This document shows, piece after piece, positions 1 to 64,000 of a stretch of DNA of 64,000 bases. Source of the stretch: Natronomonas halophila (GTDB lineage: Archaea > Halobacteriota > Halobacteria > Halobacteriales > Haloarculaceae); assembly GCF_013391085.1 (NCBI RefSeq), contig NZ_CP058334.1, positions 1,550,001 to 1,614,000 of the forward strand, read 5' to 3'. How positions within the stretch are numbered: position 1 is the first letter of the stretch; every line of letters begins with the position of its first letter. The position numbers were made by a program, and so were the translations under genes. The notes beneath the pieces were generated by a model. It had not been told where the DNA came from, ran no database searches, and was given only the letters and a program-made list of their open reading frames with translations.

Positions 1-223
1 CGTCGGGGCCGAGGAAGATGGCGTGGCCGCCCAGTTGGGTCGCGCCCGTCTCGAAGGACACCCGGGTTCGGGTCGAGGGTTTCTCGAATATCATGCCCAG
101 CGTCTTGCCCGCCATGGCGTCGCCGGTCTTGCCCCGAGCGGTCCGTTCCTTCTGGTCGGCCGCACGGGTGAGCACTTCGTCGAGCTGTTCGCGCGTCAGG
201 TCGTCGATGTTCAGGAAGTTCAT
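1..223 (-). CDS. argF: Ornithine carbamoyltransferase, N-terminal part (cut by window edge)
   Basis: The first 74 residues of a carbamoyltransferase are visible: start MNFLNIDDLTREQLDEVL, then the carbamoyl-phosphate binding loop STRTR at about residues 50-54 followed by VSFETGATQLGGH. The family condenses ornithine with carbamoyl phosphate to citrulline in the cytoplasm. The downstream part lies before base 1. The ATG overlaps the stop of the preceding argE by four bases (ATGA), so it is the last visible gene of the minus-strand arginine operon. Because argG and argH are also in the cluster, ornithine rather than aspartate is the expected substrate; the missing C-terminal SMG loop would confirm this. 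Confidence 0.93.
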   Translation of the reverse strand, partial: MNFLNIDDLTREQLDEVLTRAADQKERTARGKTGDAMAGKTLGMIFEKPSTRTRVSFETGATQLGGHAIFLGPD

Positions 224-1272
224 TGCAGTTCCTCCGCGACGCGTTCCAGAACCGCGACGGCGCGGTCCAGTTCACGCAGTTCGAGGTGTTCGTTCGGTGC
301 GTGGTCCAAATCAGAGTCGCCGGGGCCGTAGGTCGCCATCGGGCAGTCCCATGCGCCGGCGAAGATGTTCATGTCGGCGGTGCCCGTCTTCCGGAGCAGG
401 CGCGGGTCCCCGCCCTGCCCGCGGATGGCCATCCGGAAGGCCCGGCCCACGTCGGTCCGGGGGCTCTGCATCGTCGGTTCGACCGCGTCCTTCCAGTTGA
501 CCGTCCCCGCGCCCGACAGTTCGGCGTCGGCCATCTCCCGGACCTCGTCGGTCGAGTATTCGGGCGGGACGCGCAGTTGGGCGTCCAGCGTCGCCTCGAC
601 GGCCAGTCCGTCCTCGCTGACGCCGCCCTCGATGCTGACGGGCTTGGGCGTCACGCGCTCGAAGACGGCGTCGTAGCCGTCGCCGCCGAACTTCTCCTCG
701 ACGGCCGACCACCACGCGATGGCGTCCTGAATCGCGTTGTTCTCCGGCCGGGAGGTGTGGCCGGACTCGGAGGTGGCGACGTAGGTGCCCTGCAGGATGC
801 CGCGGTAGCCCAGCGTAATCCCGTCCCACCCGGAGGGTTCGCCGTTGACGACGGCCTCCGGGGCTTCGCGGTCCTCGATGAGGTGGCGGGCGCCGCGGGA
901 GTTGACCTCCTCGCCGACGACGCCGACGAAGGAGACGCCCGTTCTGACGGCCGCGACCGCAAGCGCCGTCAGCGGCCCCTTCGCGTCGACGGAGCCACGG
1001 CCCCACAGTTCGGGGCCGTTCTCGCCCTCTTCGACGCGGACCGGAATATCGCCCGGCACGGTGTCGATGTGGGACGTGTACAGCGCAGAGTCGTCTGCCG
1101 GCGCCCGGACGTTGCCGACGTCGTCGATGAAGACCTCGCGGTCGTGGTCGCGGAAGAACTCGGCGAGCGCCTCCGCGCACTCCTCCTCTTCGGGCGTCGG
1201 CGAGGGGATGGAGACGAGGGTCTCCAGCAACTCGCGTGCTTCCTCGTCGGCTTCGGGCGCCGTCTCACTCAT
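220..1272 (-). CDS. argE: [LysW]-ornithine/lysine hydrolase (M20 family deacylase)
   Basis: 350 residues, M20 metallopeptidase fold. Metal-site motifs are visible: SHIDTVPG (His68, Asp70), GRGSVDAKG (Asp96) and GEE (Glu121/Glu122). In LysW-dependent pathways this enzyme releases the finished amino acid from the C-terminal glutamate of the carrier protein LysW. Start ATG overlaps the argD stop by four bases, and its own stop overlaps the argF start, so translation is probably coupled. The haloarchaeal homologue is often called LysK or ArgE/LysK; the arginine context here argues for release of ornithine. Lysine activity cannot be excluded from sequence. Confidence 0.9.
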   Translation of the reverse strand: MSETAPEADEEARELLETLVSIPSPTPEEEECAEALAEFFRDHDREVFIDDVGNVRAPADDSALYTSHIDTVPGDIPVRVEEGENGPELWGRGSVDAKGPLTALAVAAVRTGVSFVGVVGEEVNSRGARHLIEDREAPEAVVNGEPSGWDGITLGYRGILQGTYVATSESGHTSRPENNAIQDAIAWWSAVEEKFGGDGYDAVFERVTPKPVSIEGGVSEDGLAVEATLDAQLRVPPEYSTDEVREMADAELSGAGTVNWKDAVEPTMQSPRTDVGRAFRMAIRGQGGDPRLLRKTGTADMNIFAGAWDCPMATYGPGDSDLDHAPNEHLELRELDRAVAVLERVAEELQ

Positions 1273-2396
1273 GCGATGATGGCCTCCAGTGCGTCGACGA
1301 CCTCGTCGGCGTGTTCGCGCTCGATGGTCAGCGGCGGGAGCAGGCGCACGACGCTGCGACCTGCGGGGAGCGCGAGAATCTGATGGTCGATGGCGAGGTC
1401 ACGGAGGATGGGATTGGCCCCCCGTTTCACCTCGACGCCGACCATCAGGCCCTCGCCGCGGACCTCGCGGACCTCGTCGCCGATGGCGTCCTCGAGTTGG
1501 TCGACAAGATAGTCGCCAACCTCGGCGGCGTGTGCCGGCACGTTCTCGCGTTCGATGACGTCGAGTGTCGCGCCCGCGGCGGCGGTGACGACGGGGCCAC
1601 CCGAGAAGGTCGACCCGTGGTTGCCGCAGTCCTCGGCAATCCAGTCTTTGACGAGCGTCGCGCCGATGGGTAGGCCGCTGCCGAGGCCCTTCGCCGTCGT
1701 CAGCACGTCCGGGACGACGTCGTGGGCGTCGGCGGCCCACAGCGTTCCCGTCCGGCCGAGGCCGGTCTGAATCTCGTCCAGAACCATCGCGGCGCCGGCC
1801 GCCTCGGTCGTCTCGCGGACCGCCTGCAGGTAGTCGGTCGAGGCGGGGTTGATACCGCCCTCGCCCTGCAGGGGTTCGACGATGACCGCGGCGGTTTCCT
1901 CGTCGACGGCCTCGGCCATCGCCTCGCTGTCGCCGTAGGGGACGAACTCGACGTCGCCCGCCAGCGGGCCGAAGCCCTCCTTGTACTCGTCCTTCCAGGT
2001 GGCGGCGAGCGTTCCCATCGTCCGGCCGTGGAAGGCCTGCATCGTCGCGACGATCTTCGAGCGGCCGGTGGCGTGTCGGGCGAACTTCAGTGCGGCCTCG
2101 TTGGCCTCGGTGCCTGAATTACAGAGCCAGACGTTGTCGATATCGCCCGGCGCCACGTCGGCCAACTGCTCGTAGAGGGCCGTCCGTGGCGCGTTGGGGT
2201 AGGAGGCCTGGACGTACATGAGGCGCTCGACCTGGTCGGTCGTGGCCTCGACCACCTCGGGGTGGCAGTGGCCGACCGGGGTACAGGCGTAGCTCGCGCC
2301 GAAGTCCAAGTACTCGGTGTCGTTCGTGTCGTAGAGGTAGACGTCCTCGCCACGTTCGATGCTGATGGGTTTCTCGGAGAAAACGAAGCCGCTCAT
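1269..2396 (-). CDS. argD: [LysW]-glutamate-semialdehyde aminotransferase (acetylornithine aminotransferase family)
   Basis: 375 residues, class-III PLP aminotransferase. Visible features: GTEAN at about 95-99 (phosphate cup), DEIQTGLGRTG at about 207-217, and the PLP lysine in TTAKGLGSG (Lys236). It transfers an amino group from glutamate to the LysW-bound semialdehyde to give LysW-bound ornithine. It lies between argB (4-bp gap) and argE (4-bp overlap) in the minus-strand operon. Family members can serve both arginine and lysine synthesis; the neighbouring argF/G/H genes make the arginine role most likely. Confidence 0.92.
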   Translation of the reverse strand: MSGFVFSEKPISIERGEDVYLYDTNDTEYLDFGASYACTPVGHCHPEVVEATTDQVERLMYVQASYPNAPRTALYEQLADVAPGDIDNVWLCNSGTEANEAALKFARHATGRSKIVATMQAFHGRTMGTLAATWKDEYKEGFGPLAGDVEFVPYGDSEAMAEAVDEETAAVIVEPLQGEGGINPASTDYLQAVRETTEAAGAAMVLDEIQTGLGRTGTLWAADAHDVVPDVLTTAKGLGSGLPIGATLVKDWIAEDCGNHGSTFSGGPVVTAAAGATLDVIERENVPAHAAEVGDYLVDQLEDAIGDEVREVRGEGLMVGVEVKRGANPILRDLAIDHQILALPAGRSVVRLLPPLTIEREHADEVVDALEAIIA

Positions 2397-2400
2397 TGTG

Positions 2401-3258
2401 TTAATCGTCCTTAGGAAGCGCGCTGGGCAGGATATGCGTGCCGCCGCCCTCGACGGCAGACCGGATGGGCTGGTCGGCGTTGGCGCTGGCGACGACGACT
2501 TCGCTTGCGCCGCCCTCCAGTGCCTCCGTCGCCGCCATGACCTTCCGGCCCATGAAGCCCTCGGCGGCGTCTTTCAGTTCTGCGTACTCTTCGGGCGTCT
2601 CGACGCGTTCGATGAGCGTCGAAGAATCGTCGGGGTCGCGGTAGACGCCCTCCACGTCGGTCAGCGAGACGAGCGTCCCGCCGAGTTCCGCCGCGACGGC
2701 GGCCGACGCGCGGTCGGCGTCCGTATTCACGGCGACGTTTCGGGGGTCGGCGTCCTCGCCGTTGTCGCCGAGCATCGGCGGGGAGGCGACGGGCGTGTAG
2801 CCATCGTCAAGCAGCGTCTCCAGCAGGTCGCCGTTGACCTGCTTGATGGACCCCGAGTGGTCGCCGCGACGAATCTTCTTCTTGCCGTCCTCGACGACGC
2901 GAACGGCCTCCTTGCGGGGGCCGTAGAACAGTTTGCCGTCGACGCCCGACAGGCCGACTGCCTCGATGCCCTGATTCTGGAGGCCCGTCACGAGGTCGGT
3001 GTTGACGAGGCCGGCCATGGCCATCTTGAAGACGTCCATCGTCTCCTCGTCGGTGAAGCGGCCGACGACGCCCGATGGGGTTTCGACGTATTCGGGGTCG
3101 ATGCCCATCTGTTCGAGCGTGTCGTCGACCGCAGTAGAGCCGCCGTGGACGACGGCGACGTCCGTGCCCTCGTCTTTGAGCGCGCCGATGTCGGCGAGCG
3201 CGCCCTCGGGGTCGACCGCGCGGGCGCCGCCGATCTTGACGACGACGGTGTCGGCCAT
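2401..3258 (-). CDS. argB: [LysW]-glutamate kinase (amino acid kinase family)
   Basis: 285 residues, amino acid kinase fold related to N-acetylglutamate kinase. The N-terminus shows VVVKIGGARAVDPEG (phosphate-binding Gly-Gly), then VHGGSTAVDD. It phosphorylates the side-chain carboxylate of the LysW-attached glutamate. The ATG sits directly against the argC stop (no spacer) and argD follows after four bases. No inhibitory N-terminal arginine-binding helix like that of feedback-sensitive bacterial NAGKs is apparent at this length. Also known as LysZ in lysine-making relatives. Confidence 0.92.
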   Translation of the reverse strand: MADTVVVKIGGARAVDPEGALADIGALKDEGTDVAVVHGGSTAVDDTLEQMGIDPEYVETPSGVVGRFTDEETMDVFKMAMAGLVNTDLVTGLQNQGIEAVGLSGVDGKLFYGPRKEAVRVVEDGKKKIRRGDHSGSIKQVNGDLLETLLDDGYTPVASPPMLGDNGEDADPRNVAVNTDADRASAAVAAELGGTLVSLTDVEGVYRDPDDSSTLIERVETPEEYAELKDAAEGFMGRKVMAATEALEGGASEVVVASANADQPIRSAVEGGGTHILPSALPKDD

Positions 3259-4293
3259 CTACGGCGCTCCCACGGGGTGCATCCCCGTGAATTCGAGGCC
3301 GGCCGTCTCCTCGAATCCCAGCGCGACGTTGGCCGCGTGGACGGCCTGGCCCGCCGAGCCTTTCATCATGTTGTCGATGGCCGAGAAGACGACGACGCGT
3401 TTGTTCGCCGGGTCGAGTTCGAAGCCGACCTCCGCGTAGTTCGAGCCGGCAACCGCCTTCGGCTCGGGGTAGCGATAGACCCCGGAACCGCCGGCCACCA
3501 GCCGGACGAACGGCTCCTCCTCGTAGCTGCCGCGGAAGGCACCCCAGAGGTCGCCCTTCGAGACCGGCTCCTCGGGATAGACGTGACACGTCGCCGAGGC
3601 GCCGCGAGTCATGTCCACGGCGTGGGCGGTGAAGGACACGCTTGTGCCGAGGAACTGCTCGATTTCGGCCTCGTGGCGGTGGCCCGTCGGCGCGTAGGGG
3701 CGAACGACGCCTGAGCGTTCGGGGTGCGACGAGGCTTCGCCGCCGCCGGCGCCGCCCTCGGAGGAGCCGACCTTCACGTCGACGACGATTTGCTCGGTTC
3801 CCGAGAGGATGTCGGCGTCGAACAGCGGTTTGAGGCCGAGAATCGCCGCGGTGGCGTTACAGCCGCCGGAGGCGATGAGGTCCGCTCCACGGAGGTTCTC
3901 GCGGTTGAGTTCCGGCAGCGCGTACTCGGATTCGTCGAGCAGTTCGGGCCGTTCGTGGCCGTCGTACCACTCGTCGTACTGCTCTTCGCTGTCGAGGCGG
4001 AAGTCCGCGCTCAGGTCGACGACGGTGTCGGCGGCGTCCTGAAACGCGTCGATTTGCCCCATCGAGACGCCGTGTGGCGTACACGCGAAGAGGACGTCGA
4101 CCGATTCCAGTTCCTCGGGGCTGGAAAAGCGAAGGTCCATCCCGCGGAGGTTCGGGTGAATCGACCCGACGGTCTTGTTCTCGTAACTGCGACTCGTCGC
4201 CTGTGCCACCTCGAATTCGGGGTGGCCCTCCAGCAGGCGGAGCAGTTCCCCGCCGGTGAAGCCGCTGCCGCCGATGACGCTTGCCGTCGTCAT
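3259..4293 (-). CDS. argC: [LysW]-glutamyl-phosphate reductase
   Basis: 344 residues. The N-terminal dinucleotide fold has GGSGFTGGELLRLL at about 8-21, and the catalytic cysteine is in ASGGCNATAAIL (Cys145). The reaction is NADPH-dependent reduction of the LysW-gamma-glutamyl phosphate to the semialdehyde. SHPERSG and FTAHAVDMTRG segments are typical of the ArgC/LysY group. Its ATG overlaps the argX stop by four bases and its stop abuts argB, so argX-C-B-D-E-F form one tightly packed operon. Confidence 0.93.
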   Translation of the reverse strand: MTTASVIGGSGFTGGELLRLLEGHPEFEVAQATSRSYENKTVGSIHPNLRGMDLRFSSPEELESVDVLFACTPHGVSMGQIDAFQDAADTVVDLSADFRLDSEEQYDEWYDGHERPELLDESEYALPELNRENLRGADLIASGGCNATAAILGLKPLFDADILSGTEQIVVDVKVGSSEGGAGGGEASSHPERSGVVRPYAPTGHRHEAEIEQFLGTSVSFTAHAVDMTRGASATCHVYPEEPVSKGDLWGAFRGSYEEEPFVRLVAGGSGVYRYPEPKAVAGSNYAEVGFELDPANKRVVVFSAIDNMMKGSAGQAVHAANVALGFEETAGLEFTGMHPVGAP

Positions 4294-5153
4294 GCGGTTA
4301 CCTCGGCTTTCTGGACCTTGGCTTCGAGCCAGTCGACGACCGCGCTCGGGACGTCGACGTCGGTGACTTCGTTGAGCGCCTTGAACTCGACGGTGTGGTT
4401 GACCTCGTGGACGGTGTAGGAATCGCCCGTCTCCATGAGGTCGACGCCGAGCAGGCCGCCGCCGACCGCATCAGAGGCGCGCTCGACGAGGTCGGCCATC
4501 TCGTCGGTGACCTCGATTTCCTCGGTTTCGGCGCCCTGTGCGGCGTTGGTGAGCCAGTGGTCCGACGAGCGGGCCATCGCCGCGACGGGTTCGCCGTCGG
4601 TGGCGACGACGCGGATGTCACGGCCCGGCTTGTCGACGAACTCCTGGATGTAGAACACCTTGTGCTCGTAGTGGCCGAGCGTCTCCTTGTGTTCGAGGAT
4701 AGCCTCGGCGGCATCCCGGGAGTCGATTTTCGCCATCAGGCGGCCCCACGAACCCACGACGGGCTTGAGGACGCACGGATAGCCGAAGTTCTCGATGGAC
4801 TCCATGGCCGACTCCTTGGTGAAAGCCACCTCGGTGTCGGGCGTCGGGATGTCCTCCTCGGCGAGGACGAGGCTGTTGCGGGCCTTGTCGGCGCAGATGG
4901 CCGCCGTCTCCGGGTCGTTGACGACCGGCACGTCGTAGGCGTCGACGAACCGGGTGATGTAGCGCGACCGGCTGGTCGCGAGACAGCGGTCGACGGCGAT
5001 GTCGACGTCGTCGAAGGCTTCCGGCGGTTCGTGGATGCCAAAGCGCTCCTTGCGGACGTCGATTTTCGTCACGTCGTGGCCGCGGTCGCGGAGTTCGCTC
5101 AACAGGAGCTTCTCGTCGCGGCGGATGCGCGAATAGAGGACGCCGACGTTCAC
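4290..5153 (-). CDS. argX: Glutamate--LysW ligase ArgX (RimK-type ATP-grasp)
   Basis: 287 residues, ATP-grasp ligase that joins the alpha-amino group of glutamate to the C-terminal glutamate side chain of LysW, the first committed step. Family landmarks: MNVGVLYSRIRRDEKLL at the N-terminus, VNDPETAAICADKARN, ATP-grasp segments PCVLKPVVGSWGRLM and YTVHEVNHTVEFK near the C-terminus. The start chosen is GTG at 5153, matching the usual family N-terminus; no in-frame ATG is close. This GTG lies inside a perfect 13-bp palindrome and overlaps the stop of a short ORF with a strong GGAGG site, so initiation is probably coupled. LysX (aminoadipate specific) is the alternative identity. Confidence 0.9.
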   Translation of the reverse strand: MNVGVLYSRIRRDEKLLLSELRDRGHDVTKIDVRKERFGIHEPPEAFDDVDIAVDRCLATSRSRYITRFVDAYDVPVVNDPETAAICADKARNSLVLAEEDIPTPDTEVAFTKESAMESIENFGYPCVLKPVVGSWGRLMAKIDSRDAAEAILEHKETLGHYEHKVFYIQEFVDKPGRDIRVVATDGEPVAAMARSSDHWLTNAAQGAETEEIEVTDEMADLVERASDAVGGGLLGVDLMETGDSYTVHEVNHTVEFKALNEVTDVDVPSAVVDWLEAKVQKAEVTA

Positions 5154-5212
5154 GAGTCGTCACCTCGTGACGACTCGTGAGCTCGAAGCGCCGGAGGCGT
5201 TTCGGCGTTCAT
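5150..5212 (-). CDS. Possible 20-codon coupled ORF in front of argX
   Basis: A short ORF starting ATG at 5212 (MNAETPPALRAHESSRGDDS) ends with a TGA that overlaps the argX GTG as GTGA. A Shine-Dalgarno GGAGG stands about eight bases before its ATG, while argX itself has no such site. Its first bases ATGAACG resemble the family start of argX (GTGAACGTC), which suggests that an insertion separated the original ribosome site from the argX body. The peptide itself has no recognisable motif; the ORF may matter only for delivering ribosomes to argX. Confidence 0.4.
   Translation of the reverse strand: MNAETPPALRAHESSRGDDS
5151..5199. repeat. Paired hairpin insertion at the 5' end of argX
   Basis: Two adjacent inverted repeats with three-base loops. 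CACGAGTCGTCAC (5151-5163), loop CTC, GTGACGACTCGTG (5167-5179) is perfect over 13 bp. Next to it, CGAAGCGCC, loop GGA, GGCGTTTCG is a 9-bp stem with one mismatch. Three-base-loop GC hairpins of this style also make up the 3' elements after the thioredoxin, helicase and MATE genes in this window. The repeat covers the argX start codon and would fold in the mRNA over the initiation region. Confidence 0.75.
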
Positions 5213-5267
5213 GCTGTGGCCTCCTCACGCGCGGTCGAGTGCGCTGCTGCGCCGACGAACATGGGCC

Positions 5268-5432
5268 TTACTCCCCCCAGTCCTCTTCGAGTTCGGGCGC
5301 CGTATCCAGCTCGACGGGGTCGTCACCGACCACTTCGAGTTCGGCACCGCAGGTCGCACAGTCGACGATCTCTCCGACTTCGAGGTTGTCGTGCAGGTCC
5401 TGTTCGGCCCCACACTCGGGACATTCTGCCAT
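5268..5432 (-). CDS. lysW: Amino-group carrier protein LysW
   Basis: 54-residue acidic zinc protein. Two CxxC pairs (Cys4/Cys7 and Cys25/Cys28) form the zinc site and the C-terminus is EDWGE, the diagnostic tail whose last glutamate side chain carries the growing intermediate. It serves as scaffold and recognition handle for ArgX, ArgB, ArgC, ArgD and ArgE. It opens the lysW-argX-C-B-D-E-F unit, 56 bases before the coupled short ORF. A haloarchaeal TATA-like TTTAAG lies about 30 bases upstream of the ATG, consistent with an almost leaderless transcript. Confidence 0.95.
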
Positions 5433-5458
5433 TGTACATCGTACTCACCCGTCTAACC

Positions 5459-5466
5459 ACTTAAAC
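5459..5466 (-). promoter_or_regulatory. lysW operon promoter (TATA-like)
   Basis: Read on the minus strand, GCGTTTAAGTGG places a TTTAAG box about 28-32 bases before the lysW ATG. The gap to argH is about 170 bases and AT-rich compared with surroundings, so lysW-argX-C-B-D-E-F probably has its own promoter separate from argGH. Confidence 0.55.
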
Positions 5467-5514
5467 GCTTCGAACCTATCAGAATAAAATAATGACGTAT
5501 ACTCGCCTCTAATG

Positions 5515-5589
5515 CCACAAAAAGCGCCGTTCAAACGTCCAAACGTTTTCCAGTATCAGGAATTTGGTATTATGTCCCCGAGAGGGGAC
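5515..5589 (-). terminator. Probable argH terminator region
   Basis: Immediately after the argH stop the transcript contains GTCCCC-TCTC-GGGGAC (5574-5589, perfect 6-bp stem), then AT-rich sequence and a TTTTT run around 5518-5523. This fits the end of the argGH transcript. Archaeal termination relies mainly on the T-run; the stem may be incidental. Confidence 0.4.
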
Positions 5590-5604
5590 GGCGGTCGTGG
5601 TCGG

Positions 5605-7062
5605 TCACGCATACGTCGACACCTCCGTGTCGAGGTCGGCAGTAGCCGCCGACAGCGCCTCGCGTTTCGTTTCGAGCGTGTCAACGTCGGCTTCGACGCC
5701 CGCGACGGCACGCTCCAGCGCCGCCGCCACCGCGTCGGGTGCAGGCCCGCCGAGCGAGTCGCGCGAGGCAACGCTCTGTTCGGGGTCCAGCGCCGCTTCG
5801 ACTGACTCGCGGTCGACGTGCTCGGAGAGCGACTCGCCGAGTACCTCCTGGGCCGCTTCGTCGAGTGCCTCGTAGTCGCTGCCGTTCTCCGCCGCCAGCG
5901 CAACCATCTCGTGGGCCGTCCGGAACGGCAGTCCCGACATCGCCAGCAGGTCCGCGACGCCGGTCGCAGTCGAGAAGCCCTCGCCGGCCGCCTCGGCCAG
6001 CGCGTCCTTCTTCCAGTCGGCGGTCGCGACCGCACCGGCCGCAACCTCGGTCGCCTCCGTGACCGCATCCACGGCCTCGAAGGCATGCGGGTGCGCGCGC
6101 TGGAGGTCGCGGTTGTAGGCGCGGGGAAGCCCTTTCAGAATCGTCAGCAGGGCGTTCAGCCCCGCCGAGGCGTCGCCCGCCGCGCCCCGCACGAGTTCCA
6201 TCGTGTCGGGGTTCTTCTTCTGGGGCATAATCGACGACGTCGAGGAGTAGTCGTCCGACAACTCGACGTAGCCCTTGTTCGAGAAGACGACGAGGTCCTC
6301 GGCCAGCCCCGACAGCGTCGTCGCAAGCGAGGCGACCGCCGCGGTCGTCTCAACGAGGAAATCACGCGCCGAGGAGGCATCCATCGAGTTCTCGATGACC
6401 GACTCGAAGCCGAGCAGGTCGGCGACGCGCTCGCGGTCGATATCGAAGGGCGTCCCCGCGAACGCGGCGGCGCCAAGCGGCGAGCGATTGACGCGCTCGT
6501 AGGCATCCAGCAGGCGCTCGGTATCGCGGGCCAGCGCCGATTCGTAGGACAGCAGGTAGTGGCCAACCGTCGTCGGCTGGGCGGGCTGGAGGTGCGTGAA
6601 GCCGGGCATCACCGTCTCGCTGTGAGCGGCCGCGACTTCGGTCAGCACCTCGCGGGCCTCGATGGCCGTCTCGACGGCCTCAAGAACGTCCTCGCGTAGA
6701 CGGTAGCGGATGCAGGTCGCCACCTCGTCGTTGCGCGAGCGCGCGGTGTGCATCTTCCCGCCGCGGGCGCCGACGCGTTCGATGACGGCCGTCTCGATGG
6801 CCGCGTGGACGTCCTCGCCGTCCGGCAGGGCGCCGTGGCCCGCGTCCTCGACGTCATCCAGCGCTTCGAGGATGTCGGCCGCGTCCGCCTCGTCGATGAT
6901 GTCCTGTTCGGCGAGCATCACGACGTGAGCGCGGTCGACCGCGATGTCCGCGGCGAAGATGCGCTCGTCGGCCGCGAGGCTCGACAGGAACTCGCGGGCG
7001 GGGCCGCCGCTGAAACGCTCGCGGCGGACCACGTCTTGCGATTCCTCACCCTGTTCCGACAT
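5605..7062 (-). CDS. argH: Argininosuccinate lyase
   Basis: 485 residues, fumarase/aspartase superfamily. Motifs: HTARSRND at about 105-112 and the superfamily signature SSIMPQKKNPD at about 276-286 containing the mobile catalytic serine. It splits argininosuccinate into arginine and fumarate, the last step. The ATG follows the argG stop after three bases, so argGH form one transcript upstream of, and separate from, the lysW unit. Length is normal for the family. Confidence 0.96.
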   Translation of the reverse strand: MSEQGEESQDVVRRERFSGGPAREFLSSLAADERIFAADIAVDRAHVVMLAEQDIIDEADAADILEALDDVEDAGHGALPDGEDVHAAIETAVIERVGARGGKMHTARSRNDEVATCIRYRLREDVLEAVETAIEAREVLTEVAAAHSETVMPGFTHLQPAQPTTVGHYLLSYESALARDTERLLDAYERVNRSPLGAAAFAGTPFDIDRERVADLLGFESVIENSMDASSARDFLVETTAAVASLATTLSGLAEDLVVFSNKGYVELSDDYSSTSSIMPQKKNPDTMELVRGAAGDASAGLNALLTILKGLPRAYNRDLQRAHPHAFEAVDAVTEATEVAAGAVATADWKKDALAEAAGEGFSTATGVADLLAMSGLPFRTAHEMVALAAENGSDYEALDEAAQEVLGESLSEHVDRESVEAALDPEQSVASRDSLGGPAPDAVAAALERAVAGVEADVDTLETKREALSAATADLDTEVSTYA

Positions 7063-7065
7063 CCG

Positions 7066-8271
7066 TTATTCCTCGTCGGTCTGGCTGTTGATGACGCGGT
7101 TTGCGAGGCGTTCCTGGAAGCCGTGGTACTTCGCGACGCCCGTCGCGTCGCCCTGTTCGATGTCGCCGGTGACGTCCTCGGTGTTGAACGAGGCGGCGTC
7201 GGCGGAGTAGACGGCGTACTTCGAGTCGCGGCCGACCGGACGGGCCTGCCCGCCCTCGAAGCGGATGGTGACCGTGCCCGTGACGCGGGTCTGGGTCTCC
7301 TCGATGAAGCCTTCGAGCGCGCCGACGAGCGGCGCGTTGACCAGCCCTTCGTAGCCCTTCTCGGACCACTCGTGGTCGATCTGCTTCTTGAAGGAGCGTT
7401 CCTCCTTCGTCAGCACGAGGTCCTCAAGGGCCTGATGGGCGTTGAGCAGGACCGTCGCCGCGGGGTGCTCGTAGTTCTCGCGGACCTTCAGGCCGAGCAT
7501 GCGGTCCTCCATGATGTCGGAGCGGCCGATACCGAAGTCGCCCGCGAGGTCGTTGAGTTCCTCGATGAGCGCGACCGGCTCGATCTCCTCGCCGTCGAGG
7601 CTGACGGGGTAGCCGTTCTCGAATCCGACCTCGATTTCGAGCGTCTCGCCCGTCGGCGCGGTCGTCCACTCGTAGATGTCCTCCGGCGGGACGTAGCTCG
7701 GTTCTTCGAGTTCGGAGCCCTCGATGGAGCGACTCCAGAGGTTCGTGTCGATGCTGTATTTGCCCTCGTCGCCGCCCTCGACGGGCAGGTCGCGCTCGTC
7801 GGCGTACTCCTGTTCGAACTCGCGGGTGAGGCCGAGTTCGCGGACCGGCGCGATGACCTCCATGTCGGAGTCACGCCAGACGGCCTCGAAGCGGAGTTGG
7901 TCGTTGCCCTTGCCGGTACAGCCGTGAGCGAGGCCGGTACAGCCCTGCTCTTTGGCGACTTCGAGAATCGCGTTCGCGATGACGGGACGGGCCAGCGCGG
8001 TCCCGAGGGGGTAGCCCTGATAGGAGGCGTTGGCGCGGACGGCGTCGAAACACAACTCGGCGAACTCGTCTTTCGCGTCGACGACGTAGTGTTCGAGGTT
8101 CAGCGCCTCGGCCGTCTCCTCGGCCTCGGCGAACTCCTCTTCGGGTTGGCCGACATCGACGGTGACGCCGATGACCTCGTCGTAGCCGTATTCTTCCTTG
8201 AGCAGCGGTACGCAGACCGTCGTGTCGAGCCCACCGGAGAAGGCGAGCGCGATGCGTTTGTTGTCGGACAT
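7066..8271 (-). CDS. argG: Argininosuccinate synthase
   Basis: 401 residues. N-terminal ATP-pyrophosphatase motif ALAFSGGLDTTV (about 8-19), then GCTGKGNDQLRFE and SIDTNLWSRSIEG typical of the family. It ligates citrulline with aspartate using ATP. No TATA-like box lies within 40 bases of the ATG; the nearest good one is about 200 bases upstream (8469-8475), giving a long 5' leader that carries a short arginine-rich ORF and a hairpin. A long leader is unusual among mostly leaderless haloarchaeal genes and suggests control at the RNA level. Confidence 0.96.
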   Translation of the reverse strand: MSDNKRIALAFSGGLDTTVCVPLLKEEYGYDEVIGVTVDVGQPEEEFAEAEETAEALNLEHYVVDAKDEFAELCFDAVRANASYQGYPLGTALARPVIANAILEVAKEQGCTGLAHGCTGKGNDQLRFEAVWRDSDMEVIAPVRELGLTREFEQEYADERDLPVEGGDEGKYSIDTNLWSRSIEGSELEEPSYVPPEDIYEWTTAPTGETLEIEVGFENGYPVSLDGEEIEPVALIEELNDLAGDFGIGRSDIMEDRMLGLKVRENYEHPAATVLLNAHQALEDLVLTKEERSFKKQIDHEWSEKGYEGLVNAPLVGALEGFIEETQTRVTGTVTIRFEGGQARPVGRDSKYAVYSADAASFNTEDVTGDIEQGDATGVAKYHGFQERLANRVINSQTDEE

Positions 8272-8292
8272 GTGTGATGTGTTGATGGGGTA

Positions 8293-8309
8293 ACTGTCGA
8301 CCGGACAGT
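8293..8309. promoter_or_regulatory. Inverted repeat in the argG leader close to the start codon
   Basis: ACTGTC (8293-8298), five-base spacer, GACAGT (8304-8309) forms a perfect 6-bp dyad 22-38 bases before the argG ATG. It could be an operator half-site pair or a stem in the 5' leader; nothing in the sequence decides between these. Confidence 0.3.
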
Positions 8310-8354
8310 CATCGTTGGAAGCGGGGCGACGCGACGTGGGGTGTAGATACTATT

Positions 8355-8370
8355 CGGGCCTAACGGCCCG
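8355..8370 (-). promoter_or_regulatory. GC hairpin spanning the argG leader-ORF stop codon
   Basis: On the transcript the sequence is CGGGCC-GTTA-GGCCCG, a perfect 6-bp, all-GC stem. The TAG stop of the 27-codon leader ORF falls at the loop and the start of the 3' arm, so a ribosome finishing the ORF would occlude the stem and one stalled on the preceding arginine codons would leave it free. No T-run follows it directly, so if it acts it is more likely an antiterminator or pausing structure than a simple terminator. Confidence 0.5.
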
Positions 8371-8443
8371 GTCGTCGCTGTCGCGGGAGAATGAGGGACC
8401 CACCGCTGACATCGGCCGCGTCGGAACGGTGGGTGGTCGTCAT
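8360..8443 (-). CDS. Arginine-rich 27-codon leader ORF upstream of argG
   Basis: ATG at 8443 lies about 28 bases downstream of the TATA-like box at 8469-8475, the distance expected for a leaderless start. The peptide begins MTTTHRSDAADVSGG and ends SLILPRQRRPGR. Five of 27 residues are arginine and four of the last seven codons are CGA, CGA, CGA, CGT. The stop lies in a GC hairpin, and argG starts 89 bases further on. In-frame ATG at 8449 would add two residues. The arrangement matches amino-acid-sensing leader peptides known from bacteria; a role in archaeal arginine control is my inference. Confidence 0.5.
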   Translation of the reverse strand: MTTTHRSDAADVSGGSLILPRQRRPGR

Positions 8444-8468
8444 GTACATCCATCTATTCCCAGAGGGC

Positions 8469-8475
8469 TATTAAA
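8469..8475 (-). promoter_or_regulatory. Probable argGH promoter (TATA-like)
   Basis: Minus-strand AAGGGTTTAATAGCCC contains a TTTAATA box, the best TATA match in the 327-base gap between argG and the exported protein gene at 8599. Start of transcription would fall at about 8445, next to the ATG of the leader ORF, leaving a 5' leader of about 175 bases before argG. The rest of the gap (8476-8598) shows no further feature. Confidence 0.5.
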
Positions 8476-8598
8476 CCCTTGCGGGACGGCAAGAATCCTT
8501 TGTCACGCTATCACGAACCGCGGACGAACCGGGCGTTCAGAAACGCTGGCGGTGAAACAGGAACCGGCGGCAGCATCGTCGAACGAAAATGAGTCCGG

Positions 8599-9294
8599 TT
8601 ACGTGCGACGACGGGCCAGTGCCGTCGCGACCACGGCACCGCCAGCGACGGCAACACCGAAGCCGGCGCCGTCAGCATCGGAGCCCTCGGTCGTCGTCGA
8701 GTCGCTCCCCTCGGCGACGACCTCGAAGCCGTCGAGGCTCGTACCGGCGTTCCACGTCACGCTGCCCGCGCTACTGCCGTCCGCCGAGGGCGCCGACGAG
8801 GTAATCTCGTAGCCGTCGGGTGCCGTGACGGTGAACGTCCGATTGGGCTCGAACCCACTCGCGAAGGGTTCGGTCACGGTCAACTGCTCGCCCTCGACGG
8901 CCGCGAGGTTCTCCCAGGCCACCGACAGCGTGACGGTACCGACGCTATCGTTCGATGCGACCTCGATGCTCGCGTCGGTCACGGACATCGACCGCCCGGT
9001 CTCGTTGCTCGCCCGGTCGGCGACGCCCTGCATGCGATTCTGGAACCGGGAGGCGGCCGCCTGTCGCGCCGTTTCGTTCGATTCCAGTTCCTCGAAGGCG
9101 GCCCGCTCGCTGTCCGTTTCGAGGTCGTAGGTGTAGGTAACCGTCAGGTCGGCGTTACCCTCGGCGTCCAACTCGACGAGGAACTGCTCGTCGTCGTGTT
9201 CGGCCGCAGCGGCCGGCGCCGCCGTCGCCGACGAAATCAATGCAACACAGAGCAACACTCCGGCGAACCGTCGTATCCATCCGTCAGAAATCAT
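8599..9294 (-). CDS. Exported protein with PGF-CTERM anchor (DUF7345-like)
   Basis: 231 residues: signal peptide (hydrophobic 10-28, AAPAAAAEHDD cleavage region), a beta-rich extracellular domain (about 30-195) beginning with ELDAEGNADLTVTYTYDL, and a C-terminal sorting signal DGAGFGVAVAGG followed by a hydrophobic stretch and ARRRT. In haloarchaea PGF-CTERM tails are processed by archaeosortase A and the protein is lipid-anchored on the outer cell face. NET and NRT sequons suggest N-glycosylation. It is a paralogue of the gene at 10752-11480 (shared ETARQ/ENLA/VTEPF-SG-EP blocks). Function unknown; the DUF7345 label is from memory and unverified. Confidence 0.75.
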   Translation of the reverse strand: MISDGWIRRFAGVLLCVALISSATAAPAAAAEHDDEQFLVELDAEGNADLTVTYTYDLETDSERAAFEELESNETARQAAASRFQNRMQGVADRASNETGRSMSVTDASIEVASNDSVGTVTLSVAWENLAAVEGEQLTVTEPFASGFEPNRTFTVTAPDGYEITSSAPSADGSSAGSVTWNAGTSLDGFEVVAEGSDSTTTEGSDADGAGFGVAVAGGAVVATALARRRT

Positions 9295-9352
9295 GTCTTG
9301 AAAAGTATCGTGAATCAGCGGTTATCGCAGCGAAATCCGACACGCGTCGGGG

Positions 9353-10561
9353 TTAGGCGTCCGTGCTGTCGGCCGTCCCGTCGTCGGTTTCGGTCTCCTC
9401 GACGTCATCCTCGGTTTCTGCGTCGTCGTCTTCGTCGGCGTCAGTCTCCGGGTCTTCGGTTTCAGTCGCTTCCTCCGTTTCCTCGTCGCGTTCCTCCTCA
9501 GTTTCTTCGGCCTCGGTCTCCTCGTCAGTCTCCTCGTCGCGCTCGTCGTCGGAGGCCTCGTCCTCACGTTCGTCGCCCTCGTTCTCGCGCTCGTCTTCAG
9601 CCTCGTCCTCGTCGGATTCCTGTGCGTCCTCGGCCGCGTCGAGGGCCGCCTCGGCGTAGTCGCTCGCTTCCTCGGCGAGTTCGAAGGCACGGTCCTCGTC
9701 GCCGTTATCGAGCGCCGTCTGGGCGTCGTTCAGCGCCGCACGGGCGTTTTCGAGTTCGGTCCGGGACTCGTTGAGCGCCTCGGTCGTGTCCTGGCTGGCG
9801 TTGTCGCCGGCCTGCTCTTCGATGGCGGCGACGCGGTCCTCGGCGAAGGCGACGTGGTCTTCAGCGAAGGCGACCGCCTCGCTGGCGTTGTCCGGTTCGC
9901 CCCGCTCGTGTTCGATTTCGACCTCGCGCTGGCCGTCTTCCTGCTCGACTTCGATTTCGATGGTGCCGCCCTGACGCTGGATAGTGACCTCGACGTCGAC
10001 CTCGCCGCGCTCGTTGCCCGCGATGCTGCGGGCGATGGCGGCGACTTCGCTATCGCTCAGGTTGTCGGCGTTCTCCTGCAGCGTCCGGATGGCCGTGGCG
10101 TTGACGCCGCGTTCCTCGAGAGCGCCCTCGGGGAGCGTGGCAGCCGTCTCGTTGGTCGTGTTCAGCTGCTGGCGGACGCTTTCGATGTTCGCGTTGAGTT
10201 GGGCCAGTTCGGCGCGGTATTCACCCTCGCTGAGTTCGCCTTCCTGACGCTCCTCGCGGAGGTCCTCCCGTTCCTCACGGAGGTCTTCGAGGCGTTCCTG
10301 GAGCCGTTCGACGCGGTCGGCCACGCGGTCGGCGCGTTCGTCGTCGGATTCCGCGGATTCCAGTTCGATTTCGTAGGCGCGGTTCTCTATCTCACCCTCG
10401 AACTCGGCTTCCTGAACGCCGACGACACCCGACAGCTGTTCGCCGGGCGTGACCGTCTGGTCGTCCTCGGTGGTGTTTTCCTGCGCGACGACGCCAGCGG
10501 CCGGGACGGCGAGCAGCCCGACCACCAGCATCGCCGACATCAGTAGACTTGCGTGCTTCAT
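9353..10561 (-). CDS. Secreted coiled-coil protein with long acidic tail
   Basis: 402 residues from the ATG at 10561, chosen because it opens a clean signal peptide (MKHASLLMSAMLVVGLLAV...AGVVAQEN) and sits 30-38 bases after a TATAAA box. Order of regions: a beta-type head, a heptad-like coiled coil at about 75-110 (RVERLQERLEDLREEREDLR), a middle domain with ATAIRTLQENADNLSDSEVAAIA, a second helical part at 230-320, and about 90 residues made almost only of D, E and T to the end. No membrane anchor or CTERM signal. It lies between two paralogous exported proteins on the same strand. Probably released or cell-wall associated; function unknown. Confidence 0.75.
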   Translation of the reverse strand: MKHASLLMSAMLVVGLLAVPAAGVVAQENTTEDDQTVTPGEQLSGVVGVQEAEFEGEIENRAYEIELESAESDDERADRVADRVERLQERLEDLREEREDLREERQEGELSEGEYRAELAQLNANIESVRQQLNTTNETAATLPEGALEERGVNATAIRTLQENADNLSDSEVAAIARSIAGNERGEVDVEVTIQRQGGTIEIEVEQEDGQREVEIEHERGEPDNASEAVAFAEDHVAFAEDRVAAIEEQAGDNASQDTTEALNESRTELENARAALNDAQTALDNGDEDRAFELAEEASDYAEAALDAAEDAQESDEDEAEDERENEGDEREDEASDDERDEETDEETEAEETEEERDEETEEATETEDPETDADEDDDAETEDDVEETETDDGTADSTDA

Positions 10562-10590
10562 TACATCCACTCCTACCACCGTGAACACCA

Positions 10591-10596
10591 TATAAA
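10591..10596 (-). promoter_or_regulatory. TATA box of the coiled-coil protein gene
   Basis: TATAAA on the plus strand reads TTTATA on the minus strand, in GGGATTTATATGGTG, 30-36 bases before the ATG at 10561. The spacing supports that ATG over the longer reading frame that begins at 10630, upstream of the box. Confidence 0.6.
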
Positions 10597-10636
10597 TCCC
10601 CAGTCGTTCCGACGAATTACCGTCGGTCAACGCCGA

Positions 10637-10693
10637 TTAACCCGGATTAAAAACGCAACACGTGGGCGCGTTTTCCGAACCAACGTCTCGCAT
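10637..10693 (-). CDS. Candidate 18-residue leaderless ORF
   Basis: A strong TATAAATA box on the minus strand (10713-10720) is followed at 27 bases by an ATG opening MRDVGSENAPTCCVFNPG and a TAA. The box-to-ATG distance is what leaderless haloarchaeal genes show. The peptide contains a Cys-Cys pair but no known motif. The box could instead mark a transcript that continues into the coiled-coil protein gene. Evidence is only positional. Confidence 0.25.
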   Translation of the reverse strand: MRDVGSENAPTCCVFNPG

Positions 10694-10751
10694 CCGCCCT
10701 GAACGGAAGGAATATTTATATACTACGTCGCCGGTCCGTGGTCCAGACGTG

Positions 10752-11480
10752 CTACTCCCGTCGCCGCAGCGCGACCAGCAGCGCGACCACCGGCAACGCG
10801 GCCAGCGTGAGCGCCCACAGGAAGGTTCCGACGCCTTCGAGGCCGTCGTCCGGCGGGGCCGCCGTTGTCGGTTCGGTCGCCGTCGCGGTTTCACTGCCCT
10901 CGGGTTCGTTGAAGGCGGCATAGAAGTTCGAGAAGTCGGATTCGACGCTCCAGGCGGCGCTGTTCAATCGGGCGATACCCGGCGGGGGTTGGGTGACCCC
11001 GCGCCGGTAGCCCTCGGGACCGTGAATCGTCACGTCGCGGTCGGGTTCGTAGCCGCTCCGGAACGGTTCGGTCACGACGACCATCGTCTCGTTGTAATAC
11101 GCCAGGTTCTCCCAGGTGACGGTTACCGAGACGAAGCCGGTGCCGTTCCGCTCGTAGGTGTCGACCGAGGGGTCCCGGACGCGCATATCGAGGTCCGTCC
11201 CGTTTCGCCCGGTCGCCGCCGCCGCTTCGAGGTCCGACATCGTCTCCTCGCGGTGGTCGGCCCGCGCCGTCTCGTTGGTAGAAATGGCCTCGTAGGCCGA
11301 TTGTTCGTCCTCGGCGCTCAGATTGTAGGTCGTAATGTGGTGGACCGCGGCGTTTCCGTCGGCCGTCAGTTCGATGGCGAGCGTGTCGTCGGTCGATTCC
11401 TCGTGGACGCCGGCAGCGAGGCCGGCCGTCGCCGCCAGACAGCAGGCCGCCAACAGTACGACCGCGAGCGTTCGCCGCAT
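10752..11480 (-). CDS. Exported membrane-anchored protein, paralogue of 8599-9294
   Basis: 242 residues from ATG 11480 (MRRTLAVVLLAACCLAATAGLAAG), preferred to an upstream frame start at 11525 because it opens directly with a signal peptide. The extracellular part shares order and blocks with the 8599 gene: ELTADGNAAV, SNETARA, VTVTWENLAYYNE, VVVTEPFRSGYEPDRDVTI. A Thr/Pro-rich stalk (about 195-210) leads to one transmembrane helix (about 217-237) and RRRE. The C-terminus lacks a PGF motif, so it appears to be held by an ordinary membrane helix, unlike its paralogue. Function unknown. Confidence 0.7.
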   Translation of the reverse strand: MRRTLAVVLLAACCLAATAGLAAGVHEESTDDTLAIELTADGNAAVHHITTYNLSAEDEQSAYEAISTNETARADHREETMSDLEAAAATGRNGTDLDMRVRDPSVDTYERNGTGFVSVTVTWENLAYYNETMVVVTEPFRSGYEPDRDVTIHGPEGYRRGVTQPPPGIARLNSAAWSVESDFSNFYAAFNEPEGSETATATEPTTAAPPDDGLEGVGTFLWALTLAALPVVALLVALRRRE

Positions 11481-11569
11481 GCCCGTTGCTGTGCGGTGGC
11501 CTCCCAAAGCGGTTTCGCCTTCCATGCGGGGCCACAGCGCTTTTGCGCTCGCCGGACCCAGCGGGCAGT

Positions 11570-11755
11570 ATGCTCCCCAACCGCGGCGGTATGGACGTCG
11601 AGGACCTGCTGAAAATCGTCCTCGTGCTGGTCGTCATCTGGATTATCGTCCAGATACTGCTGGACATCCTCGAGTTCGCCTTCAGCGGCGTCGGGTCGCT
11701 GCTCGGCCTCGTCATCGTCGTCCTCATCGTGGCCTACTTCCTCGACTACATCTAA
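11570..11755 (+). CDS. Small two-helix membrane protein
   Basis: 61 residues from ATG 11570 (MLPNRGGMDVEDLLK) or 54 from ATG 11591. Two hydrophobic helices, about residues 15-30 and 42-58, are joined by LEFAFSGVGS; the C-terminus is YFLDYI. Charge placement suggests both ends are inside or at the membrane surface. No known motif. It ends nine bases before the GTG of the RNA phosphodiesterase gene, so the two are probably cotranscribed. A weak TTTTGC box lies about 29 bases before ATG 11570. Function unknown. Confidence 0.6.
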   Translation: MLPNRGGMDVEDLLKIVLVLVVIWIIVQILLDILEFAFSGVGSLLGLVIVVLIVAYFLDYI

Positions 11756-11763
11756 GACGAGTC

Positions 11764-12255
11764 GTGTACAGCCTCAACGCGCCCGTCCCCGCGGAGATAT
11801 CGCGACTCGCTCGGGGACTGGCCTCGAACTGCTTCGACGCCACGCCGCGGGACCGCCACACCCTCGTCCTCAAGCGCCTCGGTGACGGCGAACCCCGCAA
11901 CCTCGCCAGCGAGGCCCGCTCGCGTATCGTCGGCACCGAACCGTTCTCCGCCCGCGTGACCGGCGTCGACACCTTCGAAGAGCCCGCAACCGGCCGAGGA
12001 CCCGTCGCCTACCTCCGGGTCAAATCGCCCGGCATCGAGCGGCTGCATCGCCGGCTTTGTGAGCGGTTCGACCCCGCCGAGGGCATCGAGGCCGACGACT
12101 ACGTGCCCCACATCACGGTCGCCCGCGGCGGCGACGCCGACCGGTTGGCCGGCACCGACCTCGACCGCGAGTGGACCGTCGACGCGCTCGTCGTCTGGTC
12201 CTCGGAGTACCGCGAACCCGTCGAGCGCATCGCGCTGCCCGTTCAGAAGGCGTAA
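11764..12255 (+). CDS. 2H-family RNA phosphodiesterase (2'-5' RNA ligase-like)
   Basis: 163 residues starting at GTG 11764 (V/MYSLNAPVPAEISRLA). The second 2H motif is clear, PHITVARG (His116, Thr118). The expected first HxT motif is represented by RHTLVLKRLG (His32), where threonine is at +1 instead of +2, so the active site may be altered or the pair arranged differently. Members of this group open 2',3'-cyclic phosphates on RNA. The 3' end overlaps the convergent HNH gene by 13 bases. Family assignment good, activity less certain. Confidence 0.7.
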   Translation: MYSLNAPVPAEISRLARGLASNCFDATPRDRHTLVLKRLGDGEPRNLASEARSRIVGTEPFSARVTGVDTFEEPATGRGPVAYLRVKSPGIERLHRRLCERFDPAEGIEADDYVPHITVARGGDADRLAGTDLDREWTVDALVVWSSEYREPVERIALPVQKA

Positions 12256-12980
12256 AACGAGAAGGCGACGCCGAGGAGGATGAAAAACAGCGTCAGTCCG
12301 ATGGGGTTGAGCAGATACCGAAGCGGCGTATCCGCGACGAGTCGCTCGGTCGTCGTCTTCGGCGGCCGCGAGGCTCGAACCGGCCCCGAGGCGAGCATCG
12401 CAGGCCGGACCGGCGCCTCGCCAGCACGGTCGGTCAATGCCTCGGCGTCGACCGCGCCGGCCGCCTCGAAGTCCTCGGAGTCATAGCCCGCTTCGAGCAA
12501 CGCGCCCGCACAGGGCTTACAGAGGACGTACTCCTGTCCGCCCTCCTCGTAGGCGGCCAGTTCCGTCGCCGACTGGGCGACGTGCTGGCAGCGCTGGCAG
12601 ACATGCTGGCGGTCCGAACGCATCGTCGAGACGGCCCGGGGTGCGTCGGGAAGCGGGAACAGCGGCGCCGCCTCCCGTCGGTCGCCGTAGGCCGGGTCGT
12701 CGGGATGCAGCGTCGCGTGACACGGGCCACACAACGTGACGAACTCCTCTAAGGACTCCAGCGAGGGCGTCGTATGCGGGGCCGCATGATGGGCTTCCAG
12801 ACGGCGGCCGTCCGCATCGATGTCGCTGTTGTCCTCGACACCAGTCGGGTCCTGCCGGTAGCCACACCGCTGGCAGGTGTGTTCGTCGCGGTCCAGTACC
12901 TCCCCGCGGATGATTTCCCATCGTGGCCCCTCGCCGTCGGCCGTCCGTCGGTTCTCCGCGCGCGGGTCGAGAGTAGTCAT
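12243..12980 (-). CDS. HNH endonuclease with C-terminal membrane anchor
   Basis: 245 residues. N-terminal HNH domain: CQRCGY at about 36-41, EAHHAAPHTTPS at about 61-72, CGPCHATLHPDD at about 84-95 (the metal/zinc and catalytic histidines). A second CxxC pair module follows (VCQRCQHVA about 128-136 and VLCKPCAGALL about 152-162). The last 28 residues (PIGLTLFFILLGVAFSFYAF) form one transmembrane helix. Its ATG overlaps the XPD-type helicase stop by four bases, so they are cotranscribed. A membrane-tethered HNH protein is unusual; role in DNA repair, uptake or defence is open. Confidence 0.75.
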   Translation of the reverse strand: MTTLDPRAENRRTADGEGPRWEIIRGEVLDRDEHTCQRCGYRQDPTGVEDNSDIDADGRRLEAHHAAPHTTPSLESLEEFVTLCGPCHATLHPDDPAYGDRREAAPLFPLPDAPRAVSTMRSDRQHVCQRCQHVAQSATELAAYEEGGQEYVLCKPCAGALLEAGYDSEDFEAAGAVDAEALTDRAGEAPVRPAMLASGPVRASRPPKTTTERLVADTPLRYLLNPIGLTLFFILLGVAFSFYAF

Positions 12981-15151
12981 GGCTGTGGCGGCGTCCCGTC
13001 CCAGGCGTCCTTGTCGCTGTAGAAGTTCAGCATGGCGAACTTGAGTTTCTCGGGAGCGATGTCGATGTGTTCGCTGCGCTCCTCGGGCGGGAAGGACGGA
13101 TAGACGCTGTACTCGCCTAACTCGACGCGCTGTGAATGCGTGTAGCGTTCGTCGACCAGCACGCGAGCGCCGAAGTCCTCCGGCGACCGGATGGCCCGTC
13201 CCAGCGCCTGCCGCGTCTTCCGGACCGTCGGGATTTCGACCGCATAGCGCCAGCCCGCATCCTCGTCGGAGTCCTCGTCACCGAAGGCGCCCTCGTAGGC
13301 CCGCTGGACGGCCTCACGTCGGTCATCCAGATGCGGGTAGGGCACGCCGACGACCACGACGCTCCGAGCGTCGTCGTCGTCGAAACTGACCCCCTCCGCG
13401 AGGGTACCCCACAGCGAGGTGAAAAGCACCGCGTCGTCCTCGTCGGTGAACTCCCGGCGCATCTCCTCGGCGCGGGTCGCGGGTTCGTCCAGATACGGCG
13501 TCGAATCGCCCGAAAAGCGGTGGTAATAGCGTTCGGCCTCGGCGTAACTCGGGAAGAAGACGAGCGTGTTGCCGGGGGTGAACTCGACGGTGTCCTCGAT
13601 AACGTTGCCGACGGTTTCCTGCACGGTGGGGTCGTCCCGCTGGCTGGCGAACAGCGCCGGGGTCTCGACGGCGTAGGTGCGGCGGTTTTCCTCCGGGAAC
13701 TGCTCGCCGTAGGCCATCGTCACCGGGTCCTCCAGCCCCAGCACGTCCTCGGTCACCTCGAAGGGCCGCAGGGTCGCGCTCATCAGAATCGTCGAATGCA
13801 ACTCCTCGAAGAGCGGCCGGGTGACCTGCTGTGGCAGACAGGTGTAGAGTTCAGCGCGGCCGATGACGCCCGTTTCGGTGCGTCGAACGCCTAAAACGGG
13901 GTACTGGCCCGGTTCGACCGACGACTCCATCCACTCCTCGATGAACGACGCCGCCGACAGCGTCGGACACTCCTTGCGCGTCGTCGCCTCACCGTCCTTA
14001 TAGGCCTGTTCGTAGCGGCGGTCCAGTTCCTCACCGAGGGCCAGCGCCTGTTCGAGGTCCGTCGAGAAGCCCTGTCCCGTGTAGTTCTGGAGGAAGGAAA
14101 CCGAGAGGTCGTCCCGGCCCTCCTCGTTGTCGATGGGAACGTCCTCCCAGTCCTCGCCGACCGCCTCCCGTTCGCCGAAGCCGAACGAATCCTCGTAGGT
14201 CTCGACGAGCGCATCGCGGAAGGTGCCAATGACGTTCGCCGCCGGTTCCGCGCGGGCGTCGTCACACTCCTCCAGTTCGTCCATCGCGCCCTCCAGCGTC
14301 TGTTCGGCGAGTTTTCGTGTCGCGTGGTCACGGGCGGCGCCCGCGACGTTGTGGGCCTCGTCGAAGACGACGATGATGTCCTCGGGTTCGCGGCCCAGCC
14401 ACCGGAAGAACTGCTCGCGAATCATCGGGTCAAGCAGATGGTGGTAGTTGCAGATAACGAGGTCGACGCCCTCGATGCCGTCCTTCAGGAGTTCGTAGCC
14501 GCAGAAATCCATCGCGTGGGCGCGCTCGTAGATTTCGTCCGGCGTCCGGACGTCCTCGTAGAGCCACTGGTAGAACTCGTCGGTCTCGCCGGTCAGGTTG
14601 TTGTAATATCGGTCACAGATGTTCCGCTCTTCCTGCAGCGCCTCGATGCTCGCTTCGATGTCGTCGATCTCGTCCATGACCGACCCGCGGGCCTGCGCGG
14701 CCTCGCCGTTGCCGTCCTTGCTCGCATCGAGCAGTTCGCCCTCGCGGTCCTCCAGTTCGGCCAAATCCTGTTCCTTGTCGACCAAATCGCGGGTCGTATC
14801 CCGCAGGGCCTGACACTCCTCGTAGCCGACGTCGATGTGGCACATCGAGACTTTCCCGCGGAAGACGACCGACCGAATCGGTTCCTGGTCGTTGATGGCA
14901 CGGGCCTCCTCGATGAACTGCCGGGTCTGTTGGTGGACGTTGGTCGTAATGACGACCGTCTTGCCGGCCGCGCGGCCGTACTCCAGCGCCGGCACCAGCG
15001 AGGCAAGCGTCTTGCCCGTCCCGCAGGCACCCTCGAAGAGCACGTCACGCTCCTCGACCAGCGCCTCGCGGATGTTGCCCATCGCGTCCTCCTGGTGGTC
15101 GTACGGCTCATCGTACGGGAAGAATCGCGCGTGGCCGGACGACTCTGACAC
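12977..15151 (-). CDS. XPD/DinG-type superfamily 2 DNA helicase with iron-sulfur cluster
   Basis: 724 residues starting at GTG 15151, about 29 bases after a TTTTATTTG box. Walker A GACGTGKT (41-48), Walker B DEAH (264-267). Four cysteines between these motifs (Cys104, Cys113, Cys179, Cys217) match the 4Fe-4S domain of XPD/Rad3 helicases, and a coiled-coil insertion of about 50 residues (125-175) lies inside it. C-terminal helicase blocks include VVVVGVPYPHLDDRRE and ALGRAIRSPEDFG. Such 5'-3' helicases act in repair and transcription-linked unwinding. Followed by the overlapping HNH gene. Confidence 0.9.
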   Translation of the reverse strand: MSESSGHARFFPYDEPYDHQEDAMGNIREALVEERDVLFEGACGTGKTLASLVPALEYGRAAGKTVVITTNVHQQTRQFIEEARAINDQEPIRSVVFRGKVSMCHIDVGYEECQALRDTTRDLVDKEQDLAELEDREGELLDASKDGNGEAAQARGSVMDEIDDIEASIEALQEERNICDRYYNNLTGETDEFYQWLYEDVRTPDEIYERAHAMDFCGYELLKDGIEGVDLVICNYHHLLDPMIREQFFRWLGREPEDIIVVFDEAHNVAGAARDHATRKLAEQTLEGAMDELEECDDARAEPAANVIGTFRDALVETYEDSFGFGEREAVGEDWEDVPIDNEEGRDDLSVSFLQNYTGQGFSTDLEQALALGEELDRRYEQAYKDGEATTRKECPTLSAASFIEEWMESSVEPGQYPVLGVRRTETGVIGRAELYTCLPQQVTRPLFEELHSTILMSATLRPFEVTEDVLGLEDPVTMAYGEQFPEENRRTYAVETPALFASQRDDPTVQETVGNVIEDTVEFTPGNTLVFFPSYAEAERYYHRFSGDSTPYLDEPATRAEEMRREFTDEDDAVLFTSLWGTLAEGVSFDDDDARSVVVVGVPYPHLDDRREAVQRAYEGAFGDEDSDEDAGWRYAVEIPTVRKTRQALGRAIRSPEDFGARVLVDERYTHSQRVELGEYSVYPSFPPEERSEHIDIAPEKLKFAMLNFYSDKDAWDGTPPQP

Positions 15152-15235
15152 AGCACCTACTCAGTCTTTTTCAAATAAAAGGGTTCGCCGCGCGGAGTGA
15201 AAGTTATACCACGGGCTCGCGGTGGGAAAACGGCG

Positions 15236-15242
15236 GTAAAAA
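15236..15242 (-). terminator. T-run after sec61-beta
   Basis: On the minus strand GCTTTTTACC follows the Sec61-beta stop by about 10 bases, a normal archaeal termination signal between this gene and the helicase. Confidence 0.4.
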
Positions 15243-15252
15243 GCGAGCCGAG

Positions 15253-15414
15253 TTAGGCCAGCGCGTTCATCATCAGGACGAACACGCCCAGTAGAACGCC
15301 GAAGGCGATGACCGTACGGGGGTCCATCGTGGGCGTGTTGCCGCTCTCTTCGTCGAAGTACCGGACGAGTCCGGCGCTGGACATCAGCCCGCCGGAGTTT
15401 TCTCCACTGCTCAT
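15253..15414 (-). CDS. Preprotein translocase subunit Sec61-beta
   Basis: 53 residues: [23 protein letters not shown], then [26 protein letters not shown] with one C-terminal transmembrane helix (about 34-52). This is the archaeal Sec-beta (SecG-equivalent) layout: cytoplasmic Gly/Ser-rich N-terminus and tail anchor, with the LVRYFD and MDP-R blocks typical of haloarchaea. It associates with SecYE in the cytoplasmic membrane. Stands alone, divergent from the thioredoxin gene. Confidence 0.93.
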
Positions 15415-15533
15415 ACTCGACAGTTCGCAGGCGTGGGGGTAAGCCTTTCGGCAGCGTTCGACCGCCCCGGTCCTGCGTCGGAACCACCGGTTGGAAAACC
15501 CTTAAGCGAGCGGCTAAACAAACTCCGATAGTC

Positions 15534-15800
15534 ATGCCCGTTACCCTCAAGGACTTCTATGCAGACTGGTGCGGCCCGTGCAAGACGCAGGACCCCATCC
15601 TCGACGAACTCGAAGACGAGTTCCCCGACGTCGACTTCGAGAAAGTAAACGTCGACGAGGAACAGGACGTCGCCAACGAGTATCAGGTCCGCTCGCTGCC
15701 GACGCTCATTATCGAGAACGACGACGGCATCGTCGAGCGCTTCGTCGGCGTCACCCAGCGCGACGACCTCGAAGACGCGCTGAGTCAGGCCGGAGCCTAA
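15534..15800 (+). CDS. Thioredoxin
   Basis: 88 residues with the redox centre DWCGPCKTQD (Cys13, Cys16) and the cis-proline loop SLPTLII (about 54-60). It is a short, acidic thioredoxin fold that reduces disulfides in the cytoplasm. A TTAAG box lies about 30 bases upstream of the ATG. Monocistronic; its stop codon is followed by a GC-hairpin element of the type also seen after the helicase and MATE genes. Confidence 0.9.
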   Translation: MPVTLKDFYADWCGPCKTQDPILDELEDEFPDVDFEKVNVDEEQDVANEYQVRSLPTLIIENDDGIVERFVGVTQRDDLEDALSQAGA

Positions 15801-15823
15801 AACACCCACTTTTCAACACCGAA

Positions 15824-15975
15824 CTTTTTGCACGGCGAGCCGGAGGCTCGCCGGCAAAAACTTCGATGAAAAAGACACGGCGGGCCTCCCTACGGTCGGC
15901 CCTTGGTCCCGCGCCTCGCTATCGCTCGGCGCGGTGAACCGCTCGCGCGCCTTCGAGAGCGCGCTCACGGATGCT
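15824..15975. repeat. 3' hairpin element, copy A
   Basis: Begins with CTTTTTGCAC (15824-15833), then a perfect 9-bp hairpin CGGCGAGCC-GGA-GGCTCGCCG (15833-15853), then GGCAAAAACTTCGATGAAAAA. Further imperfect GC dyads follow (GCGCGC around 15949-15968). The T- and A-rich ends are inverted copies of each other. It lies 24 bases after the thioredoxin stop. Copies B and C have the same flanks but different hairpins. Confidence 0.7.
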
Positions 15976-15981
15976 TCGACT

Positions 15982-16003
15982 ATTGCTTTCTTAAATAAGC
16001 AAT
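15982..16003. terminator. AT-rich inverted repeat before the esterase stop
   Basis: ATTGCTT (15982-15988), eight-base TCTTAAAT spacer, AAGCAAT (15997-16003) is a perfect 7-bp dyad in the convergent gap between the thioredoxin and esterase genes, 25 bases beyond the esterase stop. A bidirectional terminator is plausible. Confidence 0.35.
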
Positions 16004-16028
16004 CGCAGATAGTCGCCTTAACAGCGCG

Positions 16029-16688
16029 TCAGTACCTGCCTTCCAGCCACGTCACCACGTCCGTAATCTCCTGTGGGGCGGTTCCGTGACCGACGCCGTA
16101 GGTTTCGAAACGGACGTCGGCGCCGCCCTCTTGTAAGAGTTCGGCGGCCTGTTCGGCGCGTTCCGGCGGGATGACCTGGTCCATCGCGCCACACCCGATG
16201 AAGACCGGCTTGCCTTCGGCGTTGTCCACCTCGTCGTGGTGGGAGTCGGCGAGATAGCCGTTCAGCGCGACGACCCATCGGTAGGCGTCGGGGCGCTCCA
16301 GGAGGGCCGACATACTGGTGATAGCGCCCTGACTGAAGCCCAGCAGGCCGACGCGGTCCGGGTCGAGATTGTAGTGCTCGACCGCCTCCGCGACGAACTC
16401 GTGGATCAAATCGAGGCTCCGGCGGAACCCATCGGGGTCCGGCTGGCTGGCGTGGAGGCCGCCACCCGAGAGGTCGAGGTCGTACCACGTGTAGCTGTTC
16501 GGCCCGCCCATCTCGTTCGGGGCACGCACGCTCAGGACGTGCAGTTCGTCCGGTAGTTGTGCCGCGATGGGCAACAGGTCGCGTTCGTTCGTCCCTCGCC
16601 CGTGAATCAGTACGACCGCCGGGGCGTCTTCCTCGACAGAGCCCGGCCGACTCTCGTGGACCAGCGGCAACTCGCCTGAATCGCTCAT
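16029..16688 (-). CDS. Phospholipase/carboxylesterase-family alpha/beta hydrolase
   Basis: 219 residues from ATG 16688, chosen because a TTTTTGAT box is about 29 bases upstream and the upstream extension is not family-like. Oxyanion loop VLIHGRGTNERD (about 26-37), nucleophile elbow LGFSQGA (Ser119), acid GAMDQVIP (Asp170), base GVGHG (His201). This is the small serine esterase group (Abhydrolase_2), acting on soluble esters or acylated substrates in the cytoplasm. Substrate unknown. Confidence 0.85.
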   Translation of the reverse strand: MSDSGELPLVHESRPGSVEEDAPAVVLIHGRGTNERDLLPIAAQLPDELHVLSVRAPNEMGGPNSYTWYDLDLSGGGLHASQPDPDGFRRSLDLIHEFVAEAVEHYNLDPDRVGLLGFSQGAITSMSALLERPDAYRWVVALNGYLADSHHDEVDNAEGKPVFIGCGAMDQVIPPERAEQAAELLQEGGADVRFETYGVGHGTAPQEITDVVTWLEGRY

Positions 16689-16805
16689 ACCCCGAATACG
16701 TCGTCCGCCATCAAAAACAGCCGGTAACCCACGCCCCACGGCAACCCTAACCGTGTTAGAATCTACCACAGCATTTATTGCTACTGTGAATCAATGACAC
16801 TCTGT

Positions 16806-16976
16806 ATGGCGACCGCGAACGAAGATATCTTCGACGACTTCCTCGACGAGCGAGGCCACACGACTGACTCTCCGTCCTGGGAACGAGACTATAACAAGAA
16901 ACGATGTCCCGACTGCGGCGGGCTTCACGGACTCGACGCCTCGACATGCTCGGTCTGCGGCTGGCAGCCCAACTGA
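16806..16976 (+). CDS. HVO_0416-type small zinc-finger protein
   Basis: 56 residues with two zinc knuckles, CPDCGG and CSVCGW, 13 residues apart near the C-terminus, after an acidic helix (EDIFDDFLDERGH). ATG 16806 is preferred to ATG 16794 because it lies about 30 bases after an ATTTATTG box. Sequence pattern DFLDERGH-W---YNKK-CPDCGGLH matches a family I remember as HVO_0416 in haloarchaea. These short zinc proteins probably act as adaptors or regulators; no partner is suggested by the context. Confidence 0.75.
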   Translation: MATANEDIFDDFLDERGHTTDSPSWERDYNKKRCPDCGGLHGLDASTCSVCGWQPN

Positions 16977-17029
16977 ATCGCGGTCATTCCTCCCGTTTCT
17001 TTTAAATAATATATCCGGATAGCCGTGGG

Positions 17030-17199
17030 GTTCGCTTCGTTCCGACGGCCCTCGCTCGCGGGTCGCTCCGCTCCCCGCTCGCACATCGAGGCTTCGAGAG
17101 TCTCACTCCGTCCTGACCCTCCTGCTCACGGCTCACTCCGTTCGCCGTTCGTATAACCGAGGCTTCTCGCTTTGCTCGGAGCCTCGCTAATGCACGTTC
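17030..17199. repeat. Low-complexity intergenic stretch before the helicase gene
   Basis: About 170 bases of repeated CGCTC/CTCCG words (for example CGCTCGCGGGTCGCTCCGCTC, GGCTCACTCCGTTCGCC) with a stem CGAGGCT (17158-17164) and AGCCTCG (17180-17186). No convincing ORF on either strand. A T-rich TTTCTTTTAAATAATATAT tract at about 16995-17015 probably ends the zinc-finger transcript. Confidence 0.45.
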
Positions 17200-17229
17200 T
17201 TTATACACGAGCGTGCCGTTACACGGGTA

Positions 17230-19074
17230 ATGGCTGATTCCACCCACGTGACACGACTCTTCGGTGGGCCGGGCAGTGGGAAGACCACCGCCCTGCTCGA
17301 CCGCGTCGACGACATGCTCGACGACGGAGTCGACGTCAACGACATTCTGGTGGTGTCCTACACCCGCGCGGCCGCCGCCGAGGTCCGCGAGCGTCTCGCC
17401 GAACGCCTCGATACCACGCCGAAATCCCTCCGCGGCAACGTCTGTACGATGCACGCGAAGGCCTACGAACTCCTCAACCTCTCGCGTGGCGACGTTGTCG
17501 GCGAGAAGCACAAAGAGGAGTTCTGTGAGAGTTACGGCCTCGAATTCGAAGACGAACACAAATCCTCCCGCCGCCGCTCGGCCCGGTCGACGACGCTGGG
17601 CAACAAAATCATCGCCACCTCCCAGTGGCTCCAGCGAACCGAACGCGACGTCGCCGACTGGTACGACGTCCCGTTCAAATGGGACGACGAGGAGGTCCGC
17701 CTCCCGCCGGATATCGACGAGAACGCCCAGACGGGCAACAAGTACACCCCGACGTGGCCCTCCTCGGACGACCGCGTCGACATCCCCGAAGCCATCCGTG
17801 CGTGGCGGTCGTATAAAGGCGAAGAGGGCGTCGTCGGTTTCGCCGACATGCTCGAACGCGTCCAGCAGCGTTCCCTCCTCCCGAGCGTCGACCATCTCGT
17901 CATCGACGAGTTTCAGGACATCACCACCCTCCAGTACGGCGTCTACGACGAGTGGAAACCCCACATGGAAAGCGTCCTCATCGCCGGCGACGACGACCAG
18001 GTCGTCTACGCCTGGCAGGGTGCCGACCCCGCACTCCTGCTGGACGAGGAGGTCGACGACGACGTCGTGCTCCCGAACTCCTATCGTCTCCCCTCGAAGA
18101 TTCTCAACGTCGTCAACACCCAGATTAGCCACATCGACCAGCGGCAGGACAAGGACCTCAAACCCCGCAAACAGGGCGGCTCGGTCGAAGCCGTCTCCAG
18201 TCCCTCGATGCTCGACCTCGTGCGCAACGTCCGCGCCACCCTCGAAGAGGACGAAGAGGGCAGCGCCATGGTCCTCTTCCGCGCCCGCTATCAGATGTTC
18301 CAGTTCATGGACGAGTTCATCGACGAGGGCATTCCCTTCACGTCGCTGACCGACCAGCGGATGTGGACCGACCGCCTGCAGGGCTACGTCGACGCCATCG
18401 AATCCCTCGACGATGACGAACCCATCGACGGCCTGCAGGCCCAGCGCCTCGGCGAGATGCTCGCCGACAGCGCCTTCGGCACCGGCGAACGGGACGACTA
18501 CTTCGACGCCCTCGACGAGATGCAGGACGCGGAAGGCGTCGACGACCTCACCGACATGGAGGTCGCCCCCGACTTCGTCAACGACCACGCCCCCTTCGCG
18601 CCCGGCCCCGCCTCCGCCGCCGACATGCTCACCAAGGTCTCGAACTTCCAGGAGCGCTCCGTGAAGGCCTACTTCAAGGGCGACTATCAGGGCATGGACC
18701 CCAACCGCCTCCGACTCGGCACCATCCACTCCGCGAAGGGCCGCGAGGCCGACCACGTCTTCGTCGCCACCGACCTCACCGAGAAGGTCGTCGAGCAGAT
18801 GGCCGCCTCCGTCGACGACCCCGAGGACGTCGCCGGCGTCACCGAGTTCAACAAACACTCCGACCCCGTCCCGACCATGACCGACAACGAACGCCGTGTC
18901 TTCTACGTCGGCATGTCCCGGGCCCGCGAGCGCCTCGTCCTGCTGGAAAACCTCGTCGACGGCGCGCCGACGCTGCCCATCGACGTCCTCCTCTACAACG
19001 AGCCGCTCAACAAGCCGCTCGACGAAATCCTCTCGGATGCACAGGAGACGGGCAAAGAGCTCGCTGCCGATTAA
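17230..19074 (+). CDS. UvrD/Rep-family superfamily 1 helicase
   Basis: 614 residues. Motif I FGGPGSGKTTALL (11-23), Ia SYTRAAAAEVRERL, II VIDEFQD, III DDDQVVYAWQGAD, IV-like NSYRLPSKI, V TIHSAKGREADHVFV, VI FYVGMSRARERLVL. This is a complete 3'-5' DNA helicase core with a shortened 1B/2B region compared with bacterial UvrD (about 720). Expected in repair or replication-fork processing. A TTTATACA box lies about 27 bases upstream of the ATG. The stop is immediately followed by hairpin element B. Confidence 0.9.
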   Translation: MADSTHVTRLFGGPGSGKTTALLDRVDDMLDDGVDVNDILVVSYTRAAAAEVRERLAERLDTTPKSLRGNVCTMHAKAYELLNLSRGDVVGEKHKEEFCESYGLEFEDEHKSSRRRSARSTTLGNKIIATSQWLQRTERDVADWYDVPFKWDDEEVRLPPDIDENAQTGNKYTPTWPSSDDRVDIPEAIRAWRSYKGEEGVVGFADMLERVQQRSLLPSVDHLVIDEFQDITTLQYGVYDEWKPHMESVLIAGDDDQVVYAWQGADPALLLDEEVDDDVVLPNSYRLPSKILNVVNTQISHIDQRQDKDLKPRKQGGSVEAVSSPSMLDLVRNVRATLEEDEEGSAMVLFRARYQMFQFMDEFIDEGIPFTSLTDQRMWTDRLQGYVDAIESLDDDEPIDGLQAQRLGEMLADSAFGTGERDDYFDALDEMQDAEGVDDLTDMEVAPDFVNDHAPFAPGPASAADMLTKVSNFQERSVKAYFKGDYQGMDPNRLRLGTIHSAKGREADHVFVATDLTEKVVEQMAASVDDPEDVAGVTEFNKHSDPVPTMTDNERRVFYVGMSRARERLVLLENLVDGAPTLPIDVLLYNEPLNKPLDEILSDAQETGKELAAD

Positions 19075-19077
19075 TTC

Positions 19078-19162
19078 CCACTTTTTGCACGCGAGCGCGG
19101 GGTCGGCGCGCAGAAGCGCCGACCACCGGCTCGCGGCAAAACCATGGTGAAAATATGCGCGC
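19078..19162. repeat. 3' hairpin element, copy B
   Basis: CCACTTTTTGCAC, then a nested structure: outer stem CGCGAGC (19090-19096) with GCTCGCG (19129-19135) and inner perfect 9-bp hairpin GGTCGGCGC-GCAGAA-GCGCCGACC (19101-19124), closed by GGCAAAACCATGGTGAAAAT and ATGCGCGC. It starts four bases after the helicase stop codon. The right end from TGGTGAAAATATGCGCGC is identical to copy C. Confidence 0.75.
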
Positions 19163-19239
19163 GGCGACTCGCTTTGGTACTGAACTCAGACGAGGACGTG
19201 GCCTCCAAGCTTATTCCGGTGGGTTTTGATAGGTCAGGT

Positions 19240-19908
19240 ATGGAACTGGTAAACATCGGGTTACTGCTGGCAGGGTTGGTGTTGGTCTTTTTCGGCGCGG
19301 CGCTGTCGATTTACGCCGTGGCGCTGCTGGGCTTCCTCATCGGCGCTGGCGGGGGCTACGTCCTCGCACCGACACTCCTTCCCGCACTCGGCGCGGAAGG
19401 AATCATCGGCTTCGCGATAGCAGTCCTCGTCGGCGGGGCACTCGGCGCGGCGTTATCCTACGTCGCGCTGTCCTTTGCGACGGCGATACCGGCCTTCGTC
19501 GTCGGCGCGTATCTCGGCCTCTACGTCATCACGCCCATCTTCACCAGCGGCGGCCTCATCAAGTGGCTCGTCATGATCGTCGCCGGTATCGTCGGGTCGG
19601 TCATCGGCTTCGCGCTGACGAAGTACGCGCTCATGTTCATCACCGCCTTCATCGGGTCGGCGCTCGCGAGCACCCAGGTCCAGATGGGCGACTTCACGGC
19701 GGCCCGCGAGAGCCTCTCGCCGGAACCCATCCTCTTCGACCCGCTGGCGACGACCGGCGTTTTCGGCGTCGAGGTGCCGCTTTTCGGCGTCCTCTTCGTC
19801 CTCGGTGTCCTCTCGCAAATCGGCCTGTTCAAACTGGGCTGGGTGGCGAAGTTCGCGACCATCGTCCCCGGCGTCGGCAGTGTCTTCGGTAGCAGCGAGG
19901 AGAGCTAA
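19240..19908 (+). CDS. Multi-pass membrane protein, function unknown
   Basis: 222 residues from ATG 19240, about 29 bases after a TTATTC box. At least six hydrophobic helices, the first at about 4-24 (NIGLLLAGLVLVFFGAALSIYAV), with many small residues (Gly/Ala) in them, then a short soluble loop (TQVQMGDFTAARESLSPEP) and two more helices. No catalytic motif. The layout resembles the TMEM198/DUF4203-like group, but I cannot confirm this. It overlaps the convergent gene at 19905 by its stop codon (CTAA). Confidence 0.6.
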   Translation: MELVNIGLLLAGLVLVFFGAALSIYAVALLGFLIGAGGGYVLAPTLLPALGAEGIIGFAIAVLVGGALGAALSYVALSFATAIPAFVVGAYLGLYVITPIFTSGGLIKWLVMIVAGIVGSVIGFALTKYALMFITAFIGSALASTQVQMGDFTAARESLSPEPILFDPLATTGVFGVEVPLFGVLFVLGVLSQIGLFKLGWVAKFATIVPGVGSVFGSSEES

Positions 19909-20357
19909 TCCGTCGCCTCACCCGATTTTCTCCAACTTCGGAAGACGCGTTCGACGCTCCCGGCGAGCAGCGCCGCGAGAAGAACGAGTGGCCACGCGAG
20001 AAAGGCCAGTTCGATGGGCGTCCCGGGCAGCGGAACGACGGGGCTCCGAAGCAGGAGCCACGTCCGGAAGGCCGCGGAGGCGAGGACGCCGAGGGCGAGA
20101 AGCATCGGCGCGAGAAGCCGATACCGCGCGTAGAGCGTCGCAACCGTCCCGCCCACGGCAGCACCCCCGATGACGGTATACAGGAACAGCGGACCGACAA
20201 GCGGGTCCGAGAGCAGTTCACCGAGGCCGTCAAGGGCCATGATGCCGCCGGCGAACAGCCCCACGACGGTGATGACGACCCCCGAAAGCGCGCCGATAGC
20301 GGCGACGCGCTTGGTCCGCGGCGTCGGCTCGCCGATGGGGGTGATATCGGACGACAT
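19905..20357 (-). CDS. Four-helix membrane protein, function unknown
   Basis: 150 residues with four predicted transmembrane helices (about 19-41, 55-75, 80-100, 112-132). The N-terminus PTPRTKRVAAIG is cytosolic and basic, the C-terminus RVFRSWRKSGEATD also basic, consistent with both ends inside. No motif recognised. Convergent with the preceding membrane protein gene, divergent from the reductase gene by 83 bases. Confidence 0.6.
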   Translation of the reverse strand: MSSDITPIGEPTPRTKRVAAIGALSGVVITVVGLFAGGIMALDGLGELLSDPLVGPLFLYTVIGGAAVGGTVATLYARYRLLAPMLLALGVLASAAFRTWLLLRSPVVPLPGTPIELAFLAWPLVLLAALLAGSVERVFRSWRKSGEATD

Positions 20358-20440
20358 ACCGGCCCGTCTTCCGGAAGTGGCATAATCGTTGTCCGGCCCG
20401 CAACGGTGGATATTTTGCCGCGCGTCACCCTCGTTCGGGT

Positions 20441-21526
20441 ATGCGCGATTTCGTCGTCGTGGGTGCCGGTCCAGCAGGGTCCCGCTTTGCCCGCTCCGCC
20501 GCCGAGGACGGCCACGACGTCCTCGTTCTCGAATCCGGAGAGATAGGCCGGCCGCTGGCCTGTTCCGGCCACGTGAGTCTGGATATCTGGGATTTTGTCC
20601 CCGAGGAAGCCCGCGACGACCTCTTTCAGAACGCCATCTACGGCGCGCGGTTCCACCTCGGCGGCGCCGACAGCGAGGCCCATCGTTTTTATAAGGACGA
20701 GCCGGTCTCCAACGCCATCGACCGGGTGGGACTAGACAAGACGCTCGCCCGCTGTGCCGAAGAGGCGGGCGCCGACGTTCGTGACGGCCACACTGTGACG
20801 GCCGTCGACGAGAAACCGGGAGGCGTCGATGTGACCGCCAGCGGCCCCGACGGCGTCGAAACCTTCGAGGCTCACATGGTCTGTGGCGCCGACGGCCCCC
20901 GCTCGCGGGTCCGCGACGAGGTGGGGCTGCCCGAACCCGCAGAACTCCTCCACGGCGTCTTGGGCTTCGAGTTCGAACCGGACCATCAGGACTTCGTCGA
21001 CGTCCATCTCACGGTCCCGCGCTTCTTCGCGTGGCGCATCCCTCGCGGCGACGCGGGCGTCGAATACGGGCTTGCGGTCCGCCCCGGCGACGACGCCCCA
21101 CAGCGGTTCGACGACCTGATTGCCGACTACGACGCCGACATCGACAAGCGGTGTTCGGGCGCCATCCCCATCGGCCCGCCGGACCGCACGGTCGGCAAGC
21201 GCTCCTTCCTCGTCGGCGACGCCGCGGCCCAGACCAAACCCTTCACCGGCGGCGGGATTCTCTACGGAATGCGCGCCGCCGACATCGCCGCCCGGGAAAT
21301 CGACCCCCGACAGCCGGCGACGCTGGACGACTACGAGCGGTCGTGGCGCGACGAGTTGCGAAACGACCAGCGGCTTGGGTCGCTCGTCCGGGCCGGCTAC
21401 TCGATGCCGCGACCCATCCAGCGGGCCGGGATGCGCGCCTTCTCGGGGGAAATCGCGGTCCATATGGACCGCCCGACCTCGCTGTTCTCGAAGGCCCAGT
21501 TGCGGGCGCTGTTGTCGTGGAACTGA
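20441..21526 (+). CDS. Geranylgeranyl reductase-family FAD protein
   Basis: 361 residues. Rossmann FAD motif VVVGAGPAGSRFA (5-17), an ACSGHVS segment (about 39-45) corresponding to the family's Cys-containing substrate loop, and the second FAD motif FLVGDAAAQTKPFTGGGILYG (about 255-275). The family saturates double bonds in archaeal isoprenoid lipid chains or chlorophyll-type side chains; haloarchaea have several paralogues with differing substrates. A GATATTTTG box lies about 30 bases upstream. Exact substrate not decided by sequence. Confidence 0.8.
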   Translation: MRDFVVVGAGPAGSRFARSAAEDGHDVLVLESGEIGRPLACSGHVSLDIWDFVPEEARDDLFQNAIYGARFHLGGADSEAHRFYKDEPVSNAIDRVGLDKTLARCAEEAGADVRDGHTVTAVDEKPGGVDVTASGPDGVETFEAHMVCGADGPRSRVRDEVGLPEPAELLHGVLGFEFEPDHQDFVDVHLTVPRFFAWRIPRGDAGVEYGLAVRPGDDAPQRFDDLIADYDADIDKRCSGAIPIGPPDRTVGKRSFLVGDAAAQTKPFTGGGILYGMRAADIAAREIDPRQPATLDDYERSWRDELRNDQRLGSLVRAGYSMPRPIQRAGMRAFSGEIAVHMDRPTSLFSKAQLRALLSWN

Positions 21527-21580
21527 CCGAACCTCGGTGGCTTTCGTGGCACTAATCCCCGCTGGCCGCCAAACCCGGAT

Positions 21581-22168
21581 ATGACCGCGCCGACCGCCGA
21601 CGGGACGCCCCGCACCGAGGGCCCCTTCCGGGTCCTCCGGGGCCGCGACGACGATGAGTGGCTCCTGCTGGACGTCGAATCGGCGGACCCGACCTACGTT
21701 TCCCGTGATGCGCTGCCCGACGACGTCGCGGTGGGCAACCGCGTCGAGGCCGACATCTCCTGGGACGGCGACGAGCCCGTCGTCGAATCGGCCGCCATCG
21801 ACACCCGGACCACCTTCGAGTTCGTCCGCACCGAGGAACCCATCTTCGAGGCCGCACAGAGCTGTTTCGAGGAGGCCCGCGCCGAGGGCGAGGCGATGAA
21901 CTCCCGTGTGACGTACAACACCGACAACGAGGCCAACGGCGTCGTCTACACCTTCGCCGACCAGTCCGGGAGTCAGGACCTCTTCGTCGAGTTCCGCGAC
22001 GGCCACAAACCCCTCGAACCGCTGGTCGCCCGGGCGGCCCACCCCGAGGAGGTCGACCCGCCGTTTTCGGTTTTCGTTATCGACCCCCAAGAGCCGTTCA
22101 TCGTCGTCTACATCGTCTTGGAGCCCGACGGCCTGCTCGACGAGACGGTACGGGATACCTACCTGTAG
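21581..22168 (+). CDS. Haloarchaeal conserved protein (DUF6663-like)
   Basis: 195 residues, soluble, acidic. The N-terminal 70 residues look like a small beta domain (FRVLRGRDDDEWLLLDV...DPTYVSRDAL...GNRVEADISWDGDEPVV), followed by an alpha/beta part ending VFVIDPQEPFIVVYIVLEPDGLLDETVRDTYL. I recall similar proteins as DUF6663, not verified. No catalytic motif seen. It follows the reductase by 54 bases on the same strand and precedes a thioesterase with its own promoter. Confidence 0.55.
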   Translation: MTAPTADGTPRTEGPFRVLRGRDDDEWLLLDVESADPTYVSRDALPDDVAVGNRVEADISWDGDEPVVESAAIDTRTTFEFVRTEEPIFEAAQSCFEEARAEGEAMNSRVTYNTDNEANGVVYTFADQSGSQDLFVEFRDGHKPLEPLVARAAHPEEVDPPFSVFVIDPQEPFIVVYIVLEPDGLLDETVRDTYL

Positions 22169-22228
22169 TCGACGCCGACACACCCGGCCGACCACACCTT
22201 TATACAGGAACCACGCGCCCTCACGCGT

Positions 22229-22648
22229 ATGCACGAGGTCTACGAGAACGTCGTCCGGTTCGAGGAGACGGACGCACAGGGCATCGTCTTCTACGGCAAC
22301 TACGTCACCTTTCAGGACGAGACCTTCACCGCGTATCTGGAGGCCATCGGCTACCCCTACAGTTCGCTGAAGGAGGCCGACTGGGACGTCCACGTCGTCC
22401 ACATCGACCTCGATTATCGACGGTCGGCGGAGTTCCGGGACAGATTACGGAACGCGGTTCGTGTCTCGGCCATCACGGAGTCCAGCATCGAGTTCGAATA
22501 CGAGTGCCGCAACGACGAGGGCGAGGTCCTCGTCGAGGGCGGCGTCGTCCACGTCGCCGTCGACGAGTCCGGCGAACCCACCCGCGTCCCCGACGAGTTC
22601 CGCGAAGCCGTCGTCGACTTCCAGGACGTCGCACCGGACCCGGTGTAG
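22229..22648 (+). CDS. Hotdog-fold acyl-CoA thioesterase (4-hydroxybenzoyl-CoA thioesterase type)
   Basis: 139 residues. The family signature is at the N-terminus: VRFEETDAQGIVFYGNYVTFQDE, in which the Asp of the TDAQG segment is the catalytic acid of the 4HBT type, followed by YRRSAEFRDRL and EFEYECRNDEGEVLVEGGVVHVAVD. It hydrolyses acyl-CoA thioesters in the cytoplasm. A clear TTTATAC box is 25-31 bases before the ATG. Monocistronic or leading the next small gene. Confidence 0.85.
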   Translation: MHEVYENVVRFEETDAQGIVFYGNYVTFQDETFTAYLEAIGYPYSSLKEADWDVHVVHIDLDYRRSAEFRDRLRNAVRVSAITESSIEFEYECRNDEGEVLVEGGVVHVAVDESGEPTRVPDEFREAVVDFQDVAPDPV

Positions 22649-22685
22649 GCGGCAGGTTCTTTTCGCTCGGCCCGAACGAAGAGGT

Positions 22686-23090
22686 ATGTCCGAGGTCGTC
22701 GACCGTCTCGAACGCAACCTGATGAGCCTCGGGGTCTACGTCGAGGACCACGCCGTCGAAACGCCCGAGGACACCGATGATGTCGTTCACGTCGAGTACG
22801 AAACCGCCGCGGACGGCCTCGCACAGGGTGACATCGGCAACGTCTGTTCGGAACTGGTCGAAGCCCACGAGGCCGGCTGGGAACCCAAAACGGTCCACTG
22901 CTGGGTGTTCAACACCGACGGCGGCTTCCACGGCGAGTGGGAGGCCCGCGCCGGCTGGTTCCGCGCGCTGGCCAACGGCGACATCTCCGAGACGGACTTC
23001 TCGACGCTCGTGCTGTCGACCCGCGAGCCGGCCGAGGAGCCCCCCGCGGAAGTGCCGGCGTTCGGTCCCGAACCGCAGGAAACCGGCTAG
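22686..23090 (+). CDS. Haloarchaeal conserved small acidic protein
   Basis: 134 residues from ATG 22686, preceded by GAGGT and following the thioesterase by 37 bases. Opening MSEVVDRLERNLMSLGVYVED, then VHVEYETAADGLAQGDIGNVCSELVEAHEAGWEP and a WEARAGWFRALANGDISETDFSTLVLST block; the tail is Pro/Glu-rich. Similar proteins are widespread in haloarchaea (possibly the DUF8159 group, from memory). Soluble, no catalytic residues recognised. Confidence 0.6.
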   Translation: MSEVVDRLERNLMSLGVYVEDHAVETPEDTDDVVHVEYETAADGLAQGDIGNVCSELVEAHEAGWEPKTVHCWVFNTDGGFHGEWEARAGWFRALANGDISETDFSTLVLSTREPAEEPPAEVPAFGPEPQETG

Positions 23091-23170
23091 CCCGCCTGCC
23101 GAGACGAATCGTACACGTCTGAGTGTCAGAGGCGTAGCACTCAAGAGAGCCACTCACATAGCCGGAGGTA

Positions 23171-23827
23171 GTGACTCAGGACGCCCTCACGATACTCTTC
23201 GGCGACCCCTTCGCCGTGATGAACACCATCGGGTTGGTCGCGTTCGCCCTCGTCGGGTCGTCGAAGGCGATCCGTGAGGAGTTCGACCTGCTGGGCATCA
23301 CCATCGTCGGACTGGCGATGGCCTTTGCCGGCGGCGCGACCCGCGACCTCCTCGTGACGCGCGTTCCGCTGGCCCTCCAGTCGCCCATCGAAATCAGTCT
23401 CGGCCTCCTCGGCGTCGGCCTGGCAATCGGACTCAACGTCGTGTTGACGTCCCCGGAGACCCATCCGATTACGCTGGTCGCCGACGCCATCGGCCTCGCT
23501 GCCTTCGCGACGACGGGGGCTATCGTCGCAACCGAGGCGGGGGTTTCGGTGTTCGGTATCGTCGCCATCGCGACCATCAACGCCGTCGGTGGGGGGGCGC
23601 TCGCGGATATCCTGCTGGACCGCGCCCCCTTCATCCTCTTCGAGGACTTCTATGCGAGTTGTGCCGTCCTCGGCGGTGTGGCGTACTGGGTCGTGGGCGC
23701 GCTCGGCGCGACCGGGGGGACGGCCGCTGTGGTGTGCGCCGTCGTGACCGTCGGCACTCGGTTGGTCGCGGTGGTCTACGACTGGCACCTGCCGACGGTC
23801 CAGACGTTGGGACAGTTGGGTAAGTAA
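23171..23827 (+). CDS. TRIC/YicG-type membrane channel family protein
   Basis: 218 residues, six to seven transmembrane helices arranged as two similar three-helix repeats. Repeat 1: MNTIGLVAFALVGSSKAIREEFDLLGITIVGLAMAFAGGATRDLL; repeat 2: DAIGLAAFATTGAIVATEAG...INAVGGGALADILL. GGATRD and GGGALADI are the glycine-rich kinks conserved in this family of bacterial/archaeal TRIC channel relatives (UPF0126). Start GTG 23171 has GGAGGT only one base upstream, which is too close; ATG 23219 is an alternative. Confidence 0.8.
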   Translation: MTQDALTILFGDPFAVMNTIGLVAFALVGSSKAIREEFDLLGITIVGLAMAFAGGATRDLLVTRVPLALQSPIEISLGLLGVGLAIGLNVVLTSPETHPITLVADAIGLAAFATTGAIVATEAGVSVFGIVAIATINAVGGGALADILLDRAPFILFEDFYASCAVLGGVAYWVVGALGATGGTAAVVCAVVTVGTRLVAVVYDWHLPTVQTLGQLGK

Positions 23828-23834
23828 CAGCGCC

Positions 23835-24284
23835 TTACTCGATATCCGCCAGAATCGCCTCGGCGTGGCCCTCGGGGTCGACGCCTTCGTAGACGGCCTC
23901 GATTGTGCCGTCGTTGACGACGAAGGTGTTCCGGAAGACGCCGTCGAAGGTGTTACCGAACATGTTCTTCTCGCCGTAGGAATCGTATTTCGTGGCGACG
24001 GTACCGTCCTCGTCGGAGAGCAGGTCGATGGGTAAATCGTACTTCTCGGCGAACGCCGCGAGGTCCGAGACGGGGTCGTCGCTGATGCCGAGGACCGCAA
24101 TATTCCGCTCCGCGTAGTCGTCCCAGTTGTCCCGGAAGTTGCAGGCCTCGGTCGTACAGCCGGGGGTGTCCGCGCGGGGGTAGAAGTAGACGACGACGCG
24201 GCCGTCGAAGTCGGAGAGCCGCACCGTCTCCCCGTCCTGATTTTCGAGTTCGAAGTCGGGGGCTTCGTCGCCGGGTTCGAGCAT
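23835..24284 (-). CDS. bcp: Peroxiredoxin, BCP/PrxQ type with two cysteines
   Basis: 149 residues from ATG 24284. Peroxidatic motif DTPGCTTEAC with Cys43 and resolving Cys48 five residues later, as in classical alpha-helical PrxQ. It removes peroxides using thioredoxin. Sequence YFYPRADTPGCT and GVSDDP-type loops (LGISDDPVSDL) support the assignment. Its stop converges on the channel gene. The two further BCP genes near 52 kb lack the resolving cysteine, so this one is the only typical member in the window. Confidence 0.9.
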   Translation of the reverse strand: MLEPGDEAPDFELENQDGETVRLSDFDGRVVVYFYPRADTPGCTTEACNFRDNWDDYAERNIAVLGISDDPVSDLAAFAEKYDLPIDLLSDEDGTVATKYDSYGEKNMFGNTFDGVFRNTFVVNDGTIEAVYEGVDPEGHAEAILADIE

Positions 24285-24400
24285 ACCGATGCTGGACGGC
24301 GAGGGGCCAAACCGGTTGCGGATGGCCACCGCGGACCGCCCGCCAGTCTTCGAGTGGGGCGTTAGCAAGGCTTTATGAATGGTGCTACCAATGTACGGCT

Positions 24401-25162
24401 ATGCGCTTCGAAGACGATACGGTGTTCATCACCGGTGCGGGTTCGGGAATCGGACGTGCGACCGCGACCGCGGTCGCCGAAGAAGGCGGGTTCGTCGTCG
24501 CGACGGACATCAACGAAGAGGGCGGCCAGAAAACCGTCGACGCCGTCGAGGCGGCCGGCGGCGAGGCCGTCTTCCACGAACTCGACGTGACCGACGCCGA
24601 GGAGTTCGACGCCGTCATCGAGACGGCCGTCGACGAGTACGGTCTCGACGCGCTGGTCAACAACGCCGGCGTCGGCCACCCGCCGGCCTACACCGAGGAC
24701 GTCACCGACACGATGTTCGACTACGTGATGGACGTGAACCTCCGGGGCGTCTGGAACGGCTGTCAGGCCGCCCTGCCGCATCTCAAGGAACAGGAGGACG
24801 GCGCCATCGTCAACGTCGGGTCGCTCGCCTCCTTCCTCGGCCTGCCGAAACAGGCCGTCTACTCGCTGACGAAGGGGGCGGTCCTGAACCTGACGCGGGC
24901 CATCGCCGCCGAAGCGGGGCCGAAGGGCGTCCGCGCCAACGCCGTCTGTCCCGGCTTCATCGAGACGCCGCTGGGCAACCAGTACTTCGACTCACAGGAG
25001 GACCCCGAAGAGGCCAAGGAACGCGCCGCCCAGCAGTACCCCCTCAAGCGCCTCGGCGAACCCGAGGAGGTCGCCGACGCCATCTCCTTCCTGCTCTCGG
25101 ATGAGGCCTCCTTCGTCACGGGCCACGGCCTCGTCGTCGACGGCGGCTTCTCGACGAGTTAG
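24401..25162 (+). CDS. Short-chain dehydrogenase/reductase
   Basis: 253 residues, classical SDR. Cofactor loop TGAGSGIG (11-18), NNAG (87-90), catalytic Ser141, Tyr154 and Lys158 (VYSLTKG), PG-IETPLG after the active site. Asp36 after the second strand (ATDINEE) suggests preference for NAD(H). Close to 3-oxoacyl-ACP reductase/glucose dehydrogenase-like members; true substrate unknown. A GCTTTATG box lies 25-32 bases upstream of the ATG. Confidence 0.85.
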   Translation: MRFEDDTVFITGAGSGIGRATATAVAEEGGFVVATDINEEGGQKTVDAVEAAGGEAVFHELDVTDAEEFDAVIETAVDEYGLDALVNNAGVGHPPAYTEDVTDTMFDYVMDVNLRGVWNGCQAALPHLKEQEDGAIVNVGSLASFLGLPKQAVYSLTKGAVLNLTRAIAAEAGPKGVRANAVCPGFIETPLGNQYFDSQEDPEEAKERAAQQYPLKRLGEPEEVADAISFLLSDEASFVTGHGLVVDGGFSTS

Positions 25163-25199
25163 GCCGAGGCTTCTTGGCATACCACGCGGTTTTTCGAAT

Positions 25200-25724
25200 A
25201 TGGCGGGACTGGCCCTGCCGACCCTTTCCGACGTCGGGACGCTCGGTTATGCCGTCTACCTGCTGGTGGCGTTCGCCACCCACGCCTTCGTCGGCTACGT
25301 CCTCGCCGCGACGCTGACCGACGCGCGGCCGGCAATCGGCGGCGTCGTCGGTCTCGCACCCGACGCCGACTTCCTCTTTCCCGCCGAACTCGGCTTCCCG
25401 TTCCTCCACCGGGGCATCACCCACACACCCGTACTCGCCGCCGCCTGTCTGCTCGTCGGCTATGCGCTCGATGTCGACGAGGGGGTCCTCGCGGCGGTCG
25501 GTCTCGCCTACTGTTCGCACCTCTGCATCGACAGCCTCACGCCGAAGGGCATCATGTGGCTCTACCCGCTCTCCGAGACCGCCTTCAGCACCGCCATCGG
25601 CGGCCATTCGGCGCTCCCGACGGCGGTCATCTGGGCGCTTTTCGGCGGCCTCTACGTTACCTACCGACGCCTCCCGGCGAACACGCTCACCGAGGCCCTT
25701 CGCAGGGGTTCGTTCGCCGAGTGA
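25200..25724 (+). CDS. Membrane-bound metal-dependent hydrolase family protein (DUF457/YdjM type)
   Basis: 174 residues from ATG 25200, 37 bases after the SDR stop, possibly cotranscribed. Four to five transmembrane helices with conserved metal-ligand-like blocks: HAFVGYVLAA, LAPDADFLFP, HRGITHTPVL and SHLCIDSLTPKGI. This His/Asp pattern is that of the YdjM/LexA-regulated membrane hydrolase family, thought to act on lipids. The substrate is not known. C-terminus is soluble and basic. Confidence 0.8.
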   Translation: MAGLALPTLSDVGTLGYAVYLLVAFATHAFVGYVLAATLTDARPAIGGVVGLAPDADFLFPAELGFPFLHRGITHTPVLAAACLLVGYALDVDEGVLAAVGLAYCSHLCIDSLTPKGIMWLYPLSETAFSTAIGGHSALPTAVIWALFGGLYVTYRRLPANTLTEALRRGSFAE

Positions 25725-25777
25725 ACTGTTCGCATACCCGAACAACGCTTTTGAGAGCGCCGCCGAATTAGGCGACC

Positions 25778-26839
25778 ATGTCCGACCGCGAGTTCCTCAC
25801 ACCGCCCCCGCTGGAACCCGGCGACAGCGTCGCCGTCATCGCCCCTTCCAGCGGCGGCGCTCACGATGCCCCGCACGTCTTCGAACTCGGCCTCCAGCGT
25901 CTCCGCGACGCGTTCGACCTCGAACCGGTCGTCTATCCGACCGCCCGACAGAGCAACGGCTTCCTCGCCGATAGCCCGCGGGCGCGGGCCGCCGACGTCC
26001 ACGCCGCGTTCCGGGACCCCGAAATCAGCGGCGTCATCGCCACCATCGGCGGCGCCGACCAGTTGCGAATCCTCCGCCACGTCGACCCCGAGGTCCTCCG
26101 GAACAACCCCAAGCGGTTCTACGGGATGAGCGACAACACCAACCTCAACCTCCTGTCGTGGACCGCTGGCCTCGTCTCGTATAACGGCGCCCAACTGATG
26201 AACGAACTCGCCGTCCCCGGCGACCTGCCCGCCTACACCGAACGCTACTGCCGACGGGCCTTCTTCGAGGACTCGCTGGGCGAACTCGACGAAAGCGACG
26301 AGTGGACCGACGAACCCACGACCTGGTGGACCAACCCCGAAGAGATGGGGTCGCCGCCGGAATACGAGGCCAATCCAGGCTGGCGCTGGCACGGCGGCAC
26401 CGAGGCCGTCGAAGGGCGACTCTGGGGCGGCAACCGCTCCATCGTCGAGTGGCACCTGGCGACCGACCGCTACCTGCCCGCCCCCGAGGCGCTGGACGGC
26501 GCCGTGCTCTGTCTGGAGACCGCCGAGACGATTCCCGACCCCGACATGGTCGGGGCGACGCTGATGTGTCTCGGCGAACGCGGCCTGCTGGAGCGGTTCG
26601 ACGGCGTCCTCGTCGGCCGGCCGCCGACCCGGAGTTACCGGAAAGAGCCGCCCCGCGAGGAACGTGAGGCCTACCGCGAGCGACTCTACGAGGCGATAAT
26701 CGAGGAGGTGGGACGGTACAACCCCGAGGCGCCCGTCGTGTGCGGCCTCGATTGGGGCCATACGACCCCCATCGCGCCGCTGCCCATCGGCGGGCGGGTC
26801 AGTCTCGACCCGGCGGCGGAGACGATTCGGTTCGAATAG
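25778..26839 (+). CDS. S66-family peptidase (LD-carboxypeptidase/microcin-C-immunity type)
   Basis: 353 residues. N-terminal IAPSSGG turn, nucleophile in YGMSDNT (Ser118), Glu of the triad within LCLETAETIPD (about 240-250) and His in GLDWGHTTP (about 326-334). The family cleaves LD-peptide bonds or amide adducts; as archaea lack murein, a role in peptide-adduct detoxification (MccF-like) is more plausible. A CGCTTTTGAG box lies about 30 bases before the ATG. The ~40-residue acidic insertion EDSLGELDESDEWTDEP is typical of halophile MccF-type members. Confidence 0.85.
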   Translation: MSDREFLTPPPLEPGDSVAVIAPSSGGAHDAPHVFELGLQRLRDAFDLEPVVYPTARQSNGFLADSPRARAADVHAAFRDPEISGVIATIGGADQLRILRHVDPEVLRNNPKRFYGMSDNTNLNLLSWTAGLVSYNGAQLMNELAVPGDLPAYTERYCRRAFFEDSLGELDESDEWTDEPTTWWTNPEEMGSPPEYEANPGWRWHGGTEAVEGRLWGGNRSIVEWHLATDRYLPAPEALDGAVLCLETAETIPDPDMVGATLMCLGERGLLERFDGVLVGRPPTRSYRKEPPREEREAYRERLYEAIIEEVGRYNPEAPVVCGLDWGHTTPIAPLPIGGRVSLDPAAETIRFE

Positions 26840-26911
26840 CCGACGGGGCACCACGCGTCACCACACACACCCCACACTGACTACTAAACGCGCGGCGCCC
26901 GAATCGTGAAT

Positions 26912-28492
26912 ATGCGCCGGCCGCTCGTCGGCGACCCGCCCGACTACACGCTGGACGACACCGAGGTGCCGTGGGTCCTCGGCACGCAACTGACGGCCGA
27001 ATCCGGCCCCCTCGCCCGAGCGCCCGAGGGCAGTCGCGTCCTCATGGTCGAGGCCCACGACTTCGCCCGGCGGAAGCCCTACCATCACCACAAACTCACG
27101 CTCGTCTTCGCGGCGATGCAGGCCTTCCGTGACCGGCTTGAGGCTGCGGGCTACGACGTCGTATATATACGGGCAAATACCTTCGGCGAGGCGCTGGACG
27201 AGTTCTTCGGCCGCTATCCAGAGACGACGCTCGTTCTCATGCGTTCGCCGAGCCACGGCGCCGAGCGTCGATTGCGCGAACTCGCCGACAAAGCGGGCGG
27301 TGACCTCCGCGTCGTCGACAACGAACTGTTCGTCAGCACCCGCCGGACCTTCGACGAGTGGGCCAATGGCCGCGAAGCGCCGTTCCGCCACGAGGAGTTC
27401 TACCGATGGATGCGACGCGAGACGGGCGTCCTGATGGACGGCGACGACCCCGAGGGCGGCGACTGGAACTACGACGAGGCGAACCGCGAGTTCCCGCCCG
27501 ACGACTGGGAGGCCCCGCCGAAACCGCCCGTCGACCACGACGAGGGGGTTCGCGAGGTTCACGAGTGGGTCGGCGAGGCGTTCGAGGTGTGGGGCAGCGA
27601 CGCGTTCGCAGGCGAGAGCGACGAAGGATTCGTCTGGCCGGTCACCCGCGAGGGCGCTCGCGACGTTCTGGACCACTTCATCGACGAACGCCTCCCCGAG
27701 TTCGGCCCGTATCAGGACGCCATGCGCGCCGACGAGTGGGCGATGGCCCACGCGCTGCTGTCCCCAGCCATCAACCTCGGCCTGCTGCACCCCGTCGAAG
27801 TCATCGAGGCCACCGAAGCGGCCTTCGAGGAGCGCGACCTGCCGCTGCCGTCCGTGGAGGGGTTCGTCCGGCAGGTCCTCGGCTGGCGGGAGTTCATGCG
27901 CCACGTCTACCGCCACGCGATGCCCGAGTTGGCCGACGCCAACCAACTCGGTGCCGACCGGGACCTCCCGGAGTGCTACTGGAGCGGCGACACCGCGATG
28001 AACTGCCTCGCCGAAACCGTCGACGACGTCCGGTCGCGGGGCTACTCCCACCACATCCAGCGGCTGATGGTCCTGTCGAACTTCGCGACGCTGTGGGGCG
28101 TCGACCCCGCCGAACTCAACGACTGGTTCCACGCGGCCTACGTCGACGCCTACCACTGGGTGACGACGCCGAACGTCGTCGAGATGGGGTCGTACGGCCA
28201 CGGCGTCTTCGCCACCAAACCCTACGTCTCATCGGCGAACTACCTCACCGAGCTGTCCGACTACTGCGCGGGGTGTCGGTACGACCCCGAGGCCGACACC
28301 GGTGCTGACGCCTGCCCGTTCAACGCACTCTACTGGGACTTCCTGGACCGTAACGAGGAGCCGCTTCGCTCGAATCACCGGATGGGACTCATGTACAGCC
28401 ACGTCGACGAGAAACGCGAATCGGGCGAGATGACAGACATACGCGAGCGAGTCGCCGAACTGCGCGAGATGGCCGACGCGGGTGACCTATGA
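26912..28492 (+). CDS. Iron-sulfur cryptochrome/photolyase (FeS-BCP, PhrB type)
   Basis: 526 residues from ATG 26912, about 27 bases after ACTAAACG; GTG 26906 would add two residues. Antenna domain with VPWVLGTQL at the N-terminus; FAD/DNA domain with VRQVLGWREFMRHVY, SHHIQRLMVLSNFATLWGVDP and GSYGHGVFATKPYVSSANY. Cys365, Cys452, Cys455 and Cys468 have the spacing of the 4Fe-4S ligands of Agrobacterium PhrB, a (6-4) photolyase. It repairs UV (6-4) photoproducts using light. Start and stop give normal family length. Confidence 0.92.
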   Translation: MRRPLVGDPPDYTLDDTEVPWVLGTQLTAESGPLARAPEGSRVLMVEAHDFARRKPYHHHKLTLVFAAMQAFRDRLEAAGYDVVYIRANTFGEALDEFFGRYPETTLVLMRSPSHGAERRLRELADKAGGDLRVVDNELFVSTRRTFDEWANGREAPFRHEEFYRWMRRETGVLMDGDDPEGGDWNYDEANREFPPDDWEAPPKPPVDHDEGVREVHEWVGEAFEVWGSDAFAGESDEGFVWPVTREGARDVLDHFIDERLPEFGPYQDAMRADEWAMAHALLSPAINLGLLHPVEVIEATEAAFEERDLPLPSVEGFVRQVLGWREFMRHVYRHAMPELADANQLGADRDLPECYWSGDTAMNCLAETVDDVRSRGYSHHIQRLMVLSNFATLWGVDPAELNDWFHAAYVDAYHWVTTPNVVEMGSYGHGVFATKPYVSSANYLTELSDYCAGCRYDPEADTGADACPFNALYWDFLDRNEEPLRSNHRMGLMYSHVDEKRESGEMTDIRERVAELREMADAGDL

Positions 28493-28516
28493 AAAGTACG
28501 GCGCGAAACCGGTCGG

Positions 28517-29713
28517 CTACCGCCGGATGACGGCCACCGCGACGATAGCGAGAAGCGCGGCGATGACGCCGAAGCCGGGACCGTCGCCGTTGGTGCCGTC
28601 GGTCGTCTCGGTCGGTTCGGTCGCCGTCTGCTCGTCGGCCGGGACGATACCGTTGACGACGACGGGGTCGCTTTCGAGGTCGTCGCCGACCGCACGGAAC
28701 TCGTTTTCGCCCGCCGATTCGATGGTGACGGTGAGTTGACCGTTAGCGTCGGTTTCGCCGACCGCCTGGCCGTTCCGCTGGACGGTGATGTTCGGCAGCG
28801 GTTCGCTGTAGGCGTTGACTACCTGCAGGGTCGTCACCTCGCCGACCACGACCTGCGTGTTCTGCGGTTCGACCGTCAACGTCGGCACGCGTTGGGTGGC
28901 GATTTCGACCGACCGGTCGGATTCCCGGACGGTGAGTTGCTGACTGGACTCCGTGTAGTTTTCCTTCGTGACGGTGACCCGGTAGTCGGTATTTACCGGG
29001 ACACTGAGCGACGCGGTGCCGCCGGAGGCCCGAACGCGTGCGACTTCGCCGTCAGCATCGTCGAGTTGCACCACGGCGTTTTCGAGCCGTTCCGCCGGGT
29101 CGAAGTGGTCGTCGACGACCGTCACATCGAGACGCACGGTACCGCGCTCCAGCGATATCTCGTGGGTTCCATCGGTGCGAACCCGCTCGGAGATGGACTC
29201 GCGGTAGTAGCCGGGCTTGACCGCCTCGATCTGATAGCGGCCCTGCTCTATCGTGTCCGTCTCGAAGCGGCCGTCGGCGTCCGTCTGTCCCGTGGCGACC
29301 GTCCGGCCGTCCCGCCGGAGTTCGACGGTCGTGTTGACGAGAGACTGGTTCTCGCTGTCGGTCACCACGACGGTGGCCTGCCCCTTCTGCGAGACGCGAA
29401 CGGTCACGTCCTGTTCGGAGGCGTCCTCGACGGTGACCGGGAAGTTACGAGTGTACTCCTCGTGGTCAACATCTATCGATACATCGGCGCCCTGGGGGAC
29501 GTCGACGAACGCGCGCCCGTTGCTCGCGGTCGTCGCCGTCTGTTCACCGTCGTCCCACGTCGCAGTGACGGTAGCGTCGTCGACCGCCGCGTCGCTTTGG
29601 TCGACGACGGAGACGGTCAACGTGACCTGCGATTGGGTCGCTGCAGCCGTCGGCGTAATCAAAAGACAGCCGACCATCGCCGCGGCGATGGCCAGACTCA
29701 CCAGCCGGTACAT
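28517..29713 (-). CDS. PGF-CTERM surface protein with repeated carboxypeptidase-regulatory-like domains
   Basis: 398 residues. Signal peptide 1-24 (MYRLVSLAIAAAMVGCLLITPTAAA), then four Ig-like beta domains of about 80 residues with the D-A-V/D-A-TV and TDADGRF/ETDANGQL turns typical of CarboxypepD_reg-like repeats, NET/NTT/NYT/NIT sequons, a Thr/Glu stalk (TATEPTETTDGTNGDG), and the sorting signal GPGFGVIAALLAIVAVAVIRR. Expected on the outer cell face after archaeosortase A processing. GGAGG lies eight bases before the ATG. Convergent with the photolyase. Probably structural or adhesive; no enzyme motif. Confidence 0.8.
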   Translation of the reverse strand: MYRLVSLAIAAAMVGCLLITPTAAATQSQVTLTVSVVDQSDAAVDDATVTATWDDGEQTATTASNGRAFVDVPQGADVSIDVDHEEYTRNFPVTVEDASEQDVTVRVSQKGQATVVVTDSENQSLVNTTVELRRDGRTVATGQTDADGRFETDTIEQGRYQIEAVKPGYYRESISERVRTDGTHEISLERGTVRLDVTVVDDHFDPAERLENAVVQLDDADGEVARVRASGGTASLSVPVNTDYRVTVTKENYTESSQQLTVRESDRSVEIATQRVPTLTVEPQNTQVVVGEVTTLQVVNAYSEPLPNITVQRNGQAVGETDANGQLTVTIESAGENEFRAVGDDLESDPVVVNGIVPADEQTATEPTETTDGTNGDGPGFGVIAALLAIVAVAVIRR

Positions 29714-29799
29714 ATCGGAGCCTCCGTGCGGGACTACTTAGTTTGGCCGGGCCGTTTCAACAGTCGATTCCGGGCGGAAAAGAAGATTATATCGCCGTC

Positions 29800-30999
29800 T
29801 TAGCGGTGCCGCGCCGCGATGAGCGAGGATGCCAGCGCCGCGAGCGCCGCGAGGGCGCCGAAGCCGGCGCCGTCGCCCTGCGAGCTATCGTCGGGCGACT
29901 GCGTCTCGGTCGACTCGCTTTCGGTGGCCGTCGACCCGTCCTCGGTCGGCGTCGCGTCGTCCTGACTGCTCAACTGGACGTTCCGCGCCGAGAAGTGGTC
30001 GATACCGATGGCCACGTCGACGGTCGCTTCCGCACTGGAGGACTGGGCGACGTAGTAGCGGGGCTGGTCGCCCTCCGTGGCCGACTGTTCGACCGCGCTG
30101 TAGGAGTCGGCCTGTGCCGCGGCCTCGCCGTCGACGGTGACGGTGAGGTCCTCGGCGTTCTCGAAGGCCGCCTCCGAGACCGACGTCAGCACGACCTTCC
30201 CCTGACTCCGGGTCCGCTCGACGGTCATGTTGATCTCGTTTTCGGCCGTCGAGGCAACCTCGACGGAGGTGTCGTTACCGTACTCGATGGCTTCGACCGC
30301 CGTCTCACCGCCGGATTCGGCGGACTGCTGGACGTAGACTTCGGCGGTCGCCGTGCCGTTCTGAATCATCTGCTCGGCCTCCTCGTCGTTCTCGGAGCGC
30401 TCGTCGTTGTACTGTCGGTAGACGAGTTGGCTGTCCTCGTAGACTTCAGCCGTCACGTCCCCGTTGTCGTCGACGGCGACGCTGCCCTCACCGACGACGA
30501 TGAAGGCGCCCTGACTGCCGTCGTCCTTGGTGACGACCACGCGCTCGTCGCTTTCAGCCTGCGCATCGGCGTTACTGGAGACGTTCACCGCGACGACCTG
30601 GTTACCGTCGGTCGCCTGGAACTGGACGACGCCCCGCTGGGTGTCGTGGGTCTGCATCTCGCCGCCGCTCTCGAATCCGAGCGTGACGCTCGCGTCGGTC
30701 TGGCTTCGGCTGCCGATGGTCGCACCGACGATGTCGGCCGCGAGGGCTGCGCCGACACTGGTCTCGACGCCGATACCGGTTTGGCTTCGGGCCTCACCGG
30801 CCGACTGCATCGTCACGTTCTCGACGATGACGTTCCCGTCGACCGCGTAATCCGCGACGGCGTTACTCTGCTGGTCGAATTCGACGTGTGTTCCGGCATA
30901 CGCTTCGCCTTCCGCGGACTGGGCCGCTGCCGGTGCTGCGGCCGTCCCCACCATGGAGACGACCAGCAGCGCCGACAGCAGTATCGCTCGGTATCGCAT
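29800..30999 (-). CDS. PGF-CTERM surface protein, tandem copy 1
   Basis: 399 residues: signal peptide (MRYRAILLSALLVVSMVGTAAAPAAAQS), an extracellular beta-rich domain with EYVQ-type blocks (YAGTHVEFDQQSNAVADYAVDG; RVVVTKDDGSQGAFIVVGEG; QLVYRQYNDERSE), a conserved C-terminal block AAFENAEDLTVTVDGEAAAQ, a Thr/Ser stalk and sorting signal GDGAGFGALAALAALASSLIAARHR. It is a tandem duplicate of the gene at 31181-32314, with long identical DNA tracts. Expected on the outer face of the cell. A TTATTTC box is 24-29 bases upstream. No known function. Confidence 0.8.
   Translation of the reverse strand: MRYRAILLSALLVVSMVGTAAAPAAAQSAEGEAYAGTHVEFDQQSNAVADYAVDGNVIVENVTMQSAGEARSQTGIGVETSVGAALAADIVGATIGSRSQTDASVTLGFESGGEMQTHDTQRGVVQFQATDGNQVVAVNVSSNADAQAESDERVVVTKDDGSQGAFIVVGEGSVAVDDNGDVTAEVYEDSQLVYRQYNDERSENDEEAEQMIQNGTATAEVYVQQSAESGGETAVEAIEYGNDTSVEVASTAENEINMTVERTRSQGKVVLTSVSEAAFENAEDLTVTVDGEAAAQADSYSAVEQSATEGDQPRYYVAQSSSAEATVDVAIGIDHFSARNVQLSSQDDATPTEDGSTATESESTETQSPDDSSQGDGAGFGALAALAALASSLIAARHR
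30091..30182. repeat. 92-bp tract identical to 31421-31512
   Basis: This stretch inside copy 1 of the surface protein pair is base-for-base identical to 31421-31512 in copy 2, including third codon positions, while flanking parts have diverged. It encodes the AAFENAEDLTVTVDG region. Confidence 0.9.
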
Positions 31000-31164
31000 A
31001 CGTGAAACGTTCCGTTCGGCAGAAATAAGCTTCTTGGCCGATGCGGCAACGTCTGCCGTTCACGTACTGCGATTTTGTTTATAGAACGGAGGTATTCCGG
31101 GTATGCCCGATGTTTGATAAGAGGGGCGAAACCGCAACGGGAGGCCCAGCAAGGCCGTCGGCAA

Positions 31165-31172
31165 GAAAAAGG
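31165..31172 (-). terminator. T-run after surface protein copy 2
   Basis: Minus-strand CCTTTTTCTTGC begins about ten bases after the TAG of the copy 2 gene. The rest of the 180-base gap (31000-31164) holds a plus-strand TTTATAG box near 31078 with no supported gene behind it. Confidence 0.4.
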
Positions 31173-31180
31173 AACGGTGC

Positions 31181-32314
31181 CTATGCGTGTCGGCGGGCCG
31201 CAAGCAGGGTGCCGACGACCGCAAGCAGCGCGATGACGGGACCGAAGCCGGCGCCGTCGCCGTCGGTCATGCCGCCGTCACCGCCGCCACCGTCGCTTTG
31301 CATCGCGACGTTCCGTTCCGAGAAGTGGTCGATACCGATGGCCACGTCGGTCGTCGCCTCCGCACTGGAGGACTGGGCGACGTAGTAGCGGGGCTGGTCG
31401 CCCTCCGCGGCGGACTGCTGGACCGCGCTGTAGGAGTCGGCCTGTGCCGCGGCCTCGCCGTCGACGGTGACGGTGAGGTCCTCGGCGTTCTCGAAGGCCG
31501 CCTCCGAGACCGTCGTCAGGATGACCTTCCCCTGACTCTGGCTCCGCTCAACCGTCATGTTGACCTGACTTTCGGAGGCGCTGGCGATTTCGACGGAAGT
31601 GTCCTCGCCGTATTCGACGGCGTCAGCGACGGTCTCCTCGCCGCCTTCCTGAGACTGCTGGACGTAGACCTCGGCGGTCGCCGTGCCGTTCTGAATCATC
31701 CGCTCGGTCGTCTCGTCGTCGTCGCTCCGCTCGCCATCGTACTGGCGGTAGACGAGTTGGCTGCCCTGCTCGATGTCGGCGTTGACGTCGCCTTCCTCGT
31801 TGACGACGACTTCGCCGTCACCGACGACGATGAAGGTACCCTGACTGCCGTCGTCTTTGGTGACGACGACGCGCTCGTCGCTTTCCGACTCCGCGTCACC
31901 GCTGACGTTGACGTTGACGACCTGACTCTGGCCGTCCGCGCGGACCTGAATGATGCCGCGCTGGTTGTCGTGGGTCTCCATCTCGGCGCCGCTTTCGGAC
32001 CGAATCGTCGCGCTGGCGCGGGTCTGGCTCTGAAGTTCCAGTCCCGCCGCGTCGATGTCGGTGGTCGCTTCCAGCCCGGCGTCGAGGCCACCGCTGCTTT
32101 CGGCCTCGCTGGCGGACTGTACGGTCACGTTCTCGACGATGACGTTCCCGTCAACCGCGTAATCCGCGACGGCGTTGCCCGTCGTCTGGAACTCGATGTT
32201 CGCGCCACTGTACGCCTCGCCGTCAGCCTGCTGGGTCGCGGCGGCCGGCGCCGCCGCCATCGTGACCATCGAAACGGCCACGAGGAGTGCTAATGCCGTT
32301 GCTTTGAGCCTCAT
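31181..32314 (-). CDS. PGF-CTERM surface protein, tandem copy 2
   Basis: 377 residues from ATG 32314, chosen because it opens the signal peptide (MRLKATALALLVAVSMVTMAAAPAAA) and lies 27-30 bases after TTTATG. Same domain order as copy 1: YSGANIEFQTTGNAVADYAVDGNVIVENV, RVVVTKDDGSQGTFIVVGDGEVVV, RQYDGERSDDDETTERMIQNGTATAEVYVQQS, AFENAEDLTVTVDGEA, then sorting signal DGAGFGPVIALLAVVGTLLAARRHA. The stalk is shorter than in copy 1. Extracellular and lipid-anchored by inference; function unknown. Confidence 0.8.
   Translation of the reverse strand: MRLKATALALLVAVSMVTMAAAPAAATQQADGEAYSGANIEFQTTGNAVADYAVDGNVIVENVTVQSASEAESSGGLDAGLEATTDIDAAGLELQSQTRASATIRSESGAEMETHDNQRGIIQVRADGQSQVVNVNVSGDAESESDERVVVTKDDGSQGTFIVVGDGEVVVNEEGDVNADIEQGSQLVYRQYDGERSDDDETTERMIQNGTATAEVYVQQSQEGGEETVADAVEYGEDTSVEIASASESQVNMTVERSQSQGKVILTTVSEAAFENAEDLTVTVDGEAAAQADSYSAVQQSAAEGDQPRYYVAQSSSAEATTDVAIGIDHFSERNVAMQSDGGGGDGGMTDGDGAGFGPVIALLAVVGTLLAARRHA
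31421..31512. repeat. 92-bp tract identical to 30091-30182
   Basis: Partner of the tract in copy 1. A second shared run of about 48 bases (TCCGCACTGGAGGACTGGGC and on) lies 50 bases to the left. The patchy identity points to gene conversion between the tandem genes rather than uniform recent duplication. Confidence 0.9.
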
Positions 32315-32424
32315 GTCCGGCTTTCCCGCGGCTCGACGCATAAATTATGTGGCCAATCAAGGGACGGATTACCACGCCGGATGGACGGCCCGAGCGGCCC
32401 CTCGATGGCCGGTACACGCAACGG

Positions 32425-32450
32425 TTAAAACGTCGACTGACTAGTCAGTC
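32425..32450 (+). promoter_or_regulatory. tetR-MATE promoter and palindromic operator
   Basis: TTAAAA box (32425-32430) followed by GACTGACTAGTCAGTC (32435-32450), a perfect 16-bp palindrome that ends four bases before the ATG of the TetR gene. It lies across the expected transcription start, the ideal place for repression. TetR dimers bind such palindromes, so negative autoregulation of the TetR-MATE operon is very likely. Confidence 0.8.
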
Positions 32451-32454
32451 AATA

Positions 32455-33039
32455 ATGGTCGAGGAGACACGGGAGCGCATCATGGAGGCCACCTACCGGG
32501 CCCTCTGTGAACACGGCTACGCCTCCCTGACGATGCAGGACATCGCCGACGAGTGTGACTGCAGCAAGTCGCTGCTACACTACCACTTCGACACGAAGGA
32601 GGACCTGCTCGTTGCGCTGCTCGCGTATCTCCTCGAACGGTTCGAGGAACGGGTCGCCACCGACGGCGACCCTCGTGACCGACTCATCGACCTCGTCGAC
32701 GCGTTCCTCTTCGGCGACGAGCGCAGCCGCGAGGAACACCGCGCCTTCCATACCGCCCTGCTGGAACTCCGCGCGCAAGCCCCCCACAACGACGCCTTCC
32801 GTGACCAGTTGGCCGAAAACGACGCGCAGATTCACGCGACGGTCGCCGCCGTCATCGACCGCGGTATCGACGACGGCCGCTTCCGAAACGTCGACGCGGC
32901 GCGCGTTTCGGCCCACCTGCTCGCGGCGATTCAGGGCGCACGCATCCGCTGGGTCACCCTCGGACACGATACCGCGCTCGAACCCGTCCGCGAGGCGCTG
33001 GTCAGCGACGTCATCGACGGCTGGCTGGTCTCCGGATGA
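32455..33039 (+). CDS. TetR/AcrR-family transcriptional regulator
   Basis: 194 residues from ATG 32455, fixed by the promoter. N-terminal helix-turn-helix LTMQDIADECDCSKSLLHYHFDTKEDLL (about 26-53) with the Y-HF-K block typical of TetR. The C-terminal ligand/dimer domain (60-190) is helical, with WVTLGHDTALEPV near the end. The stop overlaps the MATE gene start (ATGA), so regulator and pump are one operon. Inducer is probably a pump substrate (drug or cation). Confidence 0.92.
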   Translation: MVEETRERIMEATYRALCEHGYASLTMQDIADECDCSKSLLHYHFDTKEDLLVALLAYLLERFEERVATDGDPRDRLIDLVDAFLFGDERSREEHRAFHTALLELRAQAPHNDAFRDQLAENDAQIHATVAAVIDRGIDDGRFRNVDAARVSAHLLAAIQGARIRWVTLGHDTALEPVREALVSDVIDGWLVSG

Positions 33040-34520
33040 AAGACCGGTCGGTCAACGTCACCGACGGCGACCTCTTCAAACCCCTTCTGGTGCTGTCGGC
33101 ACCCATCATCGGCTCGCAGGTCCTGCAGGTCGCCTACAACCTCGCCGACACCTTCTGGGTCGGCCAACTGGGCGCCGACGCCGTCGCCGCCCTCTCGTAT
33201 TCGTGGGCCATCGTCTTCCTGATGGTCTCGGTCGGCGGCGGCCTCACCACCGCCGGGACCGTGCTGGTCTCCCAGCACAAGGGGTCGGGCGACTTCCGGC
33301 AGTCCCACCACGTCGCCGGCCAGACGATTTCCTTCGTTACCATCGTCGCCGTCGTCTTCGCCGCCGTCGGCTACGTCGCCGCGCCCTACCTGCTCGCGCT
33401 CATCGGCGCCACGCCGGGGACCGCACCCCACACCTTTGCCACCGACTACACCCGCGTCATCTTCCTCGGCGTCGTCTTCATGTTCTGGTTCTTCATCTTC
33501 GACGCACTGATGCGCGGCTGGGGCGACACCCGAACCCCGCTCTACCTGATGGCCGGCAGCGCGACGCTGAACGTCGTTTTGGACCCCTTCCTCATCCTCG
33601 GGTTCGTCGACAACCCCCTCTTCGTGTGGGCCGGCATGGAGGCCCTCCAGACCCAACTGTTCGCGCTGACCGGCTTCGATGGCTTCGGCGTCATGGGTGC
33701 GGCCATCGCCACCGTCATCGCCCGCTTCTTCCCGGCCGGCATCGGAATGTACCTCCTGCTGTTCGGCGACGTCGGCCTCTCGCCGTCGCCCAGCGACTTC
33801 CTCCTGAAGGCCGACACCGTCAAGAAAATCCTCGATATCGGCGCGCCGACCGGCGCCGAACAGGGGATGCGCGCCGGCGGCATCGCCGCGATGACCGCCA
33901 TCATCGCACTGGCCGGCGACGACGCCGTCGCCGCCTACGGCATCGTCAACCGCCTCGCCTCCCTGCTCTTCCTGCCGGCGCTGGGCTTCGCCCGCGGCAC
34001 CGAAACCGTCGTCGGCCAGAACCTCGGCGCCCGGCAACCCGAGCGCGCCAAACGCGCCGTCCTGCTCGCGGCCGCGACCGTTTCCGGGGCCTTCCTCGTC
34101 GTCGTCACCATCGCCTACCCCTTCGCCGAATCCATCACCGGCGTCTTCCTCCCGCCCGGCGAGGCCGCCTCCGAGACCGTCATCGAATACGGCGCCGCCT
34201 ACATCCGCATCGCCGGCCCCGCCTACGTCTTTTTGGGCGTCTTCCAGATTACGCTGGGCGGCTTCCGCGGCTCCGGGTCGACCCGTACCGCGATGCTGCT
34301 GTCGGTCCAGGAGCTGTGGGTCTTCCGCATCCCGCTTTCCTTCGCGTTCATCACCGTCCTCGGCTGGGGCGTCATCGGCGTCTGGTACGCCGTCGCCATC
34401 TCCTTCGTCATCAGCGCGCTGACGACCGGCGCGTGGTTCCTCCGCGGTACCTGGACCGACAACGTCGTCGACCCCGAGGACGTCGACGCGCCCGGGGATA
34501 TCGAGGTTGCGGACGACTAG
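33036..34520 (+). CDS. MATE-family multidrug efflux transporter
   Basis: 494 residues, twelve transmembrane helices in two homologous halves. First half: APIIGSQVLQVAYNLADTFWVGQLGADAVAALSY; second half: GAPTGAEQGMRAGGIAAMTAIIALAGDDAVAAYGIVNRL. These are the MatE signature regions. It exports cationic compounds in exchange for sodium or protons across the cytoplasmic membrane. Translationally coupled to the TetR gene upstream. Its stop codon is followed directly by hairpin element C. Confidence 0.92.
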   Translation: MKDRSVNVTDGDLFKPLLVLSAPIIGSQVLQVAYNLADTFWVGQLGADAVAALSYSWAIVFLMVSVGGGLTTAGTVLVSQHKGSGDFRQSHHVAGQTISFVTIVAVVFAAVGYVAAPYLLALIGATPGTAPHTFATDYTRVIFLGVVFMFWFFIFDALMRGWGDTRTPLYLMAGSATLNVVLDPFLILGFVDNPLFVWAGMEALQTQLFALTGFDGFGVMGAAIATVIARFFPAGIGMYLLLFGDVGLSPSPSDFLLKADTVKKILDIGAPTGAEQGMRAGGIAAMTAIIALAGDDAVAAYGIVNRLASLLFLPALGFARGTETVVGQNLGARQPERAKRAVLLAAATVSGAFLVVVTIAYPFAESITGVFLPPGEAASETVIEYGAAYIRIAGPAYVFLGVFQITLGGFRGSGSTRTAMLLSVQELWVFRIPLSFAFITVLGWGVIGVWYAVAISFVISALTTGAWFLRGTWTDNVVDPEDVDAPGDIEVADD

Positions 34521-34669
34521 CCACTTTTTGCACTTCCTTCGCGCGCCTTCGGCGCGCTCAGTCAGCGTGGCGGCGAAGCCGCCACGTCATAAGGTCGCGG
34601 CGTAGCCGCGACCCAGGGCAAAAACGTGGTGAAAATATGCGCGCCTCGGGGGCGCTTTTCAAGCGCCCC
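34521..34669. repeat. 3' hairpin element, copy C
   Basis: CCACTTTTTGCAC starts one base after the MATE stop. Three perfect hairpins follow: GCGCGCC-TTC-GGCGCGC (34541-34557), CGTGGCGGC-GAA-GCCGCCACG (34566-34586) and GGTCGCGGC-GTA-GCCGCGACC (34593-34613). Then GGCAAAAACGTGGTGAAAAT (from 34617) and a fourth hairpin GGGGCGCTT-TTC-AAGCGCCCC (34649-34669). All loops are three bases. Flanks match copy B, hairpins do not. Between it and the kinase gene (34670-34708) lies only an AT-rich tract, probably the kinase terminator. Confidence 0.8.
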
Positions 34670-34708
34670 GCTCGGCGGATACTACCTATAAATAAAATCG
34701 GCTATCGC

Positions 34709-35641
34709 TCAAGTAGGCTTCACGTCCTCGGCAACCTCGGCGACTTCTGCGGCGTTGAACGCCGCCATCGGACCCGTCGTCGTCTGCACGAGGGCGTCGG
34801 CAGCCAGCGCCGACCGAAGCGCGGTTTTCGCCGTGCCATCGGCAAGCGCCGCGAGGAACGCCCCCACGAAGGCGTCGGCGCCGCCCGTCTCGTCGACCGC
34901 GTCCACCTCGACCGTCGCGAGTTCGCTGACCGTCGAATCCTGCCACGCCGCGGCGTCGTGGGGGCGCCGCATCGCCACCACGTCGAGGCCGTGTTCCGAC
35001 GCGAGCGCGTGAGTCACCTGCGTCGGTTCCCCCGAGCGGTCGAAGACCGCCTCGACCGCCGAAGCGGAGGCGATGAGGACGTCGACGGCCGGCAACACCC
35101 GCTCCAGACGGTCACGGGCCGACTCGATGTCGTCCCACTCGTCGGTCTCCAGCAGGCCGACTGCCGTCCTCGCGCCGTTCTCGTGGGCCGTCTGGATGAA
35201 CTTCGCGGTCGATTCCGCGAGCGCCCGCGGGCCCTGCAGCGTCGTCGCCGTCACGTAGGCCGTATCCGCCTCAGCGATGGGAGCCGTCGAGAGGTTCGAC
35301 AGTGTGAGTTCCTCGACGGCCTCGCCCGCCAGGTCGGTGATTCTGGCGTCCGCACGCGGGGAGGCCCCGCGCTCGAAGAAGGAGATTCCCTGCCGGTCGT
35401 CGGCCCGTTCGGCGACGACATCGACGTCGTGGGCGCGCAGTTCCGCGGCGACTCGCCGGCCGAGCGGGCCGTCGGGAAGCCGGGAGAGCCACGTCGACTC
35501 GGCGCCGAGACGACCCGCGGCGACCGCGGCGTTGGCCTCCGGCCCCGTCACGCTCACGTCGAGCCGTTGGGCCGTTTCGAGCCGTTCGCGACCCGGCGGT
35601 GTCAAGCGAAGCGCCGCGCCGCCGAGGGTAACGAGTTGCAT
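34709..35641 (-). CDS. PfkB-family sugar kinase
   Basis: 310 residues from ATG 35641 (MQLVTLGGAALRLTPP), 25-31 bases after an ACTTATAGG box. Ribokinase-type signatures: GPEANAAVAAGRLGAES near 40-55 and the active-site segment VDAVDETGGADAFVGAFLAAL near 275-295. Catalytic Asp of the anion hole is kept, but the usual GAGD reads GGAD, a small change. 2-keto-3-deoxygluconate kinase is the likely closest group, because several segments resemble KDG kinases, but fructose or ribose kinase cannot be excluded. Divergent from the gamma-glutamyltransferase gene. Confidence 0.75.
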   Translation of the reverse strand: MQLVTLGGAALRLTPPGRERLETAQRLDVSVTGPEANAAVAAGRLGAESTWLSRLPDGPLGRRVAAELRAHDVDVVAERADDRQGISFFERGASPRADARITDLAGEAVEELTLSNLSTAPIAEADTAYVTATTLQGPRALAESTAKFIQTAHENGARTAVGLLETDEWDDIESARDRLERVLPAVDVLIASASAVEAVFDRSGEPTQVTHALASEHGLDVVAMRRPHDAAAWQDSTVSELATVEVDAVDETGGADAFVGAFLAALADGTAKTALRSALAADALVQTTTGPMAAFNAAEVAEVAEDVKPT

Positions 35642-35663
35642 AGCCGAGACATCTCGCGGCGAC

Positions 35664-35735
35664 CCTATAAGTAGCCGTGCCGACACGAGCGCCGAGGTGG
35701 TGTGACGGTGGCTGTCCGAGTCGCCGCTGATAAAT
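35664..35735. promoter_or_regulatory. Divergent promoters of the sugar kinase and gamma-glutamyltransferase genes
   Basis: The 116-base gap carries two TATA-like boxes: ACTTATAGG on the minus strand (35664-35672) about 27 bases before the kinase ATG and GATAAAT on the plus strand (35729-35735) about 26 bases before the transferase ATG. No dyad shared by both was seen. Confidence 0.5.
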
Positions 35736-35757
35736 CGGAGCCACGCGTACACGCCGT

Positions 35758-37431
35758 ATGGACAAGCCATCTGTCGACGCGTTCGGCTCCCGGCGGTCGA
35801 CGCTCCGGGGACCGAACGGCGCGGTCGCAACGAGCCAGCCGCTGGCGGCGCAGGCGGGCCTCCGCACGCTGCAGGACGGCGGCAACGCCTTCGACGCCGC
35901 GGTCGCGACGGCAGCGGCGCTGAACGTCACCGAACCCACCTCGACGGGGCTCGGCGGTGACGCCTTCATGCTGTACAAGAGCGCGGACGGCGAGGTCGGC
36001 GCGATGCGGGCCTGCGGCGGTGCGCCCGCCAACGCGACCCGCGAGAAGGTCCGCGAGGCCGTCGCCGACGAACAGGGCATCGACCCAAGCGAGGCCGAGA
36101 TGCCCCGCACGGGCGCCCACGCGGTGACCGTCCCCGGCACCGCCCGCGGCTGGGAGGCCACCGTCGAGGAGTTCGGCTACCTCGACCTCGCCGAGGTCCT
36201 CCAGCCGGCCATCGACTACGCGACGGACGGCTATCCGGTCACCGAGGTCATCGCCGACGCGTGGACGCAGGGCGAAGACCTGTTCGAGGACGCCCACGCC
36301 CGCGAGCAGTACCTCGTCGACGGCGAGCGCGCACCCGAACCCGGCGAGACGGTCCGCCTCGAAAACCTCGGCGAGTCGCTACAGGCTATTGCCGAAGAGG
36401 GCGCGGACGTGGTTTACGAGGGCTACATCGCCGAAGCAATCGCCGAGGAGGTCCAGAGCCACGGCGGCTTCCTGACCGTCGAGGACCTCGCGAACTTCGA
36501 GGTGGAGTTCCCCGACCCCGTCTCGACGACCTACGGCGACGCCGAAGTCTACGAACTCCCGCCGAACAATCAGGGCCTCATCGCGCTGGAAGCCTTAAAT
36601 ATCGCCGAGGAGTTGGGCGCCAGCGACTACGACGCCGATTCAGCGGCACGCGTCCATTACCTCGCCGAGGCGATGAAACGGGCCTTCCACGACGGCCACC
36701 GCTACATCACCGACCCGGATTTCGAGGAGATTCCGCCGCTCGGTTCGAAGGAGTGGGCCCGCGAGCGCGCCGAAAGCGTCGGCGAGACGGCCTCTGATGT
36801 CTCCTTCGGCGTCCCCGATTCCCACGCCGAGGATAGCGCGGGACATGGTCCCGCTGACCCTCGGGAACCGAACGTTCCCGAGGACGCCGATACGGTCCTG
36901 CTCTGTGTCGGCGACGACGAGGGCAACGTCGTCTCCTTCATCAACTCCCGCTTTGCGGGTTTCGGCAGCGGCCTCGTCGCCGGTCGGACGGGCATCGCCC
37001 TCCAGAACCGCGGGGCCTCCTTCTCGCTGGACGACGACCACCCCAACCGGCTGGAACCCGAAAAGCGGCCGTTCCACACGCTGATTCCCGGCATCCTCAA
37101 GCGCGGCGCCGAGGACTGGTCGGCCTTCGGCGTCATGGGCGGCTACATGCAACCGCAGGGACACCTCCAGACGCTCGTCGGGATGCTCGACGATGACCTG
37201 ACGCTGCAGGAGGCGCTGGACCGCCCGCGCTGGCGCTACCGCGAGGATGGCCGCCTCGCCGTCGAAGCCCGGATGCCGACCGACGTCCAGAACGGCCTCC
37301 GGCGCCGCGGCCACGACGTCGAAGTGCTGCTACCGGGCATGTTCGGCGGCGCGCAGGTGGTCCGGAACGAGGACGGGTCCCTGTCGGGAGCCACCGAACC
37401 GCGAAAGGACGGGACGGTCGAGGTCTGGTAA
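35758..37431 (+). CDS. Gamma-glutamyltransferase-family Ntn hydrolase
   Basis: 557 residues. Family blocks: GAVATSQPLAAQAGLRTLQDGGNAFDAAVATA near 21-52, STGLGGDAFML near 62-72, PGTARGWEATVEEFG near 126-140 and the expected autoprocessing point EDADTVLLCVGDDEGNVVSFINS where Thr379 would be the nucleophile. GGT cleaves gamma-glutamyl amides; in haloarchaea gamma-glutamylcysteine is the main thiol, so its turnover is a plausible role. No signal peptide is visible, so it is probably cytoplasmic. DTV replaces the common TTH at the nucleophile. Confidence 0.85.
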   Translation: MDKPSVDAFGSRRSTLRGPNGAVATSQPLAAQAGLRTLQDGGNAFDAAVATAAALNVTEPTSTGLGGDAFMLYKSADGEVGAMRACGGAPANATREKVREAVADEQGIDPSEAEMPRTGAHAVTVPGTARGWEATVEEFGYLDLAEVLQPAIDYATDGYPVTEVIADAWTQGEDLFEDAHAREQYLVDGERAPEPGETVRLENLGESLQAIAEEGADVVYEGYIAEAIAEEVQSHGGFLTVEDLANFEVEFPDPVSTTYGDAEVYELPPNNQGLIALEALNIAEELGASDYDADSAARVHYLAEAMKRAFHDGHRYITDPDFEEIPPLGSKEWARERAESVGETASDVSFGVPDSHAEDSAGHGPADPREPNVPEDADTVLLCVGDDEGNVVSFINSRFAGFGSGLVAGRTGIALQNRGASFSLDDDHPNRLEPEKRPFHTLIPGILKRGAEDWSAFGVMGGYMQPQGHLQTLVGMLDDDLTLQEALDRPRWRYREDGRLAVEARMPTDVQNGLRRRGHDVEVLLPGMFGGAQVVRNEDGSLSGATEPRKDGTVEVW

Positions 37432-37479
37432 CTCGCCGCTGCGCGCGAACTTTTAACCGCCGCGTCCCGAAGAGTCGGT

Positions 37480-38346
37480 ATGGAATGGCAGACCGACTGG
37501 AACCTCCGGGCCCGGATGGGCGTGACGATGTTCCTGCTGTTTGCGCTCTATCTGGTCTTCGTCGGCGTCCTGACGCTGTATTTCGATAACCTGCTGTTTG
37601 CAGCCCTCCTGCTCGGGGCCTTCTCGCTCGTGCAGTTCTTCTTCAGCGGCAAGCTCGCCCTGCGGTCGATGGGCGCAAAGACGGTCAGCGAAGACGAGTA
37701 CCCACAACTCCACGCGCAGGTCTCGCGGCTCTCACAGCAGGCCGACCTGCCGAAACCCACCGTCGCCGTCGCCGATAGCCGGACGCCCAACGCCTTCGCG
37801 ACCGGCCGGTCGCCGAAAAGCGGCGTCGTCTGCGTGACCACCGGCCTGCTCGACACCCTCGACGACGAGGAACTGGAGGGCGTGCTGGCCCACGAACTCG
37901 CCCACATCAAGAACCGCGACGTGGCGGTGATGACGATCGCCTCGTTCCTCTCGACGATCGCTTTCCTCATCGTCCGGTGGGGGTGGCTCTTCGGCGGCCG
38001 TGGGCGGAATCAGGCGCCGCTTTTCGTCGCCATCATCGTCTCGCTTCTGGTGTGGGTTATCTCCTTCCTGCTCATCCGCGCGCTCTCGCGGTACCGGGAG
38101 TTCGCCGCCGACCGCGGGGCGGCCGCGATTACGGGCAACCCCGCGGCGCTGGCGTCGGCCCTGATGAAAATCTCGGGGCGGATGGACAAGGTGCCCGAGG
38201 AGGACCTCCGCGAGCAGGCCGAGATGAACGCGTTCTTCATCATCCCGATTTCCAAGGGGTTCATCGGCTCGCTCGCCCGAACCCACCCGCCGACCGAAAA
38301 GCGCATCGAGGAACTGCGAAAGTTAGAGCGGCAGGCCGAAACGTAA
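37480..38346 (+). CDS. htpX: Zinc metalloprotease HtpX
   Basis: 288 residues, M48 family. Two N-terminal transmembrane helices (about 13-33 and 37-56), zinc motif HELAH (138-142), then two more helices and the third ligand region REFAADRGAAAITG near 205-218. It degrades misfolded membrane proteins. A TTTTAACC box lies about 30 bases upstream of the ATG. Convergent with the subtilase gene. Haloarchaea commonly hold several HtpX paralogues. Confidence 0.92.
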   Translation: MEWQTDWNLRARMGVTMFLLFALYLVFVGVLTLYFDNLLFAALLLGAFSLVQFFFSGKLALRSMGAKTVSEDEYPQLHAQVSRLSQQADLPKPTVAVADSRTPNAFATGRSPKSGVVCVTTGLLDTLDDEELEGVLAHELAHIKNRDVAVMTIASFLSTIAFLIVRWGWLFGGRGRNQAPLFVAIIVSLLVWVISFLLIRALSRYREFAADRGAAAITGNPAALASALMKISGRMDKVPEEDLREQAEMNAFFIIPISKGFIGSLARTHPPTEKRIEELRKLERQAET

Positions 38347-38366
38347 CTTCTGAAATCCGGCGCCGG

Positions 38367-41300
38367 TCAGACGTCGGCGCCGAACAGAACGACGTCGTCG
38401 GTGCCGGCGAACTCGACAGTCCCCTGCCGGAACGACCCGTCGTCGACGATGTCGGCGATGGCCGGGCCGTAGCTTTCGAGGTTCGAGTTTTCGAGACCTG
38501 CCGGCGGTTCGACGAAGTAGGTGAAGGTGACCTCCTTGTCGCCCTCGACGTCGGTGGTCGTGACGGGGGTGACACCGTCGGTCTCGGGGTTGGCGTCGAA
38601 CTCGACGACCCCATCCTCGCTTTCGGTTCCCTCCCCGAACGGGAGTAGGTTCCAGTCGCTGGGGAAGCGGTCGCGGATGACCGCCTCGCCGTCGAGGTCC
38701 GTGACGGTGAGTCGGACGCGGTTGGCCTGTCGGCCGGTCACGACGGTGCTGTCGGTCGTGCGGCTACCCGTCGCCTGGAAACTCGGCAGCGGGAAGCTAT
38801 CCGCGGGACTGAACGTCACGTCGAGGTCGAAGTGCGCCTGCACGTCCTGGCCGTTGATGGCGCCGGGGACGTTGACGAGTTTCGCGACGACGAACAGCGT
38901 CCGCTCGGTCGGGTCCGTGGCGTCGCCACGGTCGACGCTGACCGACACCTCGGCGGTCCCGTTGGCCCCGACGGCGCTGTCGAGGATGTTCGGTTCGCCG
39001 ACGTCGGTCGGGTTCTCGGCGTCGTAGACGAACAGGTCGATGTGGGGGTCGCCCTTGGCGAGTCCGGCGTTGCCGCCGCCGTAGGAATCGAACGCCACGG
39101 AGGCGGTCAGGTCGCCGCCCGGTACCTCGACGAAGCCCGCGACGGCCCGCGAATCGAAGGGCACGTCGAGGCCGACGGTCTCCTCGTGGGTGACGCTGGT
39201 CTGCTCGTCGCCGAGGGAGATGTCGGCACCGAGCAGGTCGCGCGTAACCGCGTCGACGGCGGCGTCGGGATTGACGCGACCGTAGCCCTCGTAGGGGTCA
39301 CGCTCGCCGTGGGTGTAGCCCGCCGGACTCGGCACCAACTGGGCGTTGTGGTACGGCGCAGCGGTGAAGGCCGTCGTCGATGCCGTCGACAGGATGACCT
39401 GTTTCAGCCGCATGGTCTCCTCGTGGCCCATCTCCGGGCCGGGTTCGGGCAGTGCAATCGAGTCGGGCGCGTCCTCCTCCATCGCCTGTGCGACCAGTCC
39501 TGCTACGCCGCAGACGTACGGCGAGGCCATCGACGTGCCACCGATGGAGCGGTGGTCACGGGCGAGCGTCGTGTCGTCGGTCGTCGCCCCGTCGATACTG
39601 GCGATATCCGCGCCGGGATCCGGATTAGCGGTCGCACGCACCAACTCGACGTTGTCAGGGGTCGGGGTGCCGACGCTGGGCACGTCAATCGGCGCGAGCG
39701 ACCCCGGCAGGCCGAGCAGGACCGTCACGAGCGCGTCGGGTTTGATATCACCGCCCGGCGCCGTCACGTCCGGCTTGAAGTCAAAGCCGTCCTGGTTCTC
39801 GTTGAGTTGGCCGATACCGCCCGAGGAGTAGCCGGTAATGCCGTCGAAGGGGTCGGTCGCGACGACCGAAATCGCCTCGCCGACCGCCGCCGGCTCCCCG
39901 TTGCCGTTGGCCGGCGTCCAGGAGTTGCCCGCCGCCGCGACCGTGAGGATGCCGGCATCGGCCATGCTCCGAATGGCCGGTGCCGTGCTCGGCAGCGCGC
40001 CGAAGGCACTCAACGGCAGCCCGAGCAGCGGCCCCCACGACATGTTGACCGCACGGAGATTGAGCGTATCGCGAACGTCGGCGGCGATGTCCCCGAGGTC
40101 CTCGGCGGGGCCGCTGAGGCCCTGGAACCCGGCGAGGCTAAAGTTCGGCGCGACGCCGCCGTGGACCGTGGTGTCGTCCTCGGTCCGGTCACCATCCGTC
40201 TCCGCCGGATGCCTGTACGCCCCGACGGCGATTTTTTCCAGCCGGCCGGCCAGCGGATTGCCGGCCTGAGCCTGCTCGGCGGCGGGGAGTGCCGCCTCGG
40301 TCTCGACCGGTTTCACCCGGACGGTGTAGGTTGCCTCGCCCGCCTCGTGGACGGTCGGGGCGTCGGCGATGATGGAGTCGAATCGAAGCGGCGATTCGTG
40401 GATCGTCTCGCCGTCGTGGACGATTTCGATGACGACGCCCTGGCCGATTCCGCTGGCGAAGACGCTCGTGCCGGCGCGGGCGGTGACCTCGTATTCGAGG
40501 AAATCGGTCGGCAGCAGCGTCGCGTTCTCCTCGTGCATCTCGGTGCGGTCGGGGTCGATAGTCGACGCGCGGCCGGTCGCGGTCATGATACCCGAGACGT
40601 GTGAGCCGTGACCGTTCTGGTCGCGAGGCACGTCGAACGACCCGTAGGAGTCGGTCTCGCTGTACCAGGCGACGGTCTTGGGCGTCTGGCCGTCGATGGC
40701 CGCGTTCTCGGCGGGCAGGACGTCGCCCTCGAAGCCGGTCGTCTCGTAGACGGTGGCGAGTTCGGTCTCACCCGTATCTGCGACGGTCTGAAGGGCCGCC
40801 TCGATGTCCCAGGCGGCGACGCCGCGGGTCGGTTCGACGAGGAACCGATACGTCTCGCCGGCCTCGACCTCGATGGTCGCCTCGATGACGTTCTCCGAAC
40901 GAACGTCGTCGACGTAGGTCGTTCCGAGGGTCTCGACGGCGACGAACTCGCCGTCGGCCTCGCGCTGGAGCGTCGCGCGAACGCTCGAAAGTTGTGCTTC
41001 GGGCGTGTTGACGTTCCAACTCAGGGTGGCGTCGATCTGGTAACCGATGACCGAGTCGCCGCCCTGTGGGTCGATACTGAACGTCGCCGTCTCGGCGCTG
41101 GAGAGGTTCTCGACGCTCGTTCCGGCGACCTGACCGCTGAACGTCAGCGTCTCGACGGTGGTCGCCTCGGTGACCGGAACCTGCTCGGTCGATTCCTCGA
41201 CGGAGGACAGGTCGATACCGCCATCGCCGTCGGGGCTGATACGCAGTCCGTTCCAGGGCCCGAGGTCGGGATGGCGGGCGGCGACCCCGGAGTCGGTGAT

Positions 41301-41519
41301 GCCGAGCGTCCGGTCCGGACGGCCACGATACCCCTTCTCCCAGACTTTCTTGGCTTCCGCGACGCGCCAGTTCAGGAGCCGTTCGTCCAGCGGGTCGATA
41401 TCCGCAGCGGCGGTACCGGCCACGCCGGCACCGAGCAACCCGGCCCCGACGAGCGTCCCCGACGCCTGGAGGAACGTCCGACGGGAGAACCCGGAATCGT
41501 CGTTGGGCTGTCCACTCAT
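38367..41519 (-). CDS. Tat-exported S8 serine protease with large insertions
   Basis: 1050 residues. Tat signal SRRTFLQASGTLVGAG (12-27), cleavage near AAAD. Subtilase triad: Asp76 (GITDSG), His304 (NGHGSHVSG), Ser663 (GGTSMASPYV); oxyanion Asn532 (AAGNSW). Asp to His is about 228 residues instead of about 30, because a beta-domain of about 200 residues is inserted (95-290); a second insertion of about 140 follows His (315-455) and a third of about 65 precedes Ser. The C-terminal 300 residues form two beta-rich domains without CTERM signal. Secreted, folded before export. Targets unknown; catalytic residues are intact. Confidence 0.85.
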   Translation of the reverse strand: MSGQPNDDSGFSRRTFLQASGTLVGAGLLGAGVAGTAAADIDPLDERLLNWRVAEAKKVWEKGYRGRPDRTLGITDSGVAARHPDLGPWNGLRISPDGDGGIDLSSVEESTEQVPVTEATTVETLTFSGQVAGTSVENLSSAETATFSIDPQGGDSVIGYQIDATLSWNVNTPEAQLSSVRATLQREADGEFVAVETLGTTYVDDVRSENVIEATIEVEAGETYRFLVEPTRGVAAWDIEAALQTVADTGETELATVYETTGFEGDVLPAENAAIDGQTPKTVAWYSETDSYGSFDVPRDQNGHGSHVSGIMTATGRASTIDPDRTEMHEENATLLPTDFLEYEVTARAGTSVFASGIGQGVVIEIVHDGETIHESPLRFDSIIADAPTVHEAGEATYTVRVKPVETEAALPAAEQAQAGNPLAGRLEKIAVGAYRHPAETDGDRTEDDTTVHGGVAPNFSLAGFQGLSGPAEDLGDIAADVRDTLNLRAVNMSWGPLLGLPLSAFGALPSTAPAIRSMADAGILTVAAAGNSWTPANGNGEPAAVGEAISVVATDPFDGITGYSSGGIGQLNENQDGFDFKPDVTAPGGDIKPDALVTVLLGLPGSLAPIDVPSVGTPTPDNVELVRATANPDPGADIASIDGATTDDTTLARDHRSIGGTSMASPYVCGVAGLVAQAMEEDAPDSIALPEPGPEMGHEETMRLKQVILSTASTTAFTAAPYHNAQLVPSPAGYTHGERDPYEGYGRVNPDAAVDAVTRDLLGADISLGDEQTSVTHEETVGLDVPFDSRAVAGFVEVPGGDLTASVAFDSYGGGNAGLAKGDPHIDLFVYDAENPTDVGEPNILDSAVGANGTAEVSVSVDRGDATDPTERTLFVVAKLVNVPGAINGQDVQAHFDLDVTFSPADSFPLPSFQATGSRTTDSTVVTGRQANRVRLTVTDLDGEAVIRDRFPSDWNLLPFGEGTESEDGVVEFDANPETDGVTPVTTTDVEGDKEVTFTYFVEPPAGLENSNLESYGPAIADIVDDGSFRQGTVEFAGTDDVVLFGADV

Positions 41520-41678
41520 GATGTACCCGCTGCTTTCCGATATCCTACAAAGGTAGTTCTGACAACGGCATCGAAACGACGGCTGCCGGGGACCGAGTTG
41601 GGGACGGTAGCATCAATCGAATCCCACGACTGAAATCGGATTTGCGCCCGTTCGGCCGGCTGTCGGCCGTAGAGTGAC

Positions 41679-41685
41679 TTTAAAG
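41679..41685 (+). promoter_or_regulatory. Promoter of the membrane-spanning regulator
   Basis: TTTAAAG about 60 bases before the GTG start; transcription would start near 41706, leaving a leader of about 35 bases. In the same 221-base gap the subtilase gene has a GGATATCGG box about 27 bases before its ATG on the other strand. The remaining sequence shows no dyad. Confidence 0.4.
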
Positions 41686-41740
41686 GACAGGTTATACCCG
41701 GGAGAACCGTTTCGGTACGATAGTCGTAGCCAGATATACG

Positions 41741-43267
41741 GTGGTTTCGGGGACACTCTATCGACGGGGGATATGCGTAGCCGCCTGCGTAGCGCTGGCG
41801 TTCCTGCTCGCGGCGGCCGTCCCGGCGCCGGCCGCGGCGGATCACGACACGACGAGCGACCGCTTCGACGACAACCGGACCGACGACTGGGGAGACCACG
41901 ACTACCGGGAGACGAACGCCACGGACGCCGTATCCGACCGGTCGATACTCGACCGGAACACGACCCACGTCGACCTCGTGAACGGTACCGTCGGGAACGC
42001 GACCGTAGCGAGAGCGCTGGCCGAGGACCTCGATGGCGTCTCCGCGTCGGACCTCATGAGCGACAACGGGACGGTCCACGAGCGCGCGCTCCAAAACCTC
42101 ACGGCCGAGGAGGCCGAGGCGCTCGCGAACCATTCGGCCCTGTCGGTGAACGCGTCGGTGCTGCTCGAGTTCGAGACCGACCCACAGCGGGCCGAGGAGC
42201 GGGCACTCGACGACAGCGGCGACGGCGCCGGGTCGACTCCCGAGGAGACCGGCAACGACGCCGATTCGACGGTCGGTGTCGTCCTCGACGCCGACATCGT
42301 GCCGGCCGACCGGCGGATGGGACTGAACGCACGGGTGCTGCCGGGCGTGGCCGTGCCGATGACGGCATCGTCGCTGGGCGCTGACCCGGTCGCCGTCAAC
42401 CGAACCGAATCCACAACCGCGAACGACGCCTCCTCGTCGACCGGCGGGACGGCTACGCGCTCCGGTGGCAGCGACGAAACGGCGACGCAGGGCGCCGGGA
42501 GCGGGGAGACCGCCGAGACACCGACGCCGGACGACTCGTCGGAAGCGGCCGACGGGACGAACGCCACGGCGGGTGTGTTCGACGCCCCGACGACGCTCGA
42601 TGGCGTCCTCGATAGCGGGGCGCCGCTTGCACCCGCCTCGCTTTTCGCGATGGGTCTGCTGACGGTCGTGACGCGGCCGTGGGTCGGCTTCCTGTCGACG
42701 GGCGCCGTCCTGTTCGGCGACTGGCTGGGCCGATTCGGCGTCCTCTTCCGGTTCGGCCGGTCGTCCTCGACCGACCCGCTGGAACACGAGACCCGCACGC
42801 TGATTCACGACCATCTTCAGGAGGTGCCCGGGGAGAGCCTCACGGAACTATCGGAGACGCTCGACGTGCCGCTTTCGACGCTCAGACACCATCTCAAAGT
42901 GCTCGAACGCGAGGGCGAAATCGTCTCACACAAACAGCGCAACCGGCGTCGGTTCTACCCGCTGGGGGCGGAACACGAAGCGCTCACGGCCGCGCTCGCG
43001 GAGGACACCAGCGCGGACATCATCGAAACGCTTCGACGGCGCGGGTCGGCCACCGTTGGCGAGGTCGTCGACGCCGTCGACCGGAGTTACAGCACGGTTT
43101 CCTATCACCTCTCGCGGCTGGCCGAGGACGGCCTCGTCGTTCAGCGAACCGAGGGCAGACAGACGGTTTCTCGGCTCGATTCGTCGGTCGAATCCCATCT
43201 GGGGCCGACCTCCGAACCCGAATCGACGGAGTTCAGCGGGCGGAACGGCGAGGCCACCGCCGACTGA
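41741..43267 (+). CDS. Membrane-spanning sensor with two C-terminal winged-helix domains
   Basis: 508 residues from GTG 41741; the frame has no ATG or other GTG upstream before a stop. Signal peptide (11-34), an extracellular domain of about 170 residues rich in N-x-S/T sequons, a Ser/Thr/Gly/Glu stalk, two hydrophobic helices (about 292-310 and 316-336), then two tandem winged helices: LSETLDVPLSTLRHHLKVLEREGEIVS and VDAVDRSYSTVSYHLSRLAEDGLVV. The outside-sensor/inside-DNA-binding layout marks a one-component membrane regulator. It is divergent from the secreted subtilase and could control it. Ligand unknown. Confidence 0.8.
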   Translation: MVSGTLYRRGICVAACVALAFLLAAAVPAPAAADHDTTSDRFDDNRTDDWGDHDYRETNATDAVSDRSILDRNTTHVDLVNGTVGNATVARALAEDLDGVSASDLMSDNGTVHERALQNLTAEEAEALANHSALSVNASVLLEFETDPQRAEERALDDSGDGAGSTPEETGNDADSTVGVVLDADIVPADRRMGLNARVLPGVAVPMTASSLGADPVAVNRTESTTANDASSSTGGTATRSGGSDETATQGAGSGETAETPTPDDSSEAADGTNATAGVFDAPTTLDGVLDSGAPLAPASLFAMGLLTVVTRPWVGFLSTGAVLFGDWLGRFGVLFRFGRSSSTDPLEHETRTLIHDHLQEVPGESLTELSETLDVPLSTLRHHLKVLEREGEIVSHKQRNRRRFYPLGAEHEALTAALAEDTSADIIETLRRRGSATVGEVVDAVDRSYSTVSYHLSRLAEDGLVVQRTEGRQTVSRLDSSVESHLGPTSEPESTEFSGRNGEATAD

Positions 43268-43294
43268 CACCGGCCGACGGCAAGAGTCGGGGTT

Positions 43295-44302
43295 TCAGTC
43301 CCGGATTTCGCCGGACCGCTCGCTCAACAGGTCGACCATCTCGACCAGCAGCGCGACGATGAGCGGGCCGGCGATGATGCCGATGACGCCGACGGTCAGG
43401 ACGCCGCCGACGAAGCCGACGAAATAGAGGCTCGCCGGCAGGTTCGCCTGTCTCGTCGCCAACCGCGGGCGGATGAGGATGTCCGGAAGGACACCGATAA
43501 CCACCGTCCCGAGCACGATGACGGCGATGGCCCGGTCGGTCATTCCGATGAGGAAATCGTAGCCGCCGAGCGCGATAGCGAGCATGCCGGGGCCGACGAT
43601 GGGGAAGAACTGGAGGATGGCCGACAGCACCGCCAGCACGAAGACATCGTCGTAGCCGAGCGTGAAGAAGACGACCAGCGCGACCGGGAAGGTGAGGACG
43701 GCCGTCGCCGCCTGAATGATATACAGGGCATAGAGGGTGCCGCCGATCCGGTTGTGGAGCGCCCGGATGACGTCGTGATAGGACGGCGGCGTGATTTCGA
43801 AAGCCGCCCGGCCGACGGCGTTGGGCCGCAACAGCAGGCCGTAGAGGACGATGGTAAACAGCGTCAACTGGAGGGTGATGAAGACCGAATCGGCCGCAAT
43901 CGAGAAGGCCAACTCCCGGAGGGCCTCGGACGTGCTGTTGACGAGGCTGACGACGTCGACGACGTAGGTAAAGCCGAACGCTTCGATTGGCAGTTCGTCG
44001 GGGAGGTTCCCGAGCAGTTCGATGATGGCGCTGCGGCGGCGGAACAGCGTCCACGCGATGGGCGCCAGCAGGACGACCACGGCCACGAACGCGACCATGG
44101 TGACGATACCGCTGGCGATGCGGTTCGGCACGCTGCGGTCGACGAGGCGCTGACGGAGGGGGTAGAGGACGTAGGCGACCGTAATCGCGAAGAAGACGGT
44201 CTCGACGACCGCCCAGAGGATGCCGACGGCGATCAAGCCGATGCCGACGAGCAACCCAGCGAGGACGTATCGCCGGCGGCGAAGCGATGACACAACACCC
44301 AT
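43295..44302 (-). CDS. AI-2E/PerM-family membrane permease
   Basis: 335 residues with about eight transmembrane helices. Family landmarks: paired N-terminal helices, the amphipathic central region ELLGNLPDELPIEAFGF, then FFPIVGPGMLAIALGGYDFLIG and VLPDILIRPRLATRQANLPASLYFVGFVGGVLTVGVIGIIAGPLIVALLVE typical of the C-terminal half. Members export diverse small molecules or sodium; the name from AI-2 does not define the substrate. Divergent from the ABC importer, convergent with the regulator gene. Confidence 0.85.
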   Translation of the reverse strand: MGVVSSLRRRRYVLAGLLVGIGLIAVGILWAVVETVFFAITVAYVLYPLRQRLVDRSVPNRIASGIVTMVAFVAVVVLLAPIAWTLFRRRSAIIELLGNLPDELPIEAFGFTYVVDVVSLVNSTSEALRELAFSIAADSVFITLQLTLFTIVLYGLLLRPNAVGRAAFEITPPSYHDVIRALHNRIGGTLYALYIIQAATAVLTFPVALVVFFTLGYDDVFVLAVLSAILQFFPIVGPGMLAIALGGYDFLIGMTDRAIAVIVLGTVVIGVLPDILIRPRLATRQANLPASLYFVGFVGGVLTVGVIGIIAGPLIVALLVEMVDLLSERSGEIRD

Positions 44303-44377
44303 TCAGCGGGCGAGGGCAAAACCGTTTCCCGGCCACGACACGGGCGACTTAAGTACACGCAGAAATACCACCCGGTA

Positions 44378-45415
44378 ATGAAGCGACGGACGTTCATCGC
44401 CGGCGTCGGTGCTGGCGTTACGGCGACGGCTGGCTGTCTCGGCTATCAACAGGAACCCGGCGACGGCGTCGTGACCGTCGCGACCTACGACTCCTTCGTC
44501 GACGGCGAGGAACCCGTCGGCCCGTGGCTGAAAGAGCGGTTCGAAGCCCAACGCGACGACGACGTCACCATCGAGTTTCAGGTGCCCGAAGCGGGCGTCA
44601 ACCAGTACATCCAGCGCGCCAAGCAGGACGCGCCAATCGAGGCGGACCTCTATGTCGGCCTCAACGTCGACGAACTCATCCGCATCGACGACGAACTCGA
44701 TTCGGCGCTTTTCGACAGCCTCTCGGGGCAACTCGAACGGAGCGACCGGGTTCTCGACGAACTCCGCTTCGACCCCGACGGCCGGGCGGTCCCCTACGAC
44801 ACCGGCTACATCAGCCTCGTCTACGACGAAGAGGAGGTCGAACCCGAGACGTTCGAGGACCTGACCGCCGAGCGGAACCGCGGTGACCTCATCGTCCAGA
44901 ACGCCCAGCAGTCGGACCCCGGCCGGGCGTTCCTGCTGTGGACCATCCACGAGTTCGGCGCGGACGGCTACCTCGACTACTGGCAGGACCTGCAGGACAA
45001 CGACGTGCGCGTCCTCGGGTCGTGGGACGACGCCTACAACGCCTACCTCGAAGAGGAGGCGCCGATGGTCGTCTCCTACTCGACCGACCAGGTCTACTAC
45101 GGCGACACCCCGCGCCACCAGGTCGGCTTCCTCAACGACCAGGGCTATGCCAACCCCGAGGGGATGGCCCGCTTCGCGGACGCCGACGACCCCGACGCGA
45201 CCGTCGACCTCATGGAGTTCATGCTGACGCCCGAGGCGCAGGGCGAAATCGCCCAGCGGAACGTCCAGTTCCCGGCGGTCGACGACGCCGAACTCGACGA
45301 GGAGTTCTCCCAGTTCGCCCACGTCCCGCCCGAGCCGGTTACCTTCTCGTACGACGAACTGGCCGGCAACCTCGACGGCTGGGTCGAGGACTGGGCCCGA
45401 CAGGTCGCCCAATAA
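44378..45415 (+). CDS. ABC importer substrate-binding lipoprotein (thiamine/iron type)
   Basis: 345 residues. N-terminal MKRRTFIAGVGAGVTATAGC combines a Tat-like RR with a lipobox ending at Cys20, so it is a lipid-anchored binding protein exported folded. The body matches the ThiB/AfuA type-2 fold: VTVATYDSFVDGEEPVGPWLKERFEAQ, RAVPYDTGYISLVYDEEEVEPETFEDL, SDPGRAFLLWTI. Proteins with this pattern in haloarchaea are usually called thiamine-binding. A CTTAAGT box lies about 28 bases upstream; there is no room for a TPP riboswitch. First gene of a three-gene importer. Confidence 0.8.
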   Translation: MKRRTFIAGVGAGVTATAGCLGYQQEPGDGVVTVATYDSFVDGEEPVGPWLKERFEAQRDDDVTIEFQVPEAGVNQYIQRAKQDAPIEADLYVGLNVDELIRIDDELDSALFDSLSGQLERSDRVLDELRFDPDGRAVPYDTGYISLVYDEEEVEPETFEDLTAERNRGDLIVQNAQQSDPGRAFLLWTIHEFGADGYLDYWQDLQDNDVRVLGSWDDAYNAYLEEEAPMVVSYSTDQVYYGDTPRHQVGFLNDQGYANPEGMARFADADDPDATVDLMEFMLTPEAQGEIAQRNVQFPAVDDAELDEEFSQFAHVPPEPVTFSYDELAGNLDGWVEDWARQVAQ

Positions 45416-45418
45416 GCA

Positions 45419-47101
45419 ATGGCCGGCCGACGAGGACGCCCCGAACGACCGTTTCTCGTTGCCGGAGCAGTCACGGCCGCGCTGCTGGTCGTCCTGCTGT
45501 ATTACCCCGTCGCCAGCGTCCTCGTGGAGGCCATTTTCGAGGACGGACAACCGACGCTTTCTCCGCTGCTCGACGTCCTCGCCGACCCCTTTTACTGGGA
45601 CCTGTTCGGCTTTACCGCCTATCAGGCGACCCTCTCGACGCTTTTGAGCCTCGCGCTCGGCCTCCCGGGCGCCTACGTCCTCGCGCGCTACGGGTTCCCC
45701 GGCCGCCGCACCGTCCAGTCGCTGACGCTCGTCCCCTTCGTCCTGCCGTCCATCATGGTCGCGGTCGGCTTCGCCGCCATGTTCGGGACGAACGGCCCGC
45801 TGAATCAGGCGCTGGCGGGGCTCGGCTTGCCGAAACTCGAATTGATGTTCACGCTGAAAATCATCGTGCTCGCCCACGCCTTCTACAACGCGCCGCTGGT
45901 CGCCCGTATCGTCGCCGCGGCGTGGCAGAGCGTCGACGCCCGCACCGTCGAGACCGCCCGCAGTCTCGGCGCCTCGCCGCGGCGGGCGTTCCGTGACGTG
46001 GTCGTCCCGCAACTCGCGCCCGCCGTGCTGACCAGCGCCCTGCTCGTGTTCATCTTCACGTTCATGTCCTTCCCCATCGTGCTGGCGCTGGGGGGCCTCG
46101 AACTCGCGACCGTCGAGGTGTGGCTCTACGACCGGATTCGGACGCTCCGACTGCAGGAGGCCGCGGCGCTCGCAGTGCTGGAAGCCATCATCACGCTCGG
46201 CCTGACCTACGCCTATCTCCACTACGAGACGGCACAGGCCGCAAGTGGTGGCGTCGCGCCGCGCCCTCCGGCCCGAAAGCGCCTGTTCGCGAAACTCGAC
46301 GCCAAGCGCCTCGCAATCGCCGGGTATGCCGTCGTCATCGCCGTCGTCTTCGTCGGCCCCATCGTCTCGATGCTGCTCGCGAGCGTCACCGACCTCGACG
46401 GGTCGCTTTCCCTTCGCTACTACGAGTTCCTGCTGGCCCGCCGGGACGTGGTCGTGGGCACCCAACCGGACGTGGCCATTCGCAACTCCCTCGTCTTCGC
46501 TGTCGGCGCAGTCGCCCTCGCGGTACCGATGGGCGTCGTCGTCTCGCTGGCGACCGCACGGGATACGCTGACCGCGCGCGTGGTCGGGACGCTCGCGATG
46601 TTGCCCTTCGCCGTCTCGGGTATCGTCGTCGGTTTCGGTCTGCTGCAGACGGTCGTCTTCGGCGTCGAGGTGGCGGGCCTCCGGATTCAGGTGACCGGCG
46701 CCGTCGCCATCGTCGCCGCCCACGCCGTCGGTGCCTACCCCTTCGTCGTCCGCACTGTCGCGCCGGCGCTGTCGTCGATGGACGATTCGTTGGTCGAATC
46801 CTCCCGCGCGCTCGGGGCCTCGCGCACCCGCGCGCTACTCGATATCGAGTTGCCGCTGGTCGCGCCCGCCGTCGCCGCCGGCGCGGCCTTCGCCTTCGCC
46901 ATCAGCATCGGCGAGTTTAACGCCACCATCGTCCTCGTGGAGGGCGGCGGGTCCTACACCATGCCCGTCGCCGTCGAGCGCTATCTCGCCGAGCGGACGC
47001 TCGGACCCGCAACCGCGATGGGGTCGGTGCTCCTCCTCGTGACGGGCGTCAGTTTCGTGGTCATCGAACGCGTCGGCGGATACGGAGGCTTCGAGCGATG
47101 A
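45419..47101 (+). CDS. ABC importer permease with two fused membrane domains (thiamine/iron type)
   Basis: 560 residues starting three bases after the binding-protein stop. Twelve or so helices in two halves, each with an EAA loop for contact with the ATPase: VETARSLGASPRRAFRDVVVPQLAPAV (about 178-204) and VESSRALGASRTRALLDIELPLVAPAV (about 460-486). Two-domain permeases of this kind are ThiP and FbpB/AfuB. The last bases overlap a short ATG and the ATPase start is 14 bases on. Substrate is set by the binding protein. Confidence 0.85.
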   Translation: MAGRRGRPERPFLVAGAVTAALLVVLLYYPVASVLVEAIFEDGQPTLSPLLDVLADPFYWDLFGFTAYQATLSTLLSLALGLPGAYVLARYGFPGRRTVQSLTLVPFVLPSIMVAVGFAAMFGTNGPLNQALAGLGLPKLELMFTLKIIVLAHAFYNAPLVARIVAAAWQSVDARTVETARSLGASPRRAFRDVVVPQLAPAVLTSALLVFIFTFMSFPIVLALGGLELATVEVWLYDRIRTLRLQEAAALAVLEAIITLGLTYAYLHYETAQAASGGVAPRPPARKRLFAKLDAKRLAIAGYAVVIAVVFVGPIVSMLLASVTDLDGSLSLRYYEFLLARRDVVVGTQPDVAIRNSLVFAVGAVALAVPMGVVVSLATARDTLTARVVGTLAMLPFAVSGIVVGFGLLQTVVFGVEVAGLRIQVTGAVAIVAAHAVGAYPFVVRTVAPALSSMDDSLVESSRALGASRTRALLDIELPLVAPAVAAGAAFAFAISIGEFNATIVLVEGGGSYTMPVAVERYLAERTLGPATAMGSVLLLVTGVSFVVIERVGGYGGFER

Positions 47102-47114
47102 CGAGGTGGCACGA

Positions 47115-48176
47115 ATGGAGGTAACGCTGGACGGCGTCGCCAAGCGCTACGGCGAAACGACGGCCCTGGAAGACGTGTCGCTGGCCATCGAGGACGGCGA
47201 GTTCTTCACATTGGTGGGGCCGTCGGGCTGCGGGAAGACGACGACGCTCCGTCTGCTGGCCGGCTTCGAGGAACCGACCGAAGGCACGGTTCGCTTCGAC
47301 GGTGAGGACGTTGCCGGCCGGCCGCCGGAGGCCCGCGATATCGGCATCGTGTTCCAGAACTACGCGCTGTTCCCGCACATGAGCGTCGCCGAGAACGTCG
47401 GCTACGGCCTGCGCTTTTCGGAGCCGCCGGGCGGCGTTTCGACCGAGGAGCGCATCACCCAACTGCTCGACCTCGTGGGACTGGAAGGCTTCGACGACCG
47501 CGACCCGACGGAACTCTCCGGGGGCCAACAGCAGCGCGTCGCCCTCGCGCGGGCGCTGGCGCCCGGCCCCGAGGTGCTCCTGTTGGACGAACCGATGAGC
47601 GCGCTGGACGCCCGCCTCCGGGAGCGCCTTCGGCGCGACGTTCGGGACATCCAGCAGGAACTCGGCGTCACCACCGTCTACGTCACCCACGACCAGGCCG
47701 AGGCGATGGCCGTCTCCGACCGCGTGGCCGTGATGCACGACGGCCGGGTCGAACAGGTCGGCGACCCCCGTGACCTCTACCGTCGCCCCCGGACCCGGTT
47801 CGTCGCGGAGTTCCTCGGTGAGAACAACGTCTTCGACGCGCAGGTCGTTACCACGAACCGTGCCAGGGAACGAACTGCAAGTGAAACGGAGGGGTGCACG
47901 GTTCGCGTCGGGGATGCGGATTTCGAACTCTCTCGGGTGGAACCGCCGTCCGACGGGCGTCTGACGTTCTGTGTCCGGCCCGCCGCCTTCGAAAAAGGAA
48001 CTGGACGGAATCGCCTCACCGGCGAGGTCGTCGACAGCGAGTTCCTCGGGGAGACGACCCGAGTGTGGCTGGAGTGGGAGGGTCGGCGCGTGGTCGCCGC
48101 GCTCGACGACCCGCCCGAGTCGGGGTCGCTGACGGTTGGCTTCGACCCCGATGACGCGTGGGTGCTGGACGACTAA
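47115..48176 (+). CDS. ABC importer ATP-binding protein (thiamine/iron/spermidine type)
   Basis: 353 residues from ATG 47115, which has GAGGTG nine bases upstream; a GTG nine bases earlier is less likely. Walker A GPSGCGKTTTLR, Q-loop FQNYALFPHM, signature LSGGQQQRVALARAL, Walker B VLLLDEPMSALD, switch THDQAEA. A C-terminal extension of about 120 residues forms a TOBE domain (EFLGENNVFDAQVV... LTFCVRPAAFEKG). It powers the adjacent two-domain permease. Third gene of the operon. Confidence 0.88.
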   Translation: MEVTLDGVAKRYGETTALEDVSLAIEDGEFFTLVGPSGCGKTTTLRLLAGFEEPTEGTVRFDGEDVAGRPPEARDIGIVFQNYALFPHMSVAENVGYGLRFSEPPGGVSTEERITQLLDLVGLEGFDDRDPTELSGGQQQRVALARALAPGPEVLLLDEPMSALDARLRERLRRDVRDIQQELGVTTVYVTHDQAEAMAVSDRVAVMHDGRVEQVGDPRDLYRRPRTRFVAEFLGENNVFDAQVVTTNRARERTASETEGCTVRVGDADFELSRVEPPSDGRLTFCVRPAAFEKGTGRNRLTGEVVDSEFLGETTRVWLEWEGRRVVAALDDPPESGSLTVGFDPDDAWVLDD

Positions 48177-48185
48177 CGGCCGGCC

Positions 48186-48410
48186 TTACTCCCAGGAGAC
48201 GTCCTTCCGAATACCCTTCAGGGTGCGCGAAATCATCCAGACGACGAGCAGGAACGGGAGCAGTGGGACGAGCAACAACAGCAGGCCGGCGCCGACAGCG
48301 AGCCAGAGATTGCTCGTTTCCCCGTCGCGTGAAACCCGATTTCGGAGCGCGAGTCCCCCGGTCGAAGCGGTACCCTCGGACATACCTCCCCATTGGGACG
48401 CATCCGACAT
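48186..48410 (-). CDS. Small single-helix membrane protein
   Basis: 74 residues (or 65 from ATG 48383). N-terminal soluble part is Gly/Ser/Thr-rich (MSEGTASTGGLALRNRVSRDG); one long hydrophobic helix LWLAVGAGLLLLLVPLLPFLLVVWMI (about 35-60); basic C-terminus SRTLKGIRKDVSWE. No known motif. Its 3' end converges on the ATPase gene with nine bases between; its 5' end faces leuS. Confidence 0.55.
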   Translation of the reverse strand: MSDASQWGGMSEGTASTGGLALRNRVSRDGETSNLWLAVGAGLLLLLVPLLPFLLVVWMISRTLKGIRKDVSWE

Positions 48411-48453
48411 GAGCCTTCGTGTGACCGGACAGCCGGATTCGTCGGATGGAAAG

Positions 48454-48459
48454 TTTAAG
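48454..48459. promoter_or_regulatory. TATA-like box between the small membrane protein and leuS
   Basis: TTTAAG in GAAAGTTTAAGGGCC is 37-42 bases before the leuS ATG. Read on the other strand the same place gives CCTTAAAC about 45 bases before the small membrane protein ATG, so one AT island may serve both directions. Confidence 0.4.
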
Positions 48460-48495
48460 GGCCGAACCGGCGGTACCTTCGATAACTTCCTCTCT

Positions 48496-51135
48496 ATGCA
48501 CGACGACGGCTACGACCACACGGCGGTCGAACGACGGTGGCAGGAGGCGTGGGACGACGCCTCGGTGTATCGAACGCCCGACGACGTCTCCGACCCGACG
48601 TACGTCCTCGGCATGTATCCCTACCCCTCCGGACAACTTCACATGGGCCACGTCCGCAACTACACGATTACGGACGCCTACGCCCGTTACCGGCGGATGC
48701 GCGGCGACGACGTCCTCCACCCGATGGGCTGGGACGCCTTCGGACTCCCGGCCGAAAACGCGGCCAAGGAACGCGATACGAACCCCCGCGATTGGACCTT
48801 CGACTGCATCGACACGATGCGCGGTCAGATGGAGTCGATGGGCTTCGGCTACGACTGGGACCGCGAGGTCACAACCTGCAAGCCCCGCTACTACAAGTGG
48901 AATCAGTGGCTGTTCCGCCGGTTCGTCGAGGAGGACCTCGCCGAGCGCCGGGACGCCGAGGTCAACTGGTGTCCCTCCTGTGAGACGGTGCTGGCCGACG
49001 AGCAGGTCGAAGGCGACGCCGAACTCTGCTGGCGCTGTGACACGCCCGTCGAGCAGCGCGAACTCGAACAGTGGTTCCTGAAGATTACCGACTACGCGGA
49101 CGAACTGGTCGACGACATCGACGACCTCGAAGGCTGGCCCGACTCCGTCCGGCAGATGCAGCGCAACTGGATCGGCCGGCAGTACGGAACCCAGCTAGAG
49201 TTCGAAATCGAGGACTACGGTTCCGTCGAAGCGTTCACGACGCGGGTCGACACCATCTTCGGCGCGACGTTCTTCGCCCTGGCGCCGGACCACCCTATCA
49301 GCGAGCAGTTGGCCGAGGAGGACGCCGACGTCCGTCACTTCATCGAGGAGGAGGCCGACCCGGACGGCGACGAACCCAACGGCGTCGAGACGGACCTGAC
49401 CGCGACGAACCCGGTCACCGGCGAGGAGATTCCGGTCTTCGTCGCCGACTTCGTCCTCTCGGACGTCGGCACCGGCGCGCTGATGGGCGTGCCCGCCCAC
49501 GACAACCGCGACCACGACTTCGCCGAGAAAATGGGCGTCGACATCGACCCCGTCATCGCCCCGAGCGAGGACGAGGTGCCCGACGTCAGCGAGGAAGCCT
49601 ACACCGAGGACGGCGTGCTGGTCAACTCCGGCGACTACAGCGGCCTCGACAGCGAGACGGCCCGCGAACGCCTGACGGAGGACATCGACAGCGCCGAACT
49701 CGACACCCAGTACCGACTGCGCGACTGGGGTATCTCCCGGCAGCGCTATTGGGGGACGCCGATTCCGGTCGTCCACTGCGAGGACTGCGGCCCCGTCCTG
49801 GTGCCCGAGGAGGACCTGCCCGTCGAACTGCCGGAGTTCATCAACACTACCGGCAACCCCCTCGACGCCGCCGAGGAGTGGAAGCAGACCACCTGTCCCG
49901 ACTGTGGCGCCGAGGCGACCCGCGAGACGGACACGATGGACACCTTCGTCGACTCCTCGTGGTACTTCCTGCGCTACGTCTCGCCGGACCTCGACGACGC
50001 GCCGTTCGACTTAGAGCGGGCCAACGACTGGATGCCCGTCGACCAGTACGTCGGCGGCATCGAACACGCCGTGATGCACCTGCTCTACAGCCGCTTCGTC
50101 ACGAAGGTGCTGGCCGACACCGAGGACCTCGACCACCGCGAACCGTTCGAGAACCTGCTGGCCCAGGGGATGGTCCAGCTGGAAGGCGAGAAGATGTCCA
50201 AATCCAAGGGCAACGTCGTCTCCCCGCAGGCCATCGTCGAGGAGTACGGCGCCGACACCGCCCGCCTGTTCATGATGCAGGCCGCCCAGCCCGAACGCGA
50301 CTTCGACTGGACCGACGAAGGCGCCCGCTCCGCGTATGCCTTCCTGACCCGCCTGAAGGACACGGTCGAGGCGTTAACCACCGGCGACGTGGAAACGACC
50401 GACGACCCCGGTTCGGTCGCCGGCTACGTCGACGACGAAATCGAGGCCGCCGTCGCCGTCGCCACCGAGGAGTACGACGACCTGACGTTCAACACCGCCC
50501 TGCGGGAGGCCCAGGACCTCGTCAGCACGCTCCGACAGTACCGCGACTATACTGCGGTCGACGCCGACACCTTCGAGGCCGGCCTCGAAACCGCGCTGAA
50601 ACTGCTGGCGCCCGTCACGCCCCACGTCGTCGAGGAACTGTGGGAGACGCTGGGCTACGATGGCTTCGCCGTCGACGCCGAATGGCCCGACACGGAAGCC
50701 GACCGCGAGACGGCCGAACGGCGCCGTCGCCTCGTCCAGAACACCCGCGAGGACGTCCGGGAGATCAGCGACGTCGCCGGTATTCCGAACCCCGAGCGCA
50801 TCGACATCGTTGTCACGCCGGAGTGGAAGTACGACGCGCTGAACATCGCCATCGACAGCGACGCGCCGAACCTCATCGGCGAACTGATGCAACACGACGA
50901 CATCAAACGGCACGGCGACGACGCCGCCTCCTACGGACAGGACCTGCAGGCGAACCGTGAGGCCCTGCAGGAGACGCTGGACCCCGAAACCGAGTACGAG
51001 GCCCTGCAGTCCGCGGCGTGGCTGGTCGAACGGGAGTTCGACGCCGAGGTCCGGGTGCTGACCGCCGAGGAAGCGCCCGACAGCGTGGCGAACAAGGCCG
51101 AACCCGGCCGACCCGCGATTAACATCGAGGAGTAG
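48496..51135 (+). CDS. leuS: Leucine--tRNA ligase
   Basis: 879 residues from ATG 48496 (MHDDGYDHTAVERRWQEAW), which matches the family N-terminus; the open frame continues far upstream but without family sequence. Class-I signatures: HIGH as HMGH (49-52) and KMSKS (566-570). The zinc-type insert WCPSCETVLADEQV...CWRCDTPVEQRELEQWF and the CP1 editing domain with VFTTRVDTIFGATF are present. The HMGH...PYPSGQLHMGHVRNY form and LEQWF are of the bacterial LeuRS type, which haloarchaea use. It charges tRNA-Leu. Confidence 0.96.
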   Translation: MHDDGYDHTAVERRWQEAWDDASVYRTPDDVSDPTYVLGMYPYPSGQLHMGHVRNYTITDAYARYRRMRGDDVLHPMGWDAFGLPAENAAKERDTNPRDWTFDCIDTMRGQMESMGFGYDWDREVTTCKPRYYKWNQWLFRRFVEEDLAERRDAEVNWCPSCETVLADEQVEGDAELCWRCDTPVEQRELEQWFLKITDYADELVDDIDDLEGWPDSVRQMQRNWIGRQYGTQLEFEIEDYGSVEAFTTRVDTIFGATFFALAPDHPISEQLAEEDADVRHFIEEEADPDGDEPNGVETDLTATNPVTGEEIPVFVADFVLSDVGTGALMGVPAHDNRDHDFAEKMGVDIDPVIAPSEDEVPDVSEEAYTEDGVLVNSGDYSGLDSETARERLTEDIDSAELDTQYRLRDWGISRQRYWGTPIPVVHCEDCGPVLVPEEDLPVELPEFINTTGNPLDAAEEWKQTTCPDCGAEATRETDTMDTFVDSSWYFLRYVSPDLDDAPFDLERANDWMPVDQYVGGIEHAVMHLLYSRFVTKVLADTEDLDHREPFENLLAQGMVQLEGEKMSKSKGNVVSPQAIVEEYGADTARLFMMQAAQPERDFDWTDEGARSAYAFLTRLKDTVEALTTGDVETTDDPGSVAGYVDDEIEAAVAVATEEYDDLTFNTALREAQDLVSTLRQYRDYTAVDADTFEAGLETALKLLAPVTPHVVEELWETLGYDGFAVDAEWPDTEADRETAERRRRLVQNTREDVREISDVAGIPNPERIDIVVTPEWKYDALNIAIDSDAPNLIGELMQHDDIKRHGDDAASYGQDLQANREALQETLDPETEYEALQSAAWLVEREFDAEVRVLTAEEAPDSVANKAEPGRPAINIEE

Positions 51136-51210
51136 GCCGTCGCTGTTCGCGGGGTTTTCTCGCAGGCGCCGCTATCGAGGGAATCGTCAAAAAATACGAG
51201 TCGCGTCCCC

Positions 51211-51480
51211 CTACGTCGACAGCTGGTCGTGTTGCCAGCCCGGGTCCTGGCCCGTTCGCTCGATCAGTTCGGCCCGGCAGGCCGGACAGTAGTCGGGAAC
51301 CGTCGATTCGCTTCGGGGGACGTACACCGCGCCGCCACACTCCACGCACGCATCCGCGACGATGGTCGCACAGTCCGCGCAAACGTTGAAGTCGTCTACC
51401 GTCAGGTCGCGCAGCGGTTCGAGTTGTTTATCCAGGATATACTCGTCGATGACCGTCTGACAGTGTTGGCACGGTTGCAT
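51211..51480 (-). CDS. Haloarchaeal small zinc-ribbon protein
   Basis: 89 residues from ATG 51480. Four CxxC-type pairs: CQHC (4-7), CADC (33-36), CVEC (44-47) and CPAC (62-65), with DEYILDKQLEPLRDLTVDDFNVC between the first two. It can therefore bind two zinc ions. The sequence is of a conserved haloarchaeal group (possibly DUF7571, from memory). Probably an adaptor or RNA/protein-binding zinc ribbon. It stands alone, convergent with leuS and divergent from cspA. Confidence 0.65.
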   Translation of the reverse strand: MQPCQHCQTVIDEYILDKQLEPLRDLTVDDFNVCADCATIVADACVECGGAVYVPRSESTVPDYCPACRAELIERTGQDPGWQHDQLST

Positions 51481-51659
51481 AGCGATGCTCCTAGTCAGAT
51501 GATACCACACCGTAAATACCTGTCCCCACCGGAAACCCCCGCCGGGCGAGCGGAAACGGTCGTCGAAAACTGCCGAAAACGCCATCTCAGCGCCGGAGGG
51601 TCCATGGTACCTTGACTCTCGGAAGGGTTATCCCCTGATGGGCCATACATTTGTTTGTA

Positions 51660-51866
51660 ATGGCAAACGGTAAGGTTGACTTCTTCAACGACACTGGCGG
51701 CTACGGTTTCATTTCGACTGACAGCGACGAAGTAGACGACGACGAGGACGTTTTCTTCCACATGGAGGACGTCGGCGGCCCGGACCTCGAAGAAGGTCAG
51801 GAAGTCGAGTTCGACATCGAATCATCCCCCAAGGGACCCCGCGCGACGAACCTCGTCCGCAACTAA
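51660..51866 (+). CDS. cspA: Cold-shock domain protein (CspA family)
   Basis: 68 residues from ATG 51660, about 30 bases after GGGTTATCC. RNP1 GGYGFIS (13-19) and RNP2 DVFFHM (30-35) define a single OB-fold that binds single-stranded RNA/DNA. An acidic loop DSDEVDDDED separates them, a halophilic adaptation. The in-frame ATG three codons earlier is inconsistent with the family start. A T-rich TTTCGTTTTCTTC at 51907-51919 is the probable terminator. Expected RNA chaperone. Confidence 0.93.
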   Translation: MANGKVDFFNDTGGYGFISTDSDEVDDDEDVFFHMEDVGGPDLEEGQEVEFDIESSPKGPRATNLVRN

Positions 51867-51906
51867 TTACGAACGTCGTCCGTCGCTGATACCGATGGTC
51901 GTCGAT

Positions 51907-51919
51907 TTCGTTTTCTTCA
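51907..51919 (+). terminator. T-rich terminator of cspA
   Basis: TTTCGTTTTCTTC begins 41 bases after the cspA stop. No stem precedes it, as usual for archaeal T-run termination. Confidence 0.45.
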
Positions 51920-51950
51920 GGAACTACACCGAATAGCGATACGCTCGCCG

Positions 51951-52394
51951 TTAGGCAACCCTCTCGACTTCGGCCAGTACGTCGTCAGCGTGGCCGTCAG
52001 GGTCCATATCGTCGGCGTCGACGACGGCTTTGACTTCGCCGTCGGCCAGGACGAACGTGATTCGGTCGACGAAATCACCGCGTATCTCCACATCGAACGC
52101 CTCGGCTACCTCCCCGTAGGGGTCCGCCAGCAGGTCGAAGGAGAGGTCCTCCTCGTCGGCGAACTCCCGGTGGGAGTCGACATCGTCCGTCGAGACGCCG
52201 TAGACGGTCACACCCGCCCGCCGGAACGATTCGATGTCGGCCTCGAACTGCCGGGCTTCGAGTTGACAGCCCGGCGTGCCGTCCCGCGGGTAGAAGTAGA
52301 CGACCGTCGGCTCCTCGAAGTCCGGCATCACGGTCTCTCCGTTCTGGTTTTTGGCTTCGATAGCCGGTGCGTCCGCGCCTTGCTGTAGCGTCAT
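51951..52394 (-). CDS. Peroxiredoxin, BCP type, single cysteine (copy 2)
   Basis: 147 residues from ATG 52394. Peroxidatic Cys43 in DGTPGCQLEARQF; the resolving cysteine found five residues later in PrxQ is replaced by Arg48, and no other cysteine exists. It therefore works as a 1-Cys enzyme or needs an external thiol such as gamma-glutamylcysteine. It follows the paralogue at 52436-52885 by 41 bases on the same strand. VTVYGVSTDDVDSHREFA is shared almost unchanged between the two copies. Confidence 0.85.
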   Translation of the reverse strand: MTLQQGADAPAIEAKNQNGETVMPDFEEPTVVYFYPRDGTPGCQLEARQFEADIESFRRAGVTVYGVSTDDVDSHREFADEEDLSFDLLADPYGEVAEAFDVEIRGDFVDRITFVLADGEVKAVVDADDMDPDGHADDVLAEVERVA

Positions 52395-52435
52395 GTCCAC
52401 GTGTGGCGGGACGGGACACATCAACCTAATCCGGC

Positions 52436-52885
52436 CTAAAGTGACACGATGCCGTCGTCGAGCATGTCCATCAGCACGTCGCGGGCGTGTCCGTCAGCCG
52501 AAACGCCGCCGTAGACGCGCCGAACCTCGCCGTCAGCCAAGACGAACGTCGTTCGCTCGGCCCGGCCTTGGCTATCCCGCAGCACGCCGAACGCATCGCA
52601 GAGTTCGCCGTCGGGGTCCGCCAGCAGGTCGTAATCGATGCCCTCGCTTTCGGCGAACTCCCGGTGGGAGTCGACGCCGTCCGTCGAGACGCCGTAGACG
52701 GTCACGCCGGCATCGGCGTAGGATTCACGCTCGCGTGCGAACTGGTCGGCCTGCGTCGAACACCCGGGCGTGCCGTCCTCGACGTAGAAGTACAGGACGG
52801 TCGGAACCTCGAAATCGGGGGTGACCGACTCGCCGTGCTGGTTCGACGCTTCGACGTCCGGGGCGGGCTCGCCTACGTCAAGCAT
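52436..52885 (-). CDS. Peroxiredoxin, BCP type, single N-terminal cysteine (copy 3)
   Basis: 149 residues. Peroxidatic Cys42 in DGTPGCSTQADQF; position +5 is Asp instead of the resolving Cys. A second cysteine at 95 (DGELCDAFG) could act as a distant resolving residue, as in some PrxQ forms. Tandem with copy 2 and likely cotranscribed with it. The pair probably arose by duplication after loss of the +5 cysteine, since both lack it. Confidence 0.85.
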   Translation of the reverse strand: MLDVGEPAPDVEASNQHGESVTPDFEVPTVLYFYVEDGTPGCSTQADQFARERESYADAGVTVYGVSTDGVDSHREFAESEGIDYDLLADPDGELCDAFGVLRDSQGRAERTTFVLADGEVRRVYGGVSADGHARDVLMDMLDDGIVSL

Positions 52886-52928
52886 ACCGGCACTTCCGGG
52901 CGAGGCGGGTTAGTGGTTGTCCACGCAC

Positions 52929-53642
52929 CTACAGCGACTCCGCCGTCGCGTAGGCCCTCGCGCGCCAGGCGGCATCGATAGCGACGGTCGCGACGAGGCC
53001 GAGAACCGCCAGAGCCACCGACAGTGACACGGCAAGCGAGGCCGAGAGCGGCGTGGAGAGGACGCCACCGGCCGCGACGGCGACGACCAGCAGTACCGTG
53101 ACAGCGAGACCACCGAATACGACCCGTTCGCGGCCCGGTTCGGGCGGGACGCGGTTCGCGCGGTCGACGCCCCGGGCCAACGACGTCGGCGAGTCGAGAA
53201 CGACGGCGGGGACGACGAAGGCCTCACAGCCGACGACAATCTCGTTCGGTGCTACGTCGTCCTCCGAAACGACGTACTCGGCCAGCGGGCCGACGGCCAC
53301 GCGAGTCTTCAGCCAGCGAGCCAGCGGGACGGCCGCGTTCCGCACCGCAGCGAGCGTCCCACCGAGCGTCGCCGTTCCGCCGCGAGCTTGCCGTCCGACG
53401 GCGTAGGCGACGCCCGCGCCGAACGGATACCAGACGAGCGATACGAGGGCGGCCACCACGACCAGAAGAACGAGATAGAGCAGGCGGCCGAGGCCGCCGA
53501 GAAAGAGCGGATGGACCGACACCGCGCTCGCGTGGAGGACCATCGCCAGTTGCCAGCCGATGGCGGCAACCGCGCCGACGGCGGCCGCGCCGAGGAGCGT
53601 ACAGCCGACGGCCGCCCGCGAGCGGAGCAGGGCCCGAACCAT
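52929..53642 (-). CDS. Six-helix membrane protein, function unknown
   Basis: 237 residues from ATG 53642, about 33 bases after a TTTTTGTC box; the frame start at 53669 would put the box too near. Helices at about 12-35, 46-80 (two), 176-195 and 200-225; a soluble loop (85-165) contains KTRVAVGPLAEYVVSEDDVAPNEIVVGCEAFVVPAVVLDSPTSLARGV. The layout resembles DUF6159-like haloarchaeal membrane proteins. No motif explains a function. It lies between the peroxiredoxins and uvrB on the same strand. Confidence 0.6.
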   Translation of the reverse strand: MVRALLRSRAAVGCTLLGAAAVGAVAAIGWQLAMVLHASAVSVHPLFLGGLGRLLYLVLLVVVAALVSLVWYPFGAGVAYAVGRQARGGTATLGGTLAAVRNAAVPLARWLKTRVAVGPLAEYVVSEDDVAPNEIVVGCEAFVVPAVVLDSPTSLARGVDRANRVPPEPGRERVVFGGLAVTVLLVVAVAAGGVLSTPLSASLAVSLSVALAVLGLVATVAIDAAWRARAYATAESL

Positions 53643-53683
53643 GTTCCTAACCTGCCCGGCGGCTGACAAAAATCCCGGGGCAG

Positions 53684-55735
53684 TCAGAACTCGTCGTCGG
53701 GCGTGGGGACGCCCTCGTCGGGGTCGTCGAGTTCCTCGAAGGTCTGTCGCAACTCGCGGATGCGGTCCCGGATGTCGGCCGCGAGTTCGAATTCGAGATT
53801 CTCGGCGGCCTCGTTCATCCGGTCTTCGAGTCGTTCGATGAGTTCTTCGGCCTCGTCGACGGAGTCGGCCTCGACACCCGCCACGCCGTCGGTGTCGGTT
53901 TCGGCGCCCGGCAGGTTCGTCTCGCCGACTTCCTTCTCGATGGTCCGCGGTTCGTGGCCGTGTTCCTCGTTGAACTCGGTCTGAATCTCGCGACGGCGGC
54001 GGGTCTCCTCGATGGCGGATTGCATCGAATCCGTCTCGTCGTCGGCGTAGAGCACGACCTTGCCGTTGACGTTCCGAGCCGCTCGACCCATCGTCTGGAC
54101 GAGTGTCGTCTCCGAGCGGAGGAACCCCTCCTGGTCGGCATCGAGGATGGCGACCAGTGAGACTTCGGGGATGTCCAGACCTTCCCGGAGGAGGTTGATG
54201 CCGACCAAGATCTGAATCTCGCCGAGACGGAGCGACCGGATGAGTTCGTGGCGTTCCAGCGTGTCCGTCTCGTCGTGCATGTAGGCCACGTCGATGCCCG
54301 CACCTTCCAGATACTCCGTGAGGTCCTCGGCCATCCGTTTGGTCAGGGTCGTCACCAGCACGCGCTCGTCGTCGGGCGTGTTCTCGATGCGTTCGAGGAC
54401 ATCCTCGACCTGTCCTTCGGCCGGTGACACCTCGACTTCGGGGTCGACGAGGTACGTGGGCCGGACGATCTGTTCGACGATCTGGGCCGAGTGTTCCCGC
54501 TCGTAATCGCCCGGCGTCGCCGAGACGTAGAGCGTGCGGTCGGTCTTCTCCTCGAACTCCTCGAAGGTCAAGGGGCGGTTATCGTAGGCCGTCGGCAGGC
54601 GGAAGCCGTTCTCGACCAGCGAGTCCTTCCGGGATTTGTCGCCCTCGTATTGGCCCTTAATCTGTGGGATGGTCTGGTGGGATTCGTCGATGACCGTCAG
54701 GAAGTCGTCGGGGAAGTAATCCAGCAGCGTGTAGGGCGCGTCTCCCGATTCGCGGTCCGACATGTGGACCGAGTAGTTCTCGATGCCCGAGCAGTGGCCC
54801 GTCTCCCGGAGCATCTCGATGTCGAAGGTGGTCCGTTCCTCGATGCGCTGGGCAGCGACCATGTCGCCCTGCCGCTCGAAGTAGCTGACCCGCTCTTCCA
54901 TCAGATCCTCGATTTCTCTGATTGCGCGTTCGAGGCGCTGTTCCGGGATGGAGTAGTGTTCCGCCGGGTGGACCAGCGCGGCGGGTTCCTGGGAGACGAC
55001 GTCGCCTTTCAGTACGTCGACCTTCATGATGCGGTCGATTTCGTCGCCCCAGAACTCCACGCGGAGGGCGTGGCGGCCGTACATCGGATAGACTTCGACG
55101 GTGTCACCGCGCACGCGGAAGGTACCCTGCTGGAAGTCGACGTCGTTGCGCTCGTAGTTCAGGTCGACCAGCCGTTTCAGCAGATCGTCGCGGCCCATCT
55201 CCGCGCCCTGCTCCAGTCGGAGGGCCATGTTCTCGTAGTTGCCCGGGTCACCTAGGCCGTAGATGGCCGACACGGAGGCGACGACGATGACATCGTCGCG
55301 GGTCAAGAGGGAGCGCGTCGCGGAGTGGCGGAGGCGCTCGATTTCCTCGTTGATGGACATGTCCTTGTCGATGTAGGTGTCCGTCTGCTCGACGTAGGCC
55401 TCGGGCTGGTAGTAGTCGTAATAGGAGACGAAGTACTCGACGGCGTTGTTCGGAAACAGGTTGCGGAACTCCTCGTAGAGTTGGGCGGCGAGCGTCTTGT
55501 TGTGCGCGAGGACGAGCGTCGGCTGCTGGAGGTCTTCGAGGACCCACGAGACGGTATTTGTCTTGCCGGAGCCCGTCACCCCGAGGAGGGTCTGTTTTTC
55601 GGCCCCGCTCTCGTAGCCCTCGACCAACTGCCGGATGGCGTCGGGTTGGTCGCCCGCGGGGTCGAACGGCGCGTCGACCTCCAGCGGGCGGTCGAGGTCG
55701 GGACGGTCAGGCTGGAGTGGCCCGGTGTCGCTCAT
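53684..55735 (-). CDS. uvrB: Excinuclease ABC subunit B
   Basis: 683 residues from ATG 55735 ([14 protein letters not shown]), the family-like start within a longer open frame. Walker A GVTGSGKT (52-59), beta-hairpin region [21 protein letters not shown], motif [14 protein letters not shown], motif [16 protein letters not shown], and the C-terminal UVR motif [30 protein letters not shown] for UvrC contact. Bacterial-type nucleotide excision repair, acquired by haloarchaea. uvrA and uvrC are not in this window. A damage-strand helicase/loader. Confidence 0.97.
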
Positions 55736-55844
55736 TATCCGAGTGTAGGGGCCGACGCACTTGAGGCGCACGCCAGCGGCCGATAGCGGACGAAGTGTTG
55801 TTCGAAACCACGACATTATAAGAGGGCCGCACCCACCCACGCCC

Positions 55845-56138
55845 ATGACCGTCGAAGTACGCCTCATCGGCCCCGAGGGGAACGAAACCCACGAGTTCGA
55901 CGACGAGGCGGCCGACCGACTATGCCGACCGACCACTCTCGAACTCCTGCGAACGCTGGCCAGCGAGGAGCCAACGAGTATCCGCGAGGCCGCCCGGCTG
56001 GTGGACCGCGACGTCCGGCAGGTCCACGACAACCTCTGGAAACTTGGCGAACTCGGCCTCGTGGAGTTCGACCGGAGCGGCCAGTCCCACCGGCCGTTCG
56101 TCACTTACGAGCGTATCGAAGTCGAAATCGACCTCTAG
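55845..56138 (+). CDS. Small winged-helix DNA-binding protein
   Basis: 97 residues from ATG 55845, about 25-31 bases after ATTATAAG. Helix-turn-helix at about 31-75: [49 protein letters not shown], a MarR/HVO_A0114-like pattern. The N-terminal 25 residues add a short beta part ([16 protein letters not shown]). It ends four bases inside the convergent CbtA gene. It is the only regulator near the cobalt/cobalamin genes, so a link to the shared dyad is possible but unsupported. Confidence 0.75.
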
Positions 56139-56857
56139 TCGGCCGCTATCGGGCGAACGTCCGGGGGCCGCTCAGTTCGACTGCTTTTCAGGCGGGCGTG
56201 CGTTGCCGCGGTGATTCCCCACAGACCGAGTTGCCCAACGACAATCGCGCCGACGTAGAGCGACTCGAAGGACGCGGGGAGCGCGCTCTCGTAGGTCGGC
56301 GACGGTGCGACGAGGACCGCCACGCCGACGATTGCCGTGAAAACGGCGACGCCAGCGACGCCCGCAACGGCGTTTCCGTGGTCCGACAGACGAGTATATA
56401 TCGAACCCGCCGCGAGGCAGGCAATCGCACCCGTCGCTATCAGGCCGACGTATAAATACCGGCTCGTCCCAACGGCGAGACTCGTTTCGACGCCCGGCGC
56501 GGCCGGCGGCAGGACGAGCCACGGGACGCCCGAGACGGTCAGGAAGCCGGCGAGGCCCAGCAGGTAGCTCTGCCCGCGTTCGGGTAGCGCCGGTTCGACG
56601 AGGAAGGCGACGACCCCGAAGACGACGACGCCGAACAGCAGGCCGAGGGCGACGCCGCTGCCGACCGAGATGGCCTGCATCAGCCCCTCGCTGACGAGCG
56701 GTTCGGAGACCTCATGGGCGTGTTCGTGGGCGTGGCTTTCGTGAGCCAGCGTCTCGGCGTGTGCGACCAGCGGGTTGCCGACAAGCGCCATGTAGAGGCC
56801 GTAGGCGCCGCCGCCGACGGCGCCCGCGAGCGCGCCGCGCTGCAGGTAGTCGTACAT
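56135..56857 (-). CDS. cbtA: Cobalt transporter subunit CbtA
   Basis: 240 residues, five to six transmembrane helices, with a histidine-rich loop after the first helix (HAETLAHESHAHEHAHE, seven histidines between 33 and 48) that can capture metal. VSEGLMQAISVGSGVALGLLFGVVVFGVVAF and the long Pro/Gly-rich helical block match CbtA. Its ATG overlaps the CbtB stop (TGATG), the standard cbtB-cbtA order. Together they are proposed to take up cobalt for cobalamin synthesis; the context with chelatase genes supports this. Confidence 0.88.
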   Translation of the reverse strand: MYDYLQRGALAGAVGGGAYGLYMALVGNPLVAHAETLAHESHAHEHAHEVSEPLVSEGLMQAISVGSGVALGLLFGVVVFGVVAFLVEPALPERGQSYLLGLAGFLTVSGVPWLVLPPAAPGVETSLAVGTSRYLYVGLIATGAIACLAAGSIYTRLSDHGNAVAGVAGVAVFTAIVGVAVLVAPSPTYESALPASFESLYVGAIVVGQLGLWGITAATHARLKSSRTERPPDVRPIAAD

Positions 56858-57045
56858 CAGTGACAGATGACACCGGCGACGTGGCGGCCGTTGTGCATGG
56901 CGTCGTGGACGAGCGGGTCGCCCGCAAAGGCCAGCAGGAACAGCCCCAGCGTGATGGCGGCGAGGCCGAGCGCGACCTGCGTCGGCGAGAGCGTCCCAGC
57001 GGCGGTGTCGATACGGTCCGAAACGGTGTCGTTTGCGACCGGCAT
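56857..57045 (-). CDS. cbtB: Cobalt transporter subunit CbtB
   Basis: 62 residues with one transmembrane helix (about 22-41) and a metal-binding C-terminus AGDPLVHDAMHNGRHVAGVICH (His47, His51, His55, Cys61, His62), the CbtB hallmark. It is the small partner of CbtA. It lies 40 bases after the chelatase gene chlID and may be read from it or from its own promoter, in which a dyad shared with the cobN/chlID promoter is found. Confidence 0.9.
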   Translation of the reverse strand: MPVANDTVSDRIDTAAGTLSPTQVALGLAAITLGLFLLAFAGDPLVHDAMHNGRHVAGVICH

Positions 57046-57053
57046 TTTAAATC

Positions 57054-57072
57054 CACTTGTTTAAAGAACAAG
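57054..57072 (-). promoter_or_regulatory. Dyad in front of cbtB, shared with the cobN/chlID promoter
   Basis: CTTGTT (57056-57061), TAAAG, AACAAG (57067-57072) is a perfect 6-bp inverted repeat. On the minus strand it reads CTTGTTCTTTAAACAAGTG and covers -27 to -9 relative to the cbtB ATG, downstream of a possible TTTTAC box at the chlID stop. The minus-strand form TTGTTCTTTAAACAAGTG matches TTGTGCTAATACAAGTG in front of chlID. Confidence 0.6.
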
Positions 57073-57085
57073 CAAGGTTGTAAAA

Positions 57086-59167
57086 CTATCGCCGCGCGTT
57101 CGCCACCGCCTGCTCGATACGTTCGGGCGTCAGCGCGTCCAGCGGCACGCGGTCGCCCTCCGTGGCGGCGACGACCTCCGAAAGCAGGCCGCGCTCGTCG
57201 CCCGCTTCGACACAGACCACGCGGGCGCCCGTTTCGGCGAGCGCCGCCGCAGCACGGCGGGTGTCGGCCGTCGGATTATCGGCCGCGTTGGCCCGGCCGT
57301 CCGAGACGACGACCACGACCGCAGCCTCCGGGTCCGCGCGGTCGACGACTTCCGCGGCGCTCCGCAGGCCCGCTGGCAGGGGCGTCCGGTCGCCGGTCGG
57401 CAGGTCCTTCAGGTGTCGCGCCGCGAGCGTCACCGAATCCGTCGGCGGCAGGAGTACCTCGGCCTCGTCGCCCGCGAAGGCGACGACGGAGACGCTGTCG
57501 CGCTCGGTGTAGGCGTCCTCCAGCAAGTCGAGGGTAACGCCCTTGGCCGTCCGCATCGCCGACCGCATCGACGCACTCGCGTCGACGGCGAAGACGACGA
57601 GCGCCTCGCCCTCACCGGAGCGGACCGACCGCCGGAGATCGCGCGTCTCGACGCCGTCGGCGCCCCGACTGGCCGCCGCCCGGACCGAGGCGGCGGCGTC
57701 GACTCCGTGGCCATTTTCGGCCGGTTCGGTGCGCACGCGCGTCCCGCGATTGCCGGTCGCCGGTGCCGCGGCCGCTCGGCCCGTTCCCTCAGCACCGTCG
57801 ATTTCGGATGCCTCGACATCCGGCGAAATGGCGTCGGTAGGTGCCTCGCGCTGCTGGCCCGGGACGAGCGGCGTCGCTTCCTCGGGGTCATCGGAGTCAG
57901 CGTCGGTATCGTCACCGGCCTCGGCCCCCGGTTCGGCCGCCTCGGCGTCGTCGGCCTCGCTCGGTTGCGGGGCCGGCTGCTGGTCGGGTGTGGGGGGGTC
58001 ACCGTCGTCGGACTCGTCACCGGGGTTGGCAGAGTCATCGGACGGTTCGCCGCCCTCGGCGTCTTCCCTGTCGTCGGCCTCGCCCTCATCCTCGCCTTCG
58101 GGTTCCGGCTCTTCCTCGGGATCAGTCTCCTCATCGTCCGCCTCCTCGCCTTCCTCACCCTCCTCGTCCTCGTCGAAGTGATCGTCAATGACATCCTCGG
58201 CGTCCGGTGCGTCCTCGAAGGGCCGGGACTGCATCCGGTGGGCAAGCGCGAGTTCCGCCGCGCGTTCGAGGTCAGCGTCGGTGACGGTCGGTCGGCCGTC
58301 CAGCGCCGCCAGCGCTCGCGCCGACCGGGCAGTCGCTATGTCGGCGCGATGGCCTTCGACGCCCGCTTCGAGACAGAGTTCCGCGATATCGCGCTTCTGC
58401 TCGTCGGTGAGTTCGACCTCGCCCAGCATCTCGCGGGCCTGCCGAAGCCGTCGGCGGTAGTCGGTGGTGTCGTCTGCCCGACCGGAATCGCCGAGGTTGT
58501 CGTCGATAATGGCGACGCGATCCTCGACGTCGCGCTCACCGCGAACCTCGACGGAGAGGGCGAATCGGTCCCGGAGTTGGGGCCGGAGGTCGCCTTCCTC
58601 GGGGTTCATCGTCCCGACGAGGGTGAACTCGGCGGGATGGGCGACGCTGACGCCGTCGCGTTCGACACGGTTCTCGCCGGAAGCGGCAGCGTCGAGCAGA
58701 ACGTCGACGAGGTGGTCGTCGAGTAGGTTCACCTCGTCGACGTAGAGGATACCGCGATTGGCGCGGGCCAGGAGGCCGGGGTCGAACTCGGTCTCGCCGG
58801 CCAGCGCGTCCGAGACGGAGAGGGTACCGACGACGCGCTCGCGGGTCGCGCCCAGCGGCAGGGTAACCAGCGGGACGGGTCGCGTCTCCACCGGCAGAAA
58901 CGCGCGCTCGCGGCAGTCGTTGCATTGCTGCGAGCGGTCGTCGGGCGGACAGCCGTAGGGGCAATCCGCCACGGCGCGCTGGTCGGGCAGGAGGTCGGCC
59001 AGTCCCCGCACCAGCGTGGATTTGGCGGTGCCCTTCTCGCCGGTGGCGAGCAGGCCGTCAAGCCCGTCGTCGGCCGCGACGGTCAGGAGCGCCTCCTTCA
59101 GTCGCTCCTGGCCCACGACCGCGCCGAACGGCGTGGAAACGCTTTTGGTTTCGGCGAAATCAAACAC
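57086..59167 (-). CDS. chlID: Cobaltochelatase ChlI/ChlD fusion (AAA+ plus VWA)
   Basis: 693 residues from GTG 59167, about 27 bases after a GATAAAC box and matching the family start; a TTG ten codons earlier also opens the frame. N-terminal AAA+ domain with GEKGTAKST (about 43-51) and LYVDEVNLLDDH, a zinc-like cluster CPYGCPPDDRSQQCNDC; then an extremely acidic linker of about 150 residues; then a VWA domain with the MIDAS motif DASASMRS. It drives ATP-dependent insertion of cobalt by CobN. Divergent from cobN by 34 bases and followed by the cobalt transporter genes. Confidence 0.9.
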   Translation of the reverse strand: MFDFAETKSVSTPFGAVVGQERLKEALLTVAADDGLDGLLATGEKGTAKSTLVRGLADLLPDQRAVADCPYGCPPDDRSQQCNDCRERAFLPVETRPVPLVTLPLGATRERVVGTLSVSDALAGETEFDPGLLARANRGILYVDEVNLLDDHLVDVLLDAAASGENRVERDGVSVAHPAEFTLVGTMNPEEGDLRPQLRDRFALSVEVRGERDVEDRVAIIDDNLGDSGRADDTTDYRRRLRQAREMLGEVELTDEQKRDIAELCLEAGVEGHRADIATARSARALAALDGRPTVTDADLERAAELALAHRMQSRPFEDAPDAEDVIDDHFDEDEEGEEGEEADDEETDPEEEPEPEGEDEGEADDREDAEGGEPSDDSANPGDESDDGDPPTPDQQPAPQPSEADDAEAAEPGAEAGDDTDADSDDPEEATPLVPGQQREAPTDAISPDVEASEIDGAEGTGRAAAAPATGNRGTRVRTEPAENGHGVDAAASVRAAASRGADGVETRDLRRSVRSGEGEALVVFAVDASASMRSAMRTAKGVTLDLLEDAYTERDSVSVVAFAGDEAEVLLPPTDSVTLAARHLKDLPTGDRTPLPAGLRSAAEVVDRADPEAAVVVVVSDGRANAADNPTADTRRAAAALAETGARVVCVEAGDERGLLSEVVAATEGDRVPLDALTPERIEQAVANARR

Positions 59168-59183
59168 ACTTGTATTAGCACAA
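59167..59183. promoter_or_regulatory. Shared dyad in the 34-bp chlID/cobN divergent promoter
   Basis: TTGT (59170-59173), ATTAGC, ACAA (59180-59183), preceded by CAC. On the chlID strand it reads TTGTGCTAATACAAGTG, agreeing with the cbtB site at 14 of 17 positions with one gap. It abuts the chlID start and overlies the likely TATA (TTGTATTAG) of cobN, so one protein bound here could block both genes. TATA boxes of the two genes overlap head to head. Confidence 0.6.
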
Positions 59184-59201
59184 CGCGAGTTTATCAATAT
59201 T

Positions 59202-62200
59202 ATGCCCCGGATTGGACTCTACACCGCGACCGAAAACGAACTGGGCGCTCTGCAGCGCGCCGCCGACAAGGTCGATTCGGACCTCGTCGTCCGCTCGGAG
59301 AGCGACCTCGACGAACCCGATGACGTCGAGGCGTTCTGCGACGAACTAGCCGACTGCGACGTCGTCGTCTTGTGGCTCCACGGCGCCGAGGACTCGATGC
59401 CGGGCTACGACCGGGCCATCGACCGCTGTTACGACGCCGGCGTCCCCGTCGTCGTGAAGGCGACCGGCGACGCCTTCGCCATCGAGGATACGACCGTCCC
59501 GGGCAGCGTCCGGGATACCGTCTGCGAGTACCTCGAAAAAGGCGGGAGCGCGAACCTCGCCAACGCCGTCCGGTACCTCGCCGACCGCTTTACGACCGTC
59601 GACCGCGAGTACGACGCCCCCGTCGACCTGCCGACCGAAGGCGTCTACCACCCAGACCACCCCGGCGCATCTTACGAGGAACTGCGCGCGACGCTGGACC
59701 CCGACCGGCCGACCGTCGCCGTCTGGTTCTACGAATCCCACTGGACCCACGAGAACACCCGCTACGTCGATTCGCTGGTGCGGGCCATCGAGGCGGAGGG
59801 TGCCGACGCCCTACCCGTCTTCTGTAACCCCGTCACCGACAGCGACGAGCAGGAAGACGCCGAGTGGGTCGTCGACAACTGGCTCACCTCCGAGGACGGC
59901 GACCCCCTCGTGGACGCCGTCTGCTCGTCGTTCATGTTCTCGCTGTCGATGTCCGAGCGCGGCCGCGATGCCAGCGACGAAGGCTCCGACGCCGAGGAAG
60001 TCTTCCTCAAGCGCCTCGGCGTCCCTGTCATCCAGACGGTGACGACGATGCGCTCGCGGTCGCGCTACCAGTCCAGCGACACGGGCGTCATGGGCTTCGA
60101 ACTCGCCCTTTCCGTCGCGTTGCCGGAGTTCGACGGCAACGTCATCACCCACCCCATCTCGGGCAAGGAACGCACCGACGACGAAGCGGGCATCGGCAGC
60201 GCGCCGAAACAGCACTTCCCCATCGAGGACCGCGTCGACCACGCCGCCTCGCTGGTCGTCAACTGGGCGAACCTGCGATATACGCCCAACGACGAGAAGA
60301 ACGTCGCCGTCGTCCTCCACAACTACCCGCCGAGCGACGACGGCATCGGGACTGCCTTCGGCCTCGACTCGCCGGAGTCGACGGTCAACCTGCTCGATGA
60401 ACTGCGCGCGCGGGACTACGATTTGGGAGGGCAATTCCCCGACTCGGGTCAGGAGCTTATCGAGACGCTCACCTCACAACTCACGCTGGACGACCGCTGG
60501 GTCGCCCCCGAGGACGTTCGGGACCGCTCGGTGGACGTTGTCTCGTCCGAGCAGTACGACGAGTGGTGGGCCGAGGCGGACCCCGACTTCCGCGAGAACG
60601 TCGTCAAGGAGTGGGGCGAGGCGCCGGACCGACCCTTCGCCATCCCTGGCGCGGAGTTCGGCAACGTCCTCGTGACCGTCCAGCCCCCGCGTGGGTTCGG
60701 TATGGACCCCTCGAAGGTATACCACGACTCGGACCTCCAGCCGCCGCACGACTACTACGCCTTCTACGCGTGGCTCCGCAACGACTTCGACGCCGACGCC
60801 GTCGTCCATCTCGGTACCCACGGCTCCTTGGAGTGGCTTCCGGGCAAGACGGTTGGCCTCGACGGCGAGTCCGCACCCGACGCGCTCGTCTCCGACCTGC
60901 CGAACGTCTACCCCTACATCATCAACAACCCCGGCGAGGGCACGCAGGCGAAACGCCGCTCCTACGCCGCCATCGTCGACTACCTCACGCCGCCGATGGC
61001 CAACGCCGGAACCTACGACGAACTCGCGGAACTCGAAGAGTTGGCCGACCAGTACCGCGAGGCCGGCAGCGAGGCCGGTGAGACGGTCGAACGCCTCCTC
61101 CGGGAGGCGGTCGACGAACTCGACCTCGCGGTCGAACTCGGAATCGCGGGCGACATCGACGAGAAAGCCGACGTACGCGGGCCCGAGGAAGCCGGCACAA
61201 GCCTTGCCGAGGGTGAGGTTTCAGGCGATGTAATCGGCGTCGACGAACTCGTCGAGCGCGTCCACGCCTACCTGACCGACGTGAAATCGACTCAGATTCG
61301 GATGGGGCTGCACACGATGAGCGAACCCCCCGAAGACGACTCCCTCGTGGAATACCTCGTCGCGCTCACCCGCCTCGAAAACCCCGGTGCGCCATCCCTC
61401 CGCGAGAGCGTCGCAGGCGTGCTGGGTGTCGACTACCAGACGATGCTCGATTCGCCCGGCGAGTACGACGAGACGCTCGGCATGACCTACTCGCAGGCCG
61501 CCGACGCGGTCCACGAGAAGAGCGTCGAACTGGTCGAGACGCTCGCCGAGTACGATTTCGACGTGCCCGAATCCAACGTCGATGCCGGCCCCGACGACGA
61601 AGTGAACATGAACCTGCTCGTCGTCGACATCGACCCGCTCGGCGACGCCCGCGTGCAGGGCGGCGCCCACGACGACCTCCGGGAGGTGCTGGCCTACATC
61701 TGCGAGGAGGCCGCCCCGAGCGTGCTGGAAGCAGAGGAGGAGATTCCACAGACCGTCGACGCGCTCAATGGCGAATACGTCCCGCCGGGCGGAAGCGGCG
61801 CGCCGACCCGCGGCGGCGTTGACCTGCTGCCGACGGGCCGGAACTTCTACACGCTGGACCCCCGGAAAGTGCCCGCCAAATCGGCGTGGGAGGTCGGCCG
61901 TGAGGTGGCCGACGGCACACTCGAACACCATCACGACGAACACGGCGAGTATCCCGAGGAAATCGGCGTCGTGGCGTGGGGGACGCCCACCGTTCGAACC
62001 CGTGGCGAGACCATCGCGCAGGTGCTCGCGCTGATGGGCATCGAACCGGTCTGGACCGACGCCGGCCGCATCGACGACGTGGAGCCGATTCCGCTCGACG
62101 AACTGGGACGGCCCCGCGTCGACGCGACGACCCGCGTCTCGGGGCTGTTCCGCGACGCCTTCCCGCAGGCGGCGGGTGTCATCCACGACGCCGTCGATGC

Positions 62201-63092
62201 CGTCGTCGACCTCGACGAGTCCCACGAGGAGAACTTCGTCAAGAAACACGTCGAGGAGGAAGCCGAGGAACTGGAAGAAGAGGGTATGGACCCCGAGGAG
62301 GCCCGCGACGCAGCGATGCCGCGAGTCTTCACCACGCGTCCGGGCGGCTACGGCGCCGGCACGAACAAGGCCGTCGACGAGGGGAACTGGGAGGACCGCT
62401 CCGATTTAGCGGAGGTCTACGTCCAGTGGGGCGGCTACGCGATGGGTTCGCGCGGCCGCGTGAGCGAGGACCACGACGGCTTCCGCCGGCGCCTCGGCAG
62501 CGTCGACGCGACGGTCAAAATCGAGGACACGATGGAACAGGACGAGTTCGACTCCTCGGACTGGTATGCCTTCCACGGCGGCTTCATCACCGCCGTCTCC
62601 GAAGTATCGGGCGAAGAACCCGCCTCCTACGTCGGCGACTCCTCGGACCCGGACAACATCGACGTCTACACGAACGAGGAGAAGGTCCGCAAGGCGATGC
62701 GCGCCCGCGTGCTCAACCCCGAATGGCTCGATTCGATGGAAGAGCACGGCTACAAGGGCGCCGGCGACCTCTCCCAGACGGTCGACGTGACGCTCGGGTG
62801 GGACGCCACCACCGACGTCGTCAGCGACACGCTCTGGAACGAGGTGGCCGAGAAGTACGCCTTCGACGAGGACCGCCAGGAGTGGATGCGCGACGTGAAC
62901 CCGTGGGCGCTGGAATCCATCACGGACACCCTGCTGGAAGCCATCGAGCGGGACTTCTGGGACGCCGACGATGAAACCGAGGAACGGCTGCAGGACCTCA
63001 ACCTGCGCGTGGATGGGGACCTGGAGGAACGAGCGACGGATGCTGGTCGTGGCGACGGCCACTCCACGGAGGTGGCCAGCGATGACGACTAA
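59202..63092 (+). CDS. cobN: Cobaltochelatase large subunit CobN
   Basis: 1296 residues from ATG 59202 ([18 protein letters not shown]). The CobN/BchH family is recognised by [105 protein letters not shown] and [10 protein letters not shown]. It binds hydrogenobyrinate or sirohydrochlorin-type substrate and cobalt, with ChlID as motor. Length is in the usual range (about 1250-1350). Its stop lies within the cbiC start by 11 bases, so the two are coupled. Confidence 0.95.
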   Translation: [1296 protein letters not shown]

Positions 63093-63771
63093 CCCAGACT
63101 TCGAGGAGTACGCCGACCTCGGCGCGACTACCTCGGACGCCATGGAAATCGCCGAAACGAGCATGGACCGCGTCCACGAAATCGTCCCACAGGAGACGCT
63201 GGCCGACCGGGTCCGCGCGAAGTCGGTCCACGCAACCGGCGACCCCGAGTTCCAGCACCTGATGCGGTTTACCGGCGCCGACGAATCCGAGCCGCTCCGG
63301 GCCGGCGCGCAGGCAGTCCTCGACGAACAGCCCATCGTCACCGACATCACGATGGTCAAATCCGGCATCACGGGCCGCGGCCACGATTGTGAGGTCAAGA
63401 AGGCCATCGGCAACGGCGCGGAACTGGCCGCCGAGACGGGGATGACCCGGACCGCTGCCTCAGTGCTGGAACTCGACAAGGAGGGCATCTACGACGGTGC
63501 CATCGCGGCCGTCGGCAACGCGCCGACCGCGGCCCTCGCGCTGGCGGACTGCATCGAGCAGGGTACCCGCCCGGCCGTCATCGTCGGGACGCCCGTGGGG
63601 TTCGTGAAGGCCGCCAAGAGCCGAAAACGGCTCCGAGAGGTCTGCGAGGAACACGGCGTGCCGGCCATCACGAACGTCGGCCGACGCGGCGGCAGCGGCC
63701 TCGCCGCCGGCCTGACGAACGAACTGGTCCACGTGGCGAGTGATGTTAGAGATGGTGAGGTCGAACTGTGA
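63082..63771 (+). CDS. cbiC: Cobalt-precorrin-8 methylmutase
   Basis: 229 residues from ATG 63082, overlapping the cobN end and preceded by GGAGGTGGCCAGCG. The catalytic histidine is in VHATGDPEF (His50). Other blocks: IVTDITMVKSGI (about 95-106) and VVNAPTAALA-like GNAPTAALALADCIEQG (about 156-172), PVGFVKAAKSRK. It moves the methyl group from C11 to C12 of the corrin ring. Next step after ring contraction in cobalamin synthesis. Its stop overlaps the next start by GTGA. Confidence 0.95.
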   Translation: MTTNPDFEEYADLGATTSDAMEIAETSMDRVHEIVPQETLADRVRAKSVHATGDPEFQHLMRFTGADESEPLRAGAQAVLDEQPIVTDITMVKSGITGRGHDCEVKKAIGNGAELAAETGMTRTAASVLELDKEGIYDGAIAAVGNAPTAALALADCIEQGTRPAVIVGTPVGFVKAAKSRKRLREVCEEHGVPAITNVGRRGGSGLAAGLTNELVHVASDVRDGEVEL

Positions 63772-64000
63772 CGGAACCGGTCGACTTCCCCGAGGAACCC
63801 GCCGAGCTCGCGGCCAGCGCACCCGAAACACGGGGCGACGAGCCAGTCTACGCGGTCGGCATCGGCCCCGGCAACACCGAGTTCCTCACTCGCCGCGGCG
63901 CCCGCGCAATCGGGGAGGCCGACGTCGTCGTCGGCTTCGAGACGGTCGTGGATTTCGTCCGCGAGGAAATCGACGGCGAGGTGCTGACCTGCGGCTACCG
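63768..64000 (+). CDS. cbiE: Cobalt-precorrin-7 C5-methyltransferase, N-terminal part (cut by window end)
   Basis: The first 77 residues are visible, from GTG 63768 (MTEPVDFPEEPAELAASAP), with SAM-methyltransferase opening YAVGIGPGNTEFLTRRGARAIGEADVVVG at about 28-56. The GIGPG-T loop and ADVVVG strand mark the precorrin methyltransferase group; the short extra N-terminus before YAVGIGPG and the position after cbiC favour CbiE. CbiH or another member remains possible because the discriminating C-terminal part is outside the window. Translationally coupled to cbiC (GTGA). Confidence 0.75.
   Translation, partial: MTEPVDFPEEPAELAASAPETRGDEPVYAVGIGPGNTEFLTRRGARAIGEADVVVGFETVVDFVREEIDGEVLTCGY

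Follow-up and report, generated by a model that had tools for sequence, protein, structure and literature searches.

The cobalamin riboswitch is a conserved RNA fold in the 5′ leader, the operators of the metal regulator NikR have half-sites of the GTATGA-N16-TCATAC type, and the motif of TrmB is TACT-N7/8-GAGTA. For some archaea, a DNA signal termed the 'CBL-box' was reportedly predicted by Rodionov et al. in 2003 for a hypothetical B12 regulator. A second, TrmB-dependent regulator of the cob/cbi genes was inferred in Halobacterium, and its identity was left open (PMC3794607). The operator described here bears on how archaea without B12 riboswitches sense corrinoids.

The sequence under study was a 64-kb stretch of the haloarchaeon Natronomonas halophila (G000:C1:1550001-1614000; hereafter the window), and its cobalt and corrinoid genes, operators, and promoter elements are collected in Table 1. 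An earlier note on this DNA had proposed that one dyad, shared by the cbtB and chlID/cobN promoters, was a candidate cobalt/corrinoid operator, probably read by a DNA-binding protein. Both quoted sites were recovered on the minus strand, with 14 of 17 positions identical in a one-gap alignment. The shared dyad was real, but each quoted site covered only the inner half of a 32-33 bp operator; as to the limits of the sites, the dyad was present as quoted, the trailing GTG fell outside the motif, and the centre at chlID was TA. The two dyads were not significant inside the 64-kb window (2 matches at ≤3 mismatches vs. 3.9 expected); since similarity within the window was not above chance, the case rests on comparison with relatives. 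Sequence comparison established the operator and its conservation, identified its targets, and placed it relative to putative TATA boxes and start codons; on these grounds both window sites are very likely copies of one operator for a regulator of a corrinoid and cobalt regulon, for which corrinoid-bound repression is proposed.

Table 1. Features of the cbtBA and chlID/cobN locus (positions in the window) and, in the last row, the operator matches of the N. halophila genome
Feature	Position	Strand	Remarks
Winged-helix gene, HVO_A0114 family	55845..56138	+	Pfam; 1 kb away
cbtA, cobalt transporter subunit	56135..56857	-	Pfam PF09490
cbtB, cobalt transporter subunit	56857..57045	-	Pfam PF09489; ATG at 57045
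Operator 1, 33 bp, N9 spacer, CAACCTTGCTTGTTCTTTAAACAAGTGGATTTA	57048..57080	-	Precedes cbtB; ends 2 bp before ATG
Operator 1 inner dyad, TTGTTCTTTAAACAAGTG	57054..57071	-	Site before cbtB in the earlier note
TATA-like TTTTACAA, cbtB promoter	57078..57085	-	Putative TATA box; overlaps operator 1 left arm
chlID, AAA + VWA cobaltochelatase partner subunit	57086..59167	-	Pfam; GTG start at 59167
Operator 2, 32 bp, minus-strand AAACTCGCGTTGTGCTAATACAAGTGTGTTTG	59161..59192	.	Overlaps chlID GTG start; ends 9 bp before cobN ATG
Operator 2 inner dyad, TTGTGCTAATACAAGTG	59167..59183	-	Site in the 34-bp chlID/cobN gap in the earlier note
cobN, cobaltochelatase large subunit	59202..63092	+	Pfam PF02514; ATG at 59202
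Probable precorrin-8X methylmutase, downstream of cobN	63082..63771	+	Gene order matches annotated relatives
32-bp matches in N. halophila	btuC-type permease 743616; chlID/cobN; cbiX with divergent cobT 1616437; cbiT 1664808		Genome search

The operator consensus was MAA-N6-TTK-N3-TW-N3-MAA-N6-TTK, a 32-bp palindrome lengthened to 33 bp by an N9 spacer at some cbtB genes; with this spacer variant, its general form was MAA-N6-TTK-N8/9-MAA-N6-TTK with MAA/TTK as outer arms, and the cbtB operator of the window ended in TTA, not TTK. The centres of the two outer half-dyads were 20 bp apart, about two helical turns. The arms were found by column information over non-redundant promoters (<80% identity; 22 of chlID, 17 of cbiT, and 20 of cbtB), which showed (i) the left AA at -8/-7 in 19/22 chlID, 15/17 cbiT, and 20/20 cbtB promoters, (ii) the mirrored TT in 22/22, 17/17, and 19/20 of them, respectively, and (iii) TTTACAA in all 20 cbtB promoters, with bases -8 to -6 invariant. 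Symmetric half-sites were conserved across unrelated promoters, as is characteristic of a palindromic transcription-factor operator.

The idea that the sites are merely overlapping core-promoter elements (TATA/BRE, initiator) of close divergent promoters has very little probability. At cbtB and chlID, the left arm does share bases with TATA-like boxes, and the chlID dyad contains the presumed TATA of cobN; the palindrome, however, followed the TATA box at cbtB and chlID, where it lay between this box and the start codon, yet preceded it at cbiT, and it occurred almost exclusively before B12/cobalt genes. The arms are not a by-product of the core promoter, because the left flank at cbiT contained no TATA and the right arm at cbtB no promoter box. 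Variable placement together with target specificity largely refutes the core-promoter explanation.

Among haloarchaeal relatives, almost all of 54 loci carried the dyad ahead of the chlID start, as did almost all of 25 loci ahead of cbtB, and the cbiT operon, distant from the window in N. halophila, carried the same dyad in about 20 genomes. A TATA-plus-dyad pattern was matched 28 times in 24 of the family's 57 genomes; 22 of these matches lay immediately before cbtB. Three shorter patterns (TTGTNCT-N-ACAA, TTGNNNTANNNCAAG, and CTTG-N9-CAAG) were dropped as too short; the 32-bp form was needed because these gave mixed matches. Applied to 59 haloarchaeal genomes, the 32-bp pattern gave 184 rows, compared to 2 for the reversed control, and was present in 55 of the genomes. 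The 55 chlID loci contained 95 pattern matches against 0.05 in dinucleotide shuffles; because the pattern had been derived in part from these loci, the independent test was provided by the genome search and the new targets. The sites were kept in relatives with the same gene order, the full motif was not randomly distributed, and the expectation that it would stand before cobalt/cobalamin genes was mainly borne out by the genome-wide search. The proposal that a single site serves both chlID and cobN was likewise supported, with operator 2 lying in their 34-bp gap. Between the divergent cbiT and cbtB genes of a Haloferax genome (L204; G092:C18:83485-83620), three operator copies were packed into about 135 bp.

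The four distinct 32-bp matches of N. halophila all lay before cobalt/corrinoid genes, and the cbtB site with its N9 spacer was the fifth operator of this genome. Among 70 operator loci that were inspected (two were fetched twice), BLAST matched 55 to reference B12/cobalt proteins; the remaining loci included those of BluB (273 bits; cutoff 150), a corrinoid protein, NrdD, class I NrdA-like subunits (four loci), and NikA-like and NMT1-like binding proteins, and three of the 70 had no plausible B12/cobalt link. The targets outside the set used to build the pattern included a BtuC-type permease, CbiM, CobT, CobA, CbiX, BluB, a corrinoid protein, and B12-independent ribonucleotide reductases. The BtuC-type permease site was near-universal and was kept in genomes where no cbiT was found; BtuC and BtuF were assigned from the FecCD and Peripla_BP_2 families, which iron transporters share, plus context. 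Taken together, the targets formed a coherent set above chance, as is characteristic of an operator.

Several individual targets extended this set. The operator was located near class I NrdA-like and class III NrdD genes at L327, L328, L344, L299, and L289 (G073, G103, G076, G091, and G001, respectively), which suggests B12-dependent switching between ribonucleotide reductase classes in haloarchaea. At L301 and L321 (G057 and G062), it was found 33 bp ahead of an NMT1-like ABC substrate-binding protein, a candidate new transporter of cobalt, corrinoid, or lower ligand. At L339 and L342 (G059 and G060), it preceded NikA-like binding proteins, which are perhaps cobalt rather than nickel transporters.

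The earlier view that no riboswitch is involved was supported: the cobalamin riboswitch families RF00174, RF01482, and RF01689 gave no Rfam match even at E≤1. For most operators, no more than about 10 bp separated the end from a start codon. The lack of a riboswitch match and the closeness of the sites to start codons leave a DNA-binding protein as the sole sensible reader, as the earlier note had held likely. The 32-33 bp palindrome very probably serves as operator for a DNA-binding regulator whose ligand would be a corrinoid, and this regulator is most likely a repressor, to judge from operator placement. A corrinoid signal is favoured over cobalt because the targets include B12 uptake, BluB, and B12-independent ribonucleotide reductases.

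In the proposed mechanism, a dimeric or tetrameric regulator would recognize the operator and, with sufficient corrinoid, bind it and repress. The operator (i) covers the TATA-to-start stretch at cbtB, chlID, and btuC, (ii) covers the presumed TATA region in the cobN direction, and (iii) lies directly upstream of BRE/TATA at cbiT. With little corrinoid, release of the regulator would turn on B12 uptake (BtuC type) and cobalt uptake (CbtBA, CbiM), cobalt insertion (CobN/ChlID) and corrin synthesis (cbiT operon, cbiX, cobT, bluB), and, in some species, the B12-independent ribonucleotide reductases. Repression is suggested by the operators covering the TATA-to-start region, while the placement at cbiT would fit an activator just as well. 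An activator bound to the operator, such as the feed-forward activator proposed for Halobacterium, is nevertheless unlikely: the cbiT operator does occupy a typical archaeal activator position just upstream of BRE/TATA, and the second cob/cbi regulator was modelled as an activator (PMC3794607), but the operators of cbtB, chlID, btuC, and cobT lie between TATA and start and overlap the TATA or start region, where a bound protein should block transcription.

The nature of the signal also bears on a different reading, in which a nickel/cobalt sensor of the NikR family acts as regulator and cobalt (or nickel), not corrinoid, is the signal to the regulon. NikR_C was found in 59/59 haloarchaea, the 20-bp spacing of the outer half-dyad centres is roughly that of NikR operators, CbtBA, CbiM, and NikA-like proteins are among the targets, and a cobO-like gene of N. 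halophila lies ~1 kb from nikR. Against this, the operator sequences contained no half-sites of the NikR type, no operator match was found in L280 (nikM/nikR) or at four further NikR loci (L395, L406, L407, and L409), and the BtuC-type permease, BluB, and the B12-independent ribonucleotide reductases fit a corrinoid signal better, which makes a NikR-family reader rather improbable. In the nikM/nikR intergenic region itself (L280:1216-1326), AGTATTAC words recurred and may represent the NikR site of haloarchaea.

As for the corrinoid-responsive regulator, the winged-helix protein encoded next to cbtA, suggested earlier and encoded 1 kb away, is almost certainly not the reader: it belongs to the HVO_A0114 family, and a homologue was present in only 1 of 58 chlID loci, whereas the operator was near-universal. 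The best candidate is a MarR-type/DUF7839 protein, to which we give a chance only slightly below even. This protein was single-copy and present in 59/59 haloarchaea (N. halophila copy, G000:C1:2475174-2475938) and in 77 of 100 genomes of the phylum, and its helix-turn-helix was strongly conserved; a PDB search gave weak winged-helix matches only, to SloR-type proteins. In at least eight genomes (Halorussus plus seven sampled ones), its gene and cbiT were transcribed divergently on either side of the operator; in one of these (L230), the gene was located between cbtBA and cbiT. Genetic linkage to the target genes was thus seen in those genomes, while elsewhere the gene was unlinked: it lay mostly away from cob genes, its methanogen neighbours being hypF and an ArsR-like gene. 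The protein was also present in genomes with few or no operators found, most promoters of its gene had no operator, and G131 (78% complete) had an operator-like site before cbiM with no DUF7839 protein detected.

Three further observations concerned the surroundings of the DUF7839 gene. An operator-like site was located upstream of it in G080 (L222) and perhaps in G090 (L231), where no cbiT was found; autoregulation of the gene is possible there. In methanogens (L262-L278 and L396-L402), the DUF7839 and ArsR-like genes formed a conserved operon, often divergent from hypF. A search for TTG-N7-9-CAA beside this methanogen operon gave nothing consistent.

The signal was weaker in other classes of Halobacteriota, with 112 motif rows vs. 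46 control rows in DUF7839-positive genomes and 26 vs. 37 in DUF7839-negative ones. In methanogens of the phylum, individual palindromic sites preceded CobT-like, CbiA, BtuF-, and BtuC-type genes (G112 and G139) and CbiM/CbiA (G174 and G187). On account of these individual sites, the regulon is suggested to predate the haloarchaea. A secreted methanogen protein encoded behind an operator (L382) was dropped as a target because its N-terminal part had no Pfam match. Salt-loving archaea and some methanogens probably control B12 by a DNA-binding protein, unlike the RNA switches of bacteria. The broadest reading, tentative and with the odds somewhat against it, is an ancient Halobacteriota-wide B12 regulon in which a universal wHTH/DUF7839 protein, an undescribed type of corrinoid sensor, would read the four-armed 32-bp operator and control cobalt transport, the uptake and synthesis of B12, and the change to ribonucleotide reductases that work without B12, as an archaeal counterpart of the bacterial B12 riboswitch.

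A precise operator, a target list from haloarchaea and methanogens, and one single-copy candidate make this regulon directly testable in Haloferax volcanii; the operator would also supply archaeal genetics with a promoter part responsive to B12 or cobalt and aid in assigning transporters of unknown substrate.

Compared with the described systems, the operator resembled the reported CBL-box in role and position, as a signal of a predicted archaeal B12 regulator upstream of B12/cobalt genes, and the two may be the same. What the present analysis contributes is the 32-bp structure with its four arms, the targets across the phylum, the link to ribonucleotide reductases, and the DUF7839 candidate. 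TrmB control in Halobacterium concerned the same cob/cbi pathway, and that study predicted a further regulator; the operator described here, however, did not match the TrmB motif. With NikR regulons, it shared the control of a metal cofactor and half-dyads about two helical turns apart, but it differed in half-site, in the dominance of corrinoid genes among its targets, and in its absence from the nikM/nikR region examined. The regulons of bacterial cobalamin riboswitches followed the same logic with very similar genes (uptake, cobalt transport, corrin synthesis, and B12-independent isozymes), whereas the operator was a double-stranded palindrome near the start codon, with little or no leader and no Rfam match.
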